From the NCBI GenBank assembly GCA_029289325.1, contig JARFTV010000014.1, positions 1-64,000 of the forward strand: 64,000 nt of DNA. Reading direction: 5' to 3'. Positions 1 to 64,000 of this stretch are shown piece after piece. Source of the DNA: Alphaproteobacteria bacterium (lineage in GTDB: Bacteria; Pseudomonadota; Alphaproteobacteria; Rhodobacterales; Rhodobacteraceae). Within the stretch, counting starts at the first letter, position 1. Every line of letters starts with the position of its first letter. The notes under the pieces were generated by a model that saw nothing but the letters and a program-made list of their open reading frames with translations, was not told the origin of the DNA and searched no databases. The translations under genes and the position numbers were made by a program.

Positions 1-2
1 CC

Positions 3-563
3 CAAAGTTTCGGCACCGCCCTCTGTGCCGCCGCGATGGAAAGCGCCCGCGTCAGGGGGCATGAGGTCCGTCTCATCGACCTCCATGCCGAGGGCTTCAA
101 CCCGGTCATGTCGGCCGAGGAACGCCGGGGCTACAATGACAGCGGACCGCCGCCCGCGGACCTCCTGCCCCATATCGAGGCGCTGCGCTGGGCCGAGGGG
201 CTGATTTTCGTCTATCCGACCTGGTGGAATGGCCAGCCCGCGATCCTGAAGGGCTGGCTTGACCGGGTCTGGCGGCCGGGCATCGCCTTCACCGTCCCGA
301 CCCCGACCACGCCCCTGCGTCCGGCGCTGACCGATCTGCGGCTGATCGGGGTCATCACCACACTCGGCTCACCCTGGTGGGTCTGGACCTTCCTTCTTGG
401 CGCGCCGGGGCGAAAGATGCTCCTGCGGGGCTTGCGCCTCTGCACCGGGCCCCGCACCCGGACCTTCTGGCTGGCGCTGCATGACATGGACACCCAGACC
501 GACAGTGCCCGCCGCCGTTACCTGGACCGCGTGCGCGCCCGGATCGCGCGCCTGCCGCTGTGA
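3..563 (+). CDS. NAD(P)H-dependent oxidoreductase, flavodoxin fold (5'-truncated)
   Basis: The reading frame is open from the left edge (QSFGTALCAAAMES...), so the true start lies outside the window and the ATG at 36 is internal. The segment FVYPTWWNGQPAILKGWLDR is typical of the flavodoxin_2 / NAD(P)H:quinone reductase family, in which such loops bind FMN. These soluble enzymes reduce quinones or similar acceptors. The P-loop end of the fold is missing here, so the substrate class cannot be narrowed. It converges with the small gene at 571. Confidence 0.8.
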   Translation, partial: QSFGTALCAAAMESARVRGHEVRLIDLHAEGFNPVMSAEERRGYNDSGPPPADLLPHIEALRWAEGLIFVYPTWWNGQPAILKGWLDRVWRPGIAFTVPTPTTPLRPALTDLRLIGVITTLGSPWWVWTFLLGAPGRKMLLRGLRLCTGPRTRTFWLALHDMDTQTDSARRRYLDRVRARIARLPL

Positions 564-570
564 TGCGCGC

Positions 571-921
571 TTACTTCGGCAGATAACCCACCGGAGCGTT
601 CTCGTCCCGCCAGAAGTCCAGCGCCGCCCGCTCGGCCACCGCCGTCGCGCGCTTGAAATCGCAGACCAGCTCACCCCGGTCGATCTCGGAGGCGACGATC
701 AGGCATTGGAGCACATGCCGCGAGCCGTCATAGACATCGACCAGCCCGCGCAGCTTGCCGGGGCTCAGGTCAGCATCCAGCGCAAAGCCGTTGTCCCAGA
801 AACGCAGCACCGGAAAGACCGCATCGCCGACCTGCACCCGAAGCCGCGAGCGACGCTTCAGGTCCCTCTTGCGCGCGGCCTCCAGCCCTTCGCGCACCTC
901 GTTCGGCAGAAACTCAAGCAT
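571..921 (-). CDS. Conserved small protein with a PilZ-like pattern
   Basis: A 116-aa soluble protein with no signal peptide or membrane segment. The N-terminal half has a basic run (RKRDLKRRSRLRV) followed about 25 residues later by DADLSPGKLRG. This resembles the RxxxR ... (D/N)xSxxG arrangement of c-di-GMP-binding PilZ domains, but the spacing is loose and I call it only PilZ-like. The start ATG at 921 is the only good one. It stands alone, convergent with the truncated reductase. The function is unknown. Confidence 0.6.
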   Translation of the reverse strand: MLEFLPNEVREGLEAARKRDLKRRSRLRVQVGDAVFPVLRFWDNGFALDADLSPGKLRGLVDVYDGSRHVLQCLIVASEIDRGELVCDFKRATAVAERAALDFWRDENAPVGYLPK

Positions 922-1133
922 GACGGCCTCGCACGACTGATTGTGATAAGTCTGTGGTCTGACGGGAAAAAATCAAGTCACAGTCAGTCTATTGGCGAAA
1001 TGTAAACCAGTTATGACCGGAAAGCTGCGGGTCCACACACGCGGGGGTTGATCGGCCTCCCTGTCCGCGGATTTTGATAGCCAAACCCCTGTGTCCGCTT
1101 GCGAATCAGCACCGCGCCGGGAATAGCCGGGCC

Positions 1134-2033
1134 ATGATCCTGATCCTCTCCATGCTCCTTGATGCGGCGTTCGGCGAGCCGAAGGCGATCTGGGACCGAT
1201 TGCCGCATCCTGCCGTCCTGATGGGCCGGCTTGTGGGATGGTGCGACCGCCGCTTCAACACCGGCGCGCGGCGCAAGGCCAAGGGCGTGGCCGTCGCCGC
1301 AGGCCTCGTGGCGGTCGGGCTTGTGCTCGGCAGCCTGATCGAGTCGCTTCCCGACCATGGGCTCTTCGAACTCCTGACCCTTGCCATCCTGATCGCGCAG
1401 AAAAGCCTGGTGGAGCATGTCCGCGCCGTGGCTCAGGGCCTGCGCCGCTCTCTTGCCGAGGGACGGCAGGCAGTCGCGATGATTGTCGGCCGCGACACGG
1501 CCGAGATGACCGGCCCCGATGTTGCCCGCGCCGCGATCGAAAGCGCGGCCGAGAATCTGTCCGACGGCGTCGTCGCGCCGATCTTCTGGTATCTCCTCTT
1601 CGGCCTTCCGGGGATCCTTGCCTACAAGCTGGTCAACACGGCCGACAGCATGATCGGCCACCTGACCCCGAGATATGCCGAGTTCGGCTGGGCCTCGGCC
1701 CGCCTCGACGACGTGCTGAACCTGATCCCCGCGCGTCTGACCGCGCTTCTCATCGCGTTGACGCATGGCTGGCTTGACCCTGCCCCGATCCTGCGAGACG
1801 CGCCCAAGCACCGCAGCCCGAACGCGGGTTGGCCGGAAAGTGCGCTTGCCCCGGTCCTGAACGTCGCGCTTTCCGGGCCCCGCAGCTATAACGGCGTGCG
1901 CAAGCACTATCCCTGGGTCTGGCCCGAGGGCCGCCGTGATCCGGGCCCCGACGACATCGACGCCGCTGCCGATGCGCTCTGGCGGGTCTGGGCCGCCGTG
2001 CTTGCAGTTGCCGTGCTGGTCGCGCTCGCCTAG
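1134..2033 (+). CDS. cbiB: Adenosylcobinamide-phosphate synthase CbiB/CobD
   Basis: An integral membrane enzyme that attaches the aminopropanol arm to adenosylcobyric acid in late cobalamin synthesis. Diagnostic sequence includes LDAAFGEP and RLPHPAVLMGRL near the N terminus, then AAIESAAENLSDGVVAP and TADSMIGH in the middle. Several hydrophobic segments are visible. The ORF track begins at a TTG (1074); the ATG at 1134 (MILILSMLLDAAFGEP) fits the family start and gives 299 aa. The usual partner cobC is not adjacent. I saw no cobalamin riboswitch in the 212 bases upstream. Confidence 0.93.
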   Translation: MILILSMLLDAAFGEPKAIWDRLPHPAVLMGRLVGWCDRRFNTGARRKAKGVAVAAGLVAVGLVLGSLIESLPDHGLFELLTLAILIAQKSLVEHVRAVAQGLRRSLAEGRQAVAMIVGRDTAEMTGPDVARAAIESAAENLSDGVVAPIFWYLLFGLPGILAYKLVNTADSMIGHLTPRYAEFGWASARLDDVLNLIPARLTALLIALTHGWLDPAPILRDAPKHRSPNAGWPESALAPVLNVALSGPRSYNGVRKHYPWVWPEGRRDPGPDDIDAAADALWRVWAAVLAVAVLVALA

Positions 2034-2058
2034 GTTTCCCACAAACCGTGAGGATCCG

Positions 2059-2139
2059 ATGCGCGCCGCCCTTCCTGCCCTGTCGCTTGCCTCCCCCGCC
2101 GACGGCTGGCCCATGCGGGACCTGCTGGACGCGCCATGA
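2059..2139 (+). CDS. Possible 26-aa leader ORF coupled to the glycosyltransferase
   Basis: A short ORF (MRAALPALSLASPADGWPMR...) begins with ATG after a GAGGA-type ribosome site (gtgaggatccg). It stops with a TGA that overlaps the ATGATG start of the downstream glycosyltransferase. The glycosyltransferase itself has no clear Shine-Dalgarno sequence, so translation through this leader could deliver ribosomes to it. It is too short to judge by composition, and a chance ORF is possible. Confidence 0.35.
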   Translation: MRAALPALSLASPADGWPMRDLLDAP

Positions 2140-3035
2140 TGCCAAGCTGGGGCCTTGTCGCCACGGTCAAGGCACCCGAGGCCAAGGTCCTGGCCTGGGC
2201 CGCGCATCACCTTTCGATCGGGGCTGCGCATCTTTGGCTCTATTTCGACGATCCCGAGGACCCGGCCCATGCCGCCCTCCAGGGCTATACAAGGATCACC
2301 GCGACGCTTTGCGACGCCCGCTACTGGGCCAACAAGAACCGGCACGACCGGCATCAGAACCGTCAGGCCCGCAACGCGCGCGACGCCTACGGCCGGGCCC
2401 GGACCGACTGGCTCGGCCATATCGATGTGGACGAATTCATCCAGGCAGACCGCCCGCTGGCCGAAATCCTGGCCGAGGTCCCGGCCGACAGGATGGTGGT
2501 CAAGCTCGAACCGTTCGAGGCGATGCACGACCCCATGCTGCCCGACGACATCTACACCGCGCGCGAATTTCGTGGCGCGCTGACCCATGACGTCTGGCGC
2601 TATCGCACCCCGGCGCTTGGCCCGTACAAGCGGGTGATCCGCGACGGCTTCCTCAGCCATACCGTGGGCAAGGTCCTGTTCCGCACGGGAATCCGGGGCC
2701 TTGCGCCACGACTGCACAGCGTCATGCTGAACGGAGAAAGGCTTCCCGCCGGCGACTGGTGCCGCGAGGCGCGGCTCCTGCATTTCCACGCGCAGGACCG
2801 CGCGGCCTGGCTTGCGGCGCTGCCGTACCGGCTGACCCGCGGCGCCTACCAGTTCCGCCCGGCCCTCCAGCAGTTCCTCTCCATGGCCACCCCGGACGAG
2901 ATCGACGCCTTCTACCGCCGCACGCAAGTGCTGCCGGTGGACGTGTCAGAGCAGTTGCAGGAATTCGGCCGCGTTGTGGTGGCCGACCTCGACCTACGGA
3001 ACAAGGTGCAGGCGATGCAGGGAGAAAAGGCATGA
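2136..3035 (+). CDS. Family 2-like glycosyltransferase (Glyco_tranf_2_4 type), first copy
   Basis: A 299-aa cytoplasmic protein beginning MMPSWGLVATVKAPEAKVLAW. The opening VATVKAPEAKVLAWAAHHL...GAAHLWLYFDDPED and the HIDVDEFI motif match the GT-A glycosyltransferase group often labelled glycosyl transferase family 2 / DUF4422-like. In that group the DxD residues hold the metal and nucleotide sugar. The substrate is unknown, probably a surface polysaccharide. It overlaps the next gene by ATGA, and the two proteins are clear paralogs. Confidence 0.8.
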   Translation: MMPSWGLVATVKAPEAKVLAWAAHHLSIGAAHLWLYFDDPEDPAHAALQGYTRITATLCDARYWANKNRHDRHQNRQARNARDAYGRARTDWLGHIDVDEFIQADRPLAEILAEVPADRMVVKLEPFEAMHDPMLPDDIYTAREFRGALTHDVWRYRTPALGPYKRVIRDGFLSHTVGKVLFRTGIRGLAPRLHSVMLNGERLPAGDWCREARLLHFHAQDRAAWLAALPYRLTRGAYQFRPALQQFLSMATPDEIDAFYRRTQVLPVDVSEQLQEFGRVVVADLDLRNKVQAMQGEKA

Positions 3036-3934
3036 CGACCTGGGGCGTTGTGGCGACCGTCAAGGCGCCAGAGGCAGAGTTGCTGGCCTTCGTGGCCCAT
3101 CACCTGGCGCTGGGGGCCTCACGCGTCTGGCTCTATTTCGATGACCCGACCGATCCGGCTCATGCCCGCCTCTCGCGCCTGCCCAAGGTCAAGGCGGTCC
3201 GTTGCACCAGCTTTTACTGGGCGCTGCGCGGTGGACGGCCCGAGGTGCTGACGCAACGGCAGATCTCCAACGCGCTCCATGCGCAGCGCAGGTGTCGGCT
3301 GGACTGGCTGGCGCATATCGATGCGGACGAGTTCATCCACGCCCCAGCGCCCGTGTCGGACCTCCTGTCGCAGGTGCCCGCAGAAATCCCGAACGTCATG
3401 ATGGCCCCGTTCGAGGCGTTGTACGACCCCGGACTGCCCGACGACATCTACACCGCCCGCCGCTTCCGCGGCCCGCTCGGCAAGGCGCATCCCGACCTGC
3501 ACAAGGCCGTCTTCGGACCCATGGCCGAGGTCGTCGCCAAGGGAAACCTTGGCCATATCATCGGCAAGAGCTTCGGCCGCATCGGCTTTCCCAAGGCGAA
3601 GATGGGGCTTCACTCGATCTTTGTCGACGGCAACCGCCTGCGCGACCCGTTCCATCCACAACTGAGGATCCTGCACTTTCACGCGCAGGACCAGGAGGTC
3701 TGGCGTCGGCAACTACCGTTTCGGCTGCAGAACGGCGCCTACAGCTACGATACGGAAAACCGGCTCCGCGGCCATCTGCAGGGGGCAAGCGACGCTGTGA
3801 TCGACGATTTCTATCAGACCGTGATGACCCTGACGCCCGAGAAGGCGGCCCTGCTCGAGGCGCATGATCTCTTGATCACCACCGACCTTGGCCTGCGGGC
3901 AAAGGTGGCGGACCTGCTGGCCGGGCGGCTTTAA
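3032..3934 (+). CDS. Family 2-like glycosyltransferase, second tandem copy
   Basis: The start is the ATG at 3032, four bases inside the preceding gene; the track ORF from 2759 extends it falsely. The 300-aa product (MTTWGVVATVKAPEAELLAF) repeats the architecture of its neighbour: WLYFDDPTDP, then HIDADEFI as the DxD-type motif, then LPDDIYTARRFRGPL, and ILHFHAQD near residue 215. The two differ widely in the middle, so this is an old duplication with probably different acceptors. It converges with the truncated hemoglobin gene, overlapping by four bases. Confidence 0.8.
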   Translation: MTTWGVVATVKAPEAELLAFVAHHLALGASRVWLYFDDPTDPAHARLSRLPKVKAVRCTSFYWALRGGRPEVLTQRQISNALHAQRRCRLDWLAHIDADEFIHAPAPVSDLLSQVPAEIPNVMMAPFEALYDPGLPDDIYTARRFRGPLGKAHPDLHKAVFGPMAEVVAKGNLGHIIGKSFGRIGFPKAKMGLHSIFVDGNRLRDPFHPQLRILHFHAQDQEVWRRQLPFRLQNGAYSYDTENRLRGHLQGASDAVIDDFYQTVMTLTPEKAALLEAHDLLITTDLGLRAKVADLLAGRL

Positions 3935-4314
3935 TCCACGTTCACCAGCACCAGCGCCGCGCGTTGGAAGGTGGCCATGATCTGGGCGCGTTCCTTCTGG
4001 GCGACGCCGGTTTCGACCATCGCCCGGTCCATCACCGCCAGCCAGTCCTCAGCATCCTGAAGCCGGATCTCCACATGGGCGTGGATTTCGCGCAGATTCA
4101 TGTGGCCGTGCTTCTCGTGATAATACCGCCGCCCACCGAAGAAGCCGCAGAGGAAGTCGAACTGCTCGGACCGGACATGCGACAGGCCGTGGCCCTTGAG
4201 ATGCATCTCCATGATCGCGCGGCCCTGGGGCAGGGTCTCGATCAGGTCGTAGAAGTGGTTGACCAGCAGCTTGACCTGCGGCTCCCCCCCGATCCGGTCG
4301 ATCATCGGTTCCAT
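3931..4314 (-). CDS. Truncated hemoglobin, group II type
   Basis: A 127-aa 2-on-2 globin. The N terminus GGEPQVKLLVNHFYDLIETLP, the central FLCGFFGGRRYYHEKHGH, the probable heme-binding (proximal) histidine in LREIHAHVEI and the tryptophan in DWLAVMDRAM all fit the TrHbII (GlbO-like) pattern. Such proteins bind O2 or NO in the cytoplasm and are linked to low-oxygen or nitrosative stress. A strong ribosome site (gagaggagggtgcg) precedes the ATG. The DUF1989-GcvT gene lies upstream on the same strand, separated by the three-hairpin repeat. Confidence 0.88.
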   Translation of the reverse strand: MEPMIDRIGGEPQVKLLVNHFYDLIETLPQGRAIMEMHLKGHGLSHVRSEQFDFLCGFFGGRRYYHEKHGHMNLREIHAHVEIRLQDAEDWLAVMDRAMVETGVAQKERAQIMATFQRAALVLVNVD

Positions 4315-4330
4315 CGCACCCTCCTCTCCC

Positions 4331-4397
4331 CGATTTCTTCAAAGAAATCGGACCGGAGCCTTTGAAGGCTCCGCACCGGACTTCTGAAAAGTCCGGT
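4331..4397 (-). repeat. Three-hairpin intergenic element, copy A
   Basis: Three consecutive hairpins read on the minus strand: accggactt/aagtccggt, ggagcctt/aaggctcc and cgatttctt/aagaaatcg, separated by 4-5 bases. They follow the stop of the DUF1989-GcvT gene and precede the hemoglobin gene. Order and orientation relative to the upstream gene match copies B (13396) and C (37255). They may act as a transcript-end structure; there is no U tract. Confidence 0.8.
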
Positions 4398-4405
4398 GCC
4401 CCCGT

Positions 4406-6775
4406 TCAGCTCTGCGGCCGCGTCTTCTTCGGGTCGTAATGCGACAGCGGCACGATCACCGCCGGAAGCCGCTTCTGCTGACCGTCCAGCTTGCCGACCT
4501 CCAGCGCCGTGCCGACCTCCGCATGGGCCACATCCACGCGCGCCAGCGCGATGTTCTTGCCCAGGATCGGCGAGCGGACCGAGGACGTCACCTCTCCCAC
4601 CTGCGCCCGGCCCACATGCAGGCAATCACCGTGGCCCACGTCCACATTCGCGTCGATCTCCAGCCCCACGAACTTGCGGCTCGGATGCTCCTTCCGCCGG
4701 ATCAACGCCTCGCGTCCGACGAAATCGTCGGTCTTGGACTTGAGCGGCACGGTGAACCCGATCCCGGCCTCGAACGGGTCGGTCTGGTCGCTGAAATCAT
4801 AGCCGGCAAAGATCAGCCCGGCCTCGATCCGCACCATGTCCAGCGCCTGCAGCCCCATCGGCCGCAGCCCCAGATCCTCGCCATTGGCCCAGACCGCGTC
4901 ATAGACCGCGCTGCCGTCCTTCGGGTGGCAGAAGATCTCGAACCCCAACTCGCCGGTATAGCCCGTCCGCGACACCACAACCGGAGCCCCCGACGGCCCG
5001 CCCAGACGGCCCACCGTGAAGCGGAACCAGCCCAGCTCCTCGATCGTCGGCTGGTGCGGCGCGGTCCAGATCATGCGCTTCATGATCTCGCGGCTGTTCG
5101 GACCCTGGACGGCAAGGTTGTGCAACTGGTCGGTCGAGGATCGCACCATCGCCTGCAGGCCCAGCTTCTCTGCCTGCTCCCTGATCCAGACCCCTCCGTA
5201 ATCGTCGCCGCCGATCCAGCGGAACTGGTCGCGGCCCAGACGGAACGCCGTGCCGTCGTCGATCATCCCGCCGTGCTCATAGCACATGGCGGAATAGACC
5301 ACCTGACCCTGGCTCAGCTTCTTCATGTCCCGGGTCAGCACCCAGTTCATCAGCGCCTCGGCATCCGGGCCGGTCACCTCGAACTTGCGCAGCGGCGACA
5401 GGTCCAGCACCACCGCCGCCTGACGGCAGGCCCAGTATTCTTCCAGCGCGCCGTTCGACGAATAGGCCTGCGGCAGCCAATAGCCTTTGTACTCCACCAC
5501 ATTCCGGGTCTTCTGGCTGATCCGGTCGTGGAAGGCGGTTTCCTTGGTCATCTTCGGCTCCGAGGCGGGCGTGGGGCGATAGGCGATGGAGCGCGAGAAT
5601 TTCTCGGCCCCCGAATAGGTGCGGACATGGATGTCCGACAGATACCAGCCGTTGGCCGGCGAGGTGTCGTCCGGGCAGGCCGAATTCACGCAGACGATGT
5701 CGGTCAGCGCGCGGAACAGCACATAGTCGCCGGGCCGCGACCAGGGCTCGTCGCTGATCAGCACGCCATGCGCGTCGATGTTCGTGTTGAAAAACAGGTT
5801 CACCGCCATCCAGCCGGGCCGCGGATCGACCCCGTGCTGCGCCAGCGCCTTGTTGAAGTTGTCCGAGCAGTTGACGTGGCCAGGATAGCCGATGTCGTCG
5901 TAATATTTCGACGCACAGGCCATCGCAAAGGCATCATGGCGGCCGACCGTGTCCTGCACCACCTCGACCAGCGGCACCCAGTCCTGATCGAAGTACTTCG
6001 AATGCAGGCCCGGCATCGAATAGGCGTGGCCCATCAGCGTCCGGCTGGTCGTCACGTCCAGCGCATGTTGCAGGCCCTTGTCCAGCTTGCGCGCGTCAAA
6101 GCACTGGAAGTCGGTGCATTGGCGCCCGTCCACGTCCAGGATCTGGATATAATCGCCAGCCTTGACGAAATAGCTCTCCGCCGTTGCCGACTTGACCCGC
6201 AGGTCGAGGATCGGATCGGCCAAGGGGTCCGGCAGGTCATAATGCCCGACCATCCGCGGCTTTGCCCGCTGGACCAGCAGCGTGACCGGCGTCGCCGTGT
6301 CCTGCGCCTCGGGCGCCATCGGCAGGCCGGGGACGCAGACCACCAGCCAGCCCTCGTCTAGCGTGGTCAACTCGGCCCGCGACCCGGCAGGGGTTTCGGC
6401 CCCGAAAAGCCGCAGCGCCCCCGCAGTCGCAAGGTCGACCTTCCGCGCGGCCAGCCCCTTGCGCAGCCGCGCGAGACTTTCGTCGCGCGAGGCCAGCATC
6501 GCCTTCAGCCCCTCGGCCGAGGAATTCGCCGCCTGCCCCAGGATCGCCGCGTCGATCCGCCCGTCCTTCGTGGCCGCCACCAGTTCGACCGGCTGGCCGC
6601 CCTCGTCGTTGACCAGCGTCAGCCGGTCGCCCACCATCAGCTGCAGCAGGACCGCGCCACCCCCCGGAACGACGTGACGTTCCTGGCCGTGGTGGCGCGA
6701 AAAGCCCTGCGGCGTCAGAATTCGTGACGGTCTCGGTGGACCCGGAGGAACCGAGGGATAGATCGAGTCCAGCAT
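4406..6775 (-). CDS. DUF1989 / urea-carboxylase-associated domain fused to GcvT-type aminomethyltransferase
   Basis: A 789-aa cytoplasmic fusion. Roughly residues 30-420 carry the urea-carboxylase-associated (DUF1989) sequence, with GDYIQILDVDGRQCTDFQ and CVNSACPDDTSPANGWYLSD. From about 435 the protein is a tetrahydrofolate-dependent T-protein: YWACRQAAVVLDLSPLRKFEVTGPDA, SRTGYTGELGFEIF and ALDMVRIEAGLIFAGYDF. The T domain suggests methyl or methylene transfer from an N-methylated or amino substrate to folate; the substrate is not predictable. The first 170 residues look like a diverged extra DUF1989-like half (VPGGGAVLLQLMVGDRL). A good ribosome site (cggagggtgtc) supports the start. Confidence 0.85.
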   Translation of the reverse strand: MLDSIYPSVPPGPPRPSRILTPQGFSRHHGQERHVVPGGGAVLLQLMVGDRLTLVNDEGGQPVELVAATKDGRIDAAILGQAANSSAEGLKAMLASRDESLARLRKGLAARKVDLATAGALRLFGAETPAGSRAELTTLDEGWLVVCVPGLPMAPEAQDTATPVTLLVQRAKPRMVGHYDLPDPLADPILDLRVKSATAESYFVKAGDYIQILDVDGRQCTDFQCFDARKLDKGLQHALDVTTSRTLMGHAYSMPGLHSKYFDQDWVPLVEVVQDTVGRHDAFAMACASKYYDDIGYPGHVNCSDNFNKALAQHGVDPRPGWMAVNLFFNTNIDAHGVLISDEPWSRPGDYVLFRALTDIVCVNSACPDDTSPANGWYLSDIHVRTYSGAEKFSRSIAYRPTPASEPKMTKETAFHDRISQKTRNVVEYKGYWLPQAYSSNGALEEYWACRQAAVVLDLSPLRKFEVTGPDAEALMNWVLTRDMKKLSQGQVVYSAMCYEHGGMIDDGTAFRLGRDQFRWIGGDDYGGVWIREQAEKLGLQAMVRSSTDQLHNLAVQGPNSREIMKRMIWTAPHQPTIEELGWFRFTVGRLGGPSGAPVVVSRTGYTGELGFEIFCHPKDGSAVYDAVWANGEDLGLRPMGLQALDMVRIEAGLIFAGYDFSDQTDPFEAGIGFTVPLKSKTDDFVGREALIRRKEHPSRKFVGLEIDANVDVGHGDCLHVGRAQVGEVTSSVRSPILGKNIALARVDVAHAEVGTALEVGKLDGQQKRLPAVIVPLSHYDPKKTRPQS

Positions 6776-6901
6776 GACACCCTCCGCAGCGAATCGGTCG
6801 ATGATCCAGCAACCAGTTTAATGAGGATAAAACTTGTTCATCCACAAGAATAGCGGCAGGGTGAGGCCGAAACAAGCTCAGGTCAAGGGAAAGGCGCGTA
6901 A

Positions 6902-7762
6902 ATGCTGGCATTGAGTTTCGGCCTGGGCGCTGCGCTCCTCTGGGCGGTGCACGACCTTCTGGCCCGCAAGCTCAGCCAGGGCGCGCCGCTTCTGCCGATC
7001 CTGACCGTGGTTCTGGCGGCAGGGACGCTGGGACTGGTGCCGGTCGCGCTGATGACTGGCGGATGGGCCGCCATGACCGGCCCGGCCTGGGGCCTCGCGG
7101 CGCTGTCCGGTCTGGCCTTCGGAGGCGCGATCGGCGGGCTTTACAAGGCCTTCAGCCTTGCCCCGGTGCGCGTCGTCTCGCCGGTGGTCGGGGCCTATCC
7201 GCTGCTGATCCTGCTGATTGCCGTGGCCCAGGGCCGATCCGTGACGGGAGGCGACTGGCTTGCCGTGCTGGCGATCGTGGTCGGCATTGCCATCGTGGCG
7301 GTCGCCGCCCGCGACGATGCGCCCGAAGGCTATGCCTCCTCCCCCGGCGTCGCCATCGGCTGGGGCGCGCTGGCCGCGATCGGCTTTGCCGCGACCTTTG
7401 CCCTTGGGCAAGAGGCGACGCGGCTGGGCTCGGAACTCCCGGTGATGCTGGCGGGCCGACTGGTGGCGCTGGCATTCATCCTGGGGCTTCTCTTCTGGCA
7501 CAAGGGCTCGCTCGCGCCGCAGCGCGGGCATTTCGGCGTGCTGGGCCTGATGGGGTTGGTCGACGCGCTGGCGCTGGGGCTTGTCACCGCCTCGGGCGGG
7601 CTGCCCCAGGCGGAATACGCCTCGGTCGCCTCTTCGCTTTTCGGGGTGGTGACGGTCCTCCTGGCGGCCTGGTTCCTGAAGGAACGGGTGCGCCCGATCC
7701 AGGGGCTGGGCATCGCCTGCGTCTTCGGCGGGATCGCCGCGCTGGGTCTTCTGGGTGGATGA
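6902..7762 (+). CDS. EamA-family (DMT superfamily) transporter
   Basis: A 286-aa inner-membrane protein with about ten hydrophobic segments in two homologous halves, as in the EamA/RhaT drug-metabolite transporter family. The first half carries GAALLWAVHDLLARKL and SGLAFGGAIGGLYKAFSLAP. The second begins near GVAIGWGALAAIGFA and ends with GVVTVLLAAWFLKERVRPIQGLGI. Substrates of this family (amino acids, metabolites) cannot be told from sequence alone. It is monocistronic. A palindromic repeat follows directly after its stop codon. Confidence 0.85.
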   Translation: MLALSFGLGAALLWAVHDLLARKLSQGAPLLPILTVVLAAGTLGLVPVALMTGGWAAMTGPAWGLAALSGLAFGGAIGGLYKAFSLAPVRVVSPVVGAYPLLILLIAVAQGRSVTGGDWLAVLAIVVGIAIVAVAARDDAPEGYASSPGVAIGWGALAAIGFAATFALGQEATRLGSELPVMLAGRLVALAFILGLLFWHKGSLAPQRGHFGVLGLMGLVDALALGLVTASGGLPQAEYASVASSLFGVVTVLLAAWFLKERVRPIQGLGIACVFGGIAALGLLGG

Positions 7763-7790
7763 GCAGGGTGGGCGCCATCGCCCACCCTAC
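7763..7790. repeat. REP-like palindrome AGGGTGGGCG-N4-CGCCCACCCT, copy 1
   Basis: A perfect 10-bp stem with loop ccat, directly after the EamA stop codon and eight bases before the stop codon of the convergent 49-aa gene. It is followed by gcccgcgc, as in copy 2. The same element recurs at 16538 and 20081. It probably serves as a bidirectional transcript-end hairpin. Confidence 0.85.
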
Positions 7791-7798
7791 GCCCGCGC

Positions 7799-7948
7799 TC
7801 AGACGCGATCCGAGCCCCAATAGGCGTACATCTGCTCCAGCGCGCTCAGCGGCCGCAGGGCAGGGGCCTGAACGGGACGGGCTGCCTGGAAATATGGCTC
7901 CAGCACCGGAATGGCGGCAGCGGGGCGGGGCAGGGTATGGACGGACAT
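7799..7948 (-). CDS. 49-aa conserved-looking small protein, absent from the ORF track
   Basis: Read from the minus strand: MSVHTLPRPAAAIPVLEPYF, then a middle rich in Ala, Pro and Arg, then LSALEQMYAYWGSDRV and TGA. The ATG at 7948 follows a good ribosome site (cgaaaggttcgtcc). There is no membrane segment. The C-terminal LxALEQMYAYW pattern is one I associate, from memory, with small proteins of other Rhodobacteraceae; that is recall, not a search. The function is unknown. It is too short for the 60-aa cutoff used in the track. Confidence 0.6.
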   Translation of the reverse strand: MSVHTLPRPAAAIPVLEPYFQAARPVQAPALRPLSALEQMYAYWGSDRV

Positions 7949-8048
7949 CGGACGAACCTTTCGCTTGGTCTCCTCCCGCTGCGCAAGATAGTCCCGCCGC
8001 AGGGTCGTCCCAACCCACGATTGCGCATGGCCGCCCTGCGCCGAGCGC

Positions 8049-8420
8049 CTACCAGATCAGTACGACCGCCGCATAGGCCAGCACCAGCCCGATCACGCAG
8101 GCCACTGCCAGCGAGCCAAGGTCCTTCGCATCCTTCGCCCAGGCCGACCAGCCGGGGGAAAGCTGGTCCACCAGCACCTCAAGCGCCGTGTTCAGCGCCT
8201 CGACCGCGATCAGCAGCAGGCCGAGCCCCACCAGCCCCAGCATTTCCGGCCCCGATGCACCGGAGACGACGAACAGCAGCAGAAGGCCACCGATAAGCGC
8301 CACCTCCTGCCGGAAGGCGCTTTCCCCCGCCAGCCGCCGCAGCCCCGCCGCCGAATAGCCTGCCGCCGCGAAGAAATGCGCTATCCCGGTCTTGCGCACA
8401 GGCTTTTCCTCGACGCTCAT
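8049..8420 (-). CDS. dgkA: Diacylglycerol kinase DgkA
   Basis: A 123-aa small trimeric-type membrane kinase that phosphorylates diacylglycerol to phosphatidic acid with ATP. The core EALNTALEVLVDQLSPGW and KDAKDLGSLAVA holds the conserved Glu, Asn and Asp residues of the family. Three hydrophobic segments follow an amphipathic N terminus. It overlaps the upstream eptA by ATGA and so is translationally coupled to it. Phosphoethanolamine transfer by EptA leaves diacylglycerol, so the pair makes metabolic sense as a recycling unit. Confidence 0.93.
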   Translation of the reverse strand: MSVEEKPVRKTGIAHFFAAAGYSAAGLRRLAGESAFRQEVALIGGLLLLFVVSGASGPEMLGLVGLGLLLIAVEALNTALEVLVDQLSPGWSAWAKDAKDLGSLAVACVIGLVLAYAAVVLIW

Positions 8421-10048
8421 CCGGTGACCCCGACCCGGCAGCGCCCGGCAATGTCCAATGTCGCGTCGCGCGCCGTCGTCGTCACGTCCAGCATCCCCAG
8501 CACGGTCGAGAACATGTTGTCGTGGCTCAAGGCTTCACCCGTCGCAGCAGCCATGCATCCGGCGTCAAGGGCAAGACTGGCACGGAACCGCTCGGACATC
8601 CAGAGCACCATCGGCACCCGGGTCTGGTACTCCGGCGCCATGAATTCGGGCGCGCCGTGGAGGTAAAGCCCGCCCTCCCCCAGACTTTCGCCATGGTCCG
8701 AGACGTAGAACAGCGCCGGGATCACCCGCCGCTCGGCCTCCAGCAGGTCAATGGTCTCGGCCAGGAAACGGTCTGTGTAGCGGATCGTGTCGTCATAGGC
8801 ATTCACGATTTCCGCGGTCGAACAATCGGTCAGCTCGGGCGTATGGCAGGCGGGCTGGAACGCCTCGTCCTCGGCCGGGTAACGCAGCCAGTAGCTGGGA
8901 CCGTGGCTACCGATCTGGTGCAGCACGATGACGGTGTTCGCGGTGATCCTCGCCGCCTTCTCCCGCAGGGCGTTCAGGAAAACCCCGTCGACACACTCCG
9001 GCTGGCAGAACTCTGCCCCATCCGCCGCCGTCATGCTGCGGTTGGATACGCGGTCGGCGATGTTCTTGTGGCCGGTATTGTTGTCCCACCATTCGACCTC
9101 GAACCCGGCATGGGTCAGCACGTCGAGCAGGTTCTCGTGGCCGAGGCCGCCGTCATAGGAATAGTCCGCCTTGGTGAGGGGCGAGAACATGCAGGGCAGC
9201 GAGGTCGCCGTCGCCGTCCCGCAGCTCGAGACATTCGGGTAGTAAAGGATATCCCGCTGCGCCAGCCTGGGGTTGGTATTGCGTTCATAGCCCCCCAGCG
9301 ACCAGTCCTGCGCCCGCGCGGTTTCCCCCGCGACGATGACCATCAGCACGGGCCTCTCGGCCGCCCCCAGATGCGGCCCCGGTCTGGCATCCTGCCCCGT
9401 CGGCTCCAGCACGATCCGGGCCGTCCCGACCATCATCTTCGCATAGCGCAGCGAAGCCGCCAGCGGGGCCAAGGGCTGCACCGCGCCCATCAGCTCCTTG
9501 TCGGCGCGCAGGACGGTGGAATAGGCCCGCAGGTTGGTGAAAAGCAGCCCCACCACCAAAGCCGCCGCCCCGGTCGTGACCAGCGCCCAAAGCCCCAGGT
9601 CGCGCCAGGGCGTCCGCCGCCGGATCCGCACCGACAGGACCAACACCGCGGGCAAGAGACCATACAGAGCGACATGGAACAGGAATTGCCCGGTGATCAG
9701 ATGGCGTGACTCGGCAAGGGTCGTCGTCATCGCGTTCTGGATCATCTCGCGGTCGATCACCACGCCCAGACCCTCGACATAATACGAACTGACCCCCGCG
9801 AGGATGACCAGCCCCGCCAGCACCGGCTTCTGCAGCCGCCGCACGGCCAGAAGTTGCACCACCAGCAGCAGCAGCGCCCAGACCGCTCCGGCAAAGACCA
9901 GCGCGGTCACGGTCCGGCCCTGGAAAATGCGGAAGAGATGCCCCCAGAAGGTCGCGTTGCACAGCGCCAGAAGGTAGGTCGTCACCAGCAGGTTCAGGGC
10001 AAGGGCGGAAAGGTCGGGGCGACGCCCCGCAAGCGAAGGAATGGTCAT
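8417..10048 (-). CDS. eptA: Phosphoethanolamine-lipid A transferase, EptA family
   Basis: A 543-aa protein with five N-terminal transmembrane segments (to about residue 175) and a periplasmic alkaline-phosphatase-fold domain. The catalytic threonine region is SCGTATATSLPCMFS; VIVAGETARAQDWSLGGY and YVSDHGESLGEGGLYLHG supply metal-binding residues. It moves phosphoethanolamine from phosphatidylethanolamine to lipid A or a related surface lipid, lowering negative charge. In other bacteria this family affects polymyxin susceptibility. It is first in the eptA-dgkA operon. No two-component regulator is adjacent. Confidence 0.9.
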   Translation of the reverse strand: MTIPSLAGRRPDLSALALNLLVTTYLLALCNATFWGHLFRIFQGRTVTALVFAGAVWALLLLVVQLLAVRRLQKPVLAGLVILAGVSSYYVEGLGVVIDREMIQNAMTTTLAESRHLITGQFLFHVALYGLLPAVLVLSVRIRRRTPWRDLGLWALVTTGAAALVVGLLFTNLRAYSTVLRADKELMGAVQPLAPLAASLRYAKMMVGTARIVLEPTGQDARPGPHLGAAERPVLMVIVAGETARAQDWSLGGYERNTNPRLAQRDILYYPNVSSCGTATATSLPCMFSPLTKADYSYDGGLGHENLLDVLTHAGFEVEWWDNNTGHKNIADRVSNRSMTAADGAEFCQPECVDGVFLNALREKAARITANTVIVLHQIGSHGPSYWLRYPAEDEAFQPACHTPELTDCSTAEIVNAYDDTIRYTDRFLAETIDLLEAERRVIPALFYVSDHGESLGEGGLYLHGAPEFMAPEYQTRVPMVLWMSERFRASLALDAGCMAAATGEALSHDNMFSTVLGMLDVTTTARDATLDIAGRCRVGVTG

Positions 10049-10165
10049 GGAAGGGTCCCGGGACGCGAATGGCCGTGTCGTGGCCTCGCGCCCGATCTAA
10101 CCCCTGCCGCAGCCTCTGGCTGTAAGCGGGCGCTTAATTCCGCCCGGATCAGCCGCGGCGGGCGG

Positions 10166-10621
10166 TCAGGTGATGCTTTCCAGCCGTTCCTTCGACATGT
10201 CGCCCGGCACGATGGTGATCGGGATCGGCAGACTGCCCGAGGTGCGCGACAGCGCCGTCACCAGCGGCCCCGGCCCCGACTTTTCCGTGCCCGCGCCCAG
10301 CACCAGCACGCTGATCTTCGGATCGTCCTTCACCTGCGCCAGGATCTCGGCCACCGGATCGCCCTCGCGGATCACCAGCTCGGGGTTCACCCCCTGCTTG
10401 TCGCGCATCCATTTGGCAAAGACCTCGAAATGCGCCTCGATCCGTTCGCGCGCCTCGGCCCGCATCAGATCGGCCACGCCCACCCAGGTCTGGAACTCGT
10501 CCGGCGAGACGATCGACAGGATGGTCACCCCACCCCCGGTATGCGAGGCGCGCAGCGCCGCATAGCGCATAGCGTTCAGACATTCGCGGCTGTCGTCCAG
10601 CACGACCAGGAATTTCCGCAT
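10166..10621 (-). CDS. Universal stress protein, single UspA domain
   Basis: A 151-aa cytoplasmic protein. MRKFLVVLDDSRECLNAMRYAALRA is the usual N-terminal strand, nucleotide loop and helix of a UspA domain. The track ORF begins upstream at 10672, but the family start is the ATG at 10621, preceded by gggggagaag. The C-terminal end (VLVLGAGTEKSGPGPLVTAL...PITIVPG) has lost the usual G-x2-G-x9-G(S/T) ATP signature, so ATP binding is doubtful. It sits between eptA and the MATE pump and is probably transcribed with the pump. Confidence 0.85.
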   Translation of the reverse strand: MRKFLVVLDDSRECLNAMRYAALRASHTGGGVTILSIVSPDEFQTWVGVADLMRAEARERIEAHFEVFAKWMRDKQGVNPELVIREGDPVAEILAQVKDDPKISVLVLGAGTEKSGPGPLVTALSRTSGSLPIPITIVPGDMSKERLESIT

Positions 10622-10675
10622 CTTCTCCCCCTTGGCCGGCGGATCATGCCCTTTCCCGGCGGGAAAAGGCAAGCC

Positions 10676-11986
10676 TCAGCCGCTGGTCGCCAGGGCGGAA
10701 ACCCTGGGATACAGCCGCCACAACGTCAGCGTCCGCGTCGCGTTCAGCACCATGAGCCCCGCCCAAAGCCCGTGATTGTCCGCCATCGGCACCAGCACCG
10801 CCAGCGCCACGGCATAGACCGCGACCGAGGCGAGCATGGCCCGCAGCATGTCCCCGGTCAGCATCGCGCCGATGAAGATGCCGTCATAGATCCAGGCCAC
10901 GATCCCGATCACCGGCGCGGCGATCAGCCAGGGCAGGTACTCCCGCGCGGCTTCCCGCACCTCGGGCGAGGTGGTGAGGAGGTCGATGATCCACGGCCCC
11001 GTCAGTGCAAAGATCACCGCCAGCCCGATGGCGCCGATCACGCCCAGCTGCATGCAGATGCGCGACGCCGCCCGGATCTGGCGGGCCGACTTCGCCCCCA
11101 CCGCCTGCCCGACCAGCGCCTCGGCGGCAAAGGCGAAGCCGTCCAGCGCATAGGCCGTGACCTCCAGAAACTGCATCAACACCTGGTTCGCGGCCAGCGT
11201 CACATCGCCGAAGCGCGCGCCCAGAAAGACAAAGCTGGTGAACGAAAGCTGCAACAGGACCGTCCGCCCCATGATGTCGCGGCTTGCGGTGAACATCCGC
11301 CGCAAGGCCACGCGGTTGCGCAGCCGCGCCACGGCCTCGCGGAACCCCCGGCCAAAGGCATCCCGCGCCAGAAACAGCGCCAGCAGCAGCCCCGACCACT
11401 CGGCGATCAGGGTGGCCGAAGCCACCCCGGCCACGCCCCAGCCAAGCCCAAGCACGAACCACAGGTCCAGCGCCACATTCGCCCCGTTCTGCCAGACCTG
11501 CAGGACAAGGACGCCCCGCGTCCGCCCCAGCCCGATCAGCCAGCCGTTCAGCGCATAAAGCGCGATCGTCGCGGGCGCGCCCCAGATGCGGATCGCCAGA
11601 TACTGCCCCGCCAGCCGCTCCACCGCCTCGCTGGCCGGAGCGACCGCGAAGGCTGCCGCGAACAGGACAACCTGCACCGAGACCAGCACCAGCCCCGCCA
11701 CCGCCCCCACGATCAACGCGCGCAGCAGGACCGCCGACCGCTCCGCCGCGTCCCCCGCGCCCTCGGCCTGCGCGGCAAGACCCGAGGTCGACATCCGCAG
11801 GAACCCGAAGGCCCAGTAAAGCGTGGCAAGGATCACTGCCCCGATCCCCACCGCCCCAAGGCTCGCCGGATCACCCAGCTGGCCTATGACGGCCGTATCG
11901 ACTGCCCCCAGAAGGGGCACCGTCGCATTGGACAGCACGATGGGCGCCGCGATCCGCAGCACCCGGCCATGCGTGATCGCGGTCAC
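10676..11986 (-). CDS. dinF: MATE-family efflux transporter, DinF type
   Basis: A 436-aa inner-membrane protein with about twelve hydrophobic segments in two halves. The opening VLRIAAPIVLSNATVPLLGAVDTAVIGQL and FGFLRMSTSGLAAQAEGAGD are hallmarks of the DinF branch of MATE cation-coupled exporters. The start is GTG at 11986, overlapping the stop of the upstream thioesterase gene (GTGA), which shows translational coupling. Substrates are probably organic cations or metabolites and are not predictable. It belongs to a three-gene unit with two thioesterase-fold proteins. Confidence 0.88.
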   Translation of the reverse strand: MTAITHGRVLRIAAPIVLSNATVPLLGAVDTAVIGQLGDPASLGAVGIGAVILATLYWAFGFLRMSTSGLAAQAEGAGDAAERSAVLLRALIVGAVAGLVLVSVQVVLFAAAFAVAPASEAVERLAGQYLAIRIWGAPATIALYALNGWLIGLGRTRGVLVLQVWQNGANVALDLWFVLGLGWGVAGVASATLIAEWSGLLLALFLARDAFGRGFREAVARLRNRVALRRMFTASRDIMGRTVLLQLSFTSFVFLGARFGDVTLAANQVLMQFLEVTAYALDGFAFAAEALVGQAVGAKSARQIRAASRICMQLGVIGAIGLAVIFALTGPWIIDLLTTSPEVREAAREYLPWLIAAPVIGIVAWIYDGIFIGAMLTGDMLRAMLASVAVYAVALAVLVPMADNHGLWAGLMVLNATRTLTLWRLYPRVSALATSG

Positions 11987-12477
11987 TTCTGCGGCTCGGA
12001 GGGCGGCATCAGGAAATGCCCGGTCGCCTGTGCGAACAACCGCGCGCGATTATCCTGCCAGGCCTCGACATGCACGCTGGCATAGCGCCGGCCGGATCGG
12101 TTGACCCGGGCCCGCGCATAGGCGTCGCGCGGCAAGCCCGGCCGCAGGTAATCCACCGTGAAGTCGATCGTCTTCGGCAGCCGCAACTGCCCCTCGGGCA
12201 AGGAGCCCTGCGCCTCGACCCCGTCCCAGAGGGTGGACCACGACAGTTCGATCATCGCGGCGATCTCCAGGAACCCGGCCGTGGCCCCGCCGTGCAGCGC
12301 GGGCAGCATCGGGTTGCCGATCAGGCTGTCGTGATAGGGCAGCACCGCGGTCAGCTCATCCCCCCGGCGGTCGAACTGGATGCCCAGAAAGCCGATATAG
12401 GGCACCGCATCGACCAGGGCGCGCAGCAGACCCTCGCGCCGCTGCTTGATGACATGCACAGGCTCCGGCCGCTTCAT
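11983..12477 (-). CDS. PaaI-family hotdog-fold thioesterase
   Basis: A 164-aa soluble acyl-CoA thioesterase-type protein. [29 protein letters not shown] is the family's core, with the HGG segment that precedes the catalytic helix. [21 protein letters not shown] is the following beta strand. It overlaps both neighbours by four bases (ATGA and GTGA), placing it in the middle of a coupled operon with a second thioesterase and the MATE pump. The substrate is unknown. Confidence 0.85.
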
Positions 12478-12902
12478 GCCGCGCCCCGTTCCACCGTGAA
12501 GGCGCCGGTCGCCATCGCCACCGGCCGGCCCTCGTCCTCATCCGTGGCGACGGCCCGAACAAAGGCGACCGTGCGGGTGACATGGTGGCACTCGGCCCGG
12601 CAGCGCAGCCTCTGGCCGGGGGTCGCCGGGCGCATGTAATCGATCCGCAGATCCAGCGTCGCCGTGGAAAACCCCGCCTGCGGATGACACATCACCGCCG
12701 TGCCCGAGGCAGTGTCCATCAGCGCGCTCACCGCCCCGCCATGGATAACCCCGGTCAGCGGGTCCCCCACCAGCCGCGCGTCATAGGGCATCGACAGGAC
12801 CGCCCACCCCTCGCCCAGCTCCTCCAGCACCATGCCAAGGGCCTTGCTGTGCGGCAGCGCCTCGATGAACTGTCGGGCGATGGTCAATGTGTCGCGGGTC
12901 AT
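12474..12902 (-). CDS. PaaI-family hotdog-fold thioesterase, second paralog
   Basis: The true start is the ATG at 12902 ([20 protein letters not shown]), giving 142 aa; the longer track ORF runs upstream over the divergent merR promoter. [24 protein letters not shown] is the conserved HGG region with the acidic residue of this family, followed by [21 protein letters not shown]. It is the first gene of a three-gene coupled operon. Two different hotdog thioesterases side by side may handle different acyl-CoA chains or form mixed oligomers; that is inference. Confidence 0.87.
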
Positions 12903-13001
12903 GGCGCGATCAAACCGCCGCCCGACGGGGAACGCAAGCCCCAGCGTCACCGTTGCAAGGGACAGCACCTTGCGCCTAGGTTGCAGACGGGAGGAGAGCA
13001 C

Positions 13002-13385
13002 ATGACCGAAACCCGCCTCAGCTTCAAGGAAATGTGCGCCAAGTTCGATGTGACGCCGCGCACCCTGCGCTATTACGAATATATCGAGCTTCTGGCCCCC
13101 GAAAAGGAAGGCCGCGCCCGGTTCTACGGCCCGCGTGAGGTGGCGCGGATGAAGCTGATCCTCCGCGGCCGCCGCTTCGGCTTTTCGCTGGAAGAGATCC
13201 GGCAATGGCTGCTGATCTACGGCAAAAAGGGCGAACGCCCGCAGCTTCAAGCCTGGCTCGACCTCGCCGACCGGCAGCTCGGCGAACTGGACAAGCAGCG
13301 GGCCGAGCTTGATACCACCATCGCCGACCTGCGCGCCCTGCGCGAGACTGCGGTGGAAGAGCTGAACCGCCTGCCCGACCCCTGA
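13002..13385 (+). CDS. MerR-family transcriptional regulator
   Basis: A 127-aa regulator with an N-terminal winged helix-turn-helix ([21 protein letters not shown], then [19 protein letters not shown]) and a C-terminal coiled-coil dimer helix ([21 protein letters not shown]). No cysteine cluster for metal sensing is visible. ATG at 13002 is preceded by gggaggagagcac. It is divergent from the thioesterase-MATE operon by 99 bases, so that operon is a plausible target. Similar MerR proteins in this family sit near acyl-CoA metabolism genes; that is from memory. Confidence 0.88.
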
Positions 13386-13395
13386 CCCAAGGTGC

Positions 13396-13462
13396 GCGGA
13401 GTTTTCAAGAACTCCGCACCGGAAATCCTCGATTTCCGATCCGGTTTCTTCGAAGAAACCGG
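13396..13462 (+). repeat. Three-hairpin intergenic element, copy B
   Basis: Plus-strand order: gcggagtt/aactccgc, cggaaatc/gatttccg, and a perfect 22-base palindrome with arms ccggtttcttc/gaagaaaccgg. It starts 10 bases after the merR stop and ends five bases before the convergent argE stop. Stem sequences differ from copies A and C by paired changes that keep base pairing. Confidence 0.8.
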
Positions 13463-13466
13463 CCCC

Positions 13467-14615
13467 TCAGATCCCCGCCTCCAGCCGGTCCACCAGCCGG
13501 GCCAGCATCATCCGGCACAGCCCGATCTGCTCCACCGTCACGAATTCGTCCGGCTTGTGCCCCTGCGCCATCGACCCCGGCCCGCAGATCACCGTCGGCA
13601 CCCCGAGCCGCTGGTCGAACAGCCCGCCCTCGGTCCCATAGGCCACCTTGATCGTCCCGTTCGCCCCGGTCAGCCCCTTGACGAATTTCACCACCGCCGC
13701 ATCCGACGCCGTGCCAAGACCGGGATAGTCCCACAACCGCTCCACCCGGATCGCCGCCTCGGGGAACTCCGCCCGCAAGGGTGCGACGATCGCCTCGGCC
13801 TCCGCCTCCAGCCGCGCGATCAGGCCCGCCACATCCTCGCCCGCCAGCGCCCGGATCTCGAAATCCAGCACCGCGTGATTGGGCACGATATTGACCTGCA
13901 CGCCCCCCGACATCTTGCCCACATGAAGCGTGGTATATGGCACGTCGTAATCCCCGTCGCGCAGCCCCGTCGCGGCCACCTCGGCCTGCAACCGCCGAAC
14001 CGCGCCCAGGAAATCCGCCGCCAGATGCAGCGCGTTCAGCGCCAGCGGTGCCAGCGCCGAATGGCCCTCGCGCCCCATGCAGGTCGCCCGCAAGGCCACC
14101 TTGCCCTTGTGCCCGGTCGCCACCTGCATTCCCGTCGGCTCGCCGACGATGCAGAACCGAGGCCTCACCGGGGCCGCCTCCAGCAGGTCGATCAGACTGC
14201 GGACCCCCATGCAGCCCACTTCCTCGTCATAGGACAGCGCCAGATGCAGCGGCACCCGCAAGGGCCGCCGCGCCGCCAGCAGCATCGCCTCCACGGCACA
14301 GGCCACAAACCCCTTCATGTCCGCCGCGCCCCGCCCGTAATAGCGCCCGCCCTCCTCGGTCAGCGCGAACGGGGCCTTCGTCCAGGCCTGCCCCTCGACC
14401 GGCACCACATCGGTATGGCCCGACAGCATCACGCCCCCCAGACCCTCCGGTCCGGTCGAGGCGTAAAGGTTCGCCTTGCCCCCGCCCAAATCCGGCACCA
14501 GCGTGACCGCGATCCCCGCCGCCTCCAGCAGCTCCGTCACATAGGCCATCAGCGCCATGTTCGGCTTCGAACTCACCGTGTCGAAGGCCAGCAGCCGGCC
14601 GAGAATCTCGTGCAT
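13467..14615 (-). CDS. argE: Acetylornithine deacetylase ArgE (M20 peptidase family)
   Basis: A 382-aa cytosolic metalloenzyme converting N-acetylornithine to ornithine and acetate in arginine synthesis. Metal-site motifs of the M20 family are present: MLSGHTDVVPV, YGRGAADMKGF and LSYDEEVGCMG, and the C-terminal GPGSMAQGHKPDEFV. The ORF track starts at 14621, but the ribosome site caaagggaga lies at zero spacing to that ATG and about five bases from the ATG at 14615 (MHEILGRLLAFDTVS), which is preferred. It stands alone. Confidence 0.9.
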   Translation of the reverse strand: MHEILGRLLAFDTVSSKPNMALMAYVTELLEAAGIAVTLVPDLGGGKANLYASTGPEGLGGVMLSGHTDVVPVEGQAWTKAPFALTEEGGRYYGRGAADMKGFVACAVEAMLLAARRPLRVPLHLALSYDEEVGCMGVRSLIDLLEAAPVRPRFCIVGEPTGMQVATGHKGKVALRATCMGREGHSALAPLALNALHLAADFLGAVRRLQAEVAATGLRDGDYDVPYTTLHVGKMSGGVQVNIVPNHAVLDFEIRALAGEDVAGLIARLEAEAEAIVAPLRAEFPEAAIRVERLWDYPGLGTASDAAVVKFVKGLTGANGTIKVAYGTEGGLFDQRLGVPTVICGPGSMAQGHKPDEFVTVEQIGLCRMMLARLVDRLEAGI

Positions 14616-14731
14616 CGCCATCTCCCTTTGCCCCCCTGCTAGCGCGAATCCGTCCGGCCGGGAAGCATGCCACCTTGCCCCCGCCCGGCGCTTTTGCGAC
14701 AGTCCCGGACCGATCCAGCCCCGGCCCCCAG

Positions 14732-15421
14732 ATGCTTGCTCGCACGCTCCTCGCCCCCGCCTGCCTGACAGCCGCCTGCCTCGGCGCGGCGCTTCACGCC
14801 GAGGCGCCGAACCTGTCCGCCGATCCGCAGGGGCGGCCGGGCAGCGTCGCGCAGCTGGTGCTGGCGCAACAGGCCTACCAGACCGCGCTGCGGCAGGGTG
14901 AGGTTCTGGCGCTCCTCTCCGCGATCCGCCTCGCGCGCGGGATAAGCCAGCGCCCGGCCACCGGCTGGACGCTGGAGACGCTGGGCAAAGTCCTGCCCGA
15001 CGCCCCGGCAGGGAAACCGGCCGCGCCCCAGCCCGGCGGAGAGACCGCCATGCTGATCGCCCGCAACCTCGCGGGCGAGGATCCGGACCTTCAGGATCTG
15101 GTCTATGCGCTCGACGCCCAGTTGCCCGGGACGCATCAGGACACCGCCCTCGTGGCCAGTTCCGATCTCGCCCCCGGCCAGACCGATGTCTGGACCCTGC
15201 CCCTCTTCGGCGAGGTTCTGGCCGAGATCGGCCTGATCGGCGATGGTGACGGCCCCCTGACCCTCACCGTCGCGGATGAAAGCGGAACGCCGCTCTGCAC
15301 CCGCCCCCCCGGCAGCCAGCCCCGGCTGTGCAGCCTGACCCCGGCCCGCAACGGCTTTTTCACCGTCGCGATCGGCAACGGGGGGACCACCGTCAACAGC
15401 TACCGGCTTCTGGCGAACTAG
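14732..15421 (+). CDS. Secreted protein of unknown function, first of a paralogous pair
   Basis: A 229-aa protein with a signal peptide (MLARTLLAPACLTAACLGAA..LHAEA). The start ATG at 14732 is chosen because it begins the signal sequence; the track start is 57 bases upstream. The N-terminal half is helical and Ala-rich (LVLAQQAYQTALRQGEVLAL). The last 90 residues look like a beta-sandwich ending in NGFFTVAIGNGGTTVNSYRL. The same C-terminal pattern occurs in the next gene, and it resembles bacterial pre-peptidase C-terminal type domains. Function unknown. Confidence 0.7.
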   Translation: MLARTLLAPACLTAACLGAALHAEAPNLSADPQGRPGSVAQLVLAQQAYQTALRQGEVLALLSAIRLARGISQRPATGWTLETLGKVLPDAPAGKPAAPQPGGETAMLIARNLAGEDPDLQDLVYALDAQLPGTHQDTALVASSDLAPGQTDVWTLPLFGEVLAEIGLIGDGDGPLTLTVADESGTPLCTRPPGSQPRLCSLTPARNGFFTVAIGNGGTTVNSYRLLAN

Positions 15422-15520
15422 GCGATGGACGACCTTTGTCACAAGACCCCGCTTCTCAACGGGCCCCGGACCTGCAAGGACAAAGGCTGTGGCGGCCTGC
15501 TCCGGGCCAGAGGCGTGAAG

Positions 15521-16321
15521 ATGCAGCTCAGATCCCTCTCCCTCGCGCTTGGCACCACCGCGCTGGCTGTGCTCGGCCCGCCCGCCCATGCCCAGGACAG
15601 ATCCGGCCCGAACGTCGCCACCCCGACGGAATCCCCCACCCCCGGCGCCACCGCGACCATGGCGCTGGCGCATGAGCTCTACGCCACCGGCCTCGCCCAG
15701 GGGGACCCCGTGACCGTTCTGGCCGCCGCCAGACTCGCCGCCTCGGTCGATCTCGCCCCGACAAATCCCGCAACACTCAATCCGGAAAGGGTCACGCTCG
15801 ACCCGGACGCCTTCCGGATGACAGCCGCCCTCACCGCACCCGCCCCCCGGACGGACGAGGGCGCGATCCGCCCCGTCGCCAGGGCCAGCTTCCTTCCCGC
15901 CCTGACCCAGGACGAAGGCGCCGCCGACGCCCCGGCAAGCGTCGAGGCCATGTTCGCCAAGGCCACCGAACTCGCCGGAGACGACGAGGCCCTCCTTGAC
16001 CTCATCGAGGACGCAATAGCCGAAGGTCCAGGCGGGCGGATTGGCGGGGTGAAGTGGCTCTCGCAGCTGCCCGCGGGCCAGACCGAAGTCTGGGAAATCC
16101 CGTTCCATGGCAAATCCCATGCCGAACTGGCCATCCTTGGCGATGGCGACGCAAATCTCGACATGGTCGTCACGGACGAGAACGGGAATGTCCTATGCTC
16201 CGACCCAGGCTGGTCGGACAGGCTCTACTGCGACTGGACCCCGGCCTGGGATGGCTATTTCTACCTCACCGTGCAGAACCGCGGGACCGCGCGGAACAGC
16301 TATCACCTGCTGACCAACTGA
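15521..16321 (+). CDS. Secreted protein of unknown function, second of a paralogous pair
   Basis: A 266-aa protein. The start ATG at 15521 (MQLRSLSLALGTTALAVLG...AHAQ) opens a clean signal peptide; the track ORF starts 96 bases earlier without one. It shares with its neighbour the helical LAHELYATGLAQGDPVTVLAAARL region and the C-terminal LAILGDGDANLDMVVTDENG ... YFYLTVQNRGTARNSYHLL. The GDGD-x-L and NSY-L-L-N positions align in both. They form a tandem duplication of envelope proteins whose partner is unknown. Confidence 0.7.
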   Translation: MQLRSLSLALGTTALAVLGPPAHAQDRSGPNVATPTESPTPGATATMALAHELYATGLAQGDPVTVLAAARLAASVDLAPTNPATLNPERVTLDPDAFRMTAALTAPAPRTDEGAIRPVARASFLPALTQDEGAADAPASVEAMFAKATELAGDDEALLDLIEDAIAEGPGGRIGGVKWLSQLPAGQTEVWEIPFHGKSHAELAILGDGDANLDMVVTDENGNVLCSDPGWSDRLYCDWTPAWDGYFYLTVQNRGTARNSYHLLTN

Positions 16322-16421
16322 CCCTCACTGCGCGACCGTCCCGCCAAGAAAACCCCCCGGCAGAATGTCCGGGCGAGAGGGACAAATCGCCTTTCTCTTC
16401 TCCAAATATCCTCAGGGGGTT

Positions 16422-16440
16422 TGGGGGCAGAATGCCCCCA
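16422..16440. repeat. Perfect hairpin TGGGGGCA-gaa-TGCCCCCA
   Basis: An 8-bp perfect stem with a three-base loop, about 100 bases after the stop of the secreted-protein gene. It could end transcription from that gene, but no T-rich tail follows. It is more likely part of a dispersed intergenic repeat, though only one copy is in this window. Confidence 0.55.
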
Positions 16441-16537
16441 TTCCACCGAGGAAGCGGGCAGGAAGCCCGACGACGAGAGAAAGGACTTGCGTGAAACCCG
16501 CGCCTGATCTGCCGCCGCCCGAGCGTGGCTCAGGATG

Positions 16538-16565
16538 GTAGGGTGGGCGATACCGCCCACCCTAC
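16538..16565. repeat. REP-like palindrome GTAGGGTGGGCG-N4-CGCCCACCCTAC, copy 2
   Basis: A perfect 12-bp stem with loop atac, followed by gcccgcgc as in copy 1. It lies in a convergent gap. Together with copies at 7763 and 20081 it defines a family whose loop varies while the stem is kept. Confidence 0.9.
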
Positions 16566-16653
16566 GCCCGCGCAAAGTCCTGACGATTCGTTAATGCGCG
16601 CAGCCAAGTTCTTGAATCCAAAGGGCCGGGAAACCTGTCCACGCAGGACAGCC

Positions 16654-17844
16654 CTACCGCCGATCCGCCCACCAAAGGGCCCCCGCCCCCAGCAGCGCAA
16701 TCCCCACCCCAAGGACCGCCACCGTCCCATAGCCCGCCACCGCCGTCCCGACCGCGAAGCAGGCCGCGGCGATCACCTCTCCGGCCAGCCGTTGCACCGC
16801 CATCAGGCTCGCCCCCGTCCCCGGCCGCTCCGCCAGCAGGTCCTGCAGATAGGCGATCGGCACGGTCAGGATCACCGCGCCACCCACCGCCGCCGGCAGG
16901 ATCAAGAGCCACACCGTCCCGGACCCCGCCAGCACCGGCAACAGCAGGACATGCACCCCGTAAAGCGCCGATCCCCCCAGGATCAGCGCGGTCCGGTCCA
17001 CCCCCCGCATCAGCCGCGGCAAGAGCAGCATGAAGGGCACCTCCAGCCCCGCGACCAGCCCGAAGTACAGCGCCACATCCGCCGCCCCCCGCCCGATCTC
17101 CGCCACCATGACCAGCGACAGGGTCGCCACATAGACCGTGGCCGAGACATTGACCGCCCCCAGCGCCAGCACCCGCAGGGCCACCCTGGGATGCCCCATC
17201 TCGGCCAGCGCGGCCCGGAAACTCAGGCCGCTGGGCCGGTCCTGCCACTCCGTCGCCCCATCCCGCGGCCAAAGCCGCAGAAGGACCCCCAGCATCACCG
17301 CCGACAGGATCAGGCTGACCGGAAAGATCGCCGTCACCTCCACCCCCTGCCGGAACACCACCGCCCAGACCGGCAGCACCACGACGAAGGGCAGCGCGAA
17401 GAGAGCCCGGATCACCGCCATGATCCCGTCCCGCTCCTGCACCGGATGCCGCGCCGCGGCCATCCGGGCCAGGGCAAAGACCTGCCCGAAGGTCACCGCC
17501 CCCACGGGCAGAAGGACCGCCGCGGTCACCGCAAAGACCCAGGGCCCCGGCACCACGGTCATCAGCCCCGTCCCGGCCAGCAGCGCCAGCACGGCCGCCA
17601 GCGTCACCTGCCGCCGGTTCGCCGTCTGGTCCGCCCGGATCCCGCCGATGACCGAAGACACGACCGCAACCACAGACGACAGGGCCAGCAGCACCGCGAA
17701 GCCCCGGTTTCCGAACCCATAGGAATGGACTGCGAGAGTCGAGAAATAGGGCCCGAAGCTGCAGACGATCGCGCCCTGCAGGACCATGATCAGCCCGGCC
17801 GCGCGCAAGGAGGGATCGGTCAGACACAGGCGGGTGGCGGACAT
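16654..17844 (-). CDS. MFS transporter, sugar-efflux-like
   Basis: A 396-aa inner-membrane protein with about twelve hydrophobic segments. SVIGGIRADQTANRRQVTLAA fits the loop 2-3 signature region of the major facilitator superfamily, and the overall layout (GLIMVLQGAIVCSFGPYFSTLAV at the start) resembles the SetA/SetB sugar-efflux branch. The substrate is not certain. It lies 64 bases downstream of the FAD-linked oxidoreductase on the same strand, so co-transcription is possible. Confidence 0.8.
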   Translation of the reverse strand: MSATRLCLTDPSLRAAGLIMVLQGAIVCSFGPYFSTLAVHSYGFGNRGFAVLLALSSVVAVVSSVIGGIRADQTANRRQVTLAAVLALLAGTGLMTVVPGPWVFAVTAAVLLPVGAVTFGQVFALARMAAARHPVQERDGIMAVIRALFALPFVVVLPVWAVVFRQGVEVTAIFPVSLILSAVMLGVLLRLWPRDGATEWQDRPSGLSFRAALAEMGHPRVALRVLALGAVNVSATVYVATLSLVMVAEIGRGAADVALYFGLVAGLEVPFMLLLPRLMRGVDRTALILGGSALYGVHVLLLPVLAGSGTVWLLILPAAVGGAVILTVPIAYLQDLLAERPGTGASLMAVQRLAGEVIAAACFAVGTAVAGYGTVAVLGVGIALLGAGALWWADRR

Positions 17845-17908
17845 GATGCCGAGGGCTATCCCGCCGCCCGGCCCCGCGCAAGGGCTCGCTCCCTTCGCGG
17901 CAGGATCG

Positions 17909-19315
17909 TCAGGGGATCACCTTCCCCGGGTTCATCCGCCCCTCGGGGTCAAGGGCCCGCTTCACCGCCCGCATCACCTCCAGCGCGACCGGGTCCTTCC
18001 GCCGCGCCATGGCGGGCAACTTCGACAAGCCCACCCCATGCTCGGCCGAGAAACTGCCACCCAGCTCCTGCACCACATCCTCGACCACCTCCATCACCCG
18101 GTCCTTCAGACCCGGCTCGTCTCGGGTCGGAAAGAGGGTGAAATGCAGGTTCCCATCGCCCAGATGCGCCACGGTCAGACTGCGCAGACCGGGGTCCAGC
18201 GCCTCCAGCCGGGCCAGCGCCTGCGTCAGGAAGCTCTCCACCCGGTCCAGAGGCAGGCAGACATCCGTGTCGACCGCAGGAACCAGACCCAGGCAGATCT
18301 CGGCCGCCGCCTCGCGTCGGGCCCACATCGCGCGGCGTTGCTGCTCGTTCCGTGCGACGACCGCGTCGGTCAGCAACCCCGCCTCCAGCATCTCGGCCAG
18401 CACGCCTTCCAGAAGCCCGACCAGCGGAACCTCTCCCGCCGCGTCCGGCCGGGCCTCGGCGGGCACGGTGGTCGCGGCCTCGATCAGGATCGTCACCTCG
18501 GGGATATGGTCGAAGGGCAGCCCGAGGTCGGGGCGCCCGACCCGCAGACGCTCGGAATAGGTGCGGGGCATGAACTCGAACGCCTCGACCCGGCCGCCCG
18601 TCGCCTCCTGCATCCGGTTGAGAAGGACAAGCGCATCGCCCAGCGACCGCGCGGCGAGCGTCGCCGTGGCATGGGCACGGGGCGCCGGGACCAGTTTCAT
18701 CACCGCCGCCGTGATGATGCCCAGCGTCCCCTCCGCCCCGATGAACATCTGCTTCAGGTCATAGCCCGAGTTGTCCTTGTGAAGCTCGCTCATCAGGTTC
18801 AGCACGCGCCCATCGGCCAGCACCACCTCCAGCCCAAGGCAAAGCCCGCGTGTGGAGCCATAGCGGAGCACATTGGACCCGCCCGCATTGGTGGACAGCA
18901 CACCCCCCAGCATCGCCGACCCTCGCGCGCCGAACCAGAGCGGGAAGTACAGCCCTTCCGCCTCGGCCGCATCATGCAGCCGCGACAGGATCACGCCCGC
19001 CTCGGCCACGACCAGCCGGGCCTCGGGCTTCACCGCGCGGATGCGGTTCAGCCGCTCAAGGCTGAGCATCAGCCCGCCCGTGGTCATCGTGCCCCCGACC
19101 AGCCCGGTATTGCCGCCGATCGGAACCACCGGCAGTCCATGCGCGGCGGCGATCTTCACGCAGGCCGCCACCCCGGCCGTCGAGCCCGGCCGGACCACGG
19201 CCAGGGGCGCGCCGCGATACTTTGCCATCCAGTCGGTCGCATAGCGGTCCAGATCGGCGCCGCCCAACACATGCGCCGTCCCGATTGCCACCCGAAGATC
19301 CTCGATCACGCTCAT
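17909..19315 (-). CDS. FAD-binding oxidoreductase, GlcD / D-2-hydroxyglutarate dehydrogenase family
   Basis: A 468-aa flavoprotein. The N-terminal PCMH FAD domain carries LPVVPIGGNTGLVGGTMTTG and MLGGVLSTNAGGSNVLRYG. The C-terminal cap domain has VAHLGDGNLHFTLF (a His used for metal or substrate) and FSAEHGVGLSK. These are the signatures of D-2-hydroxy acid dehydrogenases such as D-lactate, glycolate (GlcD) and D-2-hydroxyglutarate dehydrogenase. No partner glcE/glcF is adjacent, which favours a stand-alone D-2-hydroxyglutarate or D-lactate type enzyme. Confidence 0.85.
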   Translation of the reverse strand: MSVIEDLRVAIGTAHVLGGADLDRYATDWMAKYRGAPLAVVRPGSTAGVAACVKIAAAHGLPVVPIGGNTGLVGGTMTTGGLMLSLERLNRIRAVKPEARLVVAEAGVILSRLHDAAEAEGLYFPLWFGARGSAMLGGVLSTNAGGSNVLRYGSTRGLCLGLEVVLADGRVLNLMSELHKDNSGYDLKQMFIGAEGTLGIITAAVMKLVPAPRAHATATLAARSLGDALVLLNRMQEATGGRVEAFEFMPRTYSERLRVGRPDLGLPFDHIPEVTILIEAATTVPAEARPDAAGEVPLVGLLEGVLAEMLEAGLLTDAVVARNEQQRRAMWARREAAAEICLGLVPAVDTDVCLPLDRVESFLTQALARLEALDPGLRSLTVAHLGDGNLHFTLFPTRDEPGLKDRVMEVVEDVVQELGGSFSAEHGVGLSKLPAMARRKDPVALEVMRAVKRALDPEGRMNPGKVIP

Positions 19316-19369
19316 GCCCGCCCCCGTTTGCGGCCAAGCTAGGCTCCGCCCATCCGGCAGGCAACCCGG

Positions 19370-19413
19370 TTGACTCGCGGGCGGGAAGGGGGGTTACTTA
19401 GCCAATCAGCTAA
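19370..19413 (+). promoter_or_regulatory. Candidate yceI promoter with inverted repeat
   Basis: A TTGACT box (19370), an 18-base spacer and ttactt (19394) resemble a sigma70-type promoter. Overlapping its downstream edge is the inverted repeat ttagc-caatca-gctaa (19398-19413), a shape typical of MarR- or LysR-type operators. The ribosome site (gaaaggg) and ATG follow. No regulator gene is adjacent. Confidence 0.4.
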
Positions 19414-19428
19414 CTGAAAGGGTCCGTC

Positions 19429-20070
19429 ATGCTTCGCCCGCTTCTCCTTGCCGCCTGCCTTGCCCTGCCGGTCCAGGCGCAGGACATGTCCGACCTCGGC
19501 AGCCCACCGGCGGGGACCTACCGCACCGATCCGGCCCATACCCGGCTGTGGTTCGTCGTCGATCACCTGGGCTTCTCGCGCTACATGGCGCTGTTCACCA
19601 AGGTCGAGGCCACCCTCCAGTTCGACCCCGAGGTGCCCAAGGCGATGGAGGTCACCGCCACGGTCGACCTGACCTCGCTGGAAACCCACAATGACGACCC
19701 GAGCTACGATTTCAACGCCATCGTCTCGGGTCCGGACTTCCTGAACGCGCCCGCGCATCCGGTGGCAAGGTTCACCTCGACCGAAGTCAGGTTGACCGGG
19801 GAGCGGACGGCCGAGGTGACGGGAGACCTGACCTTGAACGGCGTCACGAAGCCGGTTGTGCTGCTCGCGACCTATAACGGCGGCTGGGGCCACATGCCGC
19901 TGGATCCGGGCGGGGCGCGGGCCGGGTTTTCGCTGACGACCACACTGAAGCGGTCGGAGTTCGAGATTGCCAACGGCATCCCGGCACCGGGAACGACGCT
20001 GGGGGTCGCGGACGAGGTGCAGGTCCATATCGAGACCGAGCTGATGAACCCGGACGCGCCGACACCCTAG
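19429..20070 (+). CDS. YceI-family periplasmic protein
   Basis: A 213-aa protein with a signal peptide (MLRPLLLAACLALPVQAQ) and a lipocalin-like YceI domain. TYRTDPAHTRLWFVVDHLGFSRYMALF is the family opening; ALFTKVEATLQFDP, DFLNAPAHPVARFTST and GDLTLNGVTKPV follow. Members bind isoprenoid lipids in the periplasm and some respond to acid or base stress. There is no partner cytochrome b561 beside it, unlike many yceI loci. A REP-like palindrome follows the stop codon. Confidence 0.88.
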   Translation: MLRPLLLAACLALPVQAQDMSDLGSPPAGTYRTDPAHTRLWFVVDHLGFSRYMALFTKVEATLQFDPEVPKAMEVTATVDLTSLETHNDDPSYDFNAIVSGPDFLNAPAHPVARFTSTEVRLTGERTAEVTGDLTLNGVTKPVVLLATYNGGWGHMPLDPGGARAGFSLTTTLKRSEFEIANGIPAPGTTLGVADEVQVHIETELMNPDAPTP

Positions 20071-20080
20071 ACGCGCGGGC

Positions 20081-20108
20081 GTAGGGTGGGCGGTATCGCC
20101 CACCCTAC
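20081..20108. repeat. REP-like palindrome GTAGGGTGGGCG-N4-CGCCCACCCTAC, copy 3 (inverted)
   Basis: A perfect 12-bp stem with loop gtat. Here gcgcgggc precedes the stem, so this copy is inverted relative to copies 1 and 2. It overlaps the stop codon of the convergent gene at 20105 and sits 10 bases after the yceI stop. Confidence 0.9.
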
Positions 20109-20464
20109 CTTGCGTCGGTCCAGATCGGGCCCAGCATCTCCCGCAGCGCAGCCAGCGCCGGTTCCGCATCCTCGCACCCCGGCCCGATCCGCACCGCCAC
20201 GGTTCCGGCAAAGCCGAAGGCCGCCCGCCGTCCCGGCGCGATCACGATCTCCAGCCCCTTCGGCCCGATCACCACGGACTGCAGCGCATCTTCCGCCCCG
20301 AAGGTCTCGTCCCCCACCTCGAACCAGACCGGCCCGCCACCGACCTGCTGGCGGAACAGCGCATAGTTCTCCTCCTCGTCCTCGCCCTCGGCGAAGCCCA
20401 CGAAGAGCATCCCCTCATCCTCGACGACCGAGCCATAGGCCGCCTTCACCACGATATCCGTCAT
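20105..20464 (-). CDS. Conserved small acidic protein, weakly Imm10-like
   Basis: A 119-aa, strongly acidic soluble protein (GFAEGEDEEENYALFRQQV) without membrane or signal segments. The order short strand, then LFVGFAEG, then a long acidic loop, then a glycine/aspartate strand (VWFEVGDETFG) loosely recalls Imm10-type immunity proteins. The resemblance is by eye and no toxin gene is nearby. It lies three bases after lysE and is transcribed with it. Its stop codon lies inside a REP-like palindrome. Confidence 0.6.
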   Translation of the reverse strand: MTDIVVKAAYGSVVEDEGMLFVGFAEGEDEEENYALFRQQVGGGPVWFEVGDETFGAEDALQSVVIGPKGLEIVIAPGRRAAFGFAGTVAVRIGPGCEDAEPALAALREMLGPIWTDAR

Positions 20465-20467
20465 CCG

Positions 20468-21073
20468 CTATCCCCGAACGTAAAGCCACAGCGCCACAGC
20501 GGTCAGCGCCAGCGCCTGAACCCGGTGCATCCTCGCCGAAACCGCCGGATCGGCAAGCCATCCCCGCAAACCCCCCGCCGCCAGCACGATCCCCAGATGC
20601 ACCGCCGTGGCGATGCCAAGGTAGACCGCCGCCAGCATAAGCGCCCCGCTGTCGCCGGGGGGCAGGAACCCCGGCAGCACCACCACGAAGAACAGCGCGG
20701 CCTTCGGGTTCAGCAGGTTCGCCACCAGCCCGCGCCGGAACCCTGCCCTTCCATCCTTGCCCTCACCCGGAAGGTGATGCGCCGGATTGCCCGCGTCGCG
20801 CCAGCTTTCCCAGGCGAGGAACAGCAGGAACCCGACCCCGGCCAGTTGCAGCAGCCGGTAGAGCCCCGGCCAGGCCGCGATCAGCGCCGCGACCCCCAGC
20901 GCCGCCAAGAGCGCCTGCGCCGCAAGGCCCAGGCTGATCCCCGCGACCGCCGCCAGCCCCGCCCCACGCCCTGCCGTCGCACTCAACAGCGCGAGCCAGG
21001 CCATGTTCGGACCCGGCGTCAGTTCCAGCACGAGGACGGTCAGCAGGAAGGAGGCGAACCCCTCGGCCCCCAT
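20468..21073 (-). CDS. LysE-family amino acid exporter
   Basis: A 201-aa inner-membrane protein with six hydrophobic segments. LVLELTPGPNMAWLALLSATAGRGAGL is the family's opening signature, and RRGLVANLLNPKAALFFVVVLPGF marks the middle. Members export amino acids or homoserine lactone-like compounds; the substrate is not set by sequence. It starts one base from the hemF stop, so the two are coupled, although no functional link with heme synthesis is obvious. Confidence 0.87.
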   Translation of the reverse strand: MGAEGFASFLLTVLVLELTPGPNMAWLALLSATAGRGAGLAAVAGISLGLAAQALLAALGVAALIAAWPGLYRLLQLAGVGFLLFLAWESWRDAGNPAHHLPGEGKDGRAGFRRGLVANLLNPKAALFFVVVLPGFLPPGDSGALMLAAVYLGIATAVHLGIVLAAGGLRGWLADPAVSARMHRVQALALTAVALWLYVRG

Positions 21074-21074
21074 C

Positions 21075-21935
21075 TCAGGGCCATTTCGCGACCGGCGGCA
21101 GGCTCATCAGGACCGCATTGGCATCATGCCCGGTTTCCAGCCCGAACTTGGTGCCCCGGTCGTAGACGAGGTTGTATTCGGCATAAAGCCCGCGGTGGAC
21201 CAGTTGGGTCTCGCGGTCGGCCTCGGTCCAGGGGGTGGAGATGCGCCGCTCGGTCACCGGCAGGAAGGCCGGGAGGAAGGCGCTGCCCACGGCCTGAGTG
21301 AAGGCGAAATCCGCCTCCCAGTCGCCGGTGTTCAGATCGTCGTAGAAGATCCCGCCCACGCCCCGCGCGCGGCCGCGATGGGGGACGAAGAAGTACTCGT
21401 CGGCCCAGGCCTTGAACTTCGGATAGTAGTCCGGCGAATGGGCATCGCACGCGCGCTGCATCTCGGCATGGAAATGCGCGGTATCCTCGGCATATTCGAT
21501 GCAGGGATTCAGGTCCGCCCCGCCGCCGAACCACCAGGCGCCGGGGGTCCAGAACATCCGGGTGTTCATATGCACGGCGGGGGTATGCGGGTTCACCATA
21601 TGCGCGACGAGGCTGATTCCGCTCGCCCAGAAGCGCGGGTCCTTGTCCATCCCCGGCACGCCCCGCGCCGCCATCGCGCGCTGCGCCTTCTCGCCCAGGG
21701 TTCCGTGCACCTCGGACCAGTTGACGCCGACCTTCTCGAACACCCCGCCGCCGCGCATCACGCTCATCAAACCGCCGCCACCATCGGCCCGCGTCGTGGG
21801 CGTCACGTCGAACCGGCCGGGCGCATCCTTGGCGTAACGCTCCTCCAGGCCTTCGAAGGCCGCGACGATCCGGTCGCGAAGCTCGCGGAACCAGGCGGCG
21901 GCGCGCGCGTTGCGATTGTCTGACGGATCGGTCAT
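21075..21935 (-). CDS. hemF: Oxygen-dependent coproporphyrinogen III oxidase
   Basis: A 286-aa cytosolic enzyme that uses O2 to decarboxylate coproporphyrinogen III to protoporphyrinogen IX. RADGGGGLMSVMRGGGVFEKVGVNWS, ISLVAHMVNPHTPAVHMNTRMF, WWFGGGADLNPC and GLYAEYNLVYDRGTKFG are all conserved HemF segments. The start ATG at 21935 (MTDPSDNRNARAAAW) is preferred over the longer track ORF. It is the aerobic counterpart of hemN at 39134. It heads a run with lysE and the small acidic gene. Confidence 0.95.
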   Translation of the reverse strand: MTDPSDNRNARAAAWFRELRDRIVAAFEGLEERYAKDAPGRFDVTPTTRADGGGGLMSVMRGGGVFEKVGVNWSEVHGTLGEKAQRAMAARGVPGMDKDPRFWASGISLVAHMVNPHTPAVHMNTRMFWTPGAWWFGGGADLNPCIEYAEDTAHFHAEMQRACDAHSPDYYPKFKAWADEYFFVPHRGRARGVGGIFYDDLNTGDWEADFAFTQAVGSAFLPAFLPVTERRISTPWTEADRETQLVHRGLYAEYNLVYDRGTKFGLETGHDANAVLMSLPPVAKWP

Positions 21936-22012
21936 CCTGCTGTCTCCGGCTGCTGACACAGCCTGCCTAACATTCCCGCGCCCCGCTTTCCACCTCTGCA
22001 AGGAGGGCCCTG

Positions 22013-22417
22013 ATGAAACGCCCCGGCTTCTTTGCTTGCGCCCTTCCCGCGCTCCTGCTTCTGGCCGCTTGCGGCACGCCACAGGAACAGTGCATCGGCC
22101 GCGCCACCCGCGACCTGCGGACCGTCGATCGCCTGATCGCCGAGACGCAGGCCAACCTTGACCGTGGCTATGCGCTGGAAACGATCACGGTCTATGAGGA
22201 CGACTGGACCTGGTGCCGCTCGCCCCGACTGCGGGACGGCACGCCCACCCCGCCGCATCTCTGCCTCGATGACCGCCCCGTGACCAAGACCCGGCCCAAG
22301 GCCATCGACCTGACCGCCGAGGCGCGGAAGCTGGACAGCCTCAAGGCCAAGCGGCGTGAGCTTGCCCGCGCGGCCCAGCCGCAGATCGCGGCTTGCCGGG
22401 CCCAGTATCCCGACTGA
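22013..22417 (+). CDS. Lipoprotein of unknown function
   Basis: A 134-aa protein with a lipoprotein signal peptide: MKRPGFFACALPALLLLAAC, where LAAC is the lipobox and Cys20 would be acylated. The mature part holds five further Cys (QCIG, WCRS, LCLD, ACRA) and a helical LTAEARKLDSLKAKRRELARAA, so it may be disulfide-linked in the periplasm. A strong AGGAGG site precedes the ATG. It abuts the convergent SDR gene exactly. The family is not recognised. Confidence 0.75.
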   Translation: MKRPGFFACALPALLLLAACGTPQEQCIGRATRDLRTVDRLIAETQANLDRGYALETITVYEDDWTWCRSPRLRDGTPTPPHLCLDDRPVTKTRPKAIDLTAEARKLDSLKAKRRELARAAQPQIAACRAQYPD

Positions 22418-23230
22418 TCAGTGCGACGGCGTGCAGGCCACGTCCAGAAGACCCCGCCCGCCGTCCACCGTCAGCACCTGCCCGGTGACGAACCCCGATG
22501 CATCCGAGGCGAGGAACTGCACCGCCTCGGCCAGTTCCGCCGGCGAGGCGATCCGCCCCAGCGGCGTCGCCGCGGTGATCATGTCGCGGTAATCCGGGTT
22601 CTCGCGCAGCGAGGTCTGTAGACTCGCGCTCATCACGCTGCCGAAAGCGACCGCATTCACCCGGATCCCCTTGGGCGCCAAGGCCACCGCCAGCGAGCGG
22701 GTCATCTGATCCGTCGCCGCCGCCGCCATCGAATAGGCCAGAAGCTCCGGACGGGTCGCCTGCGCCGCGATCGAGGAGATGTTGATGATCGAGCCCAGCA
22801 TCGTGCCCTCTTCCAGCCCGGCGCGCTGGCCGTGCTGGATCATGCGTTTGGCCGTCATTTGTGACATGCGCAGCGCCGAGAGAACGTTCTGCCGCCAAAG
22901 CTCGTCCACCGCATCGGCCTCGGGGTTCAGCACCTCCGAGACCTGCATCCGGCGGCTGGCGTTGACCAGGATATCCAGCCGGTCGAAGGCATCGACCGTG
23001 GCCGACAGAAGGTTGGCGATGGTCAGTTTTTCGGTCAGGTCGCCCGCGAACATGCGCACCGGCCCCTCGGACCGGGCCTCTTCGCCGATCTCGGCGTCAA
23101 GCCGGGTCTCGTCGACATCGGCGAACATCACATTCGCGCCCTTGTCGACCAGATGCCGGCCAATGGCGAGCCCGATGCCGGCCGCCGCGCCGGTGACGAT
23201 GGCGGTCTTGCCGCTGACGGAAAAGGACAT
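22418..23230 (-). CDS. SDR-family protein lacking the catalytic lysine
   Basis: A 270-aa Rossmann-fold protein of the short-chain dehydrogenase family. TAIVTGAAAGIGLAIG is the NAD(P) loop, DILVNASRRM replaces the usual NNAG, and NISSIAA supplies the catalytic serine. The active-site Tyr is in AYSMAAAATDQ, where Ala stands at the Lys position of YxxxK. The codons read TAT TCG ATG GCG GCG, so this is not a track error. Dehydrogenase activity is therefore doubtful. It heads no obvious operon; rsmC lies 10 bases upstream on the same strand. Confidence 0.85.
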   Translation of the reverse strand: MSFSVSGKTAIVTGAAAGIGLAIGRHLVDKGANVMFADVDETRLDAEIGEEARSEGPVRMFAGDLTEKLTIANLLSATVDAFDRLDILVNASRRMQVSEVLNPEADAVDELWRQNVLSALRMSQMTAKRMIQHGQRAGLEEGTMLGSIINISSIAAQATRPELLAYSMAAAATDQMTRSLAVALAPKGIRVNAVAFGSVMSASLQTSLRENPDYRDMITAATPLGRIASPAELAEAVQFLASDASGFVTGQVLTVDGGRGLLDVACTPSH

Positions 23231-23239
23231 GGTCAGCCT

Positions 23240-24220
23240 CTAGGGTTTGGCCCGTCTGGGCTTGGTGGCATGGATGACGCGGAAGGCGCCGTCGCCGGCA
23301 ACCTCTTGCACCATCAGGAAACTTTCGGCCAGAACGGCGTCATAGGGCAAATGGCGGTTGGCGACGAGCCAAAGGCTTCCATCGGGGGCCAGCATCCGCC
23401 GCGCCGCCCGGATGAATGCCGCGCCAAGGCCCGCATCGGCCTCGCGCCCGGTGTGGAAGGGCGGGTTCATCACCACGGCATCCAGCAGCGTCTCGGGCCG
23501 CCAGCCTGTCGCATCCGCCCAATGGAAGCGCGCCCTCTCGTCGGTCACGTTGACCCTGGCGCAGTCCAGCGCATCGGCCTCGGCCTCGACCAGGTCCAGC
23601 CGCTTGACGCCCGGCCGCTTCAGGATCTCGGCCGCCAGGAAGCCCCAGCCCGCGCCCAGATCGGCAACCTTGCTGCCCAGCTTGGCCGGGAGGACCCCCG
23701 CCAGAAGGACTGATCCGCGATCCGGCCCATCGGCCGAGAACACGCCGGGCAGCGTCTGGAACCCCGCGACCCGTGACGGCCGCGCGAGCCAGACCGACAG
23801 GTCCGGCCCGACGGGAAAGCTGGCGAGCTTGCCATGCGCCTTCGACAGGCTTTCCGACAGATCGACCCGGCGACGCAGATCCTTCAGCGCCGTGTCGATC
23901 CCGTCGGTCTTCTGCCCGTCCACCGCCACCCAGCCGCCGGGCGCCACCTCGGCCGCCGCCCGCGCGATCAGCGCGCGTCCGGCCTCACGGCTCCGGGGCA
24001 GGCAGACGATGGCCGCCGCATAGGGCGGCGCGGGGACCACTGAACAGCGTTGCGCGAAATGGTCGTGGTCCGGCTTGAACCCGGTCAGCACCACCACCCG
24101 ATCCCGGGGCAGCGCCGACAGGTCATCCCCGATCCTTGGCCGATAGACCGCGATCGTCCCTGAAACGGGAAGGACCAACGCGCCGGTTTCCAGCGCCAGA
24201 GAAAGACGGGCGGACCGCAT
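23240..24220 (-). CDS. rsmC: Class I methyltransferase, RsmC-like (16S rRNA m2G1207)
   Basis: A 326-aa protein with two methyltransferase-like halves, as in RsmC. The N-terminal half is degenerate. The C-terminal half has the SAM loop VADLGAGWGFLAAEIL, an acidic residue in LDLVEAEADALDC and the catalytic NPPFH motif for exocyclic amino N2-methylation of guanine. The expected substrate is G1207 of 16S rRNA. It lies 39 bases downstream of clpS. The short gap folds into alternative hairpins described separately. Confidence 0.85.
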   Translation of the reverse strand: MRSARLSLALETGALVLPVSGTIAVYRPRIGDDLSALPRDRVVVLTGFKPDHDHFAQRCSVVPAPPYAAAIVCLPRSREAGRALIARAAAEVAPGGWVAVDGQKTDGIDTALKDLRRRVDLSESLSKAHGKLASFPVGPDLSVWLARPSRVAGFQTLPGVFSADGPDRGSVLLAGVLPAKLGSKVADLGAGWGFLAAEILKRPGVKRLDLVEAEADALDCARVNVTDERARFHWADATGWRPETLLDAVVMNPPFHTGREADAGLGAAFIRAARRMLAPDGSLWLVANRHLPYDAVLAESFLMVQEVAGDGAFRVIHATKPRRAKP

Positions 24221-24224
24221 GAGC

Positions 24225-24257
24225 GGGGCCTCAGGCCCCTCGTCTCCTGCAGGGGCC
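24225..24257 (-). promoter_or_regulatory. Mutually exclusive hairpins before rsmC
   Basis: On the minus strand the 5' leader contains ggcccct (a), the ribosome-site-like caggag, aggggcc (b), tga, then ggcccc (c), followed by the rsmC ATG. Segment b can pair with either a or c. Pairing a:b would hide aggag in a loop, while b:c would bring it closer to the ATG. A switch controlling rsmC translation is possible but unproven. Confidence 0.4.
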
Positions 24258-24259
24258 GG

Positions 24260-24595
24260 TCATTCCTTTTCCATCGTGCATTGCAGCGGATGCTGGTGCC
24301 GGCGGGCGAAATCCATCACCTGCGCGACCTTGGTCTCGGCCACCTCGAAGCTGAACACCCCCACGACCGCCAGCCCCTTCTTGTGGACCGTCAGCATGAT
24401 CTCGAACGCCTGGGCATGGTTCAGGCCGAAGAACCGTTCAAGCACATGCACCACGAACTCCATCGGCGTGTAATCGTCGTTCAGGAGCAGCACCTTGTAC
24501 AGGGGCGGGCGCTGGGTCTTCGTCTTGGTCTTGGTCAGGATCGAGGTGTCATTCCCCGGCCCATCCGTCTTGTCAGACATGGTCATGGGTCGCAT
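24260..24595 (-). CDS. clpS: ATP-dependent Clp protease adaptor ClpS
   Basis: The small adaptor that delivers N-degron substrates (bulky hydrophobic N termini) to ClpAP. The core [20 protein letters not shown] and [20 protein letters not shown] contains the Asp-Asp and hydrophobic pocket residues. The N-terminal tail is long and unstructured. Three in-frame ATGs lie at 24595, 24586 and 24580; I list the first (111 aa), but the one at 24580 (MSDKTDG) is also plausible. No clpA is adjacent. It is divergent from the HAD gene. Confidence 0.9.
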
Positions 24596-24707
24596 GGACA
24601 CGGAAGGACGCCTCTGGGGATTCGGGGGTTGCATCGGATGGGGGAAATATAGCCTCTTTTGCCGCAGCGAAAAGGGGGCGGCGCAAGGCTCGCCCGGAAG
24701 GTGCATC

Positions 24708-25415
24708 ATGTTGACCACGATCGGCTTCGACGCCGACGACACGCTCTGGCAGAACGAGGCGTTCTTCCGCATGACGCAAGAGCGTTTCGCGCGGCTTCTG
24801 GAACGCTACGCCGACCCGCTGCACCTTGCCGAGCGGCTGGAGGCGGCCGAACGTCGCAACCTTGGCCATTACGGCTTTGGCGTGAAGGGCTTCACCCTGT
24901 CGATGATCGAGACTGCCATCGAAGTGACCGAAGGCCGCGTCCCCGCCCGCGTGATCGGAGAAATCGTCGCCGCCGGGCGCGAGATGCTGGAACATCCGAT
25001 CGAGCTCTTGCCCCATGTGCGCGCCACGGTCACCGCACTGGCCGCCGATTACCGGGTGGTCCTGATCACCAAGGGCGACCTTCTGGATCAGGAGCGCAAG
25101 CTTGCCCAGTCCGGTCTCGGCGACCTGTTCGACGCCGTCGAAATTGTCAGCGACAAGACCGCCGCCAGCTACCACACCATCTTTGCCCGCCACGGCACCG
25201 GGGCGGATCAGGGGATGATGGTCGGCAACTCTTTGAAATCCGATGTTATTCCCGCACTGGAAGCGGGGGCCTGGGGGGTTCACGTGCCCCATGGTGTGAC
25301 CTGGGCCTTGGAAGCCGCCGACCCGCCCGAAGGGCACCGCCGCTTTCATGTGCTGCCCGACCTCTCGGGCCTGCCGTCGCTGGTCGACAGCCTGCGCCCC
25401 GGCCGCAACGGATAG
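24708..25415 (+). CDS. HAD-family hydrolase
   Basis: A 235-aa cytosolic phosphatase-type protein. Motif I is [12 protein letters not shown] (nucleophile Asp), motif II/III is [15 protein letters not shown], and motif IV is [14 protein letters not shown]. The helical cap between residues 18 and 90 is of the C1 type. The substrate is unknown. The start ATG at 24708 follows a good ribosome site (cccggaaggtgcatc); the track ORF begins upstream inside the divergent clpS gene. Confidence 0.87.
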
Positions 25416-25601
25416 GGGCGGGGAATCAGACAGCCGCTAAATATGGCGCGGGCCGACATGTGCGCGCAACGGCATGAACTCTGCCCTGAAAGTCCTTGTA
25501 ATTTTTGGGTTTTCGGAACCGATCCGCTGTGCTAGCCTTCAAGCCGAGGCAGAATTTGGCACCGGGAAACCCGGGCCGCACAAGGCAAAGGAATAGGCGA
25601 C

Positions 25602-27542
25602 ATGGCATCGCTTGTCGGGCGTATTCTTCGCGCAGTCTTCTTGTATGCAATGGTCGGGGCCTTCCTCGTGACCAGTCCGCTGCAGGCGGCACCCTTCGCC
25701 GCCATCGTGATGGACGCGCGAACCGGAGAGATCCTGTACGAAAAGAACGCCCGCACCCGGCTGCATCCGGCCTCGCTCACGAAGATGATGACGCTGTACA
25801 TCGCCTTCCAGGAGATCCAGGCCGGCCGCCTGTCGCTGGATACCCGCGTCACCGTCTCGAAATATGCCGCCTCGCAGCCGCCCTCACGCCTTGGGCTGAA
25901 GCCGGGGCAGAAGATCGCGCTGCGCTACCTGATCCGCGCGGCGGCCGTGAAATCGGCGAACGACGCGGCGGCCGCCATCGGCGACCACATCAGCGGCGAC
26001 GCGGCCAGCTTCGCCAAGCGGATGACCAAGACCGCCCGCACGCTGGGGATGAACGACACCACCTTCCGCAACGCGCATGGCCTGACCGCCGAAGGGCACC
26101 TGTCCACCGCCTATGACATGAACGTCCTCGGGCGGCACCTGTTCTACGATTTCCCCCAGTATTACAACATCTTCTCCCGCCGCACCGCCGATGCCGGGAT
26201 CGCCGAGGTGCGCAATACCAACTCGCGTTTCCTGGACAGCTACGAAGGCGCGGACGGGATCAAGACCGGCTTCACCTCGGCCGCCGGGTTCAACCTGACC
26301 GCCTCCGCCGTGCGCGGCAACAAGCGGATCATCGCCACCGTCTTCGGCGGCACCTCGACCGCGAATCGGAACGCCAAGATGGCCGAGTTGATGAACCTTG
26401 GTTTCGGCGCGGCGAAGAATCGGGTCAAGGAACAGCCACCGCAGGCGCCGGCCCCGCTGCCCGCCGATGCGCTGATCGCCTCGGCCGCGCCCGAGATCGA
26501 CGAGATCGACGCCGCAGGCGGCGCCGGCAAGACCGTCCGCGTGTCGGGCGGCGTCACCTCCAGCCTGCGGCCCAAGTCGCGGCCCTCGGTCCCGGCCATC
26601 CCGGATGAGGTGGTGATCGCCATGGCCGCCAGCATCGACGGCGCCTTGGCCGAGGCCACCGCCGAACCCGCTCCGCCCGGCACGCTGGACTTCCAGGCCC
26701 AGACGATGGAATCCGCGCCCGAAGCGGCTGTCGCAACCGCCCTCGCCGCCGTCGAGCCGGTGGCCGAGGCCCTGCCCGAGCCCGTCGAACTTGCCGCCGC
26801 AGCGCCGGAACCCGGCACGCTGGACGCCCAGGCCGCCACGCTCGAGGGCGGTATCCTGCCCGAAACCACGCTCGCCGCTGCCGAACCCGCGCCGCAACCC
26901 GGCACGCTGGAGGCCCAGGCCGCCGCGCTTGCGGATGCGGTCCTGCCCGCCGAAACCGCCCTCGCCGCCGCCGCCCAGGACCCGACCCTGGCCGAGATGA
27001 AGCCGCAGGCACGGCCCGAAACGCTCGCCGCTGCCCCGGCCCTCGCGGCCGAGGAGATCCCCTTCGAAGTCGCCGCCGCGCCGGAAGAGGTCGTGACCGA
27101 CCCCGGCCTTCCGGCTGAATCCGAATTCGCCCTCGCCGAGGCCGCCCTGCCCGAGATCACCGCCGTCGAAACCGTCGCCGCCGCCGTCATCATGACTCCG
27201 GCCGACCCGACGGCCCCCGTACGCCAGGCCCCGATCTTCGACACCGTCGAAGTCGCCCAGGCCCCCGAACCCGCGCAGGAGGAGGTCGTCGTCATGTCCA
27301 CCTCCGGCGGGCGGCACTTTGGGGTGAACGTCGGCGAATTCCCCTCGCGCTACGAGGCCGAGCGCGCGCTGCTCAAGACCGCGCTTGCCGAAAGCGCCAC
27401 GTTGAACGAGGGCCTGCGCAAGACGACCCAGGCCGGAGGCGCCTGGCGTGCCAGCTTCCTGGGGCTGACCGAGGACCAGGCCGAGCTTGCCTGCCGCCGC
27501 CTGCGCGCCCGCGCTGTGCCCTGCGAAACCGTGGGGGGCTGA
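25602..27542 (+). CDS. dacC: D-alanyl-D-alanine carboxypeptidase with long repeat-rich linker and SPOR domain
   Basis: A 646-aa exported enzyme that trims the terminal D-Ala from peptidoglycan stem peptides. After a signal peptide (to about residue 28) the PBP5-like domain shows SLTK (SxxK nucleophile), SAN and KTG. Then comes an Ala/Pro/Glu-rich linker of roughly 270 residues with a PGTL(D/E)xQAxxL motif repeated three times. The last 80 residues (GVNVGEFPSRYEAERALLKT...) form a SPOR domain, which binds denuded septal glycan. The FAH-family gene follows at once. The gene symbol is by family only. Confidence 0.9.
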   Translation: MASLVGRILRAVFLYAMVGAFLVTSPLQAAPFAAIVMDARTGEILYEKNARTRLHPASLTKMMTLYIAFQEIQAGRLSLDTRVTVSKYAASQPPSRLGLKPGQKIALRYLIRAAAVKSANDAAAAIGDHISGDAASFAKRMTKTARTLGMNDTTFRNAHGLTAEGHLSTAYDMNVLGRHLFYDFPQYYNIFSRRTADAGIAEVRNTNSRFLDSYEGADGIKTGFTSAAGFNLTASAVRGNKRIIATVFGGTSTANRNAKMAELMNLGFGAAKNRVKEQPPQAPAPLPADALIASAAPEIDEIDAAGGAGKTVRVSGGVTSSLRPKSRPSVPAIPDEVVIAMAASIDGALAEATAEPAPPGTLDFQAQTMESAPEAAVATALAAVEPVAEALPEPVELAAAAPEPGTLDAQAATLEGGILPETTLAAAEPAPQPGTLEAQAAALADAVLPAETALAAAAQDPTLAEMKPQARPETLAAAPALAAEEIPFEVAAAPEEVVTDPGLPAESEFALAEAALPEITAVETVAAAVIMTPADPTAPVRQAPIFDTVEVAQAPEPAQEEVVVMSTSGGRHFGVNVGEFPSRYEAERALLKTALAESATLNEGLRKTTQAGGAWRASFLGLTEDQAELACRRLRARAVPCETVGG

Positions 27543-27546
27543 ACCG

Positions 27547-28224
27547 ATGGTCGCGCTCGTCTTTCCCGCGTTGCCCACCGTCACCCTGCCCGTGACCGGC
27601 CGCGCCGAACGCTTTCCGGTCCGCCGCATCTTCTGCGTCGGCCGGAACTATGCCGACCACGCCCGCGAGATGGGCGGCGAGCCCGAGAAGGAGCCGCCGT
27701 TCTTCTTCACCAAGCCCGCCGATGCCGTGGTTGAAAGCGGCAGCCGCATCCCCTATCCGCCCGCCACGACCAACCTGCACCATGAGGCCGAGCTGGTCCT
27801 CGCCATCGGCAAGGGCGGGGCAATGGTCGCCGAGGCGGACGCCCCCGCGATGATCTGGGGCCACGCCGCCGGCAACGACCTTACCCGCCGCGACCTGCAG
27901 GCCGAGGCCAAGGCGAACCGGCGGCCCTGGGACATGTCCAAGGCCTTCGACAAATCCGCCGTCATCGGCCCGATCCGCCCCGGCGCGCTGCCGGATGCGG
28001 CCCTGCGCTGCACGGTCAACGGCGCGCTTAAGCAAGAGGCGCGGCTGTCGGACATGATCTGGAACCCGACCGAGATCATCGTCGCGCTCTCGCGGCTGGT
28101 CAGCCTCGCGCCCGGCGACCTGATCTTCACCGGCACCCCGGCCGGCGTCGGTCCGCTGAACCGCGGCGACACCTGCAAGGTCGAGATCGACGGGCTGCAA
28201 TTGGCAACCGTCACCATCGCCTGA
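27547..28224 (+). CDS. Fumarylacetoacetate hydrolase family protein
   Basis: A 225-aa metal-dependent enzyme of the FAH fold. FCVGRNYADHAREMG, FFFTKPADAVV, HHEAELVLAIGKGG (Glu ligands) and TGTPAGVGPLNRGD are conserved segments. Family members cleave C-C bonds of 3-oxo acids or act on fumarylpyruvate and acylpyruvates. The start ATG at 27547 lies four bases after the carboxypeptidase stop, so the two may be transcribed together without an obvious functional link. The small size favours an acylpyruvase-type enzyme. Confidence 0.85.
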   Translation: MVALVFPALPTVTLPVTGRAERFPVRRIFCVGRNYADHAREMGGEPEKEPPFFFTKPADAVVESGSRIPYPPATTNLHHEAELVLAIGKGGAMVAEADAPAMIWGHAAGNDLTRRDLQAEAKANRRPWDMSKAFDKSAVIGPIRPGALPDAALRCTVNGALKQEARLSDMIWNPTEIIVALSRLVSLAPGDLIFTGTPAGVGPLNRGDTCKVEIDGLQLATVTIA

Positions 28225-28251
28225 CCGCTCGCCGACGACGAGAGGCCCGCC

Positions 28252-28410
28252 TCAGGGCTTCGGCCGGTCGTCCCACTCCTTGGTCAGGATCCGGTTCGCA
28301 TCCCCCTCGGGATCGTCGAACTGGCGTGTCTTCATCGCCCAGAAGAAGGCGACCAGCCCGATTCCGCCCAGGAACAGCGACACGGGGATGAGGATCGACA
28401 GGATTTCCAT
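28252..28410 (-). CDS. ccoS: cbb3 oxidase maturation protein CcoS
   Basis: A 52-aa single-span membrane protein: MEILSILIPVSLFLGGIGLV, a basic MKTRQFDDPEGDANRIL end and a short acidic tail. FxWAxKTRQFDDPEGDxxRIL is the CcoS/FixS signature. It is required to insert cofactors into the cbb3 oxidase. It overlaps the ccoI stop by one base (TAATG), as is usual for this gene pair. It was merged into a false 398-aa ORF in the track. Confidence 0.93.
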   Translation of the reverse strand: MEILSILIPVSLFLGGIGLVAFFWAMKTRQFDDPEGDANRILTKEWDDRPKP

Positions 28411-30611
28411 TACTTCAACCGCATCGCGTTCAGCGAGACCGTGATCGACGACAGCGACATGGCGAGCGCCGCCGCAAGCGGCGTCGCCATGCCGACCAGC
28501 GCCAGCGGCACCGCGACGATGTTGTATCCGCCCGAAATCGCGAAATTCTCCACCATCCGCCGCGCCGACTGCCGCCCGATCCGCACCGCATCCGCGATGG
28601 GCGCGATGTCCTGCCCCAGAAGCACGATATCCGAGGCCACCCGCGCCGCATCCAGCGCGCTTGCCGGAGAGATCGAGACATGCGCCGCCGCCAGCGCCGC
28701 CGTGTCGTTCAGCCCGTCGCCCACCATCAGCACCCGGCCCGCCTGCGACAGCTCGGCCACCCGCGCGGCCTTTTCCGCGGGAAGCACCCCGGCGCGCCAG
28801 TGCGGGATCCCCAGCCTTTCGGCCAGTTCGCGGACCGGAGCCTCGGCATCGCCGGACAGAAGCTCGACTGTCATCCCCGCCTTCTGCAGCGCCGAAACCG
28901 CCTCGGCCGCGCCGGGACGCGGGCGGTCTGTGAAGGCGAAGGCATGGGTCGCCCCGCCCAGCGCAAGATAGGTCGCAGTCTGCGGCAAGGGTTCGGCCCC
29001 GCACCAGTCGGCCCGGCCCAGACGCACCCGCGCGCCCTCCCACAGCCCTTCGATCCCCTGCCCCGGAACCTCGCGCAGATCCGCCACCTCGGCCGGGGCG
29101 ATACCCAGTGCCCGCGCGCCCTCGGCCAGAGCCCGCGCCAGCGGATGCGACGAGCCTGCCGCCAGCGCCGCCGCCACGGCCACCGCCTCGCGCGGCTGGT
29201 CGGCCAGCGCCACCGGCTCGGGCACGCCAAGGGTCAGCGTCCCGGTCTTGTCGAAGACCACCGTATCGACCTCGGCCAGCCGCTCCAGCGCCGTGCCGTG
29301 CTTGATCAAGAGGCCCTTGCGGAACAACCGCCCCGAGGCCGAGGTGATCACCGCCGGCACCGCCAGCCCCAGCGCGCAGGGACAGGTGATGATCAGCACC
29401 GCGGCCGAGATGTTGATCGCATAGCGCAGATCGCCCCCGGTCGCCCACATCCAGTAGCCGAAGGCGCTGAAGGACAGGATATGGACCAGCGGCGAATAGG
29501 CGCTGGCGGCCCGGTCGGCGAGGCTGGTGTAGCGCGTCTTGGCCCCTTCCGCGACCGCGACCAGATCGGCCATCCGGTGTAGGCTCGACTCCTTCCCTGC
29601 CGCCGTGACCCTTACGGTCAGGGGCCCGGTCAGGTTGACCTCGCCCGCGCTGACCACAGTGCCCTCACCGGCCGTGACGGGCAGGCTTTCTCCGGTCAGC
29701 AGGCTCCGGTCCAGTTCGGACGCGCCCGAGACCACGACCCCGTCCACCGGCATCCGCGCGCCAGGACGGACCAGCACCAGATCACCCGGCACGACGGCGG
29801 CGATCAGGGTCTCGACCTCCTGCCCATCGACCAGCACGATCGCGCGCGGCACTTCCAGCGCGGCCAGTTCCTCGGCCGCGGAGCGGGCGATGGCCCGGGT
29901 CCGGTGGTCCAGATAACGCCCCAGCAGCAGGAAGAAGGCCAGCATCACGGCGGCGTCGAAATAAGCATGGCGGCCCGACATCCAGGTCTCGTAGACCGAG
30001 ATCGACGAGGCCAGGATCAGCGCAAGGCTGATCGGCACATCCATCCCCAGCTTGCCCTGTTTCAGGCTGGCCCAGGCCGATTTGAAGAAGGGTTGCCCGG
30101 CGAAGATCACCGTCGGCAGCGCGATCGCGCCGGAAATCCAGTGAAAGAGGTCACGGGTCGCATCCTCGGCCCCCGACCAGACGGCGACCGACAGCAGCAT
30201 GACGTTCATCATGCTGAAGAAGGCCACGCCCAGTCGCATCAGCAGCTCACGCCCCTGCCGGTCGGTCTCGGTCGCGGACAGCAGGCCGGGGTCAAGCTCA
30301 TGCGCCTCCTGGCCCAGACCCTCCAGCACCGCGACCAGATCGGCCGCCGTCACGCCCATCGCTTCGACGCTGACGCGCTTCTGCGTCAGGTTTACCCGGG
30401 CCGAGCGGACGCCCGGCACCTCCAGCAGCGCGGTCTCGACGGTCGAGATCGTCTCGGCCCCCGACGCCTGCGGCAGCGACAGGACGATCCGGCCCGCCCG
30501 CTCGGCCCGCAGCGCGGCAATCCGCTCGGCGGCCGGGACCACGGTGCAGGCCGGACAGGCCGAGACCGGGGCGCGCCCGTACTGCTGGTCGAACTCCTCG
30601 ACGACCGCCAT
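28410..30611 (-). CDS. ccoI: Copper-translocating P-type ATPase CcoI
   Basis: A 733-aa heavy-metal P1B ATPase that exports copper to the periplasm for cbb3 oxidase assembly. The N terminus has CPAC at about residue 19 and a degenerate HMA-like fold. The CPC metal motif is in ITCPCALGLAVPAVI, the phosphorylated Asp in VVFDKTGTLTLG, and GDGLNDTAALAAAHVSIS is the hinge. About eight membrane segments are present. It is the third gene of ccoGHIS. Confidence 0.94.
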   Translation of the reverse strand: MAVVEEFDQQYGRAPVSACPACTVVPAAERIAALRAERAGRIVLSLPQASGAETISTVETALLEVPGVRSARVNLTQKRVSVEAMGVTAADLVAVLEGLGQEAHELDPGLLSATETDRQGRELLMRLGVAFFSMMNVMLLSVAVWSGAEDATRDLFHWISGAIALPTVIFAGQPFFKSAWASLKQGKLGMDVPISLALILASSISVYETWMSGRHAYFDAAVMLAFFLLLGRYLDHRTRAIARSAAEELAALEVPRAIVLVDGQEVETLIAAVVPGDLVLVRPGARMPVDGVVVSGASELDRSLLTGESLPVTAGEGTVVSAGEVNLTGPLTVRVTAAGKESSLHRMADLVAVAEGAKTRYTSLADRAASAYSPLVHILSFSAFGYWMWATGGDLRYAINISAAVLIITCPCALGLAVPAVITSASGRLFRKGLLIKHGTALERLAEVDTVVFDKTGTLTLGVPEPVALADQPREAVAVAAALAAGSSHPLARALAEGARALGIAPAEVADLREVPGQGIEGLWEGARVRLGRADWCGAEPLPQTATYLALGGATHAFAFTDRPRPGAAEAVSALQKAGMTVELLSGDAEAPVRELAERLGIPHWRAGVLPAEKAARVAELSQAGRVLMVGDGLNDTAALAAAHVSISPASALDAARVASDIVLLGQDIAPIADAVRIGRQSARRMVENFAISGGYNIVAVPLALVGMATPLAAALAMSLSSITVSLNAMRLK

Positions 30612-30614
30612 GAC

Positions 30615-31067
30615 CTAGCCCTGCACGAAAATCTCGGAGCGCTGCTCGAACAGCGTCCCGTCGGCGGTGCGGGCGGTGACCTTCACCATCCACTTGCCCC
30701 GGTCAAGCTCCAGCGGCGCGGTGTAGACATCCCCGGCCTGCATGAACTCCGGCCGCGCGTCCTGAGCGGTCGAGGTCGTGCGACCGATCAGCACCTCCAG
30801 CGATTCCACCGTGACGGGCTGCCCGTCGCGGTCGGTGAAGGCCAGATCGATCCGCCCGTCGGCATAGCGCGGCGCAAGGGACCAGCCAAGCGCCTCTTGC
30901 GCGGCCTTGCGGTCATTGAAACCCTGGCTCGCGACATAGGAGTTCTTGACCTCCAGCCCCGGGAAGGTCGACACCGCCTGGAAGGCCAGCACCCCGTTCA
31001 CCCCGATGATCACCGCGAATGCGCTGGCGGTGATCGCGAAGACATGCTTGCCGGTCAGCTTAGTCAT
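30615..31067 (-). CDS. ccoH: cbb3 oxidase assembly protein CcoH (FixH family)
   Basis: A 150-aa protein with a short cytoplasmic N terminus, one membrane anchor (HVFAITASAFAVIIGVNGVL) and a periplasmic domain rich in beta strands (SYVASQGFNDRKAAQEALGW). This matches FixH/CcoH, which helps bring the subunits CcoN, CcoO and CcoP together. The start ATG at 31067 lies eight bases inside ccoG; the track ORF extends too far. It precedes ccoI by three bases. Confidence 0.92.
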   Translation of the reverse strand: MTKLTGKHVFAITASAFAVIIGVNGVLAFQAVSTFPGLEVKNSYVASQGFNDRKAAQEALGWSLAPRYADGRIDLAFTDRDGQPVTVESLEVLIGRTTSTAQDARPEFMQAGDVYTAPLELDRGKWMVKVTARTADGTLFEQRSEIFVQG

Positions 31068-32484
31068 GGCGGTTCTCCTTCCCGTTGAACAGGGTATCAT
31101 GGTGGACCCGGTTCGTCGTCCCCTCTTCCGCGATCCAGAACCGCACTCGGGTCCGGTCCTCCTCGGCGGCGTTGCTCCCGGCCGGAGCGGTCAGATAGAC
31201 GCGCTGCGACATGGTCTGGTTCGCCGGCACCGTCACGGTCAGCCCCTCGACCCCTTCCAGCGCCAGGTCAAGCTGTGCCTCGGAAGTCACCGACAGGGTG
31301 AACTCGGCATCCGCGCCATGCATGTTGCGCAGCCGCAGCTCATAGGCGTTGCGGATCGACCCGTCCGCAAGCGTCACGAAGGTCGGGTTGCGCACCGGAG
31401 TCACGTTCACGTCGATGGGCGAGCGCAGGAACAGCGCCACGATCAGCCCGATGCCGATCCCGGCCCAAAGCACGGTGTACAGCATGGTCCGCACCCGGAA
31501 CACATGCGCCCAGACCGATTTCGGCGGCAGGCCCGCGCGTTCCCGCGTCTCGTCGGTCAGCGCGAGATAGCCGATCAGGTCGCGCGGCTTGCCGATCTTG
31601 TCCATCACGTCGTTGCAGGCGTCGATGCACAACCCGCAGGTGATGCAAGCCATCTGCTGGCCGTCACGGATGTCGATCCCCATCGGACAGACGTTCACGC
31701 AGGCCATGCAGTCGATGCAGTCGCCGTTCCCCGCGACATTCTGCTTGCCCCGAGGCTCGCCGCGCCAATCGCGGTAGGCGATGGTCAGCGTGTCCTCGTC
31801 CATCATCGCCGCCTGGATGCGCGGCCAGGGGCAGGCATAGATGCAGATCTGCTCGCGCGCGAAGCCGCCGAAGAAGAAGGTCGTCAGCGTCAGGATCAGC
31901 ATCGTCGTATAGGCGACGGGATGGGCCTCGCCGGTCACCAGATCGCGCAGAAGCGTCGGCGCATCGGTGAAATAGAAGATCCAGGCCCCGCCGGTGGCCA
32001 GACCGATCAGGAACCAGACCGTCCACTTGACCGCGCGCTTGCGGACCTTCTCGCCATTCCATTTCTGCCGGTGCAGCCGCAGCCGCGCGTTCCGGTCGCC
32101 CTCGATCCAGCGTTCCACCAGGATGAAGAGGTCGGTCCAGACCGTCTGCGGGCAGGCATAGCCGCACCAGACCCGGCCCGCGGCGCTGGTGAACAGGAAC
32201 AGACCCAGCCCCGCCATGATCAGAAGGCCCGCCACGAAATAGAATTCGTGCGGCCAGATCTCGATCATGAAGAAGAAGAACCGCCGGTTGGCCAGATCGA
32301 CCAGCACCGCCTGATCCGGCAGCGCCGGGCCACGGTCCCAGCGCAACCAGGGCGTGATGTAGTAGATGCCCAGCGTCACCGCCATGATCCACCACTTCAT
32401 CGTACGGAAGGCACCCTTCACCCGGCGCGGAAAGACTGGCTCTCGCGCGGCATAAAGGCTGGGAGGGGATTCGGTATCGGACAC
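31060..32484 (-). CDS. ccoG: cbb3 oxidase accessory iron-sulfur protein CcoG (RdxB/FixG)
   Basis: A 474-aa membrane protein with several N-terminal spans. CGYACPQTVWTD and CIYACPWPRIQ are conserved Cys-Pro loops near the membrane. Two [4Fe-4S]-type clusters follow in the cytoplasmic part (CIDCMACVNVCPMG, CITCGLCIDACND). CcoG reduces copper for delivery to the oxidase. The start is GTG at 32484 after gcaaggag. It heads the ccoGHIS unit, with an FNR box upstream. Confidence 0.93.
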   Translation of the reverse strand: MSDTESPPSLYAAREPVFPRRVKGAFRTMKWWIMAVTLGIYYITPWLRWDRGPALPDQAVLVDLANRRFFFFMIEIWPHEFYFVAGLLIMAGLGLFLFTSAAGRVWCGYACPQTVWTDLFILVERWIEGDRNARLRLHRQKWNGEKVRKRAVKWTVWFLIGLATGGAWIFYFTDAPTLLRDLVTGEAHPVAYTTMLILTLTTFFFGGFAREQICIYACPWPRIQAAMMDEDTLTIAYRDWRGEPRGKQNVAGNGDCIDCMACVNVCPMGIDIRDGQQMACITCGLCIDACNDVMDKIGKPRDLIGYLALTDETRERAGLPPKSVWAHVFRVRTMLYTVLWAGIGIGLIVALFLRSPIDVNVTPVRNPTFVTLADGSIRNAYELRLRNMHGADAEFTLSVTSEAQLDLALEGVEGLTVTVPANQTMSQRVYLTAPAGSNAAEEDRTRVRFWIAEEGTTNRVHHDTLFNGKENRHD

Positions 32485-32549
32485 GGGGACGGCTCCTTGC
32501 GGGCGCGAATTCTGCAGCCTCTGCTTCGTCGATTGACGTCAAAGCGGCC

Positions 32550-32563
32550 TTGACCTGCATCAA
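32550..32563 (-). promoter_or_regulatory. FNR box upstream of ccoG (TTGAC-N4-ATCAA)
   Basis: ttgacctgcatcaa matches the FNR consensus TTGAY-N4-RTCAA in both half-sites. Its centre is 72 bases from the ccoG GTG, so activation at -41.5 would start transcription near 32515, leaving a leader of about 31 bases. FnrL is encoded 6.5 kb away. Confidence 0.8.
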
Positions 32564-32636
32564 TAGCGGCCCCGGCCGGGGCGGGCCATGCGGCACGGCG
32601 GCACAACTTCCCGTGATCAAGCCGCCCGCGGAATAG

Positions 32637-32661
32637 AAAAGGGGGCCCGAAGGCCCCCTTT
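32637..32661 (-). terminator. Rho-independent terminator of ccoNOQP
   Basis: On the minus strand aaagggggcc-ttc-gggccccctttt forms a strong GC stem closed by an A/T tail and begins 18 bases after the ccoP stop. The cco maturation genes are therefore transcribed separately, consistent with the FNR box upstream of ccoG. Confidence 0.8.
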
Positions 32662-32678
32662 CCCACCATCTACAACGG

Positions 32679-33551
32679 TCACTCGCCACCACCCAGACCA
32701 TGGACATAAAATGCCACGGCCCGGATTGCATCCTCGCTCAACCGTTCGTTCCAGTTCGGCATGACCCCGAACCGGGCGTTGACCACCGACTCGGTGACCG
32801 CCGCACGGCTGCCGCCGTACAGCCAGATCTGGTCGTTCAGCGCCGGAGCCCCCAGCGCCCGCTCGCCCGAGCCGTCTTCCATGTGACAGGACGAGCAGTT
32901 GTCGAGGTAGATCGTCGCCCCTTCCGCTGCCAGCGCCGCGTCATGCTCTTGCCCGGACAGGGAAAGCACATGCTCGACCACCTGCGCGACCTGGGTTTCG
33001 TCCAGGATTCCATCGGCGCCGAACTTCGGCATCTCGGAATACCGCGAGTCGTCATTGTGCCGGATGCCGTGGGTAATGGTCAGATGGATGTCCTCCATCG
33101 TCCCGCCCCAAAGCCAGTCGTTGTCCAGCAGGTTGGGATAGCCCTTGCCTTCGAAGCCCGCCGCGCCCGAACCATGGCAGGTCGAGCAATTGGTGCGGAA
33201 CACGGCCGCCCCGGCGCGCGAGGCAAAGGCCGCCAGTTCGGGATCAGCACCGATCGCGTCGAGATCGGCCGAGATCAGCCGTTCCTTGATCGCTGCATTG
33301 GCGTCGTCGAACGCCTTGATCTCGGCCTTCACATCGGCGCGGGTCGAGGCGCCCAGAAGGCCCGGCGTGGCCTCCTTGATCAGCGGCCAGGCGGGATAGG
33401 CGATCGTATAGCCGATGCCCCAGACGATCGTGGCGTAGAACACCCAGACCCACCAGCGCGGCAGGGGGTTGTTGTATTCCTCGATCCCGTCCCACTGGTG
33501 GCCGGTCGTCTCCACCTGCCGGGGTTCTTTCTTGATTGGCTTGGCGCACAT
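32679..33551 (-). CDS. ccoP: cbb3-type cytochrome c oxidase subunit III CcoP
   Basis: A 290-aa membrane-anchored di-heme c protein. One N-terminal span follows the [19 protein letters not shown] segment; two heme c sites are visible, CSTCHG and CSSCHM, with axial methionines in the following segments. CcoP receives electrons from periplasmic c cytochromes. It is last in ccoNOQP, and a terminator follows 18 bases downstream. Confidence 0.95.
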
Positions 33552-33554
33552 CGC

Positions 33555-33746
33555 TCAGGCCTCCTTCTGGGCAGGGTTGGCTTCCGCAGGATGGTCGTCG
33601 TTGCGGAAGATCGAGCTTGCGACCTCCTGGTGCATGGCGCGGCTGCCGGGGCGGAAGGCCCAGACACACAGCGCCAGGAACCCAAGGGTCATGGCCAGCA
33701 GGAACCAGCTGTCCGCCAGGCCGCGCAGGAAGGTGTAGGTTTCCAT
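33555..33746 (-). CDS. ccoQ: cbb3-type cytochrome c oxidase subunit CcoQ
   Basis: A 63-aa protein with one membrane span (METYTFLRGLADSWFLLAMTL...) and a short basic-to-acidic cytoplasmic tail. Size, the opening LRGLADSWFLLAM and the position between ccoO and ccoP are diagnostic. CcoQ stabilises the complex under oxygen. It lies three bases before ccoP. Confidence 0.93.
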   Translation of the reverse strand: METYTFLRGLADSWFLLAMTLGFLALCVWAFRPGSRAMHQEVASSIFRNDDHPAEANPAQKEA

Positions 33747-33756
33747 CTGCCCCTCC

Positions 33757-34500
33757 TCAGCGGTTTGCCACGGGCGTGTAGGTCGAGAAGTCGACCATCG
33801 TGCCCAGGACCTGGATATAGGCGATCAGCGCGTCCATCTCGGTCAGCTGTGGCTGGCCATCGAAGTTGCGCACGTTGACCGGGGTGCCAAAGGCCGCTTC
33901 GCCGTAACGCTCTTCCAGACCCGAGCTGTCGCCCGCCGGATTGGCCTGCGCCTGGAAATCCGCCAGCGCGTTCTGAACCATCTCGTCCGAATAGGGGACG
34001 CCGGTCATCCGGTGCGTGGCGACGAGATCGCGGATATAGCGCCCGTCGATCACGTTGTTGGCAAGGAAGCCATAGGGCGGCATCACCGATTCCGGCACCA
34101 CGGACTTGGCGTCATAGAAATGGTCCTGATGCCATTCGTCCGAATAGCGCCCGCCAACCCGCGCCAGATCCGGCCCGGTCCGCTTGGACCCCCACAGGAA
34201 CGGCCGGTCATACATCGACTCGGCCGCAAGGCTGTAGTGGCCATAGCGTTCCACCTCGTCGCGCATCGGGCGGATCATCTGGCTGTGGCAGCCATAGCAG
34301 CCCTCGCGGACATAGATCTGCTGCCCGGCCAGTTCCAGCGGGGTGTAGGGCCGCACGCCCTCCACCTTCTCGATCGTGTTCTCCAGATAGAAGAGAGGCA
34401 CGATCTGCACGATCCCCCCGATGGTCACGACCAGAAGGCTGAGGACCATCAGCAGCGTGGCGTGGGTTTCGATTGCCTTGTGCTTGTCAAGAAAAGCCAT
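33757..34500 (-). CDS. ccoO: cbb3-type cytochrome c oxidase subunit II CcoO
   Basis: A 247-aa mono-heme c subunit. A single N-terminal span ([20 protein letters not shown]) is followed by the periplasmic heme site [18 protein letters not shown] and the LYPETAF-like region [19 protein letters not shown]. It passes electrons from CcoP to CcoN. It is second in the operon, 12 bases after ccoN. Confidence 0.95.
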
Positions 34501-34512
34501 TGTCTCGTCCCC

Positions 34513-36111
34513 TTATTCCGCCGGCACTGCCGAGTGCTGCGAGGCCCTCACAGGTTGCGCGCGCACCGTCATCCACAGGTTCCAGCACATGATCAGCGCG
34601 CCCGTCAGGAACAGCAGGCCACCGGCCGCCCGCACCACATACATCGGGAACTTCGCGGCCACCGTGTCTGCAAAGGCGTTCACGAGGAACCCGTTCGCAT
34701 CCACTTCCCGCCACATCAGGCCTTCCATGATACCCGTGACCCACATGGACGAGGCGTAAAGCACGATCCCGATCGTCGCGAGCCAGAAGTGCCAGCTCAC
34801 CAGCTTCAGGCTGTACAGCCCCTGCCGGTTCCACAGGCGCGGCACCAGGTAGTAAAGGACGCCGAAGGTGATCATCCCATTCCAGCCCAGCGCGCCGGAA
34901 TGGACGTGGCCGATGGTCCAGTCGGTGTAGTGGCTCAGGCTGTTGACGGCCTTGATCGACATCATCGGCCCTTCGAAGGTCGACATGCCGTAGAAGCCGA
35001 TCGACACCACCATCATCCGGATGATCGGATCGGTGCGCAGCTTGTCCCAGGCGCCCGAGAGGGTCATGAGGCCGTTGATCATGCCACCCCAGGACGGCAT
35101 CCACAGGATCACCGAGAACACCATGCCCAGCGTCGAGGCCCAGTCAGGCAGCGCGGTATAGTGCAGGTGGTGCGGACCGGCCCAGATATAGAGGAAGATC
35201 AAGGCCCAGAAGTGGATGATCGACAGCTTGTAGCTGTAGACCGGACGCTCGGCCTGCTTGGGGACGAAATAGTACATCATCCCCAGGAAGCCCGCGGTCA
35301 GGAAGAAGCCCACGGCGTTGTGGCCATACCACCACTGCACCATCGCATCCTGCACGCCCGCATAAAGCTGGACCTGGGCCGAGCCGAAGATCGACACCGG
35401 GATCGCCGCGTTGTTGACCAGATGCAGCATCGCCACGGTCAGGATCATCGACAGCAGGAACCAGTTGGCCACATAGATATGGGGCTCCTTCCGCTTGAAG
35501 AGCGTGCCCATGAACGCGACCAGGAAGCCGACCCAGACCACGGTGATCAGGATGTCGACATACCAGACGGGCTCGGCATATTCCTTGGACTGCGTGGCGC
35601 CCAGGACATAGCCGGTCGCGGCCAGCACGATCACTAGCTGCCAGCCCCAGAACACGAACCAGCCAAGGCTCCCGCCGAACAGACGCGCCGCGCAGGTGCG
35701 CTGGACGATGTAGAACGAGGACATGATCAGCGCGTTGCCGCCAAAGGCGAAGATCACCGCGCTGGTGTGCAGGGGACGCAGGCGGCCAAAGTTCAGATAG
35801 CCCTGCGCCCATTCGAAGTTCAGCTGCGGGAAGGCCAGCTGCAGCGCGATGACCACGCCGACCAGAAAGCCCACCGCGCCCCAGAAGGCCGTGGCGATGG
35901 CCCCGGCCCGGACGACTTCATCGAAATATTCATGCTGCAGGTTCGGCTTCGGATCGCCAGCGCTCCGCAGCACCCACAGGAAAGCGATGCCTGCGGCCAG
36001 CATCACCGTGATCGCGTTGACCTGATAGGCCAGGTCATGGGCGTAATTCGCCGCGATCGCGGCACAGACCGCGACGAGGCCAAGCCCTGCCAATTTTAGG
36101 TAATCCCACAT
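34513..36111 (-). CDS. ccoN: cbb3-type cytochrome c oxidase catalytic subunit I CcoN
   Basis: A 532-aa membrane protein with twelve or more spans and the heme-copper centre. Histidine-bearing segments are present: [49 protein letters not shown] and [19 protein letters not shown]. The start ATG at 36111 ([11 protein letters not shown]) follows an aagggac ribosome site; the track ORF begins 117 bases upstream in the promoter region. It is the high-affinity oxidase for low oxygen. An imperfect FNR box precedes it. Confidence 0.96.
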
Positions 36112-36214
36112 TCTTTGTCCCTTCGTCCTGTCTGTCCACCCGAGCCGATTGCGATTCGGACTCCTGGCGCACAATTCGACAGGCTCCTTCTGCGCTGCAC
36201 CACCGTCACGCGAC

Positions 36215-36228
36215 ATGATCTGAATCAA
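36215..36228 (-). promoter_or_regulatory. FNR box upstream of ccoN (imperfect)
   Basis: On the minus strand ttgattcagatcat matches TTGAT-N4-ATCAA except for the last base. It lies about 110 bases before the ccoN ATG; activation at -41.5 would place the transcription start near 36180. It probably drives ccoNOQP by FnrL. Confidence 0.65.
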
Positions 36229-36247
36229 GGTTTAGCCCGCGGGATGC

Positions 36248-36261
36248 TTGACTTGGGTCAA
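36248..36261 (+). promoter_or_regulatory. FNR box upstream of the universal stress gene
   Basis: ttgacttgggtcaa is a perfect TTGAY-N4-RTCAA site. Its centre is 61 bases before the ATG of the stress gene, allowing activation at -41.5 with a leader near 20 bases. It lies only 19 bases from the ccoN-side box. Confidence 0.75.
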
Positions 36262-36315
36262 TGCGCTGACCGACCGTGGCGGCAAGATTGAACCATCCGA
36301 ATTGGGAGATCCTCC

Positions 36316-37161
36316 ATGGCTTACAAATCGCTCCTTACCATCGCGGCCTCGCCCGATGGGCTAATGGTGCCAGTGACCGCCGCCGCGCAGATTGCCGTCC
36401 GGCTGGACGCGCATCTCGACGCGCTTGCCCTGGGGGTCGACCGCACCCAGGTTGGCTATTCCTATGTCGGCTCGGGCGCGGTGATGATCGCCGCGGCGAT
36501 GGAGCGCGCCGAATCAGACGCGCGTGAGGCCGAGGGCGCGCTGAAGGCCGCACTGGGCGCCCAGTCGCCCGACCTGCGCTATGCGGTGGAATCGGTGGTC
36601 ACCCAGCTTGGCGCCGTGACCGATGTGGTCGCCTCCCGCGCGCGCTATTGCGATCTGGTGGTCCTGCCCCTGCCCTATGGCAAGACCCGCGGCGTCGAGG
36701 ATGAGGCGCTGACCGAAGCCGCGCTCTTCGAGGGCATGGCTCCCGTCCTGGTGGTGCCGGAACGCGGCATGCGCGACGCGGACCCGCGCCGGATCGTCAT
36801 CGCCTGGAACCAGAGCCGCGAGGCGCTGGTCGCCACGCGCCGCGCCATGCCCTTCCTGAAACGCGCCGACAATGTGCAGATCGTGGTGATCGACCCGCCG
36901 ACCCATGGGCCGGAGCGGTCGGATCCCGGCGGGCTTCTCTGCCAGCTTCTGGTCCGTCACGGCATCCGGGCCGAGGTCACGGTCCTGGCCAAATCGCTGC
37001 CCCGCGTCTCGGACGTTCTGGCGCGCCATCTCCGCGACGTCGATGCCGAGATGCTGGTGATGGGGGCCTACGGCCATTCCCGCTTCCGCGAGGCGATCAT
37101 GGGCGGGGCGACCCGCGACATGCTGGAAAGCGCCGAAGTCCCGGTCTTCCTGGCGCATTGA
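36316..37161 (+). CDS. Two-domain universal stress protein
   Basis: A 281-aa cytoplasmic protein of two UspA domains. The first (MAYKSLLTIAASPDGLMV) is diverged; the second ends with GAYGHSRFREAIMGGATRDM, the G-x2-G-x9-G(S/T)-type nucleotide signature. Similar proteins near cbb3 genes in Rhodobacteraceae are linked to the low-oxygen response. The perfect FNR box upstream supports that. It is divergent from ccoN. Confidence 0.87.
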   Translation: MAYKSLLTIAASPDGLMVPVTAAAQIAVRLDAHLDALALGVDRTQVGYSYVGSGAVMIAAAMERAESDAREAEGALKAALGAQSPDLRYAVESVVTQLGAVTDVVASRARYCDLVVLPLPYGKTRGVEDEALTEAALFEGMAPVLVVPERGMRDADPRRIVIAWNQSREALVATRRAMPFLKRADNVQIVVIDPPTHGPERSDPGGLLCQLLVRHGIRAEVTVLAKSLPRVSDVLARHLRDVDAEMLVMGAYGHSRFREAIMGGATRDMLESAEVPVFLAH

Positions 37162-37254
37162 CCCCGAAAGGGCGGCCGTCCTTGGGGCATCGAGCCCCGC
37201 GGACGGCGTTGCCACGGAAGGCGGACCACGGCGCGCGCCGCCTGCAACCGGGCC

Positions 37255-37322
37255 GCGGACTTTTCGAAAAGTCCGCCCCGGAACCTTCAAAGGTTCCGAT
37301 CCGATTTCTTCGAAGAAATCGG
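37255..37322 (+). repeat. Three-hairpin intergenic element, copy C
   Basis: Plus-strand order: a perfect 22-base palindrome (arms gcggacttttc/gaaaagtccgc), cggaacctt/aaggttccg, and a second perfect 22-base palindrome (arms ccgatttcttc/gaagaaatcgg). It lies 94 bases after the stress-protein stop and ends 9 bases before the convergent phzF stop. Confidence 0.85.
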
Positions 37323-37331
37323 TCCCCGGAC

Positions 37332-38243
37332 CTAGCCGGGCACCCGGATGCGTCCTTCACCGACCGGCACCGCGCTGCCAGCGATCCGCACCTCGACCAG
37401 CTTGCCCGCTGCGACGACGGCCGTCAGCCCGATCTCGCTCGGCCGCCCCATTTCCACCCCCTGGCGCAGGGTGAACCGCGTCTCGCCCTCGCCCAGCGCG
37501 CCTGCAGCCAGAAGTTGCGCCGCGAGAATCGCACTCGCCGAGCCCGTCGCCGGATCCTCGGGGATACCCGCCGTGGGAGAGAACATCCGCGCGCGGAAGT
37601 CGCGGCCGTCACCGGGCGTGTAAAGATAGATGCTGTCCACCCCCGCCGCCTGCATCTGCGCCGACCAGTGCGGCTCGATCGGCCGGGCCCGGCCCAGCGC
37701 CTTCAGGCTGGCGACCGGCGCGTAGAGAAAGCGCGGCCCGCCCTGCCAAAGGCCGGGGCGATGCGCGCCGCTGCCGATCTCGTCGCCGTCAAGCCCCAGC
37801 GCCGCCGCCAGCCGCCCGGCATCCAGCGCCGCAGCGCGGTCGGGCGCATCGGCCACGCCATGGGGAATGACCGGCGCCACGAACTCCGCCCGGACCGCCC
37901 CGCCCCGTCGGCTGACCCGGACCGGAACCAGCCCGGCCTCTTCCTCCAGCACAAGCTCGCGGTCGAAATCGCCGGAGGCCCCGGCACAGGTCAGATGGAT
38001 CGCGCAACCGATGGTCGGGTGACCGGCAAAGGGGATCTCGGCCGTGGGAAAGAAGATGCGGACCCGTGCTGTATGGCCGGGGTCCCGGGGCGCCTGGACA
38101 AAGATCGTCTCGGACAGGTTGAACTCGCGCGCAAGGGTCTGCATCTGCGCGGTGGTCAGCCCGTCCGCGCCCAGGACGATGGCCAGGGGGTTTCCGGCAA
38201 AGGGCCGGTCGGTAAAGACATCGCAGGTGTGGAAGGTCAGCAT
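37332..38243 (-). CDS. PhzF-family isomerase
   Basis: A 303-aa protein of the PhzF / diaminopimelate-epimerase-like fold. TDRPFAGNPLAIVL, NLSETIFV (the catalytic Glu position), FFPTAEIPFAGHPTIGCAIH and GIPEDPATGSASA are hallmark segments. Outside phenazine clusters these proteins are isomerases with unknown substrates. It is monocistronic. Confidence 0.88.
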   Translation of the reverse strand: MLTFHTCDVFTDRPFAGNPLAIVLGADGLTTAQMQTLAREFNLSETIFVQAPRDPGHTARVRIFFPTAEIPFAGHPTIGCAIHLTCAGASGDFDRELVLEEEAGLVPVRVSRRGGAVRAEFVAPVIPHGVADAPDRAAALDAGRLAAALGLDGDEIGSGAHRPGLWQGGPRFLYAPVASLKALGRARPIEPHWSAQMQAAGVDSIYLYTPGDGRDFRARMFSPTAGIPEDPATGSASAILAAQLLAAGALGEGETRFTLRQGVEMGRPSEIGLTAVVAAGKLVEVRIAGSAVPVGEGRIRVPG

Positions 38244-38333
38244 GGGCTTGCGGAAATCCTTTCAAAAGTATGAACGGAAAAAGCCAAGCTGTTGATTAGA
38301 CGGGGATTCCGGTTCTTGTCCACCGTGGACAGA

Positions 38334-39071
38334 TCAGACCAGCATCCCGCCGTCGGTATCATCCCCCGCCTCTTCCAGCAGCCGGTCGAGGTCCGGGATG
38401 CTGACGTGCCGGTTCCCTTCAAGGGTGATGACCCCGTCCTTCTTCAGCGCGCTGATCTGGCGGCTGACCGTCTCGAGGGTGAGGCCGAGATAATCTGCCA
38501 TTTCCTCGCGGGTGAGGGGAAGGTCGACGGAAAGCTGCCCCGTGGCCTTCTTCTTGTTCAGCGCCGCCTCACGCCGGGCGATGATCGAGATCAGCGAGGC
38601 GATCTTCTCCCGCGCGGTCTTGCGGCCAAGAAGCAGCATCCACTCCCGCGCGGCATCCAGTTCGTCCAGCGTCATCTCAAGCAGCCGCTGGGCGATGTGC
38701 GGCGTTTCGGCGATCAGCGTCTCGAACGGTTTCTTGCGGAAGCAGCACATCACCACGTCGGTGGTGGCGGTCACGTCGAAGGCCGCGGTGGAGCGACCGG
38801 GCCGGCCGACGAAGTCCGAGGGCAGCAGAAGGCCCACCATCTGACGCCGCCCATCCTCCATCGTCTGGGTCAGGCTGGCGATGCCCGAGACGACCGAGCC
38901 CACGAACTCCATCCGGTCGCCGGACCAGATGATGGTCTGGCCGGCCTGGAAGCTGCGGTAGTATTTGATCTGTTCCAGCTGGGCGAGTTCGTCCGTCTCG
39001 CACCGGGCGCAGACCGCTCGGTGTCGTATGGGGCAATCGCCGCACTGGACATGCACGAAGTGGTCCTGCAT
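38334..39071 (-). CDS. fnrL: Oxygen-sensing Crp/Fnr regulator FnrL
   Basis: A 245-aa regulator with an N-terminal Cys cluster (QCGDCPIRHRAVCARC, plus the Cys pair in DVVMCCFRKK) to hold an oxygen-labile [4Fe-4S] cluster. A cAMP-like sensor domain follows, then a helix-turn-helix (LTREEMADYLGLTLETVSRQ), whose ETVSR reads TTGAT-type half-sites. The track start at 39083 is a TTG; the ATG at 39071 (MQDHFVHVQCGDC) is preferred. It controls the nearby cco and hemN genes and, by position of the FNR box, probably itself. Confidence 0.94.
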   Translation of the reverse strand: MQDHFVHVQCGDCPIRHRAVCARCETDELAQLEQIKYYRSFQAGQTIIWSGDRMEFVGSVVSGIASLTQTMEDGRRQMVGLLLPSDFVGRPGRSTAAFDVTATTDVVMCCFRKKPFETLIAETPHIAQRLLEMTLDELDAAREWMLLLGRKTAREKIASLISIIARREAALNKKKATGQLSVDLPLTREEMADYLGLTLETVSRQISALKKDGVITLEGNRHVSIPDLDRLLEEAGDDTDGGMLV

Positions 39072-39086
39072 CCGGTGTTCCAAAGG

Positions 39087-39100
39087 TTGATCTGCGTCAA
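39087..39100. promoter_or_regulatory. FNR box between fnrL and hemN
   Basis: ttgatctgcgtcaa is a perfect match to TTGAY-N4-RTCAA. It lies 40 bases before the hemN ATG, giving an activator position near -41, and 16 bases before the fnrL ATG, a position suited to repression. A gatagt -10-like box (39120) precedes the hemN start. Confidence 0.85.
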
Positions 39101-39133
39101 GGTGACATTAGGCACGGTTGATAGTGTACCCGC

Positions 39134-40489
39134 ATGACCCACGATCCGCAACTCGCCCGCCTGGGGCTATTCGACGCGCGTGTGCCCCGGTACACTTCAT
39201 ACCCTACCGCGCCGCATTTCGGCCCCTCGGTCGGGGCAGCTGATTTCACCAGCTGGATCGAGGCCATCCCGGAACGCAGCGAGATCTCGCTTTACGTCCA
39301 CGTCCCCTTCTGTCGCCGCTTGTGCTGGTTCTGCGCCTGCCGGACGCAGGGCGTTGCGAACAATGATCCGGTGAATTCCTATGTCGAGACGCTGCGGGAA
39401 GAGCTGGCGCTTCTGGCCCGCCACCTGCCGCGCGGGGTCAGCCTGTCGCGACTGCATTGGGGCGGGGGAACGCCGACGCTGCTGGATGCGGACCGGATCA
39501 ATCGCCTGGCCGAGGCGATCTTCAAGGTCGCACCGATGGCCGAGGGCGGCGAATTCTCGGTCGAGATCGACCCCAACGAGATCGACGACCCAAGGCTGGA
39601 CGCGCTGGCCGCGGCGGGGATGAACCGGGCCTCGATCGGGGTGCAGGATTTCGACCCGATGATCCAGGCCGCGATCGGGCGCGAGCAGAGCTATGCCCTG
39701 ACCCGCGACGTGGTGGAGCGGATCCGCGATCGCGGCGTGGCCAGCCTGAACGCCGACATCCTGTATGGCCTGCCGCACCAGACCGGGCCACGGATCGCGG
39801 ATTCGGTGCAGAAGCTCCTCACCCTCTCGCCGGACCGGGTCGCGCTTTATGGCTATGCCCATGTCCCGTGGATGAGCCGTCGGCAGCAGATGATCCCCTC
39901 GGATTCGATGCCGACCCCGCAAGAGCGGCTGGACCTGTTCGAGACCGCCCGGCAGCTGTTCGTCTGGGACGGTTACCGCGAGATCGGGATCGACCACTTC
40001 GCCAAGCCCGAGGACGGGATGGCGCGGGCCCATGCGGCCGGTCGTCTGCGGCGGAATTTCCAGGGCTATACCGATGACACGGCCTCGGCGCTGATCGGGA
40101 TCGGGGCCTCGTCGATCAGCCGGTTCCCGCAGGGCTTTGCCCAGAACGCCTCGGCCACCGCGGCGCATGTCAAGGCAATCCGCGAAGCGCGCTTCTCGGC
40201 GCACAAGGGCCACCGTTTCAGCGGCGAGGACACGTTGCGCGCCCGTATCATCGAGGCGCTGATGTGCGACTTTGCCGTCCGGCGCGAGGAGTTGCTGGCG
40301 AATTTCGCCACCACCGACGCGCGGCTGGACGAATTGTTCGGGGCCGCGAAGGCGGTGTTCGGCGACATGGTGCGGGTCACGGATGAGGGCTTCTTCATCC
40401 CCGAGCGTGCCCGGCCGCTGACCCGGATGATCGCACGGGCCTTCGATGCCTATGACAGCGCCCAGGCGCGGCATTCGTCGGCGGTCTGA
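39134..40489 (+). CDS. hemN: Oxygen-independent coproporphyrinogen III oxidase (HemN/HemZ)
   Basis: A 451-aa radical SAM enzyme that replaces HemF when oxygen is absent. The [4Fe-4S]-SAM loop is HVPFCRRLCWFCACRTQ (C-x3-C-x2-C). VEIDPNEIDDPRLDALAAAG, MNRASIGVQDFDPMIQAAIGR and LYGYAHVPWM complete the family signature. There is no Shine-Dalgarno site before the ATG, and the FNR box position implies a leaderless or near-leaderless message. Confidence 0.95.
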   Translation: MTHDPQLARLGLFDARVPRYTSYPTAPHFGPSVGAADFTSWIEAIPERSEISLYVHVPFCRRLCWFCACRTQGVANNDPVNSYVETLREELALLARHLPRGVSLSRLHWGGGTPTLLDADRINRLAEAIFKVAPMAEGGEFSVEIDPNEIDDPRLDALAAAGMNRASIGVQDFDPMIQAAIGREQSYALTRDVVERIRDRGVASLNADILYGLPHQTGPRIADSVQKLLTLSPDRVALYGYAHVPWMSRRQQMIPSDSMPTPQERLDLFETARQLFVWDGYREIGIDHFAKPEDGMARAHAAGRLRRNFQGYTDDTASALIGIGASSISRFPQGFAQNASATAAHVKAIREARFSAHKGHRFSGEDTLRARIIEALMCDFAVRREELLANFATTDARLDELFGAAKAVFGDMVRVTDEGFFIPERARPLTRMIARAFDAYDSAQARHSSAV

Positions 40490-40505
40490 CGCCCGGCTAA
40501 CCCGT

Positions 40506-41725
40506 TCAACCCCGCTCCAGCCGGGTCAGGAGGTCGATCTGTCTTGGCAGGCAGACCGAGCGCAGATCATATCGCTCTCGCGCCATGGTCCGGGCGGCTT
40601 CGCGCATTAGGAGATAAGCCTCGGGCCGGGCCAGCGCGTCGGTCAGGGCCGCCGACCAGCCCTTGATATCGAAGAAATCGACCAGCCGGCCCGTGACGCC
40701 ATCCTGAATCACTTCGGCCACCGGGGCGGTATTCGAGCCGACGACCAGTGTCCCGGCGGCCAGCGTCTCGACCATCGACCAGGACAGGACGAAGGGATAG
40801 GTCAGATAGGCATGGACCCGGCTGACATGCAGGAGGTCGACCAGCCGGGCATAGGGCACCCGGCCCACGAAATGCACCCGCGAGAGGTCGAGGCGATCGC
40901 GGACCTCGTTCAGGAAGATTTCTTTCCAGCTGCCGCCATCCTTGGGCGGCTGGCCGTAGCTGACCTCATTCCCGCCGACGATCACCACCTGAGCCTGCGG
41001 CCGGGCGGCAAGAACCTCGGGCAGGGCGCGGAGGAAGGTGTGGTAGCCGCGATAGGGTTCGAGGTTGCGGTTGACGAAGGTCAGGACCTCGTCCCCGCGG
41101 TGCAGGACGCGACCGTCCGGGAGCGTGAAGCGGGCCTGCGGATTCGGCGTGAGGCGGTCGCAATCCACCCCGTCGAAGATCACCTCGATGTTCCGGCGCA
41201 GGAGCGGCGGGTGGCTGTCAGCCTGCCAGTGCGTCGGCGAAAGTCCCCGGTCGGCATGGACCAGCGCCTGGCCAAGATGGGTGGCGCGGCCTTGGGCGAT
41301 CATCACCTGGTCGAAGGTGCAGCCCTGGAATTCGGGGTCGAAGCCGGTGTCTGCGCCTGTGCCCCGGTAGTAGAATTCGGCGAAGACCAGAAGGCGCGCC
41401 TCTGGCCAGACCTCCTTGAGAAACAGCGTCTCGCCCCAGCCGGAATGGCCGTAGATCACGTCCGGCACATAGCCCTGGGCGCGAAGCTGGCGGGCGAAGC
41501 GGGCGACGACGACGCCCCGGTCGCTCATCGTCGTGTATGTGCGGCCAAGGCGGGTCTGGGCGGGATCGACCTCGGGCGGCTTGTAGCCATAGCGCAAGAG
41601 CGGGATGGGCGAGGGGTTGGTGTTCGCCGCATCGGTGATCGCCCGGACGTCATGGCCACGGCGCTGCATCTCGGGCGCGAGATGCAGGAACTGACCGGGG
41701 AAGTTCTGGTGGACGAAGAGGAGCT

Positions 41726-41729
<4 letters not shown>
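40506..41729 (-). CDS. Family 4-type glycosyltransferase
   Basis: A 407-aa GT-B enzyme. It opens MKLLFVHQNFPGQFLHLAPEM, has VDCDRLTPNPQARFTLPDGR and NRNLEPYRGYHTFLRALPE in the middle, and ends near SWSMVETLAAGTLVVGSNTAPVAEV, the nucleotide-sugar end of family 4. The start is TTG at 41729, overlapping the yejF stop (TTGA), so it is translationally coupled to the peptide transporter. The sugar and acceptor are unknown. Confidence 0.85.
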
Positions 41730-43311
<1,582 letters not shown>

Positions 43312-43315
<4 letters not shown>

Positions 43316-44433
43316 CGGAACGTCTTTCGCGGGTCGAAGGCATCGCGGACGCCCTCGAAGATGAAGACCAGAAGCGACAGCATGATGGCGAAGGTGAAGA
43401 AGGACACGAAGGCCAGATGCGGCGACTGCAGGTTCTGCTGCGCCTGACGCGACAACTGCCCCAGCGAGGGCGAGCTGGAGGGCAGGCCGAAGCCCAGGTA
43501 GTCCAGCATGGCAAGTGAACCGATGGTCCCGGTGATGATGAAGGGCAGCATGGTCAGCGTGGCGACCATGGCATTCGGCAGAAGGTGGCGGAACATGATC
43601 TGTATGTCCGGCACGCCCAACGCGCGGGCGGCGCGGACATATTCGAAGTTGCGGGCACGCAGGAACTCGGCCCGCACCACACCGACAAGGGCGGTCCAGC
43701 CGAAAACTACCATCAGAAGGACCATGAGCCAGAAGCTCTTGGACCAGACGGCTGTGACGATGATGATGACGTAGAGGGTGGGGACCGAGGTCCAGAGCTC
43801 GATCACCCGTTGGAAGATCAGATCGGTCCGGCCGCCGAAATAGCCCTGCACCGCCCCGGCCGCGATGCCGATGATCGAGGTGAGGAAGGTCACGATCAAG
43901 GCGAAGGTGACCGAGAGGCGGAAGCCGTAGATCACCCGCGCGGCGACGTCGCGGCTGGTGTCGTCCGTGCCAAGCCAGTTCTGCGCAGTGGGCTTGCCGG
44001 GGGCAACGCCGCCGGTGTCGACGATGGTGTTGTAGCTGTAGGGAATCGGCGGCCAGAGGATCCAGCCCTTGGTCACAGGCTCACCCGCTGCGGTCCCGCT
44101 CGCCTGCACCTCGGCGATGATGCCCTCGGGGTCATCCCAGCAGTCCAGCGAACCGGCGGCGACGATCAGGCATTGCACCTCGACGGTGGAATACTTGGCC
44201 TCGGTCCTGAGGTCGCCGCCGAAGGCCGTTTCGGGGTAGAAGTTGAGGACCGGCGTGTAGAATTCGCCATTGTGGCTGACAAGGATCGGGCGGTCGTTGG
44301 CAATCAGCTCGGCGCAGAGCGACAGGCCGTAGAGGATGAGGAAGAGCCAGAGCGACCAATAGGCGCGCCGGTTCGCCTTGAAATTCCGCCAGCGGCGCTG
44401 GTTCAGGGGGGACAGGGCAAAGGGCCGGGCCAT
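43312..44433 (-). CDS. yejE: Peptide ABC transporter permease YejE
   Basis: A 373-aa inner-membrane permease. It has an N-terminal span (AYWSLWLFLILYGLSLCAEL), a long periplasmic part (LNFYPETAFGGDLRTEAKYS, typical of YejE), and the permease domain with EFLRARNFEYVRAARALGVPDI, which holds the coupling loop to the ATPase. It overlaps yejF (ATGA) and yejB (TGATG). Confidence 0.92.
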
Positions 44434-45575
44434 CAGCCGCGCCTTTCAAAGTCGATGCGCGGATCGACCAGCACATACATCAGGTCGGACAGGATGCCGA
44501 CCACCAGCCCGATCAGCCCGAAGGCGAAGAGCGTGCCGAAGATCACCGGATAGTCACGCTCGACCGCAGAACGGTAGCCAAGCTGGCCAAGGCCATCGAG
44601 CGAGAAGATGAATTCGATGATCAGGCTGGACCCGAAGAACACGCCAAGGAACAGGCTGGGGAAGCCCGCGATCACGATCAGCATCGCGTTGCGGAAGACA
44701 TGGCCGTAAAGGACCTTCGATTCCGACAGACCCTTGGCGCGGGCGGTCATCACGTAATGCTTTTTGATCTCGTCCAGGAAGCTGTTCTTGGTCAGCAGCG
44801 TCAAGGTGGCAAAGGCCGAGATGAGCTGCGCTGTCACCGGCAGGATGATGTGCCAGAGATAATCGGTGATCTTCTGGTACCAGGGGAAGTTCTCCCACCC
44901 GTCCGAGGTCAGGCCGCGGAGGGGGAACCACTGGAAATAGGACCCGCCGGCGAAGACCACCATCAGCATGATCGCGAACAGGAAACCGGGGATCGCATAG
45001 GCCGCGATGATGATTCCGCTGGTCCAGGTGTCGAAGCTGGACCCGTCGCGCACCGCCTTGCGGATGCCAAGCGGGATCGAGACGAGGTAGGCGATCAAGG
45101 TCGACCACAGGCCGAGGGTGATCGAGACGGGCATCTTCTCCAGCACCAGATCGACGACCGAAATCGACCGGAAATAGCTCTCGCCGAAATCGAAGGTCAG
45201 GTAATTGCCCATCATGATGAAAAAGCGTTCAAAGGCCGGGATCGGCTCTTTGTCGCATTCCGGCGCGCGCAGGTTGGGGGTGCCGGTGAAGCCGTCCTCG
45301 CAGACGATGCGGGCGAAACCGAACTGGACCTCCAGCTTCGCAAGGAATTCCGGCGGCAGGCCCCGCGCGCCGACATAACCGCTGTCCTGGTTCTGCGTCC
45401 CCGCGTCCGAAGTCCCGCTGAGCGCGGCGATGGCATCGCCCTCGCCCTCGATCCGGGCCTGGATCTGGTCGATCGGCCCACCGGGGACGAACTGGGTCAG
45501 GGCGAAGTTGATCAGCATGACCCCGAACAGCGTCGGGATCACCAGAAGCAACCGGCGGAGGATATAGGCGCCCAA
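44433..45575 (-). CDS. yejB: Peptide ABC transporter permease YejB
   Basis: A 380-aa permease beginning [20 protein letters not shown], the family opening. It has six membrane spans, a long periplasmic loop after the first (residues about 30-140, including [17 protein letters not shown]) and the coupling loop [20 protein letters not shown]. The start is TTG at 45575 with only a weak ribosome site. It follows yejA by 15 bases. Confidence 0.92.
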
Positions 45576-45590
45576 GTGCTTGCCTGCCTG

Positions 45591-47504
45591 TTATTTCAGG
45601 ACGCCTGCTGCCTTCAGCGCCCCGGCTTTTTCGGCGTTGTACCACCAGAGCGATTCGACGCCAAGCGCATAGGGCGGGATCTCTTCGGGGTGGTCATACA
45701 TGTCGTAATAGGCCACCCAATGCTCTGCCTTGAACCATTGCGGGATCCAGTAGCCCTCGGCCCGCAGGACGCGGTCCAGCGCTTTTGTCGCGACGGTCAG
45801 GTCCTCGCGCGTGTCGGCGGCCATGACGACGTCGATCAGCCGGTCCACCGCCGGGCTTTTCAGGCCCGCAAGGTTGAAGACCGAAACGTCCGCCGTGGCC
45901 GAACCGTAATACTGCTTCAGCTCCGGCCCCGAGAAATAGGAGGAGCGCAGGTTGTCGGTCACGAGGTCGAAATCATACTGCGGATTGCGGGTCCGGGCCT
46001 CGTACTGGGCGGGGTCCACGTTTTCCAGCCGGGCGGCGATGCCAAGGGCGTTCAGGTTTTCGACGAATGGCGTGATGATCCGGTCGAACTGGGGGCTGGC
46101 GTTCAGGAACTCCAGCGTCAGGACCTGCCCTGCAGCGTTCCGGCGTCGGCCGTCGTCGCCGACGGTCCAGCCCGCCTCGTCCAGAAGGGCGCTGGCGGCG
46201 CGGAGGTTGCGGCGGTCAAGCTGCCGCTCACCGCTGGTGGGGGCCATCGCCGCCTCGTCCGTCAGGATGGCGGGGGGGAGCAGCCCCTCCTCCACCAGCG
46301 GCTGGAGGATCGCCACTTCCTCGGGCGAAGGGGTGCCGGTGGCTTCCATCTCGGTGTTTTCCCAGACCGAGTTGATGCGGCTGTACAGTCCGTAGAACAG
46401 CGTCTGGTTCGACCATTCGAAGTTGAACATCAGCGCGATGGCCTGACGCACCTTCGGGTCCTGCCAGTTGGCGCGGCGCAGGTTGAAGACGAAGCCCTGC
46501 CCATTGGCCTTGGCCCCGCTGGGCAGCGCATCCTTCTTCACATGGCCGGCGGTGACGGCGGGGAAGTTGTAGGATTCGGCCCAGGTCTTGGAGGAATTCT
46601 CGATCCGCAGATGGTAGATGCCGGCCTTGAACCCCTCGAAGGCGGCATTGCCGTCGGCGAAATATTCGTAGCGCAGGGTGTCAAAGTTGTTCTGCCCGAT
46701 GTTGATCGGCAGGTCCTTGCCCCAGTAATCCGGGTTGCGGCGGTAGGTGATGCTGCGGCCGATGTCCATCTTGTCGAACATGTAGGGCCCGGTTCCCAGA
46801 TGCGGGATGATCGAGCTTTCCTCGAGGTCGAGGTTGTGCTTCTCGAAATAGGCGCGGGAAAAGACCGGCAGGCCGCCGACGGATTCCGGCAGATCGCGCG
46901 TCGGGATGCCAGGGCGGAAGGTGAACTTGATCCGATGGGGGTCCAGCACTTCGACCGTTTCGACCTGTTCGTTCAGCACGGTACGGAAGTCGCTGAGGCC
47001 CTTGTCGCGGAAGGTCTCGAACGAGAACAGCACGTCATCGGCCGTCAGCGGCGTGCCGTCCGAGAAGCGGACCTCGGGACGCAGGTTGAAGATCACCCAG
47101 GACCGATCCTCGGGGTATTCCATCGTGGTGCACATCAGGCAGTAGCTGGCGCCGATCTCGTCCGCGGTGCCGGTCAGGATCGATTCCATCATGATGGTGG
47201 AGGCGATAGCCCCCACGCCCTTGACCGAAAACGGGTTGAGGCTGTCGAAGGTGCCCTGCATCCACTGCGAAAGCTCACCGCCCTTGGGGGCGTCGGGATT
47301 GACATAGGGCAGATGGGTGAAGTCCGCCGGGAGCTTCAGGTCGCCAAAGGTGGAAATCCCGTGCGACGTGATGACCGTTTCCGCCCGTGCCGACAGCGCC
47401 GTCGCAGCCAGCGCGAGGATCAGCGTCCCGGTCGCCGCCAGAGGCCCCCATCCCGTCCGCCGCACCGCACGCGCCTGTGCCACCGCCGGTCCTGCCTGTC
47501 GCAT
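45591..47504 (-). CDS. yejA: Extracellular peptide-binding protein YejA
   Basis: A 637-aa periplasmic binding protein of the SBP_bac_5 type, the receptor for the yejBEF importer. The signal peptide runs to about ALSARAETV. VITSHGISTFGDLKLPADFTHLPYVNPDAP and RYEYFADGNAAFEGFKAGIYHLRIEN fit YejA. The track ORF begins with TTG at 47525; the ATG at 47504 with aagggggag upstream is preferred. In other bacteria YejABEF takes up microcin C and other antibacterial peptides. Confidence 0.93.
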   Translation of the reverse strand: MRQAGPAVAQARAVRRTGWGPLAATGTLILALAATALSARAETVITSHGISTFGDLKLPADFTHLPYVNPDAPKGGELSQWMQGTFDSLNPFSVKGVGAIASTIMMESILTGTADEIGASYCLMCTTMEYPEDRSWVIFNLRPEVRFSDGTPLTADDVLFSFETFRDKGLSDFRTVLNEQVETVEVLDPHRIKFTFRPGIPTRDLPESVGGLPVFSRAYFEKHNLDLEESSIIPHLGTGPYMFDKMDIGRSITYRRNPDYWGKDLPINIGQNNFDTLRYEYFADGNAAFEGFKAGIYHLRIENSSKTWAESYNFPAVTAGHVKKDALPSGAKANGQGFVFNLRRANWQDPKVRQAIALMFNFEWSNQTLFYGLYSRINSVWENTEMEATGTPSPEEVAILQPLVEEGLLPPAILTDEAAMAPTSGERQLDRRNLRAASALLDEAGWTVGDDGRRRNAAGQVLTLEFLNASPQFDRIITPFVENLNALGIAARLENVDPAQYEARTRNPQYDFDLVTDNLRSSYFSGPELKQYYGSATADVSVFNLAGLKSPAVDRLIDVVMAADTREDLTVATKALDRVLRAEGYWIPQWFKAEHWVAYYDMYDHPEEIPPYALGVESLWWYNAEKAGALKAAGVLK

Positions 47505-47633
47505 CGGCCACTCCCCCTTGGTCAACCTGCCTTATTCTTCGATCCTATTTCCCGCTTTGTCGAGCCAACAAGCCGCGACGTTCCCGCGCATTTGCGTGAT
47601 TGGCGCGGTCGTTGCGCATTCTGCAGGCGATGG

Positions 47634-47996
47634 CTAACGCAGCCGGAAGGTGGCCGAATTCCCGGCCCCGCGATCCACGGTAAAGCGCATCCGCTCAGCC
47701 CCCTGCGCCTCGACGAGCTGGCAGTTGTAGGCGATGGGCGTGCCGCTCCAGTCCATCTCGCGGCAGAAATAGCCGTCCTGCCAGGACCAGCTTCCGGTGA
47801 TCTGCCAACCCAGGGCCGATCCCTGGATGCTGCCATCTGGCAGGACATTGATCGAGAGATTGTAAAGCCCGATCCGCAGGACGCGATCCTTCACGAGGTC
47901 GAGGAAGCGGTCCTTTTCGCGAACCGGCTCAAAGCCGTTCGCGCTGGCAGTGGCGGGGGCGGCAAGCAGGGACAGGACAAGCAACAGGCGCAACAT
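47634..47996 (-). CDS. Small secreted protein of unknown function
   Basis: A 120-aa protein with a signal peptide (MLRLLLVLSLLAAPATASA) and a mature beta-rich part with two Cys (YFCREMDWSGTPIAYNCQLV). I recall homologs beside dapB in related genomes, which may have been mislabelled from that context; no enzyme motif is present. A ggagg site precedes the ATG at 47996. It lies 61 bases downstream of dapB on the same strand. Confidence 0.7.
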   Translation of the reverse strand: MLRLLLVLSLLAAPATASANGFEPVREKDRFLDLVKDRVLRIGLYNLSINVLPDGSIQGSALGWQITGSWSWQDGYFCREMDWSGTPIAYNCQLVEAQGAERMRFTVDRGAGNSATFRLR

Positions 47997-48057
47997 GGCA
48001 TCCTCCGGGCACCAGACAGGGCTTTTACGCCCCGCCGGCCCGGTCGGATTAGTCAGG

Positions 48058-48867
48058 TCAGATGCCCAGAACGTCCATCATGTCATACTGGCCAGGCTTC
48101 CGGCCCTGACCCCAGACGGCGGCCTTCAGCGCGCCACGGGCAAAGATCGCGCGATCGGTCGCCAGATGGCGCAGGACAATGCGCTCACCCTCGCCCGCGA
48201 AGATCACGTCATGCTCGCCCACGATGTCGCCGCCCCGGATCGCCGAAAAGCCGATGGTCCCGCGTTCCCGCGCGCCGGTGATGCCGTCGCGGCCCGAAAC
48301 CTTGGCCTCGTCCAGCGTGACACCGCGCCCGTCGGCGGCGGCCTGGCCCAGCATCAGCGCAGTCCCCGAGGGGGCGTCGACCTTCATCCGGTGATGCGCC
48401 TCGACGATTTCCACGTCCCAGTCGGCGTCCAGCGCCTGGGCGACCTTCTGGGTCAGCCGGACCAGCAGGTTCACCCCCAGCGACATGTTCCCCGCCCGCA
48501 CGATCACCGCATGACGGCTGGCGGCCTCGATCTTCGCCAGATGATCGGGCTCCAGCCCCGTTGTGCCGATCACATGCACCGCCCTGGCCTGCGCTGCCAG
48601 CGCGGCGAATTCCACCGTGGCGGCGGGAGAGGTGAAGTCGACCACCGCCTGCGCCTTGGCAAAGGCCTCCAGCGGGTCGTCCGTGACCTTGACCCCAAGG
48701 GCCGGGCCGCCCATGCATTCGCCCACGTCCCTGCCGATCCAGAGATGGCCCGCGCGTTCGACACAACCGACCAGCCGCAGCTTGTCGCTGGACCCAGCCA
48801 GCCGGATCAAGGTCTGCCCCATCCGGCCCGATGCGCCGGTCACCACAAGGCCGGGAAGATCGTCCAT
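48058..48867 (-). CDS. dapB: 4-hydroxy-tetrahydrodipicolinate reductase
   Basis: A 269-aa NAD(P)H-dependent reductase of lysine and diaminopimelate synthesis. [16 protein letters not shown] is the nucleotide loop and [20 protein letters not shown] the catalytic segment (His and Lys, then substrate loop). The start ATG at 48867 ([11 protein letters not shown]) follows gcaggaggacag; the track ORF is longer by 24 residues. It is divergent from rbfA by 85 bases. Confidence 0.95.
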
Positions 48868-48952
48868 TCTGTCCTCCTGCATTCGCCCCTCCCTAGCCGC
48901 TTCGTGCGGGCATGAGAAGCCCGGCGTTGCAGGGCGCAAGGAAAGGGCCTAA

Positions 48953-49372
48953 ATGGGCGCAATGTCCAAGCGCACTCCCTCCGGCACCGGCCCCTCGCAA
49001 CGCCAGCTCCGCGTCGGCGAACTGATCCGCCGCACGCTCTCTGACGTGCTGAACCGGGCCGAAATCCACGATCCCGAGCTGAACGCCATGTCGATCACGG
49101 TGGGCGAGGTTTCCTGCTCACCCGACCTCAAGGTCGCGACGGTCTATGTCATGCCGCTGATGGGCTCGGTCCCGGTGCAGGATGCCATCGCCGCGCTGGC
49201 CAGGAACAAGGCCGAGCTGCGGCATCGCGTCAGCCAGGAACTGACGCTGAAATACGCGCCCGACCTGCGTTTCCGCCCGGATGAGACCTTTGACCGGCTG
49301 GACGAAACCCGGCGGCTGTTTTCGGACCCCACCGTTCAGCGGGACCTCGAAAAGCCGGACGAGGACGCCTGA
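48953..49372 (+). CDS. rbfA: Ribosome-binding factor A
   Basis: A 139-aa protein with a KH-like fold that binds the 30S subunit in late 16S rRNA maturation. [20 protein letters not shown] and [13 protein letters not shown] match the family. [18 protein letters not shown] is the end of the fold. The ribosome site gcaaggaaaggg precedes the ATG at 48953; the ATG at 48962 is a weaker alternative. Its stop overlaps the next gene (TGATG). Confidence 0.94.
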
Positions 49373-50094
49373 TGCTGCGCCTTGCGCTTGCGCTGCTGCT
49401 CGCTCCGATCCCGGCGGGCGCGGCCACGTGCCGATACACCGATTTCGAGGGCGCGTCCTATACCGTTTGCGAAGTGACGCTGGCCGATGACCTGCGGCTC
49501 TTTCATTCCGGGCCCGGCGGGACCTATGGCAGCTTCCGCGCGGTGAACCAGGCGCTGGAGGCCGAGGGGGCGACCCTCGGCTTCGCGATGAATGCCGGGA
49601 TGTATCACCGCGATCTCGATCCCGTCGGGCTTTATGTCGAAGAGGGCGTGGAGAAGACGCGGCTCGTGACACGCGAAGGTCCGGGGAATTTCGGCCTTTT
49701 GCCGAACGGCGTCTTCTGCTGGGGCGAGCGCTTTCGCGTGATCGAAAGCCGCGCCTTCAAGGCCGAGGGCCCCGCCTGCCGTTTCGCCACCCAGTCCGGA
49801 CCCATGCTGGTGGTCGAGGGGGTGCTGCACCCCCGGTTCCTGCCGACCAGCGACAGCCGCTACATCCGCAATGGCGTCGGCGTCAGCGCAGATGGACAAA
49901 GGGCGGTCTTCGCGATCTCGGAGGATGCGGTGAACTTCCACAGCTTCGCGCGGCTCTTCCGGGACAAGCTGGAGCTGAGCGACGCGCTTTATTTCGACGG
50001 CAACATCTCGCGCCTCTATGCGCCCGAGCTGCGCCGACACGACGCGGGCTTCCCGATGGGGCCGATCGTCGGCACCGTGGTTCCGAAAGGCTGA
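49372..50094 (+). CDS. Phosphodiester glycosidase family protein, periplasmic
   Basis: A 240-aa protein with a signal peptide ([18 protein letters not shown]). The NAGPA-type domain shows [53 protein letters not shown] and [15 protein letters not shown]. Members cleave N-acetylglucosamine phosphodiesters; the bacterial substrate is unknown. It is coupled to rbfA by one-base overlap and precedes truB by four bases, an operon of ribosome genes with an envelope enzyme inserted. Confidence 0.85.
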
Positions 50095-50098
50095 GACA

Positions 50099-51001
50099 AT
50101 GGCACGGGGCAAGAAGGGCCGGGCCGTCAGCGGCTGGCTGGTGGTGGACAAGCCGGCGGGGGTGACGTCGACCGCCGTGGTCAACAAGGTGAAATGGGCC
50201 TTCGGGGCGCAGAAGGCCGGACATGCGGGCACGTTGGACCCGGATGCGACCGGGGTGCTTGCCGTGGCGCTGGGGGAGGCGACGAAGACGATCCCCTATA
50301 TCACCGACGCGCTGAAGTGCTACCGCTTCCGGGTGGTGCTGGGGGCGGCGACCGCGACCGACGATGCCTCGGGCGTGGTGATCGCGACCAGCGAACTGCG
50401 GCCGACGGACGCGCAGATCGAGGCGGCACTCGCGGCCTTCCGTGGCGAAATCCTGCAGGTCCCGCCGCAGTATTCCGCCGTGAAGGTCGACGGCGAGCGG
50501 GCCTATGACCTAGCGCGGGAGGGCGAGGTGATGGAACTGGCGGCGCGGCCGCTCTGGGTCGAGCGGCTGGAGATGACGGGCCGCCCGGATGCCGATCACG
50601 TGGACCTGGAGATGGTCTGCGGCAAGGGCGGCTATGTCCGCTCCATCGCCCGCGATCTGGGTCAGGCGCTGGGGTGCCTTGGGCACGTCGAGTGGCTTCG
50701 GCGCGAGTGGTCGGGGCCTTTCACCGCCGAGAACGGCGTCACGCTGGACCTGATCGACGCAGAAGCGAAGACCGAGGCGCTGGATGCGCGTCTCCTTCCG
50801 CTGGAACTGGGCCTGCAGGACCTGCCGGAGTTCCGGGCCACGCCGGAAGGCGCGGTGCGGCTTCGGAATGGCAATCCGGGCCAGGTGATCGGCCATGCCG
50901 ACTGGGGAACCGAAGGCTGGGCCAGCCTCGACGGTCAGGCCGTCGCGGTGGGCCATTACCGGGGTGGTGAGTTGCACCCCAGCCGGGTGTTCAACCGCTA
51001 G
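50099..51001 (+). CDS. truB: tRNA pseudouridine(55) synthase TruB
   Basis: A 300-aa enzyme that makes pseudouridine 55 in t[23 protein letters not shown], then [23 protein letters not shown] with the catalytic Asp, and [17 protein letters not shown] are classical. The C-terminal part resembles a PUA-type extension. The start ATG is at 50099 ([12 protein letters not shown]). Its last 11 bases overlap the convergent 118-aa gene. Confidence 0.95.
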
Positions 51002-51347
51002 CCTGCGGCGTTTGCTGGTGCTGTACCAGCCGCCAGTCCTCATGGCCCTTCCGCTGCCAGGTGGAGGTGCAATAGGCGCGATAGTCGGCGTTGTCGGCGC
51101 GGTTGGCCTGCACACTGTATGCCAGCACGATCAGCCCCTTCTTCGGCCGCTCCACTCTGGTGTCGCTGAACTCGACCCCGCTCCATCTTGGCGCCTGTGC
51201 CATGCCGCGCAGTGCCTCATCGGCCGACAGGATGTGCGGCGGGGCCGGGATCACGATCAGGCAGGACGGATCCATGAGGGCGGGATAGCTCGCGGGGTTT
51301 CCGATCCAAAGGGTTTTCTCGATCGCCCATGCACGCTGGTCTTCCAT
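50991..51347 (-). CDS. SnoaL / NTF2-like protein (DUF4440 type)
   Basis: A 118-aa soluble cone-fold protein. [21 protein letters not shown] begins the helical part; [23 protein letters not shown] and [27 protein letters not shown] form the sheet. The final [10 protein letters not shown] is typical of DUF4440 members. It may bind a small ligand; enzyme activity is not shown. It converges with truB. Confidence 0.78.
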
Positions 51348-51484
51348 GGTCTCCTCCTTCGTTTTTCGGATGAACCGCGCAGAGGGGCAGCCGGTTCCCG
51401 CCGCAGTTCACCGGGGCGGTGATCAGTGGGTTGCGCCCGACGCGCCGGGGCGGCACGCATTGGTGCCTGCTGAAGGGGAACAAG

Positions 51485-52522
51485 ATGCGCGAATGGCGAC
51501 TGCTGATCCTTTTCCTCCTCGCCCTGCTTGGGTTGGCGGCACTGGTGCCGCGCGGGTTCTGGCTGACCGGTAGGATGCCCACCGTGCCGTTGGACCTGGT
51601 CACGGGCGGGCCGGCGGTTCCTCCGGTCGGGCGGGTCTGGATCGACAGCGACCCGGCATGTGGGGTGGGACCGCGGACGGACCCGGACGACTGCTTCGCG
51701 ATCCTGTGGCTTCTGGACCGCGGGGTGGAGGTCGCGGGAATCGGGACCAGCTTCGGCAATGCGCCGGGTGCGGTGGTGCAGGATCGGATGGCAGTCCTGG
51801 TGCGGCAGATGCGCGCGGCGGGGCTGGAGTTGCCAGCGGTCCATGTCGGCTATCCGGGGCCGAGGGACGGTTCGCCCGAGCCACCCGCCGTGGTGGCCCT
51901 GCGGGAGGCTCTGGAGGCGGGGCCGCTGACGGTGCTGGCGCTGGGACCGCTGACCAATGTCGCGGCGGCGCTGGAGGGGCGGCCGGATCTGGTGCCGCAG
52001 GTGCAGCGGGTCGTGGCCGTCATGGGCCATGAGGCCGGGCACCTCTTCCACCCAAGCGAGGGGAACCGGCGCGGGGCATTTGGTCACGGGCCGATCTTCC
52101 GCGACCTGAATGCGCGTGTGGACATTGCGGCGGTGAACGCGGTGCTGGCACTGGACCTGCCCCTGACGCTGATCCCCTATGACGCAGGCCGCAGGGCCGA
52201 GATCACGGCAGCGGACCTTTCGGTCTACGCCCTGCAAGGAGCGGTGCAGGCCAGGGTCGCGGAAGAGGCGCAGGACTGGCTGGCCTTCTGGCAACGAGAG
52301 GTCGGGACCGAGGGCTTCTACCCCTTCGACTGGGTGGCGGCGGCCTATCTGCTGGATCCCGCGCTGTTCGACTGCGCACGGGTCCGGGCCGAGGTGCGAT
52401 GGGAATGGGCGCTGTGGCTCGTCCCGCACCGCGGTCTGGTGGTGTCGCCCGAGCCGGAGGGAAGCACGTTCTACTGTCCGCGCACCTCACCCGAACTGAA
52501 GGCGGTGCTTCTGAATCCCTGA
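51485..52522 (+). CDS. Nucleoside hydrolase-family protein with N-terminal membrane anchor
   Basis: A 345-aa protein. The start ATG at 51485 (MREWRLLILFLLALLGLAALVP) opens a signal-anchor, so the enzyme is periplasmic. The metal site reads WIDSDPACGVGPRTDPDDCFAI: the family's DTDPGxDD is split by an insertion. LTVLALGPLTNVAAAL and the Ca-site DPALFDC region follow. It should hydrolyse N-glycosidic bonds of ribonucleosides, but the inserted loop leaves that uncertain. Confidence 0.82.
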   Translation: MREWRLLILFLLALLGLAALVPRGFWLTGRMPTVPLDLVTGGPAVPPVGRVWIDSDPACGVGPRTDPDDCFAILWLLDRGVEVAGIGTSFGNAPGAVVQDRMAVLVRQMRAAGLELPAVHVGYPGPRDGSPEPPAVVALREALEAGPLTVLALGPLTNVAAALEGRPDLVPQVQRVVAVMGHEAGHLFHPSEGNRRGAFGHGPIFRDLNARVDIAAVNAVLALDLPLTLIPYDAGRRAEITAADLSVYALQGAVQARVAEEAQDWLAFWQREVGTEGFYPFDWVAAAYLLDPALFDCARVRAEVRWEWALWLVPHRGLVVSPEPEGSTFYCPRTSPELKAVLLNP

Positions 52523-52526
52523 ATGG

Positions 52527-52555
52527 AAAAGGCCCCGCGTCTCCGCAGGGCCTTT
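52527..52555. terminator. Bidirectional terminator between nucleoside hydrolase and rplT
   Basis: aaaaggccccgcg-tctc-cgcagggccttt forms a long, nearly perfect stem with A and T runs on either side. It is placed to end transcription from both the plus-strand hydrolase and the minus-strand rplT, whose stop is 23 bases away. Confidence 0.8.
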
Positions 52556-52577
52556 GCAGTAACCTTGGATCTGGCGA

Positions 52578-52940
52578 TCAGGCCAGAGCGGCCTTGGCCT
52601 GGCCAGCGATGGCGTTGAACGCATCGGGCTCGTGCACGGCGAGATCGGCGAGGACCTTGCGGTCAACCTCGATCCCGGCTTTCGCGAGGCCATTGATCAG
52701 GCGCGAATAGGTCATCTCGGCGTCGAACAGACGGACGGCAGCGTTGATCCGCTGGATCCACAGCGCGCGGAAGTTGCGCTTGCGGGTCTTGCGGTCGCGG
52801 GTCGCATACTGGTTGGCCTTGTCGACCGCCTGAGTCGCGGTGCGGAAGTTCGTGGAACGGGCGGCGTAATAGCCCTTGGCCGCCTTGATCACCTTGCGGT
52901 GACGGGCGTGGGTGACCTTGCCGGATTTGACGCGGGACAT
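52578..52940 (-). CDS. rplT: 50S ribosomal protein L20
   Basis: A 120-aa basic protein. [37 protein letters not shown] and [20 protein letters not shown] are the universal L20 segments. It binds 23S rRNA early in 50S assembly and in other bacteria represses its own operon. It follows rpmI by 12 bases. Confidence 0.98.
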
Positions 52941-52952
52941 CTGGTGCTCTCC

Positions 52953-53153
52953 TTACCGGTCGTAGGGCATGTATTTCTTGACGATCTTCGCGTCGCTGTC
53001 GCTCAGGATCATCGGACCCGAGGCGTCGCGGACGAATTTCGCCGTGCGCTTGATCATGCCGTGGCGCTTGCCGGCGGGGCCGGCCTTCACACGACCGGAG
53101 GCCGTGAAGCTGAAGCGCTTCTTCGCCGCCGATTTGGTTTTCATCTTGGGCAT
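52953..53153 (-). CDS. rpmI: 50S ribosomal protein L35
   Basis: A 66-aa basic protein beginning [20 protein letters not shown], the invariant L35 start, with the ggaga ribosome site in front. The track ORF begins 13 residues too early. infC, often the first gene of this operon, is not adjacent. Confidence 0.97.
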
Positions 53154-53223
53154 TTCCATCTCCGTGGTTTCAGGCACGACTCGGCATGCCACCTTGGCCG
53201 GCCGTGCGGGTAATCAAGCCGCC

Positions 53224-53252
53224 CCTATAGGGGCAAGCCCGGTCAGGTGCAA
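53224..53252 (-). promoter_or_regulatory. Candidate rpmI-rplT promoter
   Basis: On the minus strand TTGCAC, a 17-base spacer and TATAGG resemble a sigma70-type promoter. Transcription would start near 53217, about 64 bases before rpmI. The -10 lies within the perfect palindrome gcccctataggggc (53221-53234), which could also end the upstream gene. Confidence 0.4.
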
Positions 53253-53258
53253 GAGGGC

Positions 53259-53483
53259 TCAGTTGATCGCGCGGGACAGGACGGTCACCATCACGCCCGG
53301 AACCTCGTCGAAGCGATAGCCGGTCGGCCGGTACATCGCCGCGCTGAGGATCATCGACATCCCGGCCAGAAGGACGAGGGCCCCCACCCGAGGCGGGCGC
53401 CCTTCAACCCAGGCAGACAGAAGCGAGGGGATGGTGACGACGATCAGAAGGATGCCAAGCGTCAGAACCAGATCCGTGTCCAT
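53259..53483 (-). CDS. Small two-span membrane protein
   Basis: A 74-aa protein with two hydrophobic segments (LVLTLGILLIVVTIPSLLSAW and VGALVLLAGMSMILSAAMY) joined by a short basic loop, and a tail YRFDEVPGVMVTVLSRAI. The start ATG at 53483 (MDTDLVLTLG) is preferred. It lies 34 bases downstream of pyk on the same strand and may be transcribed with it. Function unknown. Confidence 0.72.
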   Translation of the reverse strand: MDTDLVLTLGILLIVVTIPSLLSAWVEGRPPRVGALVLLAGMSMILSAAMYRPTGYRFDEVPGVMVTVLSRAIN

Positions 53484-53517
53484 GATCCCGCCTCTGCCCA
53501 CCGATGTCGGGCCGAGA

Positions 53518-54963
53518 TTACTCCGGGTCGACGCTGGAAATCAACCGTTCGTCACAAGGCGCCACGCGCAGGATATTGGTCGTGCCCTTCACGTTGAACG
53601 GCACCCCGGCGGTGACGACGATCTGGTCCTCATCCGTGGCAAAGCCGTTGGCCCGCGCGGCCCGTACGGCCGCCAGAACCGCACCCTTAAACCGCTCCTG
53701 CGGCTGGGTGATCACGCAATGCGCACCCCAGGTCAGCGCCAGACGGCGCGCGGTGGACATCAGCGGGGTCAGCGCGATGATCGGGACATGTGGCCGTTCC
53801 CGCGCGACCAGCGCGGCGGTCGTGCCGGTCTGGCTGAATGAGCAGATCGCCTTGATGTTGGTCGCCTCGGCGATCTCGCGCGCGGCGGCCACGATGCCGT
53901 CGGCGACCGATTCCCGGCGGACCTGGCGGCTGGCCTCGATCACCGAGCGGTAGGTCGGGTCCTTCTCGACGCTCATCGCGACAGCGTTCATCGTCGAGAC
54001 CGCCTCGACCGGATATTTCCCGGCCGCCGATTCTGCCGATAGCATCACCGCATCCGCGCCTTCGTAGATCGCGGTCGCGACGTCCGAGACCTCGGCCCGG
54101 GTCGGGACCGGGCTTTCGATCATCGATTCCAGCATCTGGGTCGCCACGATCACCGGCTTGGCCGCCGCCCGCGCACCACGCACCAGCCGCTTCTGGATCG
54201 GGGGAACCGAGGTCACCGGGAGTTCGACCCCCAGGTCGCCGCGTGCGACCATGATCCCGTCCGAGACCTGCAGGATCGCGTCATAGGCCTTCACCGCCGC
54301 CGGCTTCTCGATCTTGGACAGGACGGCCGCCCGGCCCTTGACCAGGGTGCGGGCCTCGATCACGTCCTCGGGGCGCTGCACGAAGGACAGGGCGATCCAG
54401 TCCACGCCCAGGTTGCAGGCGAATTCCAGGTCGCCCCGGTCCTTTTCCGACAGCGCCGCCACCGGCAGCACCACATCGGGAACGTTCACGCCCTTGCGGT
54501 TGGAAATCGTGCCGCCGACCTCGACCGTGCATTCGGCGAAGTCCTTGCCGCAGCTGTTCACCCGCAGCCGGATCTTGCCGTCGTTGACCAGAAGGGTCGT
54601 GCCGGGTTCCAGCGCCGCAAAGATCTCGGGGTGCGGCAGGTTCACCCGGGTGACATCGCCGGGGGTGGTGGACAGGTCCATGCGGAAGGCCGCGCCTTCG
54701 GCGAGTTCCTCCGATCCGTTGGCGAAGACGCCGACGCGGAGCTTCGGGCCCTGCAGGTCGGCCAGGATGCCGATCGGACGGCCGAGATCCTTTTCGACCT
54801 GGCGGATGATCTCATGCCGTTTGGCGATATCCTCGTGGACCCCGTGGCTCATGTTCAGGCGGAACACATCGGCTCCGGCCTCGAACAGGGCGCGGATCAT
54901 CTCGTAGCTCGACGACGCGGGGCCAAGCGTGGCCACAATCTTCACGTTGCGGTGGCGGCGCAT
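53518..54963 (-). CDS. pyk: Pyruvate kinase
   Basis: A 481-aa glycolytic enzyme making pyruvate and ATP. MRRHRNVKIVATLGPASSSYEMI, FRLNMSHG, LSKIEKPAAVKAYD, DGIMVARGDLGVELPVTSVP and VATQMLESMIESPVPTRAEV are the classical active-site and metal segments. The AGGAGG site is six bases from the ATG at 54963 but touches the ATG at 54969, so 54963 is chosen over the track start 54993. Confidence 0.96.
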   Translation of the reverse strand: MRRHRNVKIVATLGPASSSYEMIRALFEAGADVFRLNMSHGVHEDIAKRHEIIRQVEKDLGRPIGILADLQGPKLRVGVFANGSEELAEGAAFRMDLSTTPGDVTRVNLPHPEIFAALEPGTTLLVNDGKIRLRVNSCGKDFAECTVEVGGTISNRKGVNVPDVVLPVAALSEKDRGDLEFACNLGVDWIALSFVQRPEDVIEARTLVKGRAAVLSKIEKPAAVKAYDAILQVSDGIMVARGDLGVELPVTSVPPIQKRLVRGARAAAKPVIVATQMLESMIESPVPTRAEVSDVATAIYEGADAVMLSAESAAGKYPVEAVSTMNAVAMSVEKDPTYRSVIEASRQVRRESVADGIVAAAREIAEATNIKAICSFSQTGTTAALVARERPHVPIIALTPLMSTARRLALTWGAHCVITQPQERFKGAVLAAVRAARANGFATDEDQIVVTAGVPFNVKGTTNILRVAPCDERLISSVDPE

Positions 54964-55141
54964 CGCCATCCTCCTGCTGATATTTCGGTTCATTGTGGGC
55001 CGTCCGCCTTATGGCGCAATCCCGCGGCTGCCGCAACGCCGGTTTCGCCATCGGCGCGCCGGGTTTCGCCAACCATGCTCTGGCATCCCGGCCCGAGGGG
55101 CCATAAATCTGGGCGGCAAGACGCATCCGCAGGACCCCGCC

Positions 55142-55870
55142 TTGGCCTACACGATCGACGGAGAACACCGCCCCGGCCGCTGGCTGATCACCTGCGACCA
55201 TGCCTCGAACCGGGTGCCGGACTGGGTGGCGGGCGGCGACCTCGGCATCCCGGCCGAGGATATGGCGCGCCACATCGCCTGGGATGTGGGCGCTGCCGGC
55301 GTCGCCCTGGCGCTGGGACGACTTCTGGAAAGCCCGGTGATCCTGTCCGACTTCAGCCGACTGGTGATAGACCCCAACCGGGGCGAGGACGACCCGACGC
55401 TGGTGATGCAGCTTTATGATGGCACGATCATCCCGGCGAACCGGCATATCACGGCGGCAAGGGTGGAGGAGCGGCTTGACCGGCTATACCGGCCCTATCA
55501 CGCGGCCTATGCCCGCTTGGCCGCGCTCCGGCCCGACCGGGTGATCGTTGCCGTCCATTCCTTCACCCCCGCCCTTCGGGGCCGCGCGCCCCGGCCCTGG
55601 CATGTCGGCGTGCTTTACAGCCACCTCGACGAGCGCTTCTCGAAACCGCTGATCGGCCGGCTTCAGGCCGAGACGGACCTCTGCATCGGCGATAACGAAC
55701 CCTATTCCGGCCATCTGCCCGGTGATGCGATCGACCGTCACGCCTTGCGTCTGGGCCGACACAACACACTTATAGAGCTGCGGAACGACCTGATCGCCAC
55801 GCCCGCCGAACAGGAACACTGGGCGGCCCGGCTGGCTCCGATCCTGACCGAAGTGATGAAGGGCCTCTGA
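55142..55870 (+). CDS. N-formylglutamate amidohydrolase
   Basis: A 242-aa hydrolase of the FGase family. RWLITCDHASNRVPDW is the metal site at the N terminus; DFSRLVIDPNRGEDDPTLVM, IVAVHSFTPALRG and GDAIDRHALRLGRHNTLIEL follow. The family cleaves N-formylglutamate to glutamate and formate in histidine use. No ATG fits; the TTG at 55142 (MAYTIDGEHRPG) after gcaggacc is the likely start. No hut genes are adjacent. Confidence 0.87.
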   Translation: MAYTIDGEHRPGRWLITCDHASNRVPDWVAGGDLGIPAEDMARHIAWDVGAAGVALALGRLLESPVILSDFSRLVIDPNRGEDDPTLVMQLYDGTIIPANRHITAARVEERLDRLYRPYHAAYARLAALRPDRVIVAVHSFTPALRGRAPRPWHVGVLYSHLDERFSKPLIGRLQAETDLCIGDNEPYSGHLPGDAIDRHALRLGRHNTLIELRNDLIATPAEQEHWAARLAPILTEVMKGL

Positions 55871-55871
55871 C

Positions 55872-56186
55872 ATGGACGACCGGACCCGTCTGGAACTGGA
55901 AGCCGCCACCTTCCGCGCGCTGGTGCATCATCTGATGGAAAAGCGCCCGGATGTGCAGAACATCGACCTGATGAACCTTGGCGGGTTCTGCCGCAACTGC
56001 CTGTCGCGCTGGTATCAGGAAGCGGCTGCCGATCGGGGGGTGGACCTCACGAAGGATGCAGCGCGCGAGATCGTCTACGGGATGCCCTATGCCGACTGGG
56101 TTGCGCAGCACCAGACCGAGGCCGATGCCGGCAAACAGGCGGCCTTCCAGAAGGCCTTTGCCGAGAACGTCGGTAAGAAGGACTGA
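55872..56186 (+). CDS. DUF1244 family protein
   Basis: A 104-aa soluble protein. RALVHHLMEKRPDVQNIDLMN and LGGFCRNCLSRWYQEAA, with the CxxC pair, are the defining DUF1244 segments; GMPYADWVAQHQTEA ends the domain. The family has no known function. It begins one base after the amidohydrolase stop, an arrangement I recall as common in this order, and so shares its transcript. Confidence 0.88.
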   Translation: MDDRTRLELEAATFRALVHHLMEKRPDVQNIDLMNLGGFCRNCLSRWYQEAAADRGVDLTKDAAREIVYGMPYADWVAQHQTEADAGKQAAFQKAFAENVGKKD

Positions 56187-56228
56187 CGGCAGTCCTTTCC
56201 GTCGGCTGCGGTTCGGTCCTGCCACGGC

Positions 56229-56528
56229 CTAAAGGCCCAGCCAGCGCAGCGCCGCCACGATCACCACGCCCAGCAGCGCCGCTGCAACATCGCTGCGCAG
56301 CACAAGCGTCAGCCCCACGACCGCGCCAAGCGCGATCGCCTCGGCAAGCCCGCCCGCCTGCACCGCCAGCGCGGCGATCCCCGCCATGACCGCGAGAGGC
56401 GTCGCCCGCAGCGCCGCCTCCAGCCGGGCCGAGACGGGGATCATCCGCATCAGCGTGAACCCCGCCACCCGGCATAGGAACGCCGCCGCGGCCATGACCA
56501 GCAGGAGTATAGGGAAGCTCTCGGTCAC
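56229..56528 (-). CDS. azlD: AzlD-family branched-chain amino acid exporter subunit
   Basis: A 99-aa membrane protein of about four spans. VMAAAAFLCRVAGFTLMRMI and ATPLAVMAGIAALAVQAGG match AzlD. The start is GTG at 56528, overlapping the azlC stop (GTGA). It works with AzlC to export branched-chain amino acids or similar compounds. Confidence 0.87.
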   Translation of the reverse strand: MTESFPILLLVMAAAAFLCRVAGFTLMRMIPVSARLEAALRATPLAVMAGIAALAVQAGGLAEAIALGAVVGLTLVLRSDVAAALLGVVIVAALRWLGL

Positions 56529-57223
56529 TCCGCCCTCCGGTGCATCGCCGCCGCCACTGCACCCCCAGCAAGCCCGGCCCCGATCACCGCGGCTGCGGGA
56601 CCGATGACTCGCGCTATGATCAGCGCCGCGCCCGCACCCACCACCACCGGAACCAGATCCGCCCGTCTCCGCGTCATCGCGGCCATCATCGCCGCGGCAA
56701 AGCAGGCGAGCATCAGATCGAGGCCCAGCGCCTCGGGCCGGGGCAAGATGCTGACCGCCGCCGCCCCCAGCGCCGTGCCCGAAAGCCAGCCCAAAGCGAT
56801 GGGCGTGCCCGTCCCCGCCAGATAGGCGCGGTCCTCCTCGCCCTCACTGATCCGGCGCATGGTCAGTAGCCAGTTCGCATCGCCCAGCAGCAGAAGGCTG
56901 CCATAGGACCGCACCGGCCCCGCCGCCCAAAGCCAGGGCTGCAGCGCCGCCCCGAACAGAAGATAGCGCGCATTGATCACCAGGATCGCGGCGAAAAGCG
57001 CCAGCAGCGTCGCCTCTCCGGTCTGCAACAGGTTCACCGCCGCCAATTGGGCCGAACCGGAGTAGATCGCCGCGCTGGTCGCGACGGCCTTCGTCACCCC
57101 GAACCCGGCCTGCGCCGCGACCAGGCCGAAACCCAGCCCATAGGCGAAGATCGACAGGGCCAGCGGCACGCCGTCGCGCGCACCTCGGCGGAAACCGGCA
57201 AAGGTGAAGGGCGCGTGGCTCAT
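56525..57223 (-). CDS. azlC: AzlC-family branched-chain amino acid exporter subunit
   Basis: A 232-aa inner-membrane protein. RRGARDGVPLALSIFAYGLGFGLVA and AVATSAAIYSGSAQLAAVNLL are conserved AzlC segments, and NARYLLFGAALQPWL marks the middle. The start ATG at 57223 (MSHAPFTFAGF) is used; the 523-aa track ORF runs into the divergent paaX gene. It is first in azlCD. Confidence 0.9.
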   Translation of the reverse strand: MSHAPFTFAGFRRGARDGVPLALSIFAYGLGFGLVAAQAGFGVTKAVATSAAIYSGSAQLAAVNLLQTGEATLLALFAAILVINARYLLFGAALQPWLWAAGPVRSYGSLLLLGDANWLLTMRRISEGEEDRAYLAGTGTPIALGWLSGTALGAAAVSILPRPEALGLDLMLACFAAAMMAAMTRRRADLVPVVVGAGAALIIARVIGPAAAVIGAGLAGGAVAAAMHRRAE

Positions 57224-57361
57224 TCCCGGCCCTTTCCCGTGCCTGCAATCCCGTCGGCAAGGGTTAGGAGCCCGCATCGCCCCCGTCAACCGCTCCCCCC
57301 TTGCCGAACACCCTGCAATCAGCCTAGGCCTGCACCCGACCGCAGCGACCAGGACCCGGAC

Positions 57362-58189
57362 GTGCCGCAGGACCAGATCCAGACCATCACGCAGGAGCTG
57401 CGGCTGAACGCCGCCGCCTTCATCGTGACGATCTACGGCGATGTTGACGTGCCGCGTGGTGGCGAGCTCTGGACCGGGACGCTGATCGAGCTTTGCGCCG
57501 AGGTGGGGATCAGCGAATCCCTCGTCCGTACGGCCGTCTCGCGTCTGGTCGCAGCCGAACAGCTGGCCGGAGAGCGGATCGGTCGGCGCAGTTTTTACCG
57601 GCTGCGCTCCAGCGCCGAGAAGACCTTTATGGAGGCCGCCGATCTCCTTTACGGTCCCGACCGCCCGGCGAAAGGCTGGCAGATCCTGCATGACCCCGAT
57701 CTCCGGCCCGAGGACGCTCGGCGCCAGCGCATGGGCCATATGGGCGGTCCGGTCTTCATCCGGCCCGACCGGGGTCAACCCCTGCCCGCCGGCGCCATGG
57801 TATTCCACGCCGAGACGGTGACGACCGCCGAGCCCTTGGCCGGGTTCTGGGATCTCAGCGCCCTGCGGGAAGGCTATGACCATTTCATGGCCCTGTTCAG
57901 CGCAATCGACCCCAAGGCGCTGACCGACGCCCAGGCGCTGATCGCCCGCCTCCTCCTCGTTCATGCCTACCGGATGGTCCTTCTGCGCGACCCCCGCTTG
58001 CCGGCCGAGCACCTGCCGCCCGGCTGGAACGGGGCCGAGGCGCGGGCGCTGTTCCGGCGTCTCTACCTGGCGCTCACGCCCGCCGCGCAGCGCCACATCG
58101 CCGCCTGCTGTGAAGGCGGCGATGGCCTGCTTCCCGCCGAGACCCTCTCCACCGCCCGCCGCCTGATCGGCCTCGAGTCAGAAGGCTGA
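57362..58189 (+). CDS. paaX: Phenylacetate regulator, PaaX family
   Basis: A 275-aa repressor-type protein. The N-terminal winged helix is in ELCAEVGISESLVRTAVSRL and RRSFYRLRSSAEKTFMEA; the C-terminal effector part contains LLRDPRLPAEHLPPGWNG, a PaaX signature. In other bacteria PaaX senses phenylacetyl-CoA and releases paa promoters. The start is GTG at 57362 (MPQDQIQTITQEL) after accaggac; no ATG fits. It precedes the paa operon by 160 bases on the same strand. Confidence 0.88.
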   Translation: MPQDQIQTITQELRLNAAAFIVTIYGDVDVPRGGELWTGTLIELCAEVGISESLVRTAVSRLVAAEQLAGERIGRRSFYRLRSSAEKTFMEAADLLYGPDRPAKGWQILHDPDLRPEDARRQRMGHMGGPVFIRPDRGQPLPAGAMVFHAETVTTAEPLAGFWDLSALREGYDHFMALFSAIDPKALTDAQALIARLLLVHAYRMVLLRDPRLPAEHLPPGWNGAEARALFRRLYLALTPAAQRHIAACCEGGDGLLPAETLSTARRLIGLESEG

Positions 58190-58284
58190 TCCGGCAAGTG
58201 CCTGATCCGCAAGGCACTCGACCCTCGCCCCAAAACATTACATGACTTCCGAAAATTTTACTTCCACTGTGATGTTTCCCGCGC

Positions 58285-58307
58285 TATAGATTGACCGATC
58301 GGTCGGT
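58285..58307 (+). promoter_or_regulatory. paa operon promoter with TetR-type operator
   Basis: TATAGAT (58285) looks like a -10 box. Directly after it lies accgatcggtcggt (58294-58307), holding the perfect palindrome gaccgatcggtc (58293-58304). This near-symmetric ACCG...CGGT form is typical of TetR-family operators. It would cover the transcription start. Confidence 0.55.
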
Positions 58308-58349
58308 GAATGAGGAATCGCCGGCCTCAGCAGACAAACAGGAGGAAGG

Positions 58350-59555
58350 ATGCGCGACGCCTTCATTTGCGATGCGGTCAGGACGCCGGTGGGGCGTTAT
58401 GGCGGTGCTCTGGCACAGGTGCGTGCCGACGATCTTGCTGCCGAGCCGCTGAAGGCGCTTATGGCGCGGAACCCGAATGTGGACTGGTCGCAGGTCGATG
58501 ACCTGATCTACGGCTGCGCCAACCAGGCGGGCGAGGACAACCGCAACGTGGGCCGCATGGCCGTGCTTCTGGCCGGAATGCCCATCGGCGTGCCGGGGAC
58601 CACGGTGAACCGGCTTTGCGGGTCGGGCATGGATGCCGTCGGCATGGCCGCGCGGGCGATCAAGGCCGGGGACTGCGATTTCGTCATCGCGGGCGGCGTC
58701 GAAAGCATGAGCCGTGCGCCCTTCGTGATGCCCAAGGCCGAGACGGCGTTCTCGCGGTCGAACGCAGTCTATGACACCACCATCGGCTGGCGCTTCCCGA
58801 ACCCCGCGATGAAGAAGATCTACGGCACACATTCGATGCCGGAGACCGCGGACAATGTGGCGGCCGACTACAACATCAGCCGCGCCGATCAGGACGCCTT
58901 CGCGCTGCGCAGCCAGCAGCGTTGGGCCGCGGCGCAGGCTGCAGGCGTTTTCAAGGACGAGATCGTCCCGCTGGTGATCCCGCAGAAGAAGGGCGATGCG
59001 CTGGTCATCGACACCGACGAACACCCACGTCCCGGCACCACCTTGGAGCAGCTGGCAAAGCTGCGCGGCGTGAACGGGCCTGACCTGACGGTCACGGCAG
59101 GGAACGCCTCGGGCGTGAATGACGGGGCGGCCGCGCTGGCCATCCTGTCGGCCGAGGCCGCGGCGGCCCAGGGCCTGACGCCCAAGGCGCGGATCGTGGC
59201 GATGGCGGCGGCGGGGGTCGAGCCCCGGATCATGGGCGTCGGCCCGGCCCCGGCGGTACGCAAGGTGCTGGCCCGGGCCGGCATGACGCTGGACCAGATG
59301 GACGTCATCGAGCTGAACGAAGCCTTCGCCGCCCAGGCTTTGGCCGTCCTGCGCGACCTTGGCCTCCCGGATGACGCCGCGCATGTGAACGCGAACGGTG
59401 GAGCCATCGCGATGGGCCACCCGCTGGGCATGTCGGGTGCCCGGCTGATCACCACCGCGATGTACCAGCTGCACCGCACCGGCGGCCGCTATGCCCTTTG
59501 CACCATGTGCATCGGCGTCGGTCAGGGCATCGCTATCATCATTGAACGAGTCTGA
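58350..59555 (+). CDS. paaJ: 3-oxoadipyl-CoA thiolase
   Basis: A 401-aa thiolase that cuts 3-oxoadipyl-CoA to succinyl-CoA and acetyl-CoA (also called pcaF). [12 protein letters not shown] contains the nucleophilic Cys, [19 protein letters not shown] the His, and [16 protein letters not shown] the second Cys. It opens the paa operon after a strong aggaggaagg site. The choice between paaJ and pcaF is by context. Confidence 0.92.
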
Positions 59556-59569
59556 GGGAGGAACGACCC

Positions 59570-60571
59570 ATGTACGCACAATTGGTCAAGGCCGAAGGCG
59601 CCAAGTCCCGCGAGGAGATGTCGGAACAGGAACGCGCCTTCCAGGACCGCATCGACCGGGGCGAGAAGATCGAGCCCAAGGAATGGATGCCGGAAGGCTA
59701 CCGCAAGACGCTGATCCGCCAGATCGGCCAGCACGCGCACAGCGAAATCGTCGGCCAGCTGCCCGAGGGCAACTGGATCACCCGCGCGCCAACGCTGGAG
59801 CGGAAGGCTATCCTTCTGGCCAAGGTGCAGGACGAGGCAGGCCACGGTCTCTACCTCTACTCCGCCGCCGAGACGCTGGGCGTGAGCCGGGATGAACTGC
59901 TGGAGCTCCTCCACAATGGCAAGATGAAGTATTCGTCGATCTTCAACTATCCGACGCTGAACTGGGCCGACATCGGCACCGTCGGTTGGTTGGTCGATGG
60001 CGCGGCGATCATGAACCAGGTGCAGCTGCAGAAGACCAGCTATGGTCCCTACAGCCGCGCGATGATCCGCATCTGCAAGGAAGAGTCCTTCCACCAGCGT
60101 CAGGGTTACGACATCCTGATGAAGATGTGCCTGCAGGGCACCCCGGAACAGAAGGAAATGGCGCAGGATGCCATGAACCGCTTCTGGTATCCGGCGCTGA
60201 TGATGTTCGGCCCGTCGGACAAGGACTCGGTCCATTCCGCGCAGTCGATGCAGTGGAAGATCAAGATCAACACCAATGACGAGCTGCGGCAGAAGTTCGT
60301 CGACCAGACCGTTCCGCAGGCCGAATATCTGGGCCTGACGATCCCCGACCCGAACCTGAAGTGGAATGAGGAGAAGGGCGGCTACGACTTCTCCGAGCCC
60401 GATTGGAACGAGTTCTTCGAGGTCATCAACGGCAACGGCCCCTGCAACGCCGAGCGGATGGAAGCCCGCGTCACCGCCTGGGAAGACGGCGCATGGTTCC
60501 GCGACGGGCTGATGGCCCACGCGAAGAAGCAGGACGCCCGCCGCGCCGCCGCGCGCATGGCTGCCGAGTGA
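59570..60571 (+). CDS. paaA: 1,2-phenylacetyl-CoA epoxidase subunit PaaA
   Basis: A 333-aa catalytic subunit with a ferritin-like di-iron centre. [19 protein letters not shown] and [18 protein letters not shown] carry the paired ExxH ligands. It forms the epoxide of phenylacetyl-CoA with PaaC, B and E. It starts 14 bases after the thiolase with a gggaggaac site. Confidence 0.96.
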
Positions 60572-60630
60572 ATTGCCGGCGGGCCGCGCAGGCCCGCCCC
60601 ACCCCTTGACCCGAACCGGGAGGAATACCG

Positions 60631-60915
60631 ATGTCCAGCGAATGGCCCCTCTGGGAAGTCTTCATCCGCGGCCAGCATGGCCTGAACCACCGCCATGTCG
60701 GCAGCCTGCACGCGCCCGACGCCGAAATGGCGATCTGCCACGCCCGCGACGTCTACACGCGCCGCAACGAAGGCGTGTCGATCTGGGTCGTGAAGTCGAA
60801 CGAGATCACCGCCTCGGCCCCGTCCGAGAAGGGACCGCTGTTCGAGCCGTCGAACTCCAAGGTCTACCGTCACCCGACCTTCTTCGACATCCCGGCTAAA
60901 GTGGGGCATATGTGA
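60631..60915 (+). CDS. paaB: 1,2-phenylacetyl-CoA epoxidase subunit PaaB
   Basis: A 94-aa subunit: EWPLWEVFIRGQHGLNHRHVGS, ARDVYTRRNEGVSIWVV and SNSKVYRHPTFFDIPAKVGHM are all conserved. It has no cofactor site; PaaB links the catalytic subunits with the reductase. The stop overlaps the paaC start. Confidence 0.95.
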   Translation: MSSEWPLWEVFIRGQHGLNHRHVGSLHAPDAEMAICHARDVYTRRNEGVSIWVVKSNEITASAPSEKGPLFEPSNSKVYRHPTFFDIPAKVGHM

Positions 60916-61754
60916 TGCCCTCGCTGACCGATGTGATGACCGCCGATGCGGACCTGGCCAAGGCGGCCGGCATCCGCACGATGGCCGCCAAGGGCGCGGC
61001 CCCCGAGGATGCCTTCGTCGACTGGCTGTGCCGGATGGGCGACAACTGCCTGGTGCTCGGCCACCGCGTCTCGGAATGGTGCGGGCACAGCCCCGTGCTG
61101 GAGGAAGACATTGCCCTGGCCAACACCGCGCTTGACCTGATCGGGCAGACGCAGCTTTGGCTGGGTCTCGCAGGCGAGGTCGAGGGCAAGGGCCGCACGG
61201 CCGACAACCTCGCCTATCTGCGCGACGCGGCGCAGTTCCGCAACGTGCTGCTGGCAGAACGCCCGAACGGCGACTTCGGCCAGACGCTGATGCGCCAGTT
61301 CCTCTTCGACGCCTGGCACATGGAGATGCTGCGCGCGCTGCAATCCTCGTCGGACAAGCGCGTGGCCGAGATCGCGGCCAAAGCGGCGAAGGAAGTGGCC
61401 TACCATCTGGAACGCTCGGCCGATCTGGTGATCCGTCTGGGCGACGGGACCGAGGAAAGCCGCGCCCGGATGCAGAAGGCGCTGAACGTGCTGTGGCCCT
61501 ATACGGGCGAGCTGTTCCTCGGCGACGCCGTGGATCAGGGGATGACCGAGGCCGGGATCGCCCCCGCACCGGAAAGCCTGAAAGCCGCCTGGGACCGCAC
61601 CGTGGCCGAAGTGATGGTCGAGGCGACGCTGGACCTGCCGCAGGGCACCTTCCAGCACAAGGGCGGGAAGCAAGGTCGGCACACCGAGGCTTTGGGCTTC
61701 ATCCTGGCCGACATGCAGTTCCTGCAGCGCGCCTATCCAGGCGGCACCTGGTAA
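60915..61754 (+). CDS. paaC: 1,2-phenylacetyl-CoA epoxidase subunit PaaC
   Basis: A 279-aa structural partner of PaaA with the same helical fold but without a full di-iron site. MGDNCLVLGHRVSEWCGHSP, LEEDIALANTALDLIGQTQL, FLFDAWHMEML and GGKQGRHTEALGFILADMQF are typical. The ATG at 60915 overlaps the paaB stop (TGATG); GTG at 60912 is the track start. Confidence 0.94.
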   Translation: MPSLTDVMTADADLAKAAGIRTMAAKGAAPEDAFVDWLCRMGDNCLVLGHRVSEWCGHSPVLEEDIALANTALDLIGQTQLWLGLAGEVEGKGRTADNLAYLRDAAQFRNVLLAERPNGDFGQTLMRQFLFDAWHMEMLRALQSSSDKRVAEIAAKAAKEVAYHLERSADLVIRLGDGTEESRARMQKALNVLWPYTGELFLGDAVDQGMTEAGIAPAPESLKAAWDRTVAEVMVEATLDLPQGTFQHKGGKQGRHTEALGFILADMQFLQRAYPGGTW

Positions 61755-61757
61755 CCC

Positions 61758-62282
61758 ATGAGCAGCGCGGTGCTTCCCGATATCCAGATGGTCCGGCACT
61801 GGCTGTCCCAGGTGCCGGACCCGGAAATCCCGGTGATCAGCCTGACCGATCTGGGCATCATCCGGGACGTGGAATGGCAGGGTGACACCCTGGTCGTAAC
61901 GGTCACGCCCACCTATTCGGGCTGCCCCGCGACCACGGTGATCAACCTCGACATCGAGACCGCCCTGCGGGCCAAGGGAATCGAGAAACTGCGCCTGGAG
62001 CGTCAGCTCTCGCCCCCCTGGACCACCGACTGGATCACCGCCGAGGGGCGCGAGAAGCTGCGCGCCTACGGGATTGCTCCGCCGGTGGACGGCACCGCTG
62101 CCGACGGGCGGCTCGCTGGGCGGGTCGCGCGGCTGGCCGGAACGTCCAACCTGGTGATCGCCTGCCCGCGCTGCGGCTCGACCAAGACGGAAAAGGTCAG
62201 CCAGTTCGGTTCGACCCCCTGCAAGGCAAGTTACCGCTGCACCGACTGCCTGGAACCCTTCGACTATTTCAAATGCATCTGA
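61758..62282 (+). CDS. paaD: Phenylacetate pathway iron-sulfur assembly protein PaaD
   Basis: A 174-aa protein with an MIP18/DUF59 domain at the front (VPDPEIPVISLTDLGIIRDV, TPTYSGCPATTVI) and a C-terminal zinc-ribbon-like part (CPRCGSTKTEKVSQFGSTPC, CTDCLEPFDYFKCI). PaaD is thought to help assemble the iron centre of the epoxidase. It lies three bases after paaC. Confidence 0.94.
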   Translation: MSSAVLPDIQMVRHWLSQVPDPEIPVISLTDLGIIRDVEWQGDTLVVTVTPTYSGCPATTVINLDIETALRAKGIEKLRLERQLSPPWTTDWITAEGREKLRAYGIAPPVDGTAADGRLAGRVARLAGTSNLVIACPRCGSTKTEKVSQFGSTPCKASYRCTDCLEPFDYFKCI

Positions 62283-62304
62283 GGATGCACCCGACCGGGA
62301 GGAC

Positions 62305-63384
62305 ATGATGTCTCGCTTTCATTCGCTGAAGGTCACCGAGGTCCGCCGCGAAACCCGCGACGCCGTGGTTGTGACCCTCGCCCCGCGCGACGAGGACCGC
62401 GCGCTCTTCGACTTCACCCAAGGCCAGTATCTGACCTTCCGCCGCAGCTTTGACGGCGAGGAACTGCGCCGGTCCTATTCGATCTGCGCCGGAAAGCACG
62501 AGGGCGTGCTGAAGGTCGGGATCAAGCGCGTCGATGGCGGTACGTTCAGCACTTGGGCTAACGAGAACCTCGCCCCCGGTGACGAGATCGAGGCGATGCC
62601 CCCGATGGGCAAGTTCTTCACGCCGATCGACGCCTCTGCGGAAAAGCACTACCTCGGCTTCGCCGGTGGTTCGGGGATCACCCCGGTCCTGTCGATCATC
62701 AAGACCGTGCTGGCGGACGAACCCAACTCGCGCTTCACGCTGGTCTATGCCAACCGGGCGATCAACACGATCATGTTCCGCGAGGATCTCGAGGACCTGA
62801 AGAACACCTACCTCGGCCGCTTCTCGGTGATCCATGTGCTTGAGACCGAGGCGCAGGAGATCGACCTCTTCACTGGTCGCGTGGACGCGGACAAGATGAA
62901 GGCCCTCTTCACCGGCTGGATCGACCCGAAGTCGGTGGACACTGCCTTCATCTGCGGGCCCGAGCCGATGATGCTGGCCATCGCCGCCAGCCTTCGCGAC
63001 CACGGCCTGACCGACGCCCAGATCAAGTTCGAGCTTTTCGCTTCCAGCCAGCCGGGCCGCGCCAAGGCCAAGCCGGTCTCGAAGGCCGAGCTGAACGCAG
63101 GCAACTCCACCGCCGCGACGGTCACGCTGGACGGCACCACCCGCAGCTTCCAGATGCCGCGCCAAGGCCAAAGCATCCTGGATGCCGCAATCGAGAACGC
63201 GCTCGATGCTCCCTATTCCTGCAAGGCCGGCGTCTGCTCGACCTGCCGCTGCAAGGTGATCGAGGGCGAGGTGGAGATGCACACCAACCACGCGCTTGAG
63301 GATTACGAGGTGCGGGCCGGTTATGTCCTGTCCTGTCAAAGCTTCCCGCTGACCGACAAGGTCGTCGTCACCTTTGACGAGTGA
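62305..63384 (+). CDS. paaE: 1,2-phenylacetyl-CoA epoxidase reductase PaaE
   Basis: A 359-aa iron-sulfur flavoprotein. The FAD-binding part has RRSYSICAGKHEG, the NADPH-binding part GFAGGSGITPVLSIIK, and the C-terminal plant-type ferredoxin carries [2Fe-2S] ligands in YSCKAGVCSTCRCKV with a fourth Cys in LSCQSF. It supplies electrons to PaaA. Confidence 0.95.
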   Translation: MMSRFHSLKVTEVRRETRDAVVVTLAPRDEDRALFDFTQGQYLTFRRSFDGEELRRSYSICAGKHEGVLKVGIKRVDGGTFSTWANENLAPGDEIEAMPPMGKFFTPIDASAEKHYLGFAGGSGITPVLSIIKTVLADEPNSRFTLVYANRAINTIMFREDLEDLKNTYLGRFSVIHVLETEAQEIDLFTGRVDADKMKALFTGWIDPKSVDTAFICGPEPMMLAIAASLRDHGLTDAQIKFELFASSQPGRAKAKPVSKAELNAGNSTAATVTLDGTTRSFQMPRQGQSILDAAIENALDAPYSCKAGVCSTCRCKVIEGEVEMHTNHALEDYEVRAGYVLSCQSFPLTDKVVVTFDE

Positions 63385-63391
63385 GGTCCTG

Positions 63392-64000
63392 ATGTCCGAG
63401 ACGATGAACATCGATGACTACCTTGCCCAGGGCGGCGTCCTGACCTCTCCCGGCAACGTGCCCGCCCGTTATCGCGGAGAGTTGTTGCGGCTCATGGGGT
63501 CCTTCGTGGACAGCGAACTGGCGGCCTCGGCCGGGTTCGCCGGGTCGATCAACTTTGCGCCCGGCATCAAGGAGCGGATCGCCGCCAGCCGGATCACGCT
63601 GGAAAAGGCCGACCATGCCGAGCGTGTGCTGAACGTGATGGCGGATTTCGGCACCGATACGGCGCGCTATCAGCGCCAGCACGACTGGGCCGCGCGGCTG
63701 CCGCGTGAAGCAGACTTCGGCGCGACCCGCACGGGCGGCGACATGCGGCTGTCGGTGTTCCACTACCCGATCACCGGCTGGGCCGATGCGGTGGTGATGA
63801 ACGTCCTCATGGGCCTTGCGACCGGGGTTCAGATGACCGAACTCACCCGAATCTCCTATGCCCCCCTGGCCGAGGTCTTCCGCGAGATCGCTCCGCGCGA
63901 GGCCCGTCACGCGGCCCTCGGGATCGAGGGACTGGACCGTCTGGTCGCCACCGAGGATGGCAAGGCAGAAGCCAAGGCCGCCGTCGCCTACTGGCGTCCA
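63392..64000 (+). CDS. Additional PaaA/PaaC-like ferritin-fold protein (3'-truncated)
   Basis: A frame of 203 codons is open to the right edge and absent from the ORF track. It starts MSETMNIDDYLAQGGVLTSP seven bases after paaE. FVDSELAASAGFAGSINFAPG, ITLEKADHAERVLNVMADFG and EIAPREARHAALGIEGLD carry Glu and ExxH positions expected of the phenylacetic acid catabolic ferritin-like family. It is not a copy of PaaA or PaaC here. The end of the gene lies outside the window. Confidence 0.75.
   Translation, partial: MSETMNIDDYLAQGGVLTSPGNVPARYRGELLRLMGSFVDSELAASAGFAGSINFAPGIKERIAASRITLEKADHAERVLNVMADFGTDTARYQRQHDWAARLPREADFGATRTGGDMRLSVFHYPITGWADAVVMNVLMGLATGVQMTELTRISYAPLAEVFREIAPREARHAALGIEGLDRLVATEDGKAEAKAAVAYWRP

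Follow-up and report, generated by a model that had tools for sequence, protein, structure and literature searches.

A probable REP/BIME-like repeat of three ordered palindromes at gene 3' ends in Rhodobacteraceae

What keeps three neighboring hairpins paired while their stem sequences change: selection on an RNA, or a process that acts on the DNA? The question is raised by a 64-kb window, the whole 64,000-nucleotide stretch of Rhodobacteraceae DNA that we analyzed. An initial annotation had described a three-hairpin element at three places in this window. The element is indeed there, with coordinates right to within 1–2 bases: copy 1 spans 37255–37322 (+), copy 2 spans 13396–13462 (+) and copy 3 spans 4396–4330 (-). 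A sequence-blind de novo scan for tandem hairpin arrays returned exactly these three copies from the window, and the same scanner found none in five Markov shuffles of it, which rules out a chance origin of the arrays. The hairpins, from the array scan and RNA folding, and the genes around them are as follows.

37255-37276, 37279-37298, 37301-37322, plus strand: hairpins of copy 1
36316-37161, plus strand: universal stress protein family gene (usp; Pfam Usp, gene caller), with copy 1 at its 3' end, 94 nt past the stop
37332-38243, minus strand: PhzC/PhzF-like gene, convergent to copy 1, stop 9 nt from it
13396-13417, 13420-13438, 13441-13462, plus strand: hairpins of copy 2
13002-13385, plus strand: MerR-type regulator, stop 10 nt ahead of copy 2 (the frame is open from 12582; the gene caller favors 13002)
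13467-14621, minus strand: convergent M20 peptidase gene whose stop is 4 nt from copy 2
4396-4376, 4373-4354, 4351-4330, minus strand, in minus-strand order: hairpins of copy 3
4406-6775, minus strand: DUF1989 + GcvT-domain protein gene, with its stop 10 nt upstream of copy 3
3931-4314, minus strand: bacterial-type (truncated) globin gene, with its start codon 15 nt downstream of copy 3

The element is a compact array of about 68 bp. Three palindromes of 19–22 nt stand in fixed order with spacers of about 2 nt, following the consensus CCGGAGTTTTCGAAAACTCCGG-AC-CGGAGCCTTCAAAGGCTCCG-GT-CCGATTTCTTCGAAGAAATCGG. Loops in the window copies are 4 nt long, except for 3 nt in two hairpins, and hairpin centers are near-palindromic (TTCGAA). 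All three hairpins form on both strands when folded as RNA, at about -36 kcal/mol (copy 1: -36.5 on the plus strand, -36.2 on the minus strand). Copy 3 lies between two same-direction genes and adjoins the ribosome-binding site of the second, the globin gene. The gene at 4406-6775 fuses DUF1989 to an aminomethyltransferase (GCV_T + GCV_T_C) domain in a single protein and is found upstream of the truncated globin in most relatives. Between the usp stop and copy 1, positions 37175-37207 form a separate long hairpin (gccgtcc..ggggc..gcccc..ggacggc) that can be recognized in relatives whether they carry the element or not (L167, L172); it may be a 3' structure belonging to usp itself.

These copies belong to a dispersed family. 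Searches by BLAST (69-nt query) and with a covariance model located about 22 loci in the 4.17-Mb source genome; because the element is palindromic, matches are reported on both strands and match counts have to be roughly halved. The majority of these loci have three hairpins, three have only two (L019, L021, L022) and one is eroded (L020). The element occurs in all 31 same-genus relatives examined and in none of 24 sampled genomes outside the family. Among the matches listed, a scan of named contigs placed it in Tabrizicola, Fuscovulum, Xinfangfangia, Pseudogemmobacter and related Rhodobacteraceae. The phage, plasmid and viral-contig collections searched held no copy, Rfam gave no credible match at gathering or relaxed thresholds, and the open-licence literature yielded no earlier description in Rhodobacteraceae. 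Pairing is free of mismatches in 105 of 144 copies, the remainder forming a thin tail of eroding ones. The most alike copies inside one genome are 97% identical; fresh identical duplicates were not found.

The element is best read as an untagged, RAYT-less family related in kind to REP/BIME repeats, with three palindromes in fixed order. We consider it probable that the repeat is a dispersed DNA element, that its palindromes are maintained at the level of DNA, and that behind stop codons it can cap the mRNA of either strand with hairpins.

Gene 3' ends are where the element resides. Using a simple codon-usage gene caller (coding density 94% in the window), we placed 163 copies relative to genes: 59 lie between convergent genes and only 3 between divergent ones, 9 overlap called genes and 2 sit at locus ends. 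The initial annotation had each copy following a gene in the same direction, which is true of the window but fails elsewhere, since 39 copies in codirectional gaps run with the upstream gene and 51 against it. Position is far more constrained than orientation. A stop codon lies within 15 nt of 119 of 152 copies (78%); among codirectional copies the figure is 68 of 90, against 29.4 expected under even placement in the gap, and 79 lie closer to the upstream stop versus 11 closer to the downstream start. Clustering at stop codons in both orientations indicates that the element belongs to gene 3' ends and is indifferent to its own direction. Copies within genes and in both orientations had been proposed as evidence against an RNA role. 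Both orientations are indeed used, while location within genes is confined to one site: five of the nine overlapping copies represent a single site in cutC, and the others fall at gene ends or in probable start-site over-extensions.

A two-way transcription terminator serving facing genes could explain part of this distribution. Convergent gaps hold 59 of 152 copies (39%), as compared with 16% of gaps of at least 60 bp in the same loci, and in one complete relative 16 of 28 copies lie between convergent genes. However, neither side of the element carries a U-tract, with T making up 10–32% at every one of the 10 positions that follow hairpin 3, and an intrinsic-terminator scan found no site at the three window copies; in Zymomonas, two-way intrinsic terminators are flanked by an A tract on one side and a U tract on the other (PMC7566282). 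Many copies also occupy codirectional gaps, for instance ahead of the globin gene with its own ribosome-binding site. The initial judgement that no U tract follows and that this is not a simple terminator thus stands, and we regard the two-way version as improbable.

Covariation in the stems is real, and it does not settle which molecule is under selection. In the stems 96.8% of cells are paired and 7 of 26 pairs are changed on both sides, a result equaled by 0 of 500 shuffles; the paired stem differences first quoted for the element were correct. At the variable stem pair 6/17 we counted GC 71 times, AT 56, CG 11, TA 3 and others 3. The initial annotation took such changes to suggest selection on RNA and not on DNA, and proposed a cis-acting RNA at mRNA 3' ends, either an exonuclease barrier or a protein-binding RNA, maintained by selection on pairing. 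The strong 3'-end location, the near absence from divergent gaps, the paired changes within and across genera and the equal folding of both strands all fit this proposal.

Mismatches provide a test, since selection on RNA should let GU pass in the transcript but exclude AC. Read in the sense of the transcript, codirectional copies hold 16 GU and 12 AC mismatches, or 5 and 5 among copies with at most two mismatches; most copies came from a pattern search in which some letters were fixed and GU and AC were treated alike. Bacillus cereus terminators show 68 GU to 8 AC intermediates, about 9:1 (PMC5381666), and our count departs from that ratio with a binomial p of about 1e-5, although the benchmark is a guide and not an exact test because its intermediates are inferred and our mismatches are standing. 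Loop variants follow the orientation of the element: in element sense hairpin 3 reads TTGA 51 times and TCAA once, which rejects a loop orientation that tracks the transcript. With GU about as frequent as AC, both orientations in equal use and palindromes kept in coding sequence, the step from covariation to RNA selection is not secured.

The coding copy belongs to cutC, a copper homeostasis gene. Of 27 orthologues in the genus, 9 have the element in frame, with position and orientation the same in every case, and gain about 25–28 residues from it (DRFLRRNRDGAFEGSGPEFSKTP). Examples are:

L113:845-1630: cutC with element-derived insert
L154:6935-7753: cutC with element-derived insert
L020:2602-3411: cutC with element-derived insert

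The other 18 genus orthologues lack the insert, as do the solved CutC chains 1twd, 3iwp and 2bdq, which we take to be the E. coli, human and Streptococcus proteins. By alignment to these chains, the insert would follow a helix and precede the barrel strand that comes after it. The cutC tree rejects a single clade of the nine element-bearing rows (AU p 4e-43) and needs at least 6 changes, which means repeated loss or filling of the site. Palindromes are still perfect in six of the nine copies, and species differ there by paired changes; the other three, the source genome's included, are eroding. ATGGA-like flanks occur on both sides of the element in one species only. Pairing kept inside cutC cannot be explained by a 3'-end RNA function. 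More generally, covarying stems in repeats are by themselves no proof of RNA function, as pairing here is held in both orientations and in a reading frame.

Orthologous sites gain and lose the element. In the gap between the DUF1989/GcvT and globin genes, about 12 of 30 relatives retain the element or its remains and the rest mostly have a 4–18-nt gap, a pattern for which the species tree requires at least 7 changes. Some basal relatives carry what appear by eye to be single-hairpin remnants, so the globin insertion looks old and repeatedly lost. In G003 the PhzF site is without the element and still has the neighboring hairpin. We found no transposase for the element; of the marks of a classical MITE, its consensus shows no terminal inverted repeat and no clear target duplication was seen, and we infer its mobility from presence and absence alone. 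The insertions at cutC and globin look old, so pairing could have stayed perfect there only with active upkeep. Frequent loss and erosion, together with the mismatch, orientation, loop and cutC results, make the cis-acting RNA unlikely as the explanation.

As a separate observation at the globin site (L217, L221, L224, L242, L244), element-bearing relatives usually have GGAGAGGAGG ahead of the globin start. In most relatives that lack the element this sequence is missing, and the stop and start codons lie very close together. Loss or gain of the element there seems tied to a switch between an own ribosome-binding site and translational coupling.

The same layout recurs in other genera in different letters. 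Weak model matches in further Rhodobacteraceae genera proved to be three-palindrome arrays of different sequence, one dialect reading CCGGAATTCTGCAAGAATTCCGG, CGGAAAACACATGTTTTCCG, TCGTTTTCCTTGAAGGAAAACGA (G138) and another GCAGACTTTTGCAAAAGTCTGC, CAGACCCTTGGAAAGGGTCTG, CAATTTCTTATAAGAAATTG (G287). Sequence-blind scans of 200-kb stretches found arrays of 2–4 hairpins at gene ends in G160, G287 and G244, with essentially none in shuffled controls, and none in 200 kb each of the lower-GC family members G034, G110 and G068. In 25 arrays drawn from 9 genera, Watson-Crick pairs fill 677 of 682 stem cells and the others are 2 GU and 3 AC, a count that leans towards pairing because the arrays were found by a structure-aware model or a Watson-Crick scanner. 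Arrays in G160 (L396-L405) reach four hairpins, and their loops share GACGC/GCGTC, a separate dialect with a CGTC-containing loop. A second array type in G287 (L386-L395), CTCCCGCGCCTTGGCGCGGGAG with AGATTTTTC..GAAAAATCT, recurs alongside the main dialect.

Two further readings bear on this pattern. Layout and order conserved across genera, with sequence rewritten pair by pair and throughout the genome into one dialect per genus, might tentatively point to an unrecognized system, without RAYT, that has a co-evolving hairpin-reading partner; such a partner could be a nuclease, a transposase or an RNA/DNA-hairpin-binding protein. A role purely at the DNA level, as the site of a bound protein or of cruciform extrusion (gyrase, a nucleoid or a recombination protein), would suit the Watson-Crick-only symmetry, the independence of orientation and the near-palindromic centers. 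Yet a pure DNA site has no reason to sit a few bases from stop codons, and the stem sequence is free to drift between genera, which leaves this last reading very improbable.

The REP/BIME-like repeat suggests a simple life history. Copies would be gained or lost site by site, and their palindromes may be kept perfect at the DNA level by a need for pairing in propagation, by arm-to-arm correction or by conversion between copies. They survive chiefly directly behind stop codons, where the element could give mRNAs of either strand three stacked hairpins and thus a strong 3' structure. By analogy with E. coli REPs, these hairpins most likely block 3' exonucleases and act on the terminating ribosome or on read-through (PMC12306157). 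The two-way cap would be tolerated and perhaps useful. Counting against the repeat reading, stop-codon position and a cross-genus layout in different sequences are also expected under RNA selection. With its unusual, fixed triple layout and no known mobilizer, the element enlarges the range of repeat families, and it is a natural system in which to test how palindromes in DNA remain perfect. Because dialects differ by genus and the cutC and globin sites exist both with and without the element, its movement, its upkeep and its effect on mRNA can be tested directly in Tabrizicola relatives that grow in culture.

Known repeat families share parts of this design. REP/BIME repeats of the GTAG and CGTC super-families are dispersed, clustered and mainly downstream of coding regions, occasionally in genes; they sit between convergent or codirectional genes and likely form RNA hairpins, and the CGTC type, typical of alphaproteobacteria, has no transposase of its own (PMC3733652). 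At the two outer feet of our element, GTAG occurs in 7 and 10 of 144 copies and CGTC in 14 and 5 (background 8 and 9), which we take as background level and which rules out membership in the tagged super-families. No RAYT-type Y1_Tnp transposase exceeded the Pfam cut-off in 32 genus genomes, compared with 5 of 14 control genomes, ruling out a RAYT-driven REP.

Like REP/BIME repeats, the element consists of short dispersed palindromes that lie mostly 3' of genes and avoid divergent gaps; unlike their single units or inverted pairs, it usually has three different palindromes in fixed order, with no tag and no RAYT. In E. coli, 260 of 496 REPs lie within 15 nt of stop codons and are proposed to act on translation (PMC12306157); the element shares this hairpin directly 3' of the stop codon but differs in sequence and layout. 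Rickettsia palindromic elements likewise combine an in-frame palindromic repeat in a conserved protein gene with intergenic copies (PMC2229807; Ogata 2000), but they are described at many coding sites, whereas the element has one, is about half their length and has three separate palindromes. CIR of Caulobacter and Brucella and YPAL/RU-2 of Yersinia are also small non-autonomous intergenic repeats; by their descriptions neither is a triple-palindrome array, and YPAL is about 168 bp long (PMC2229807).
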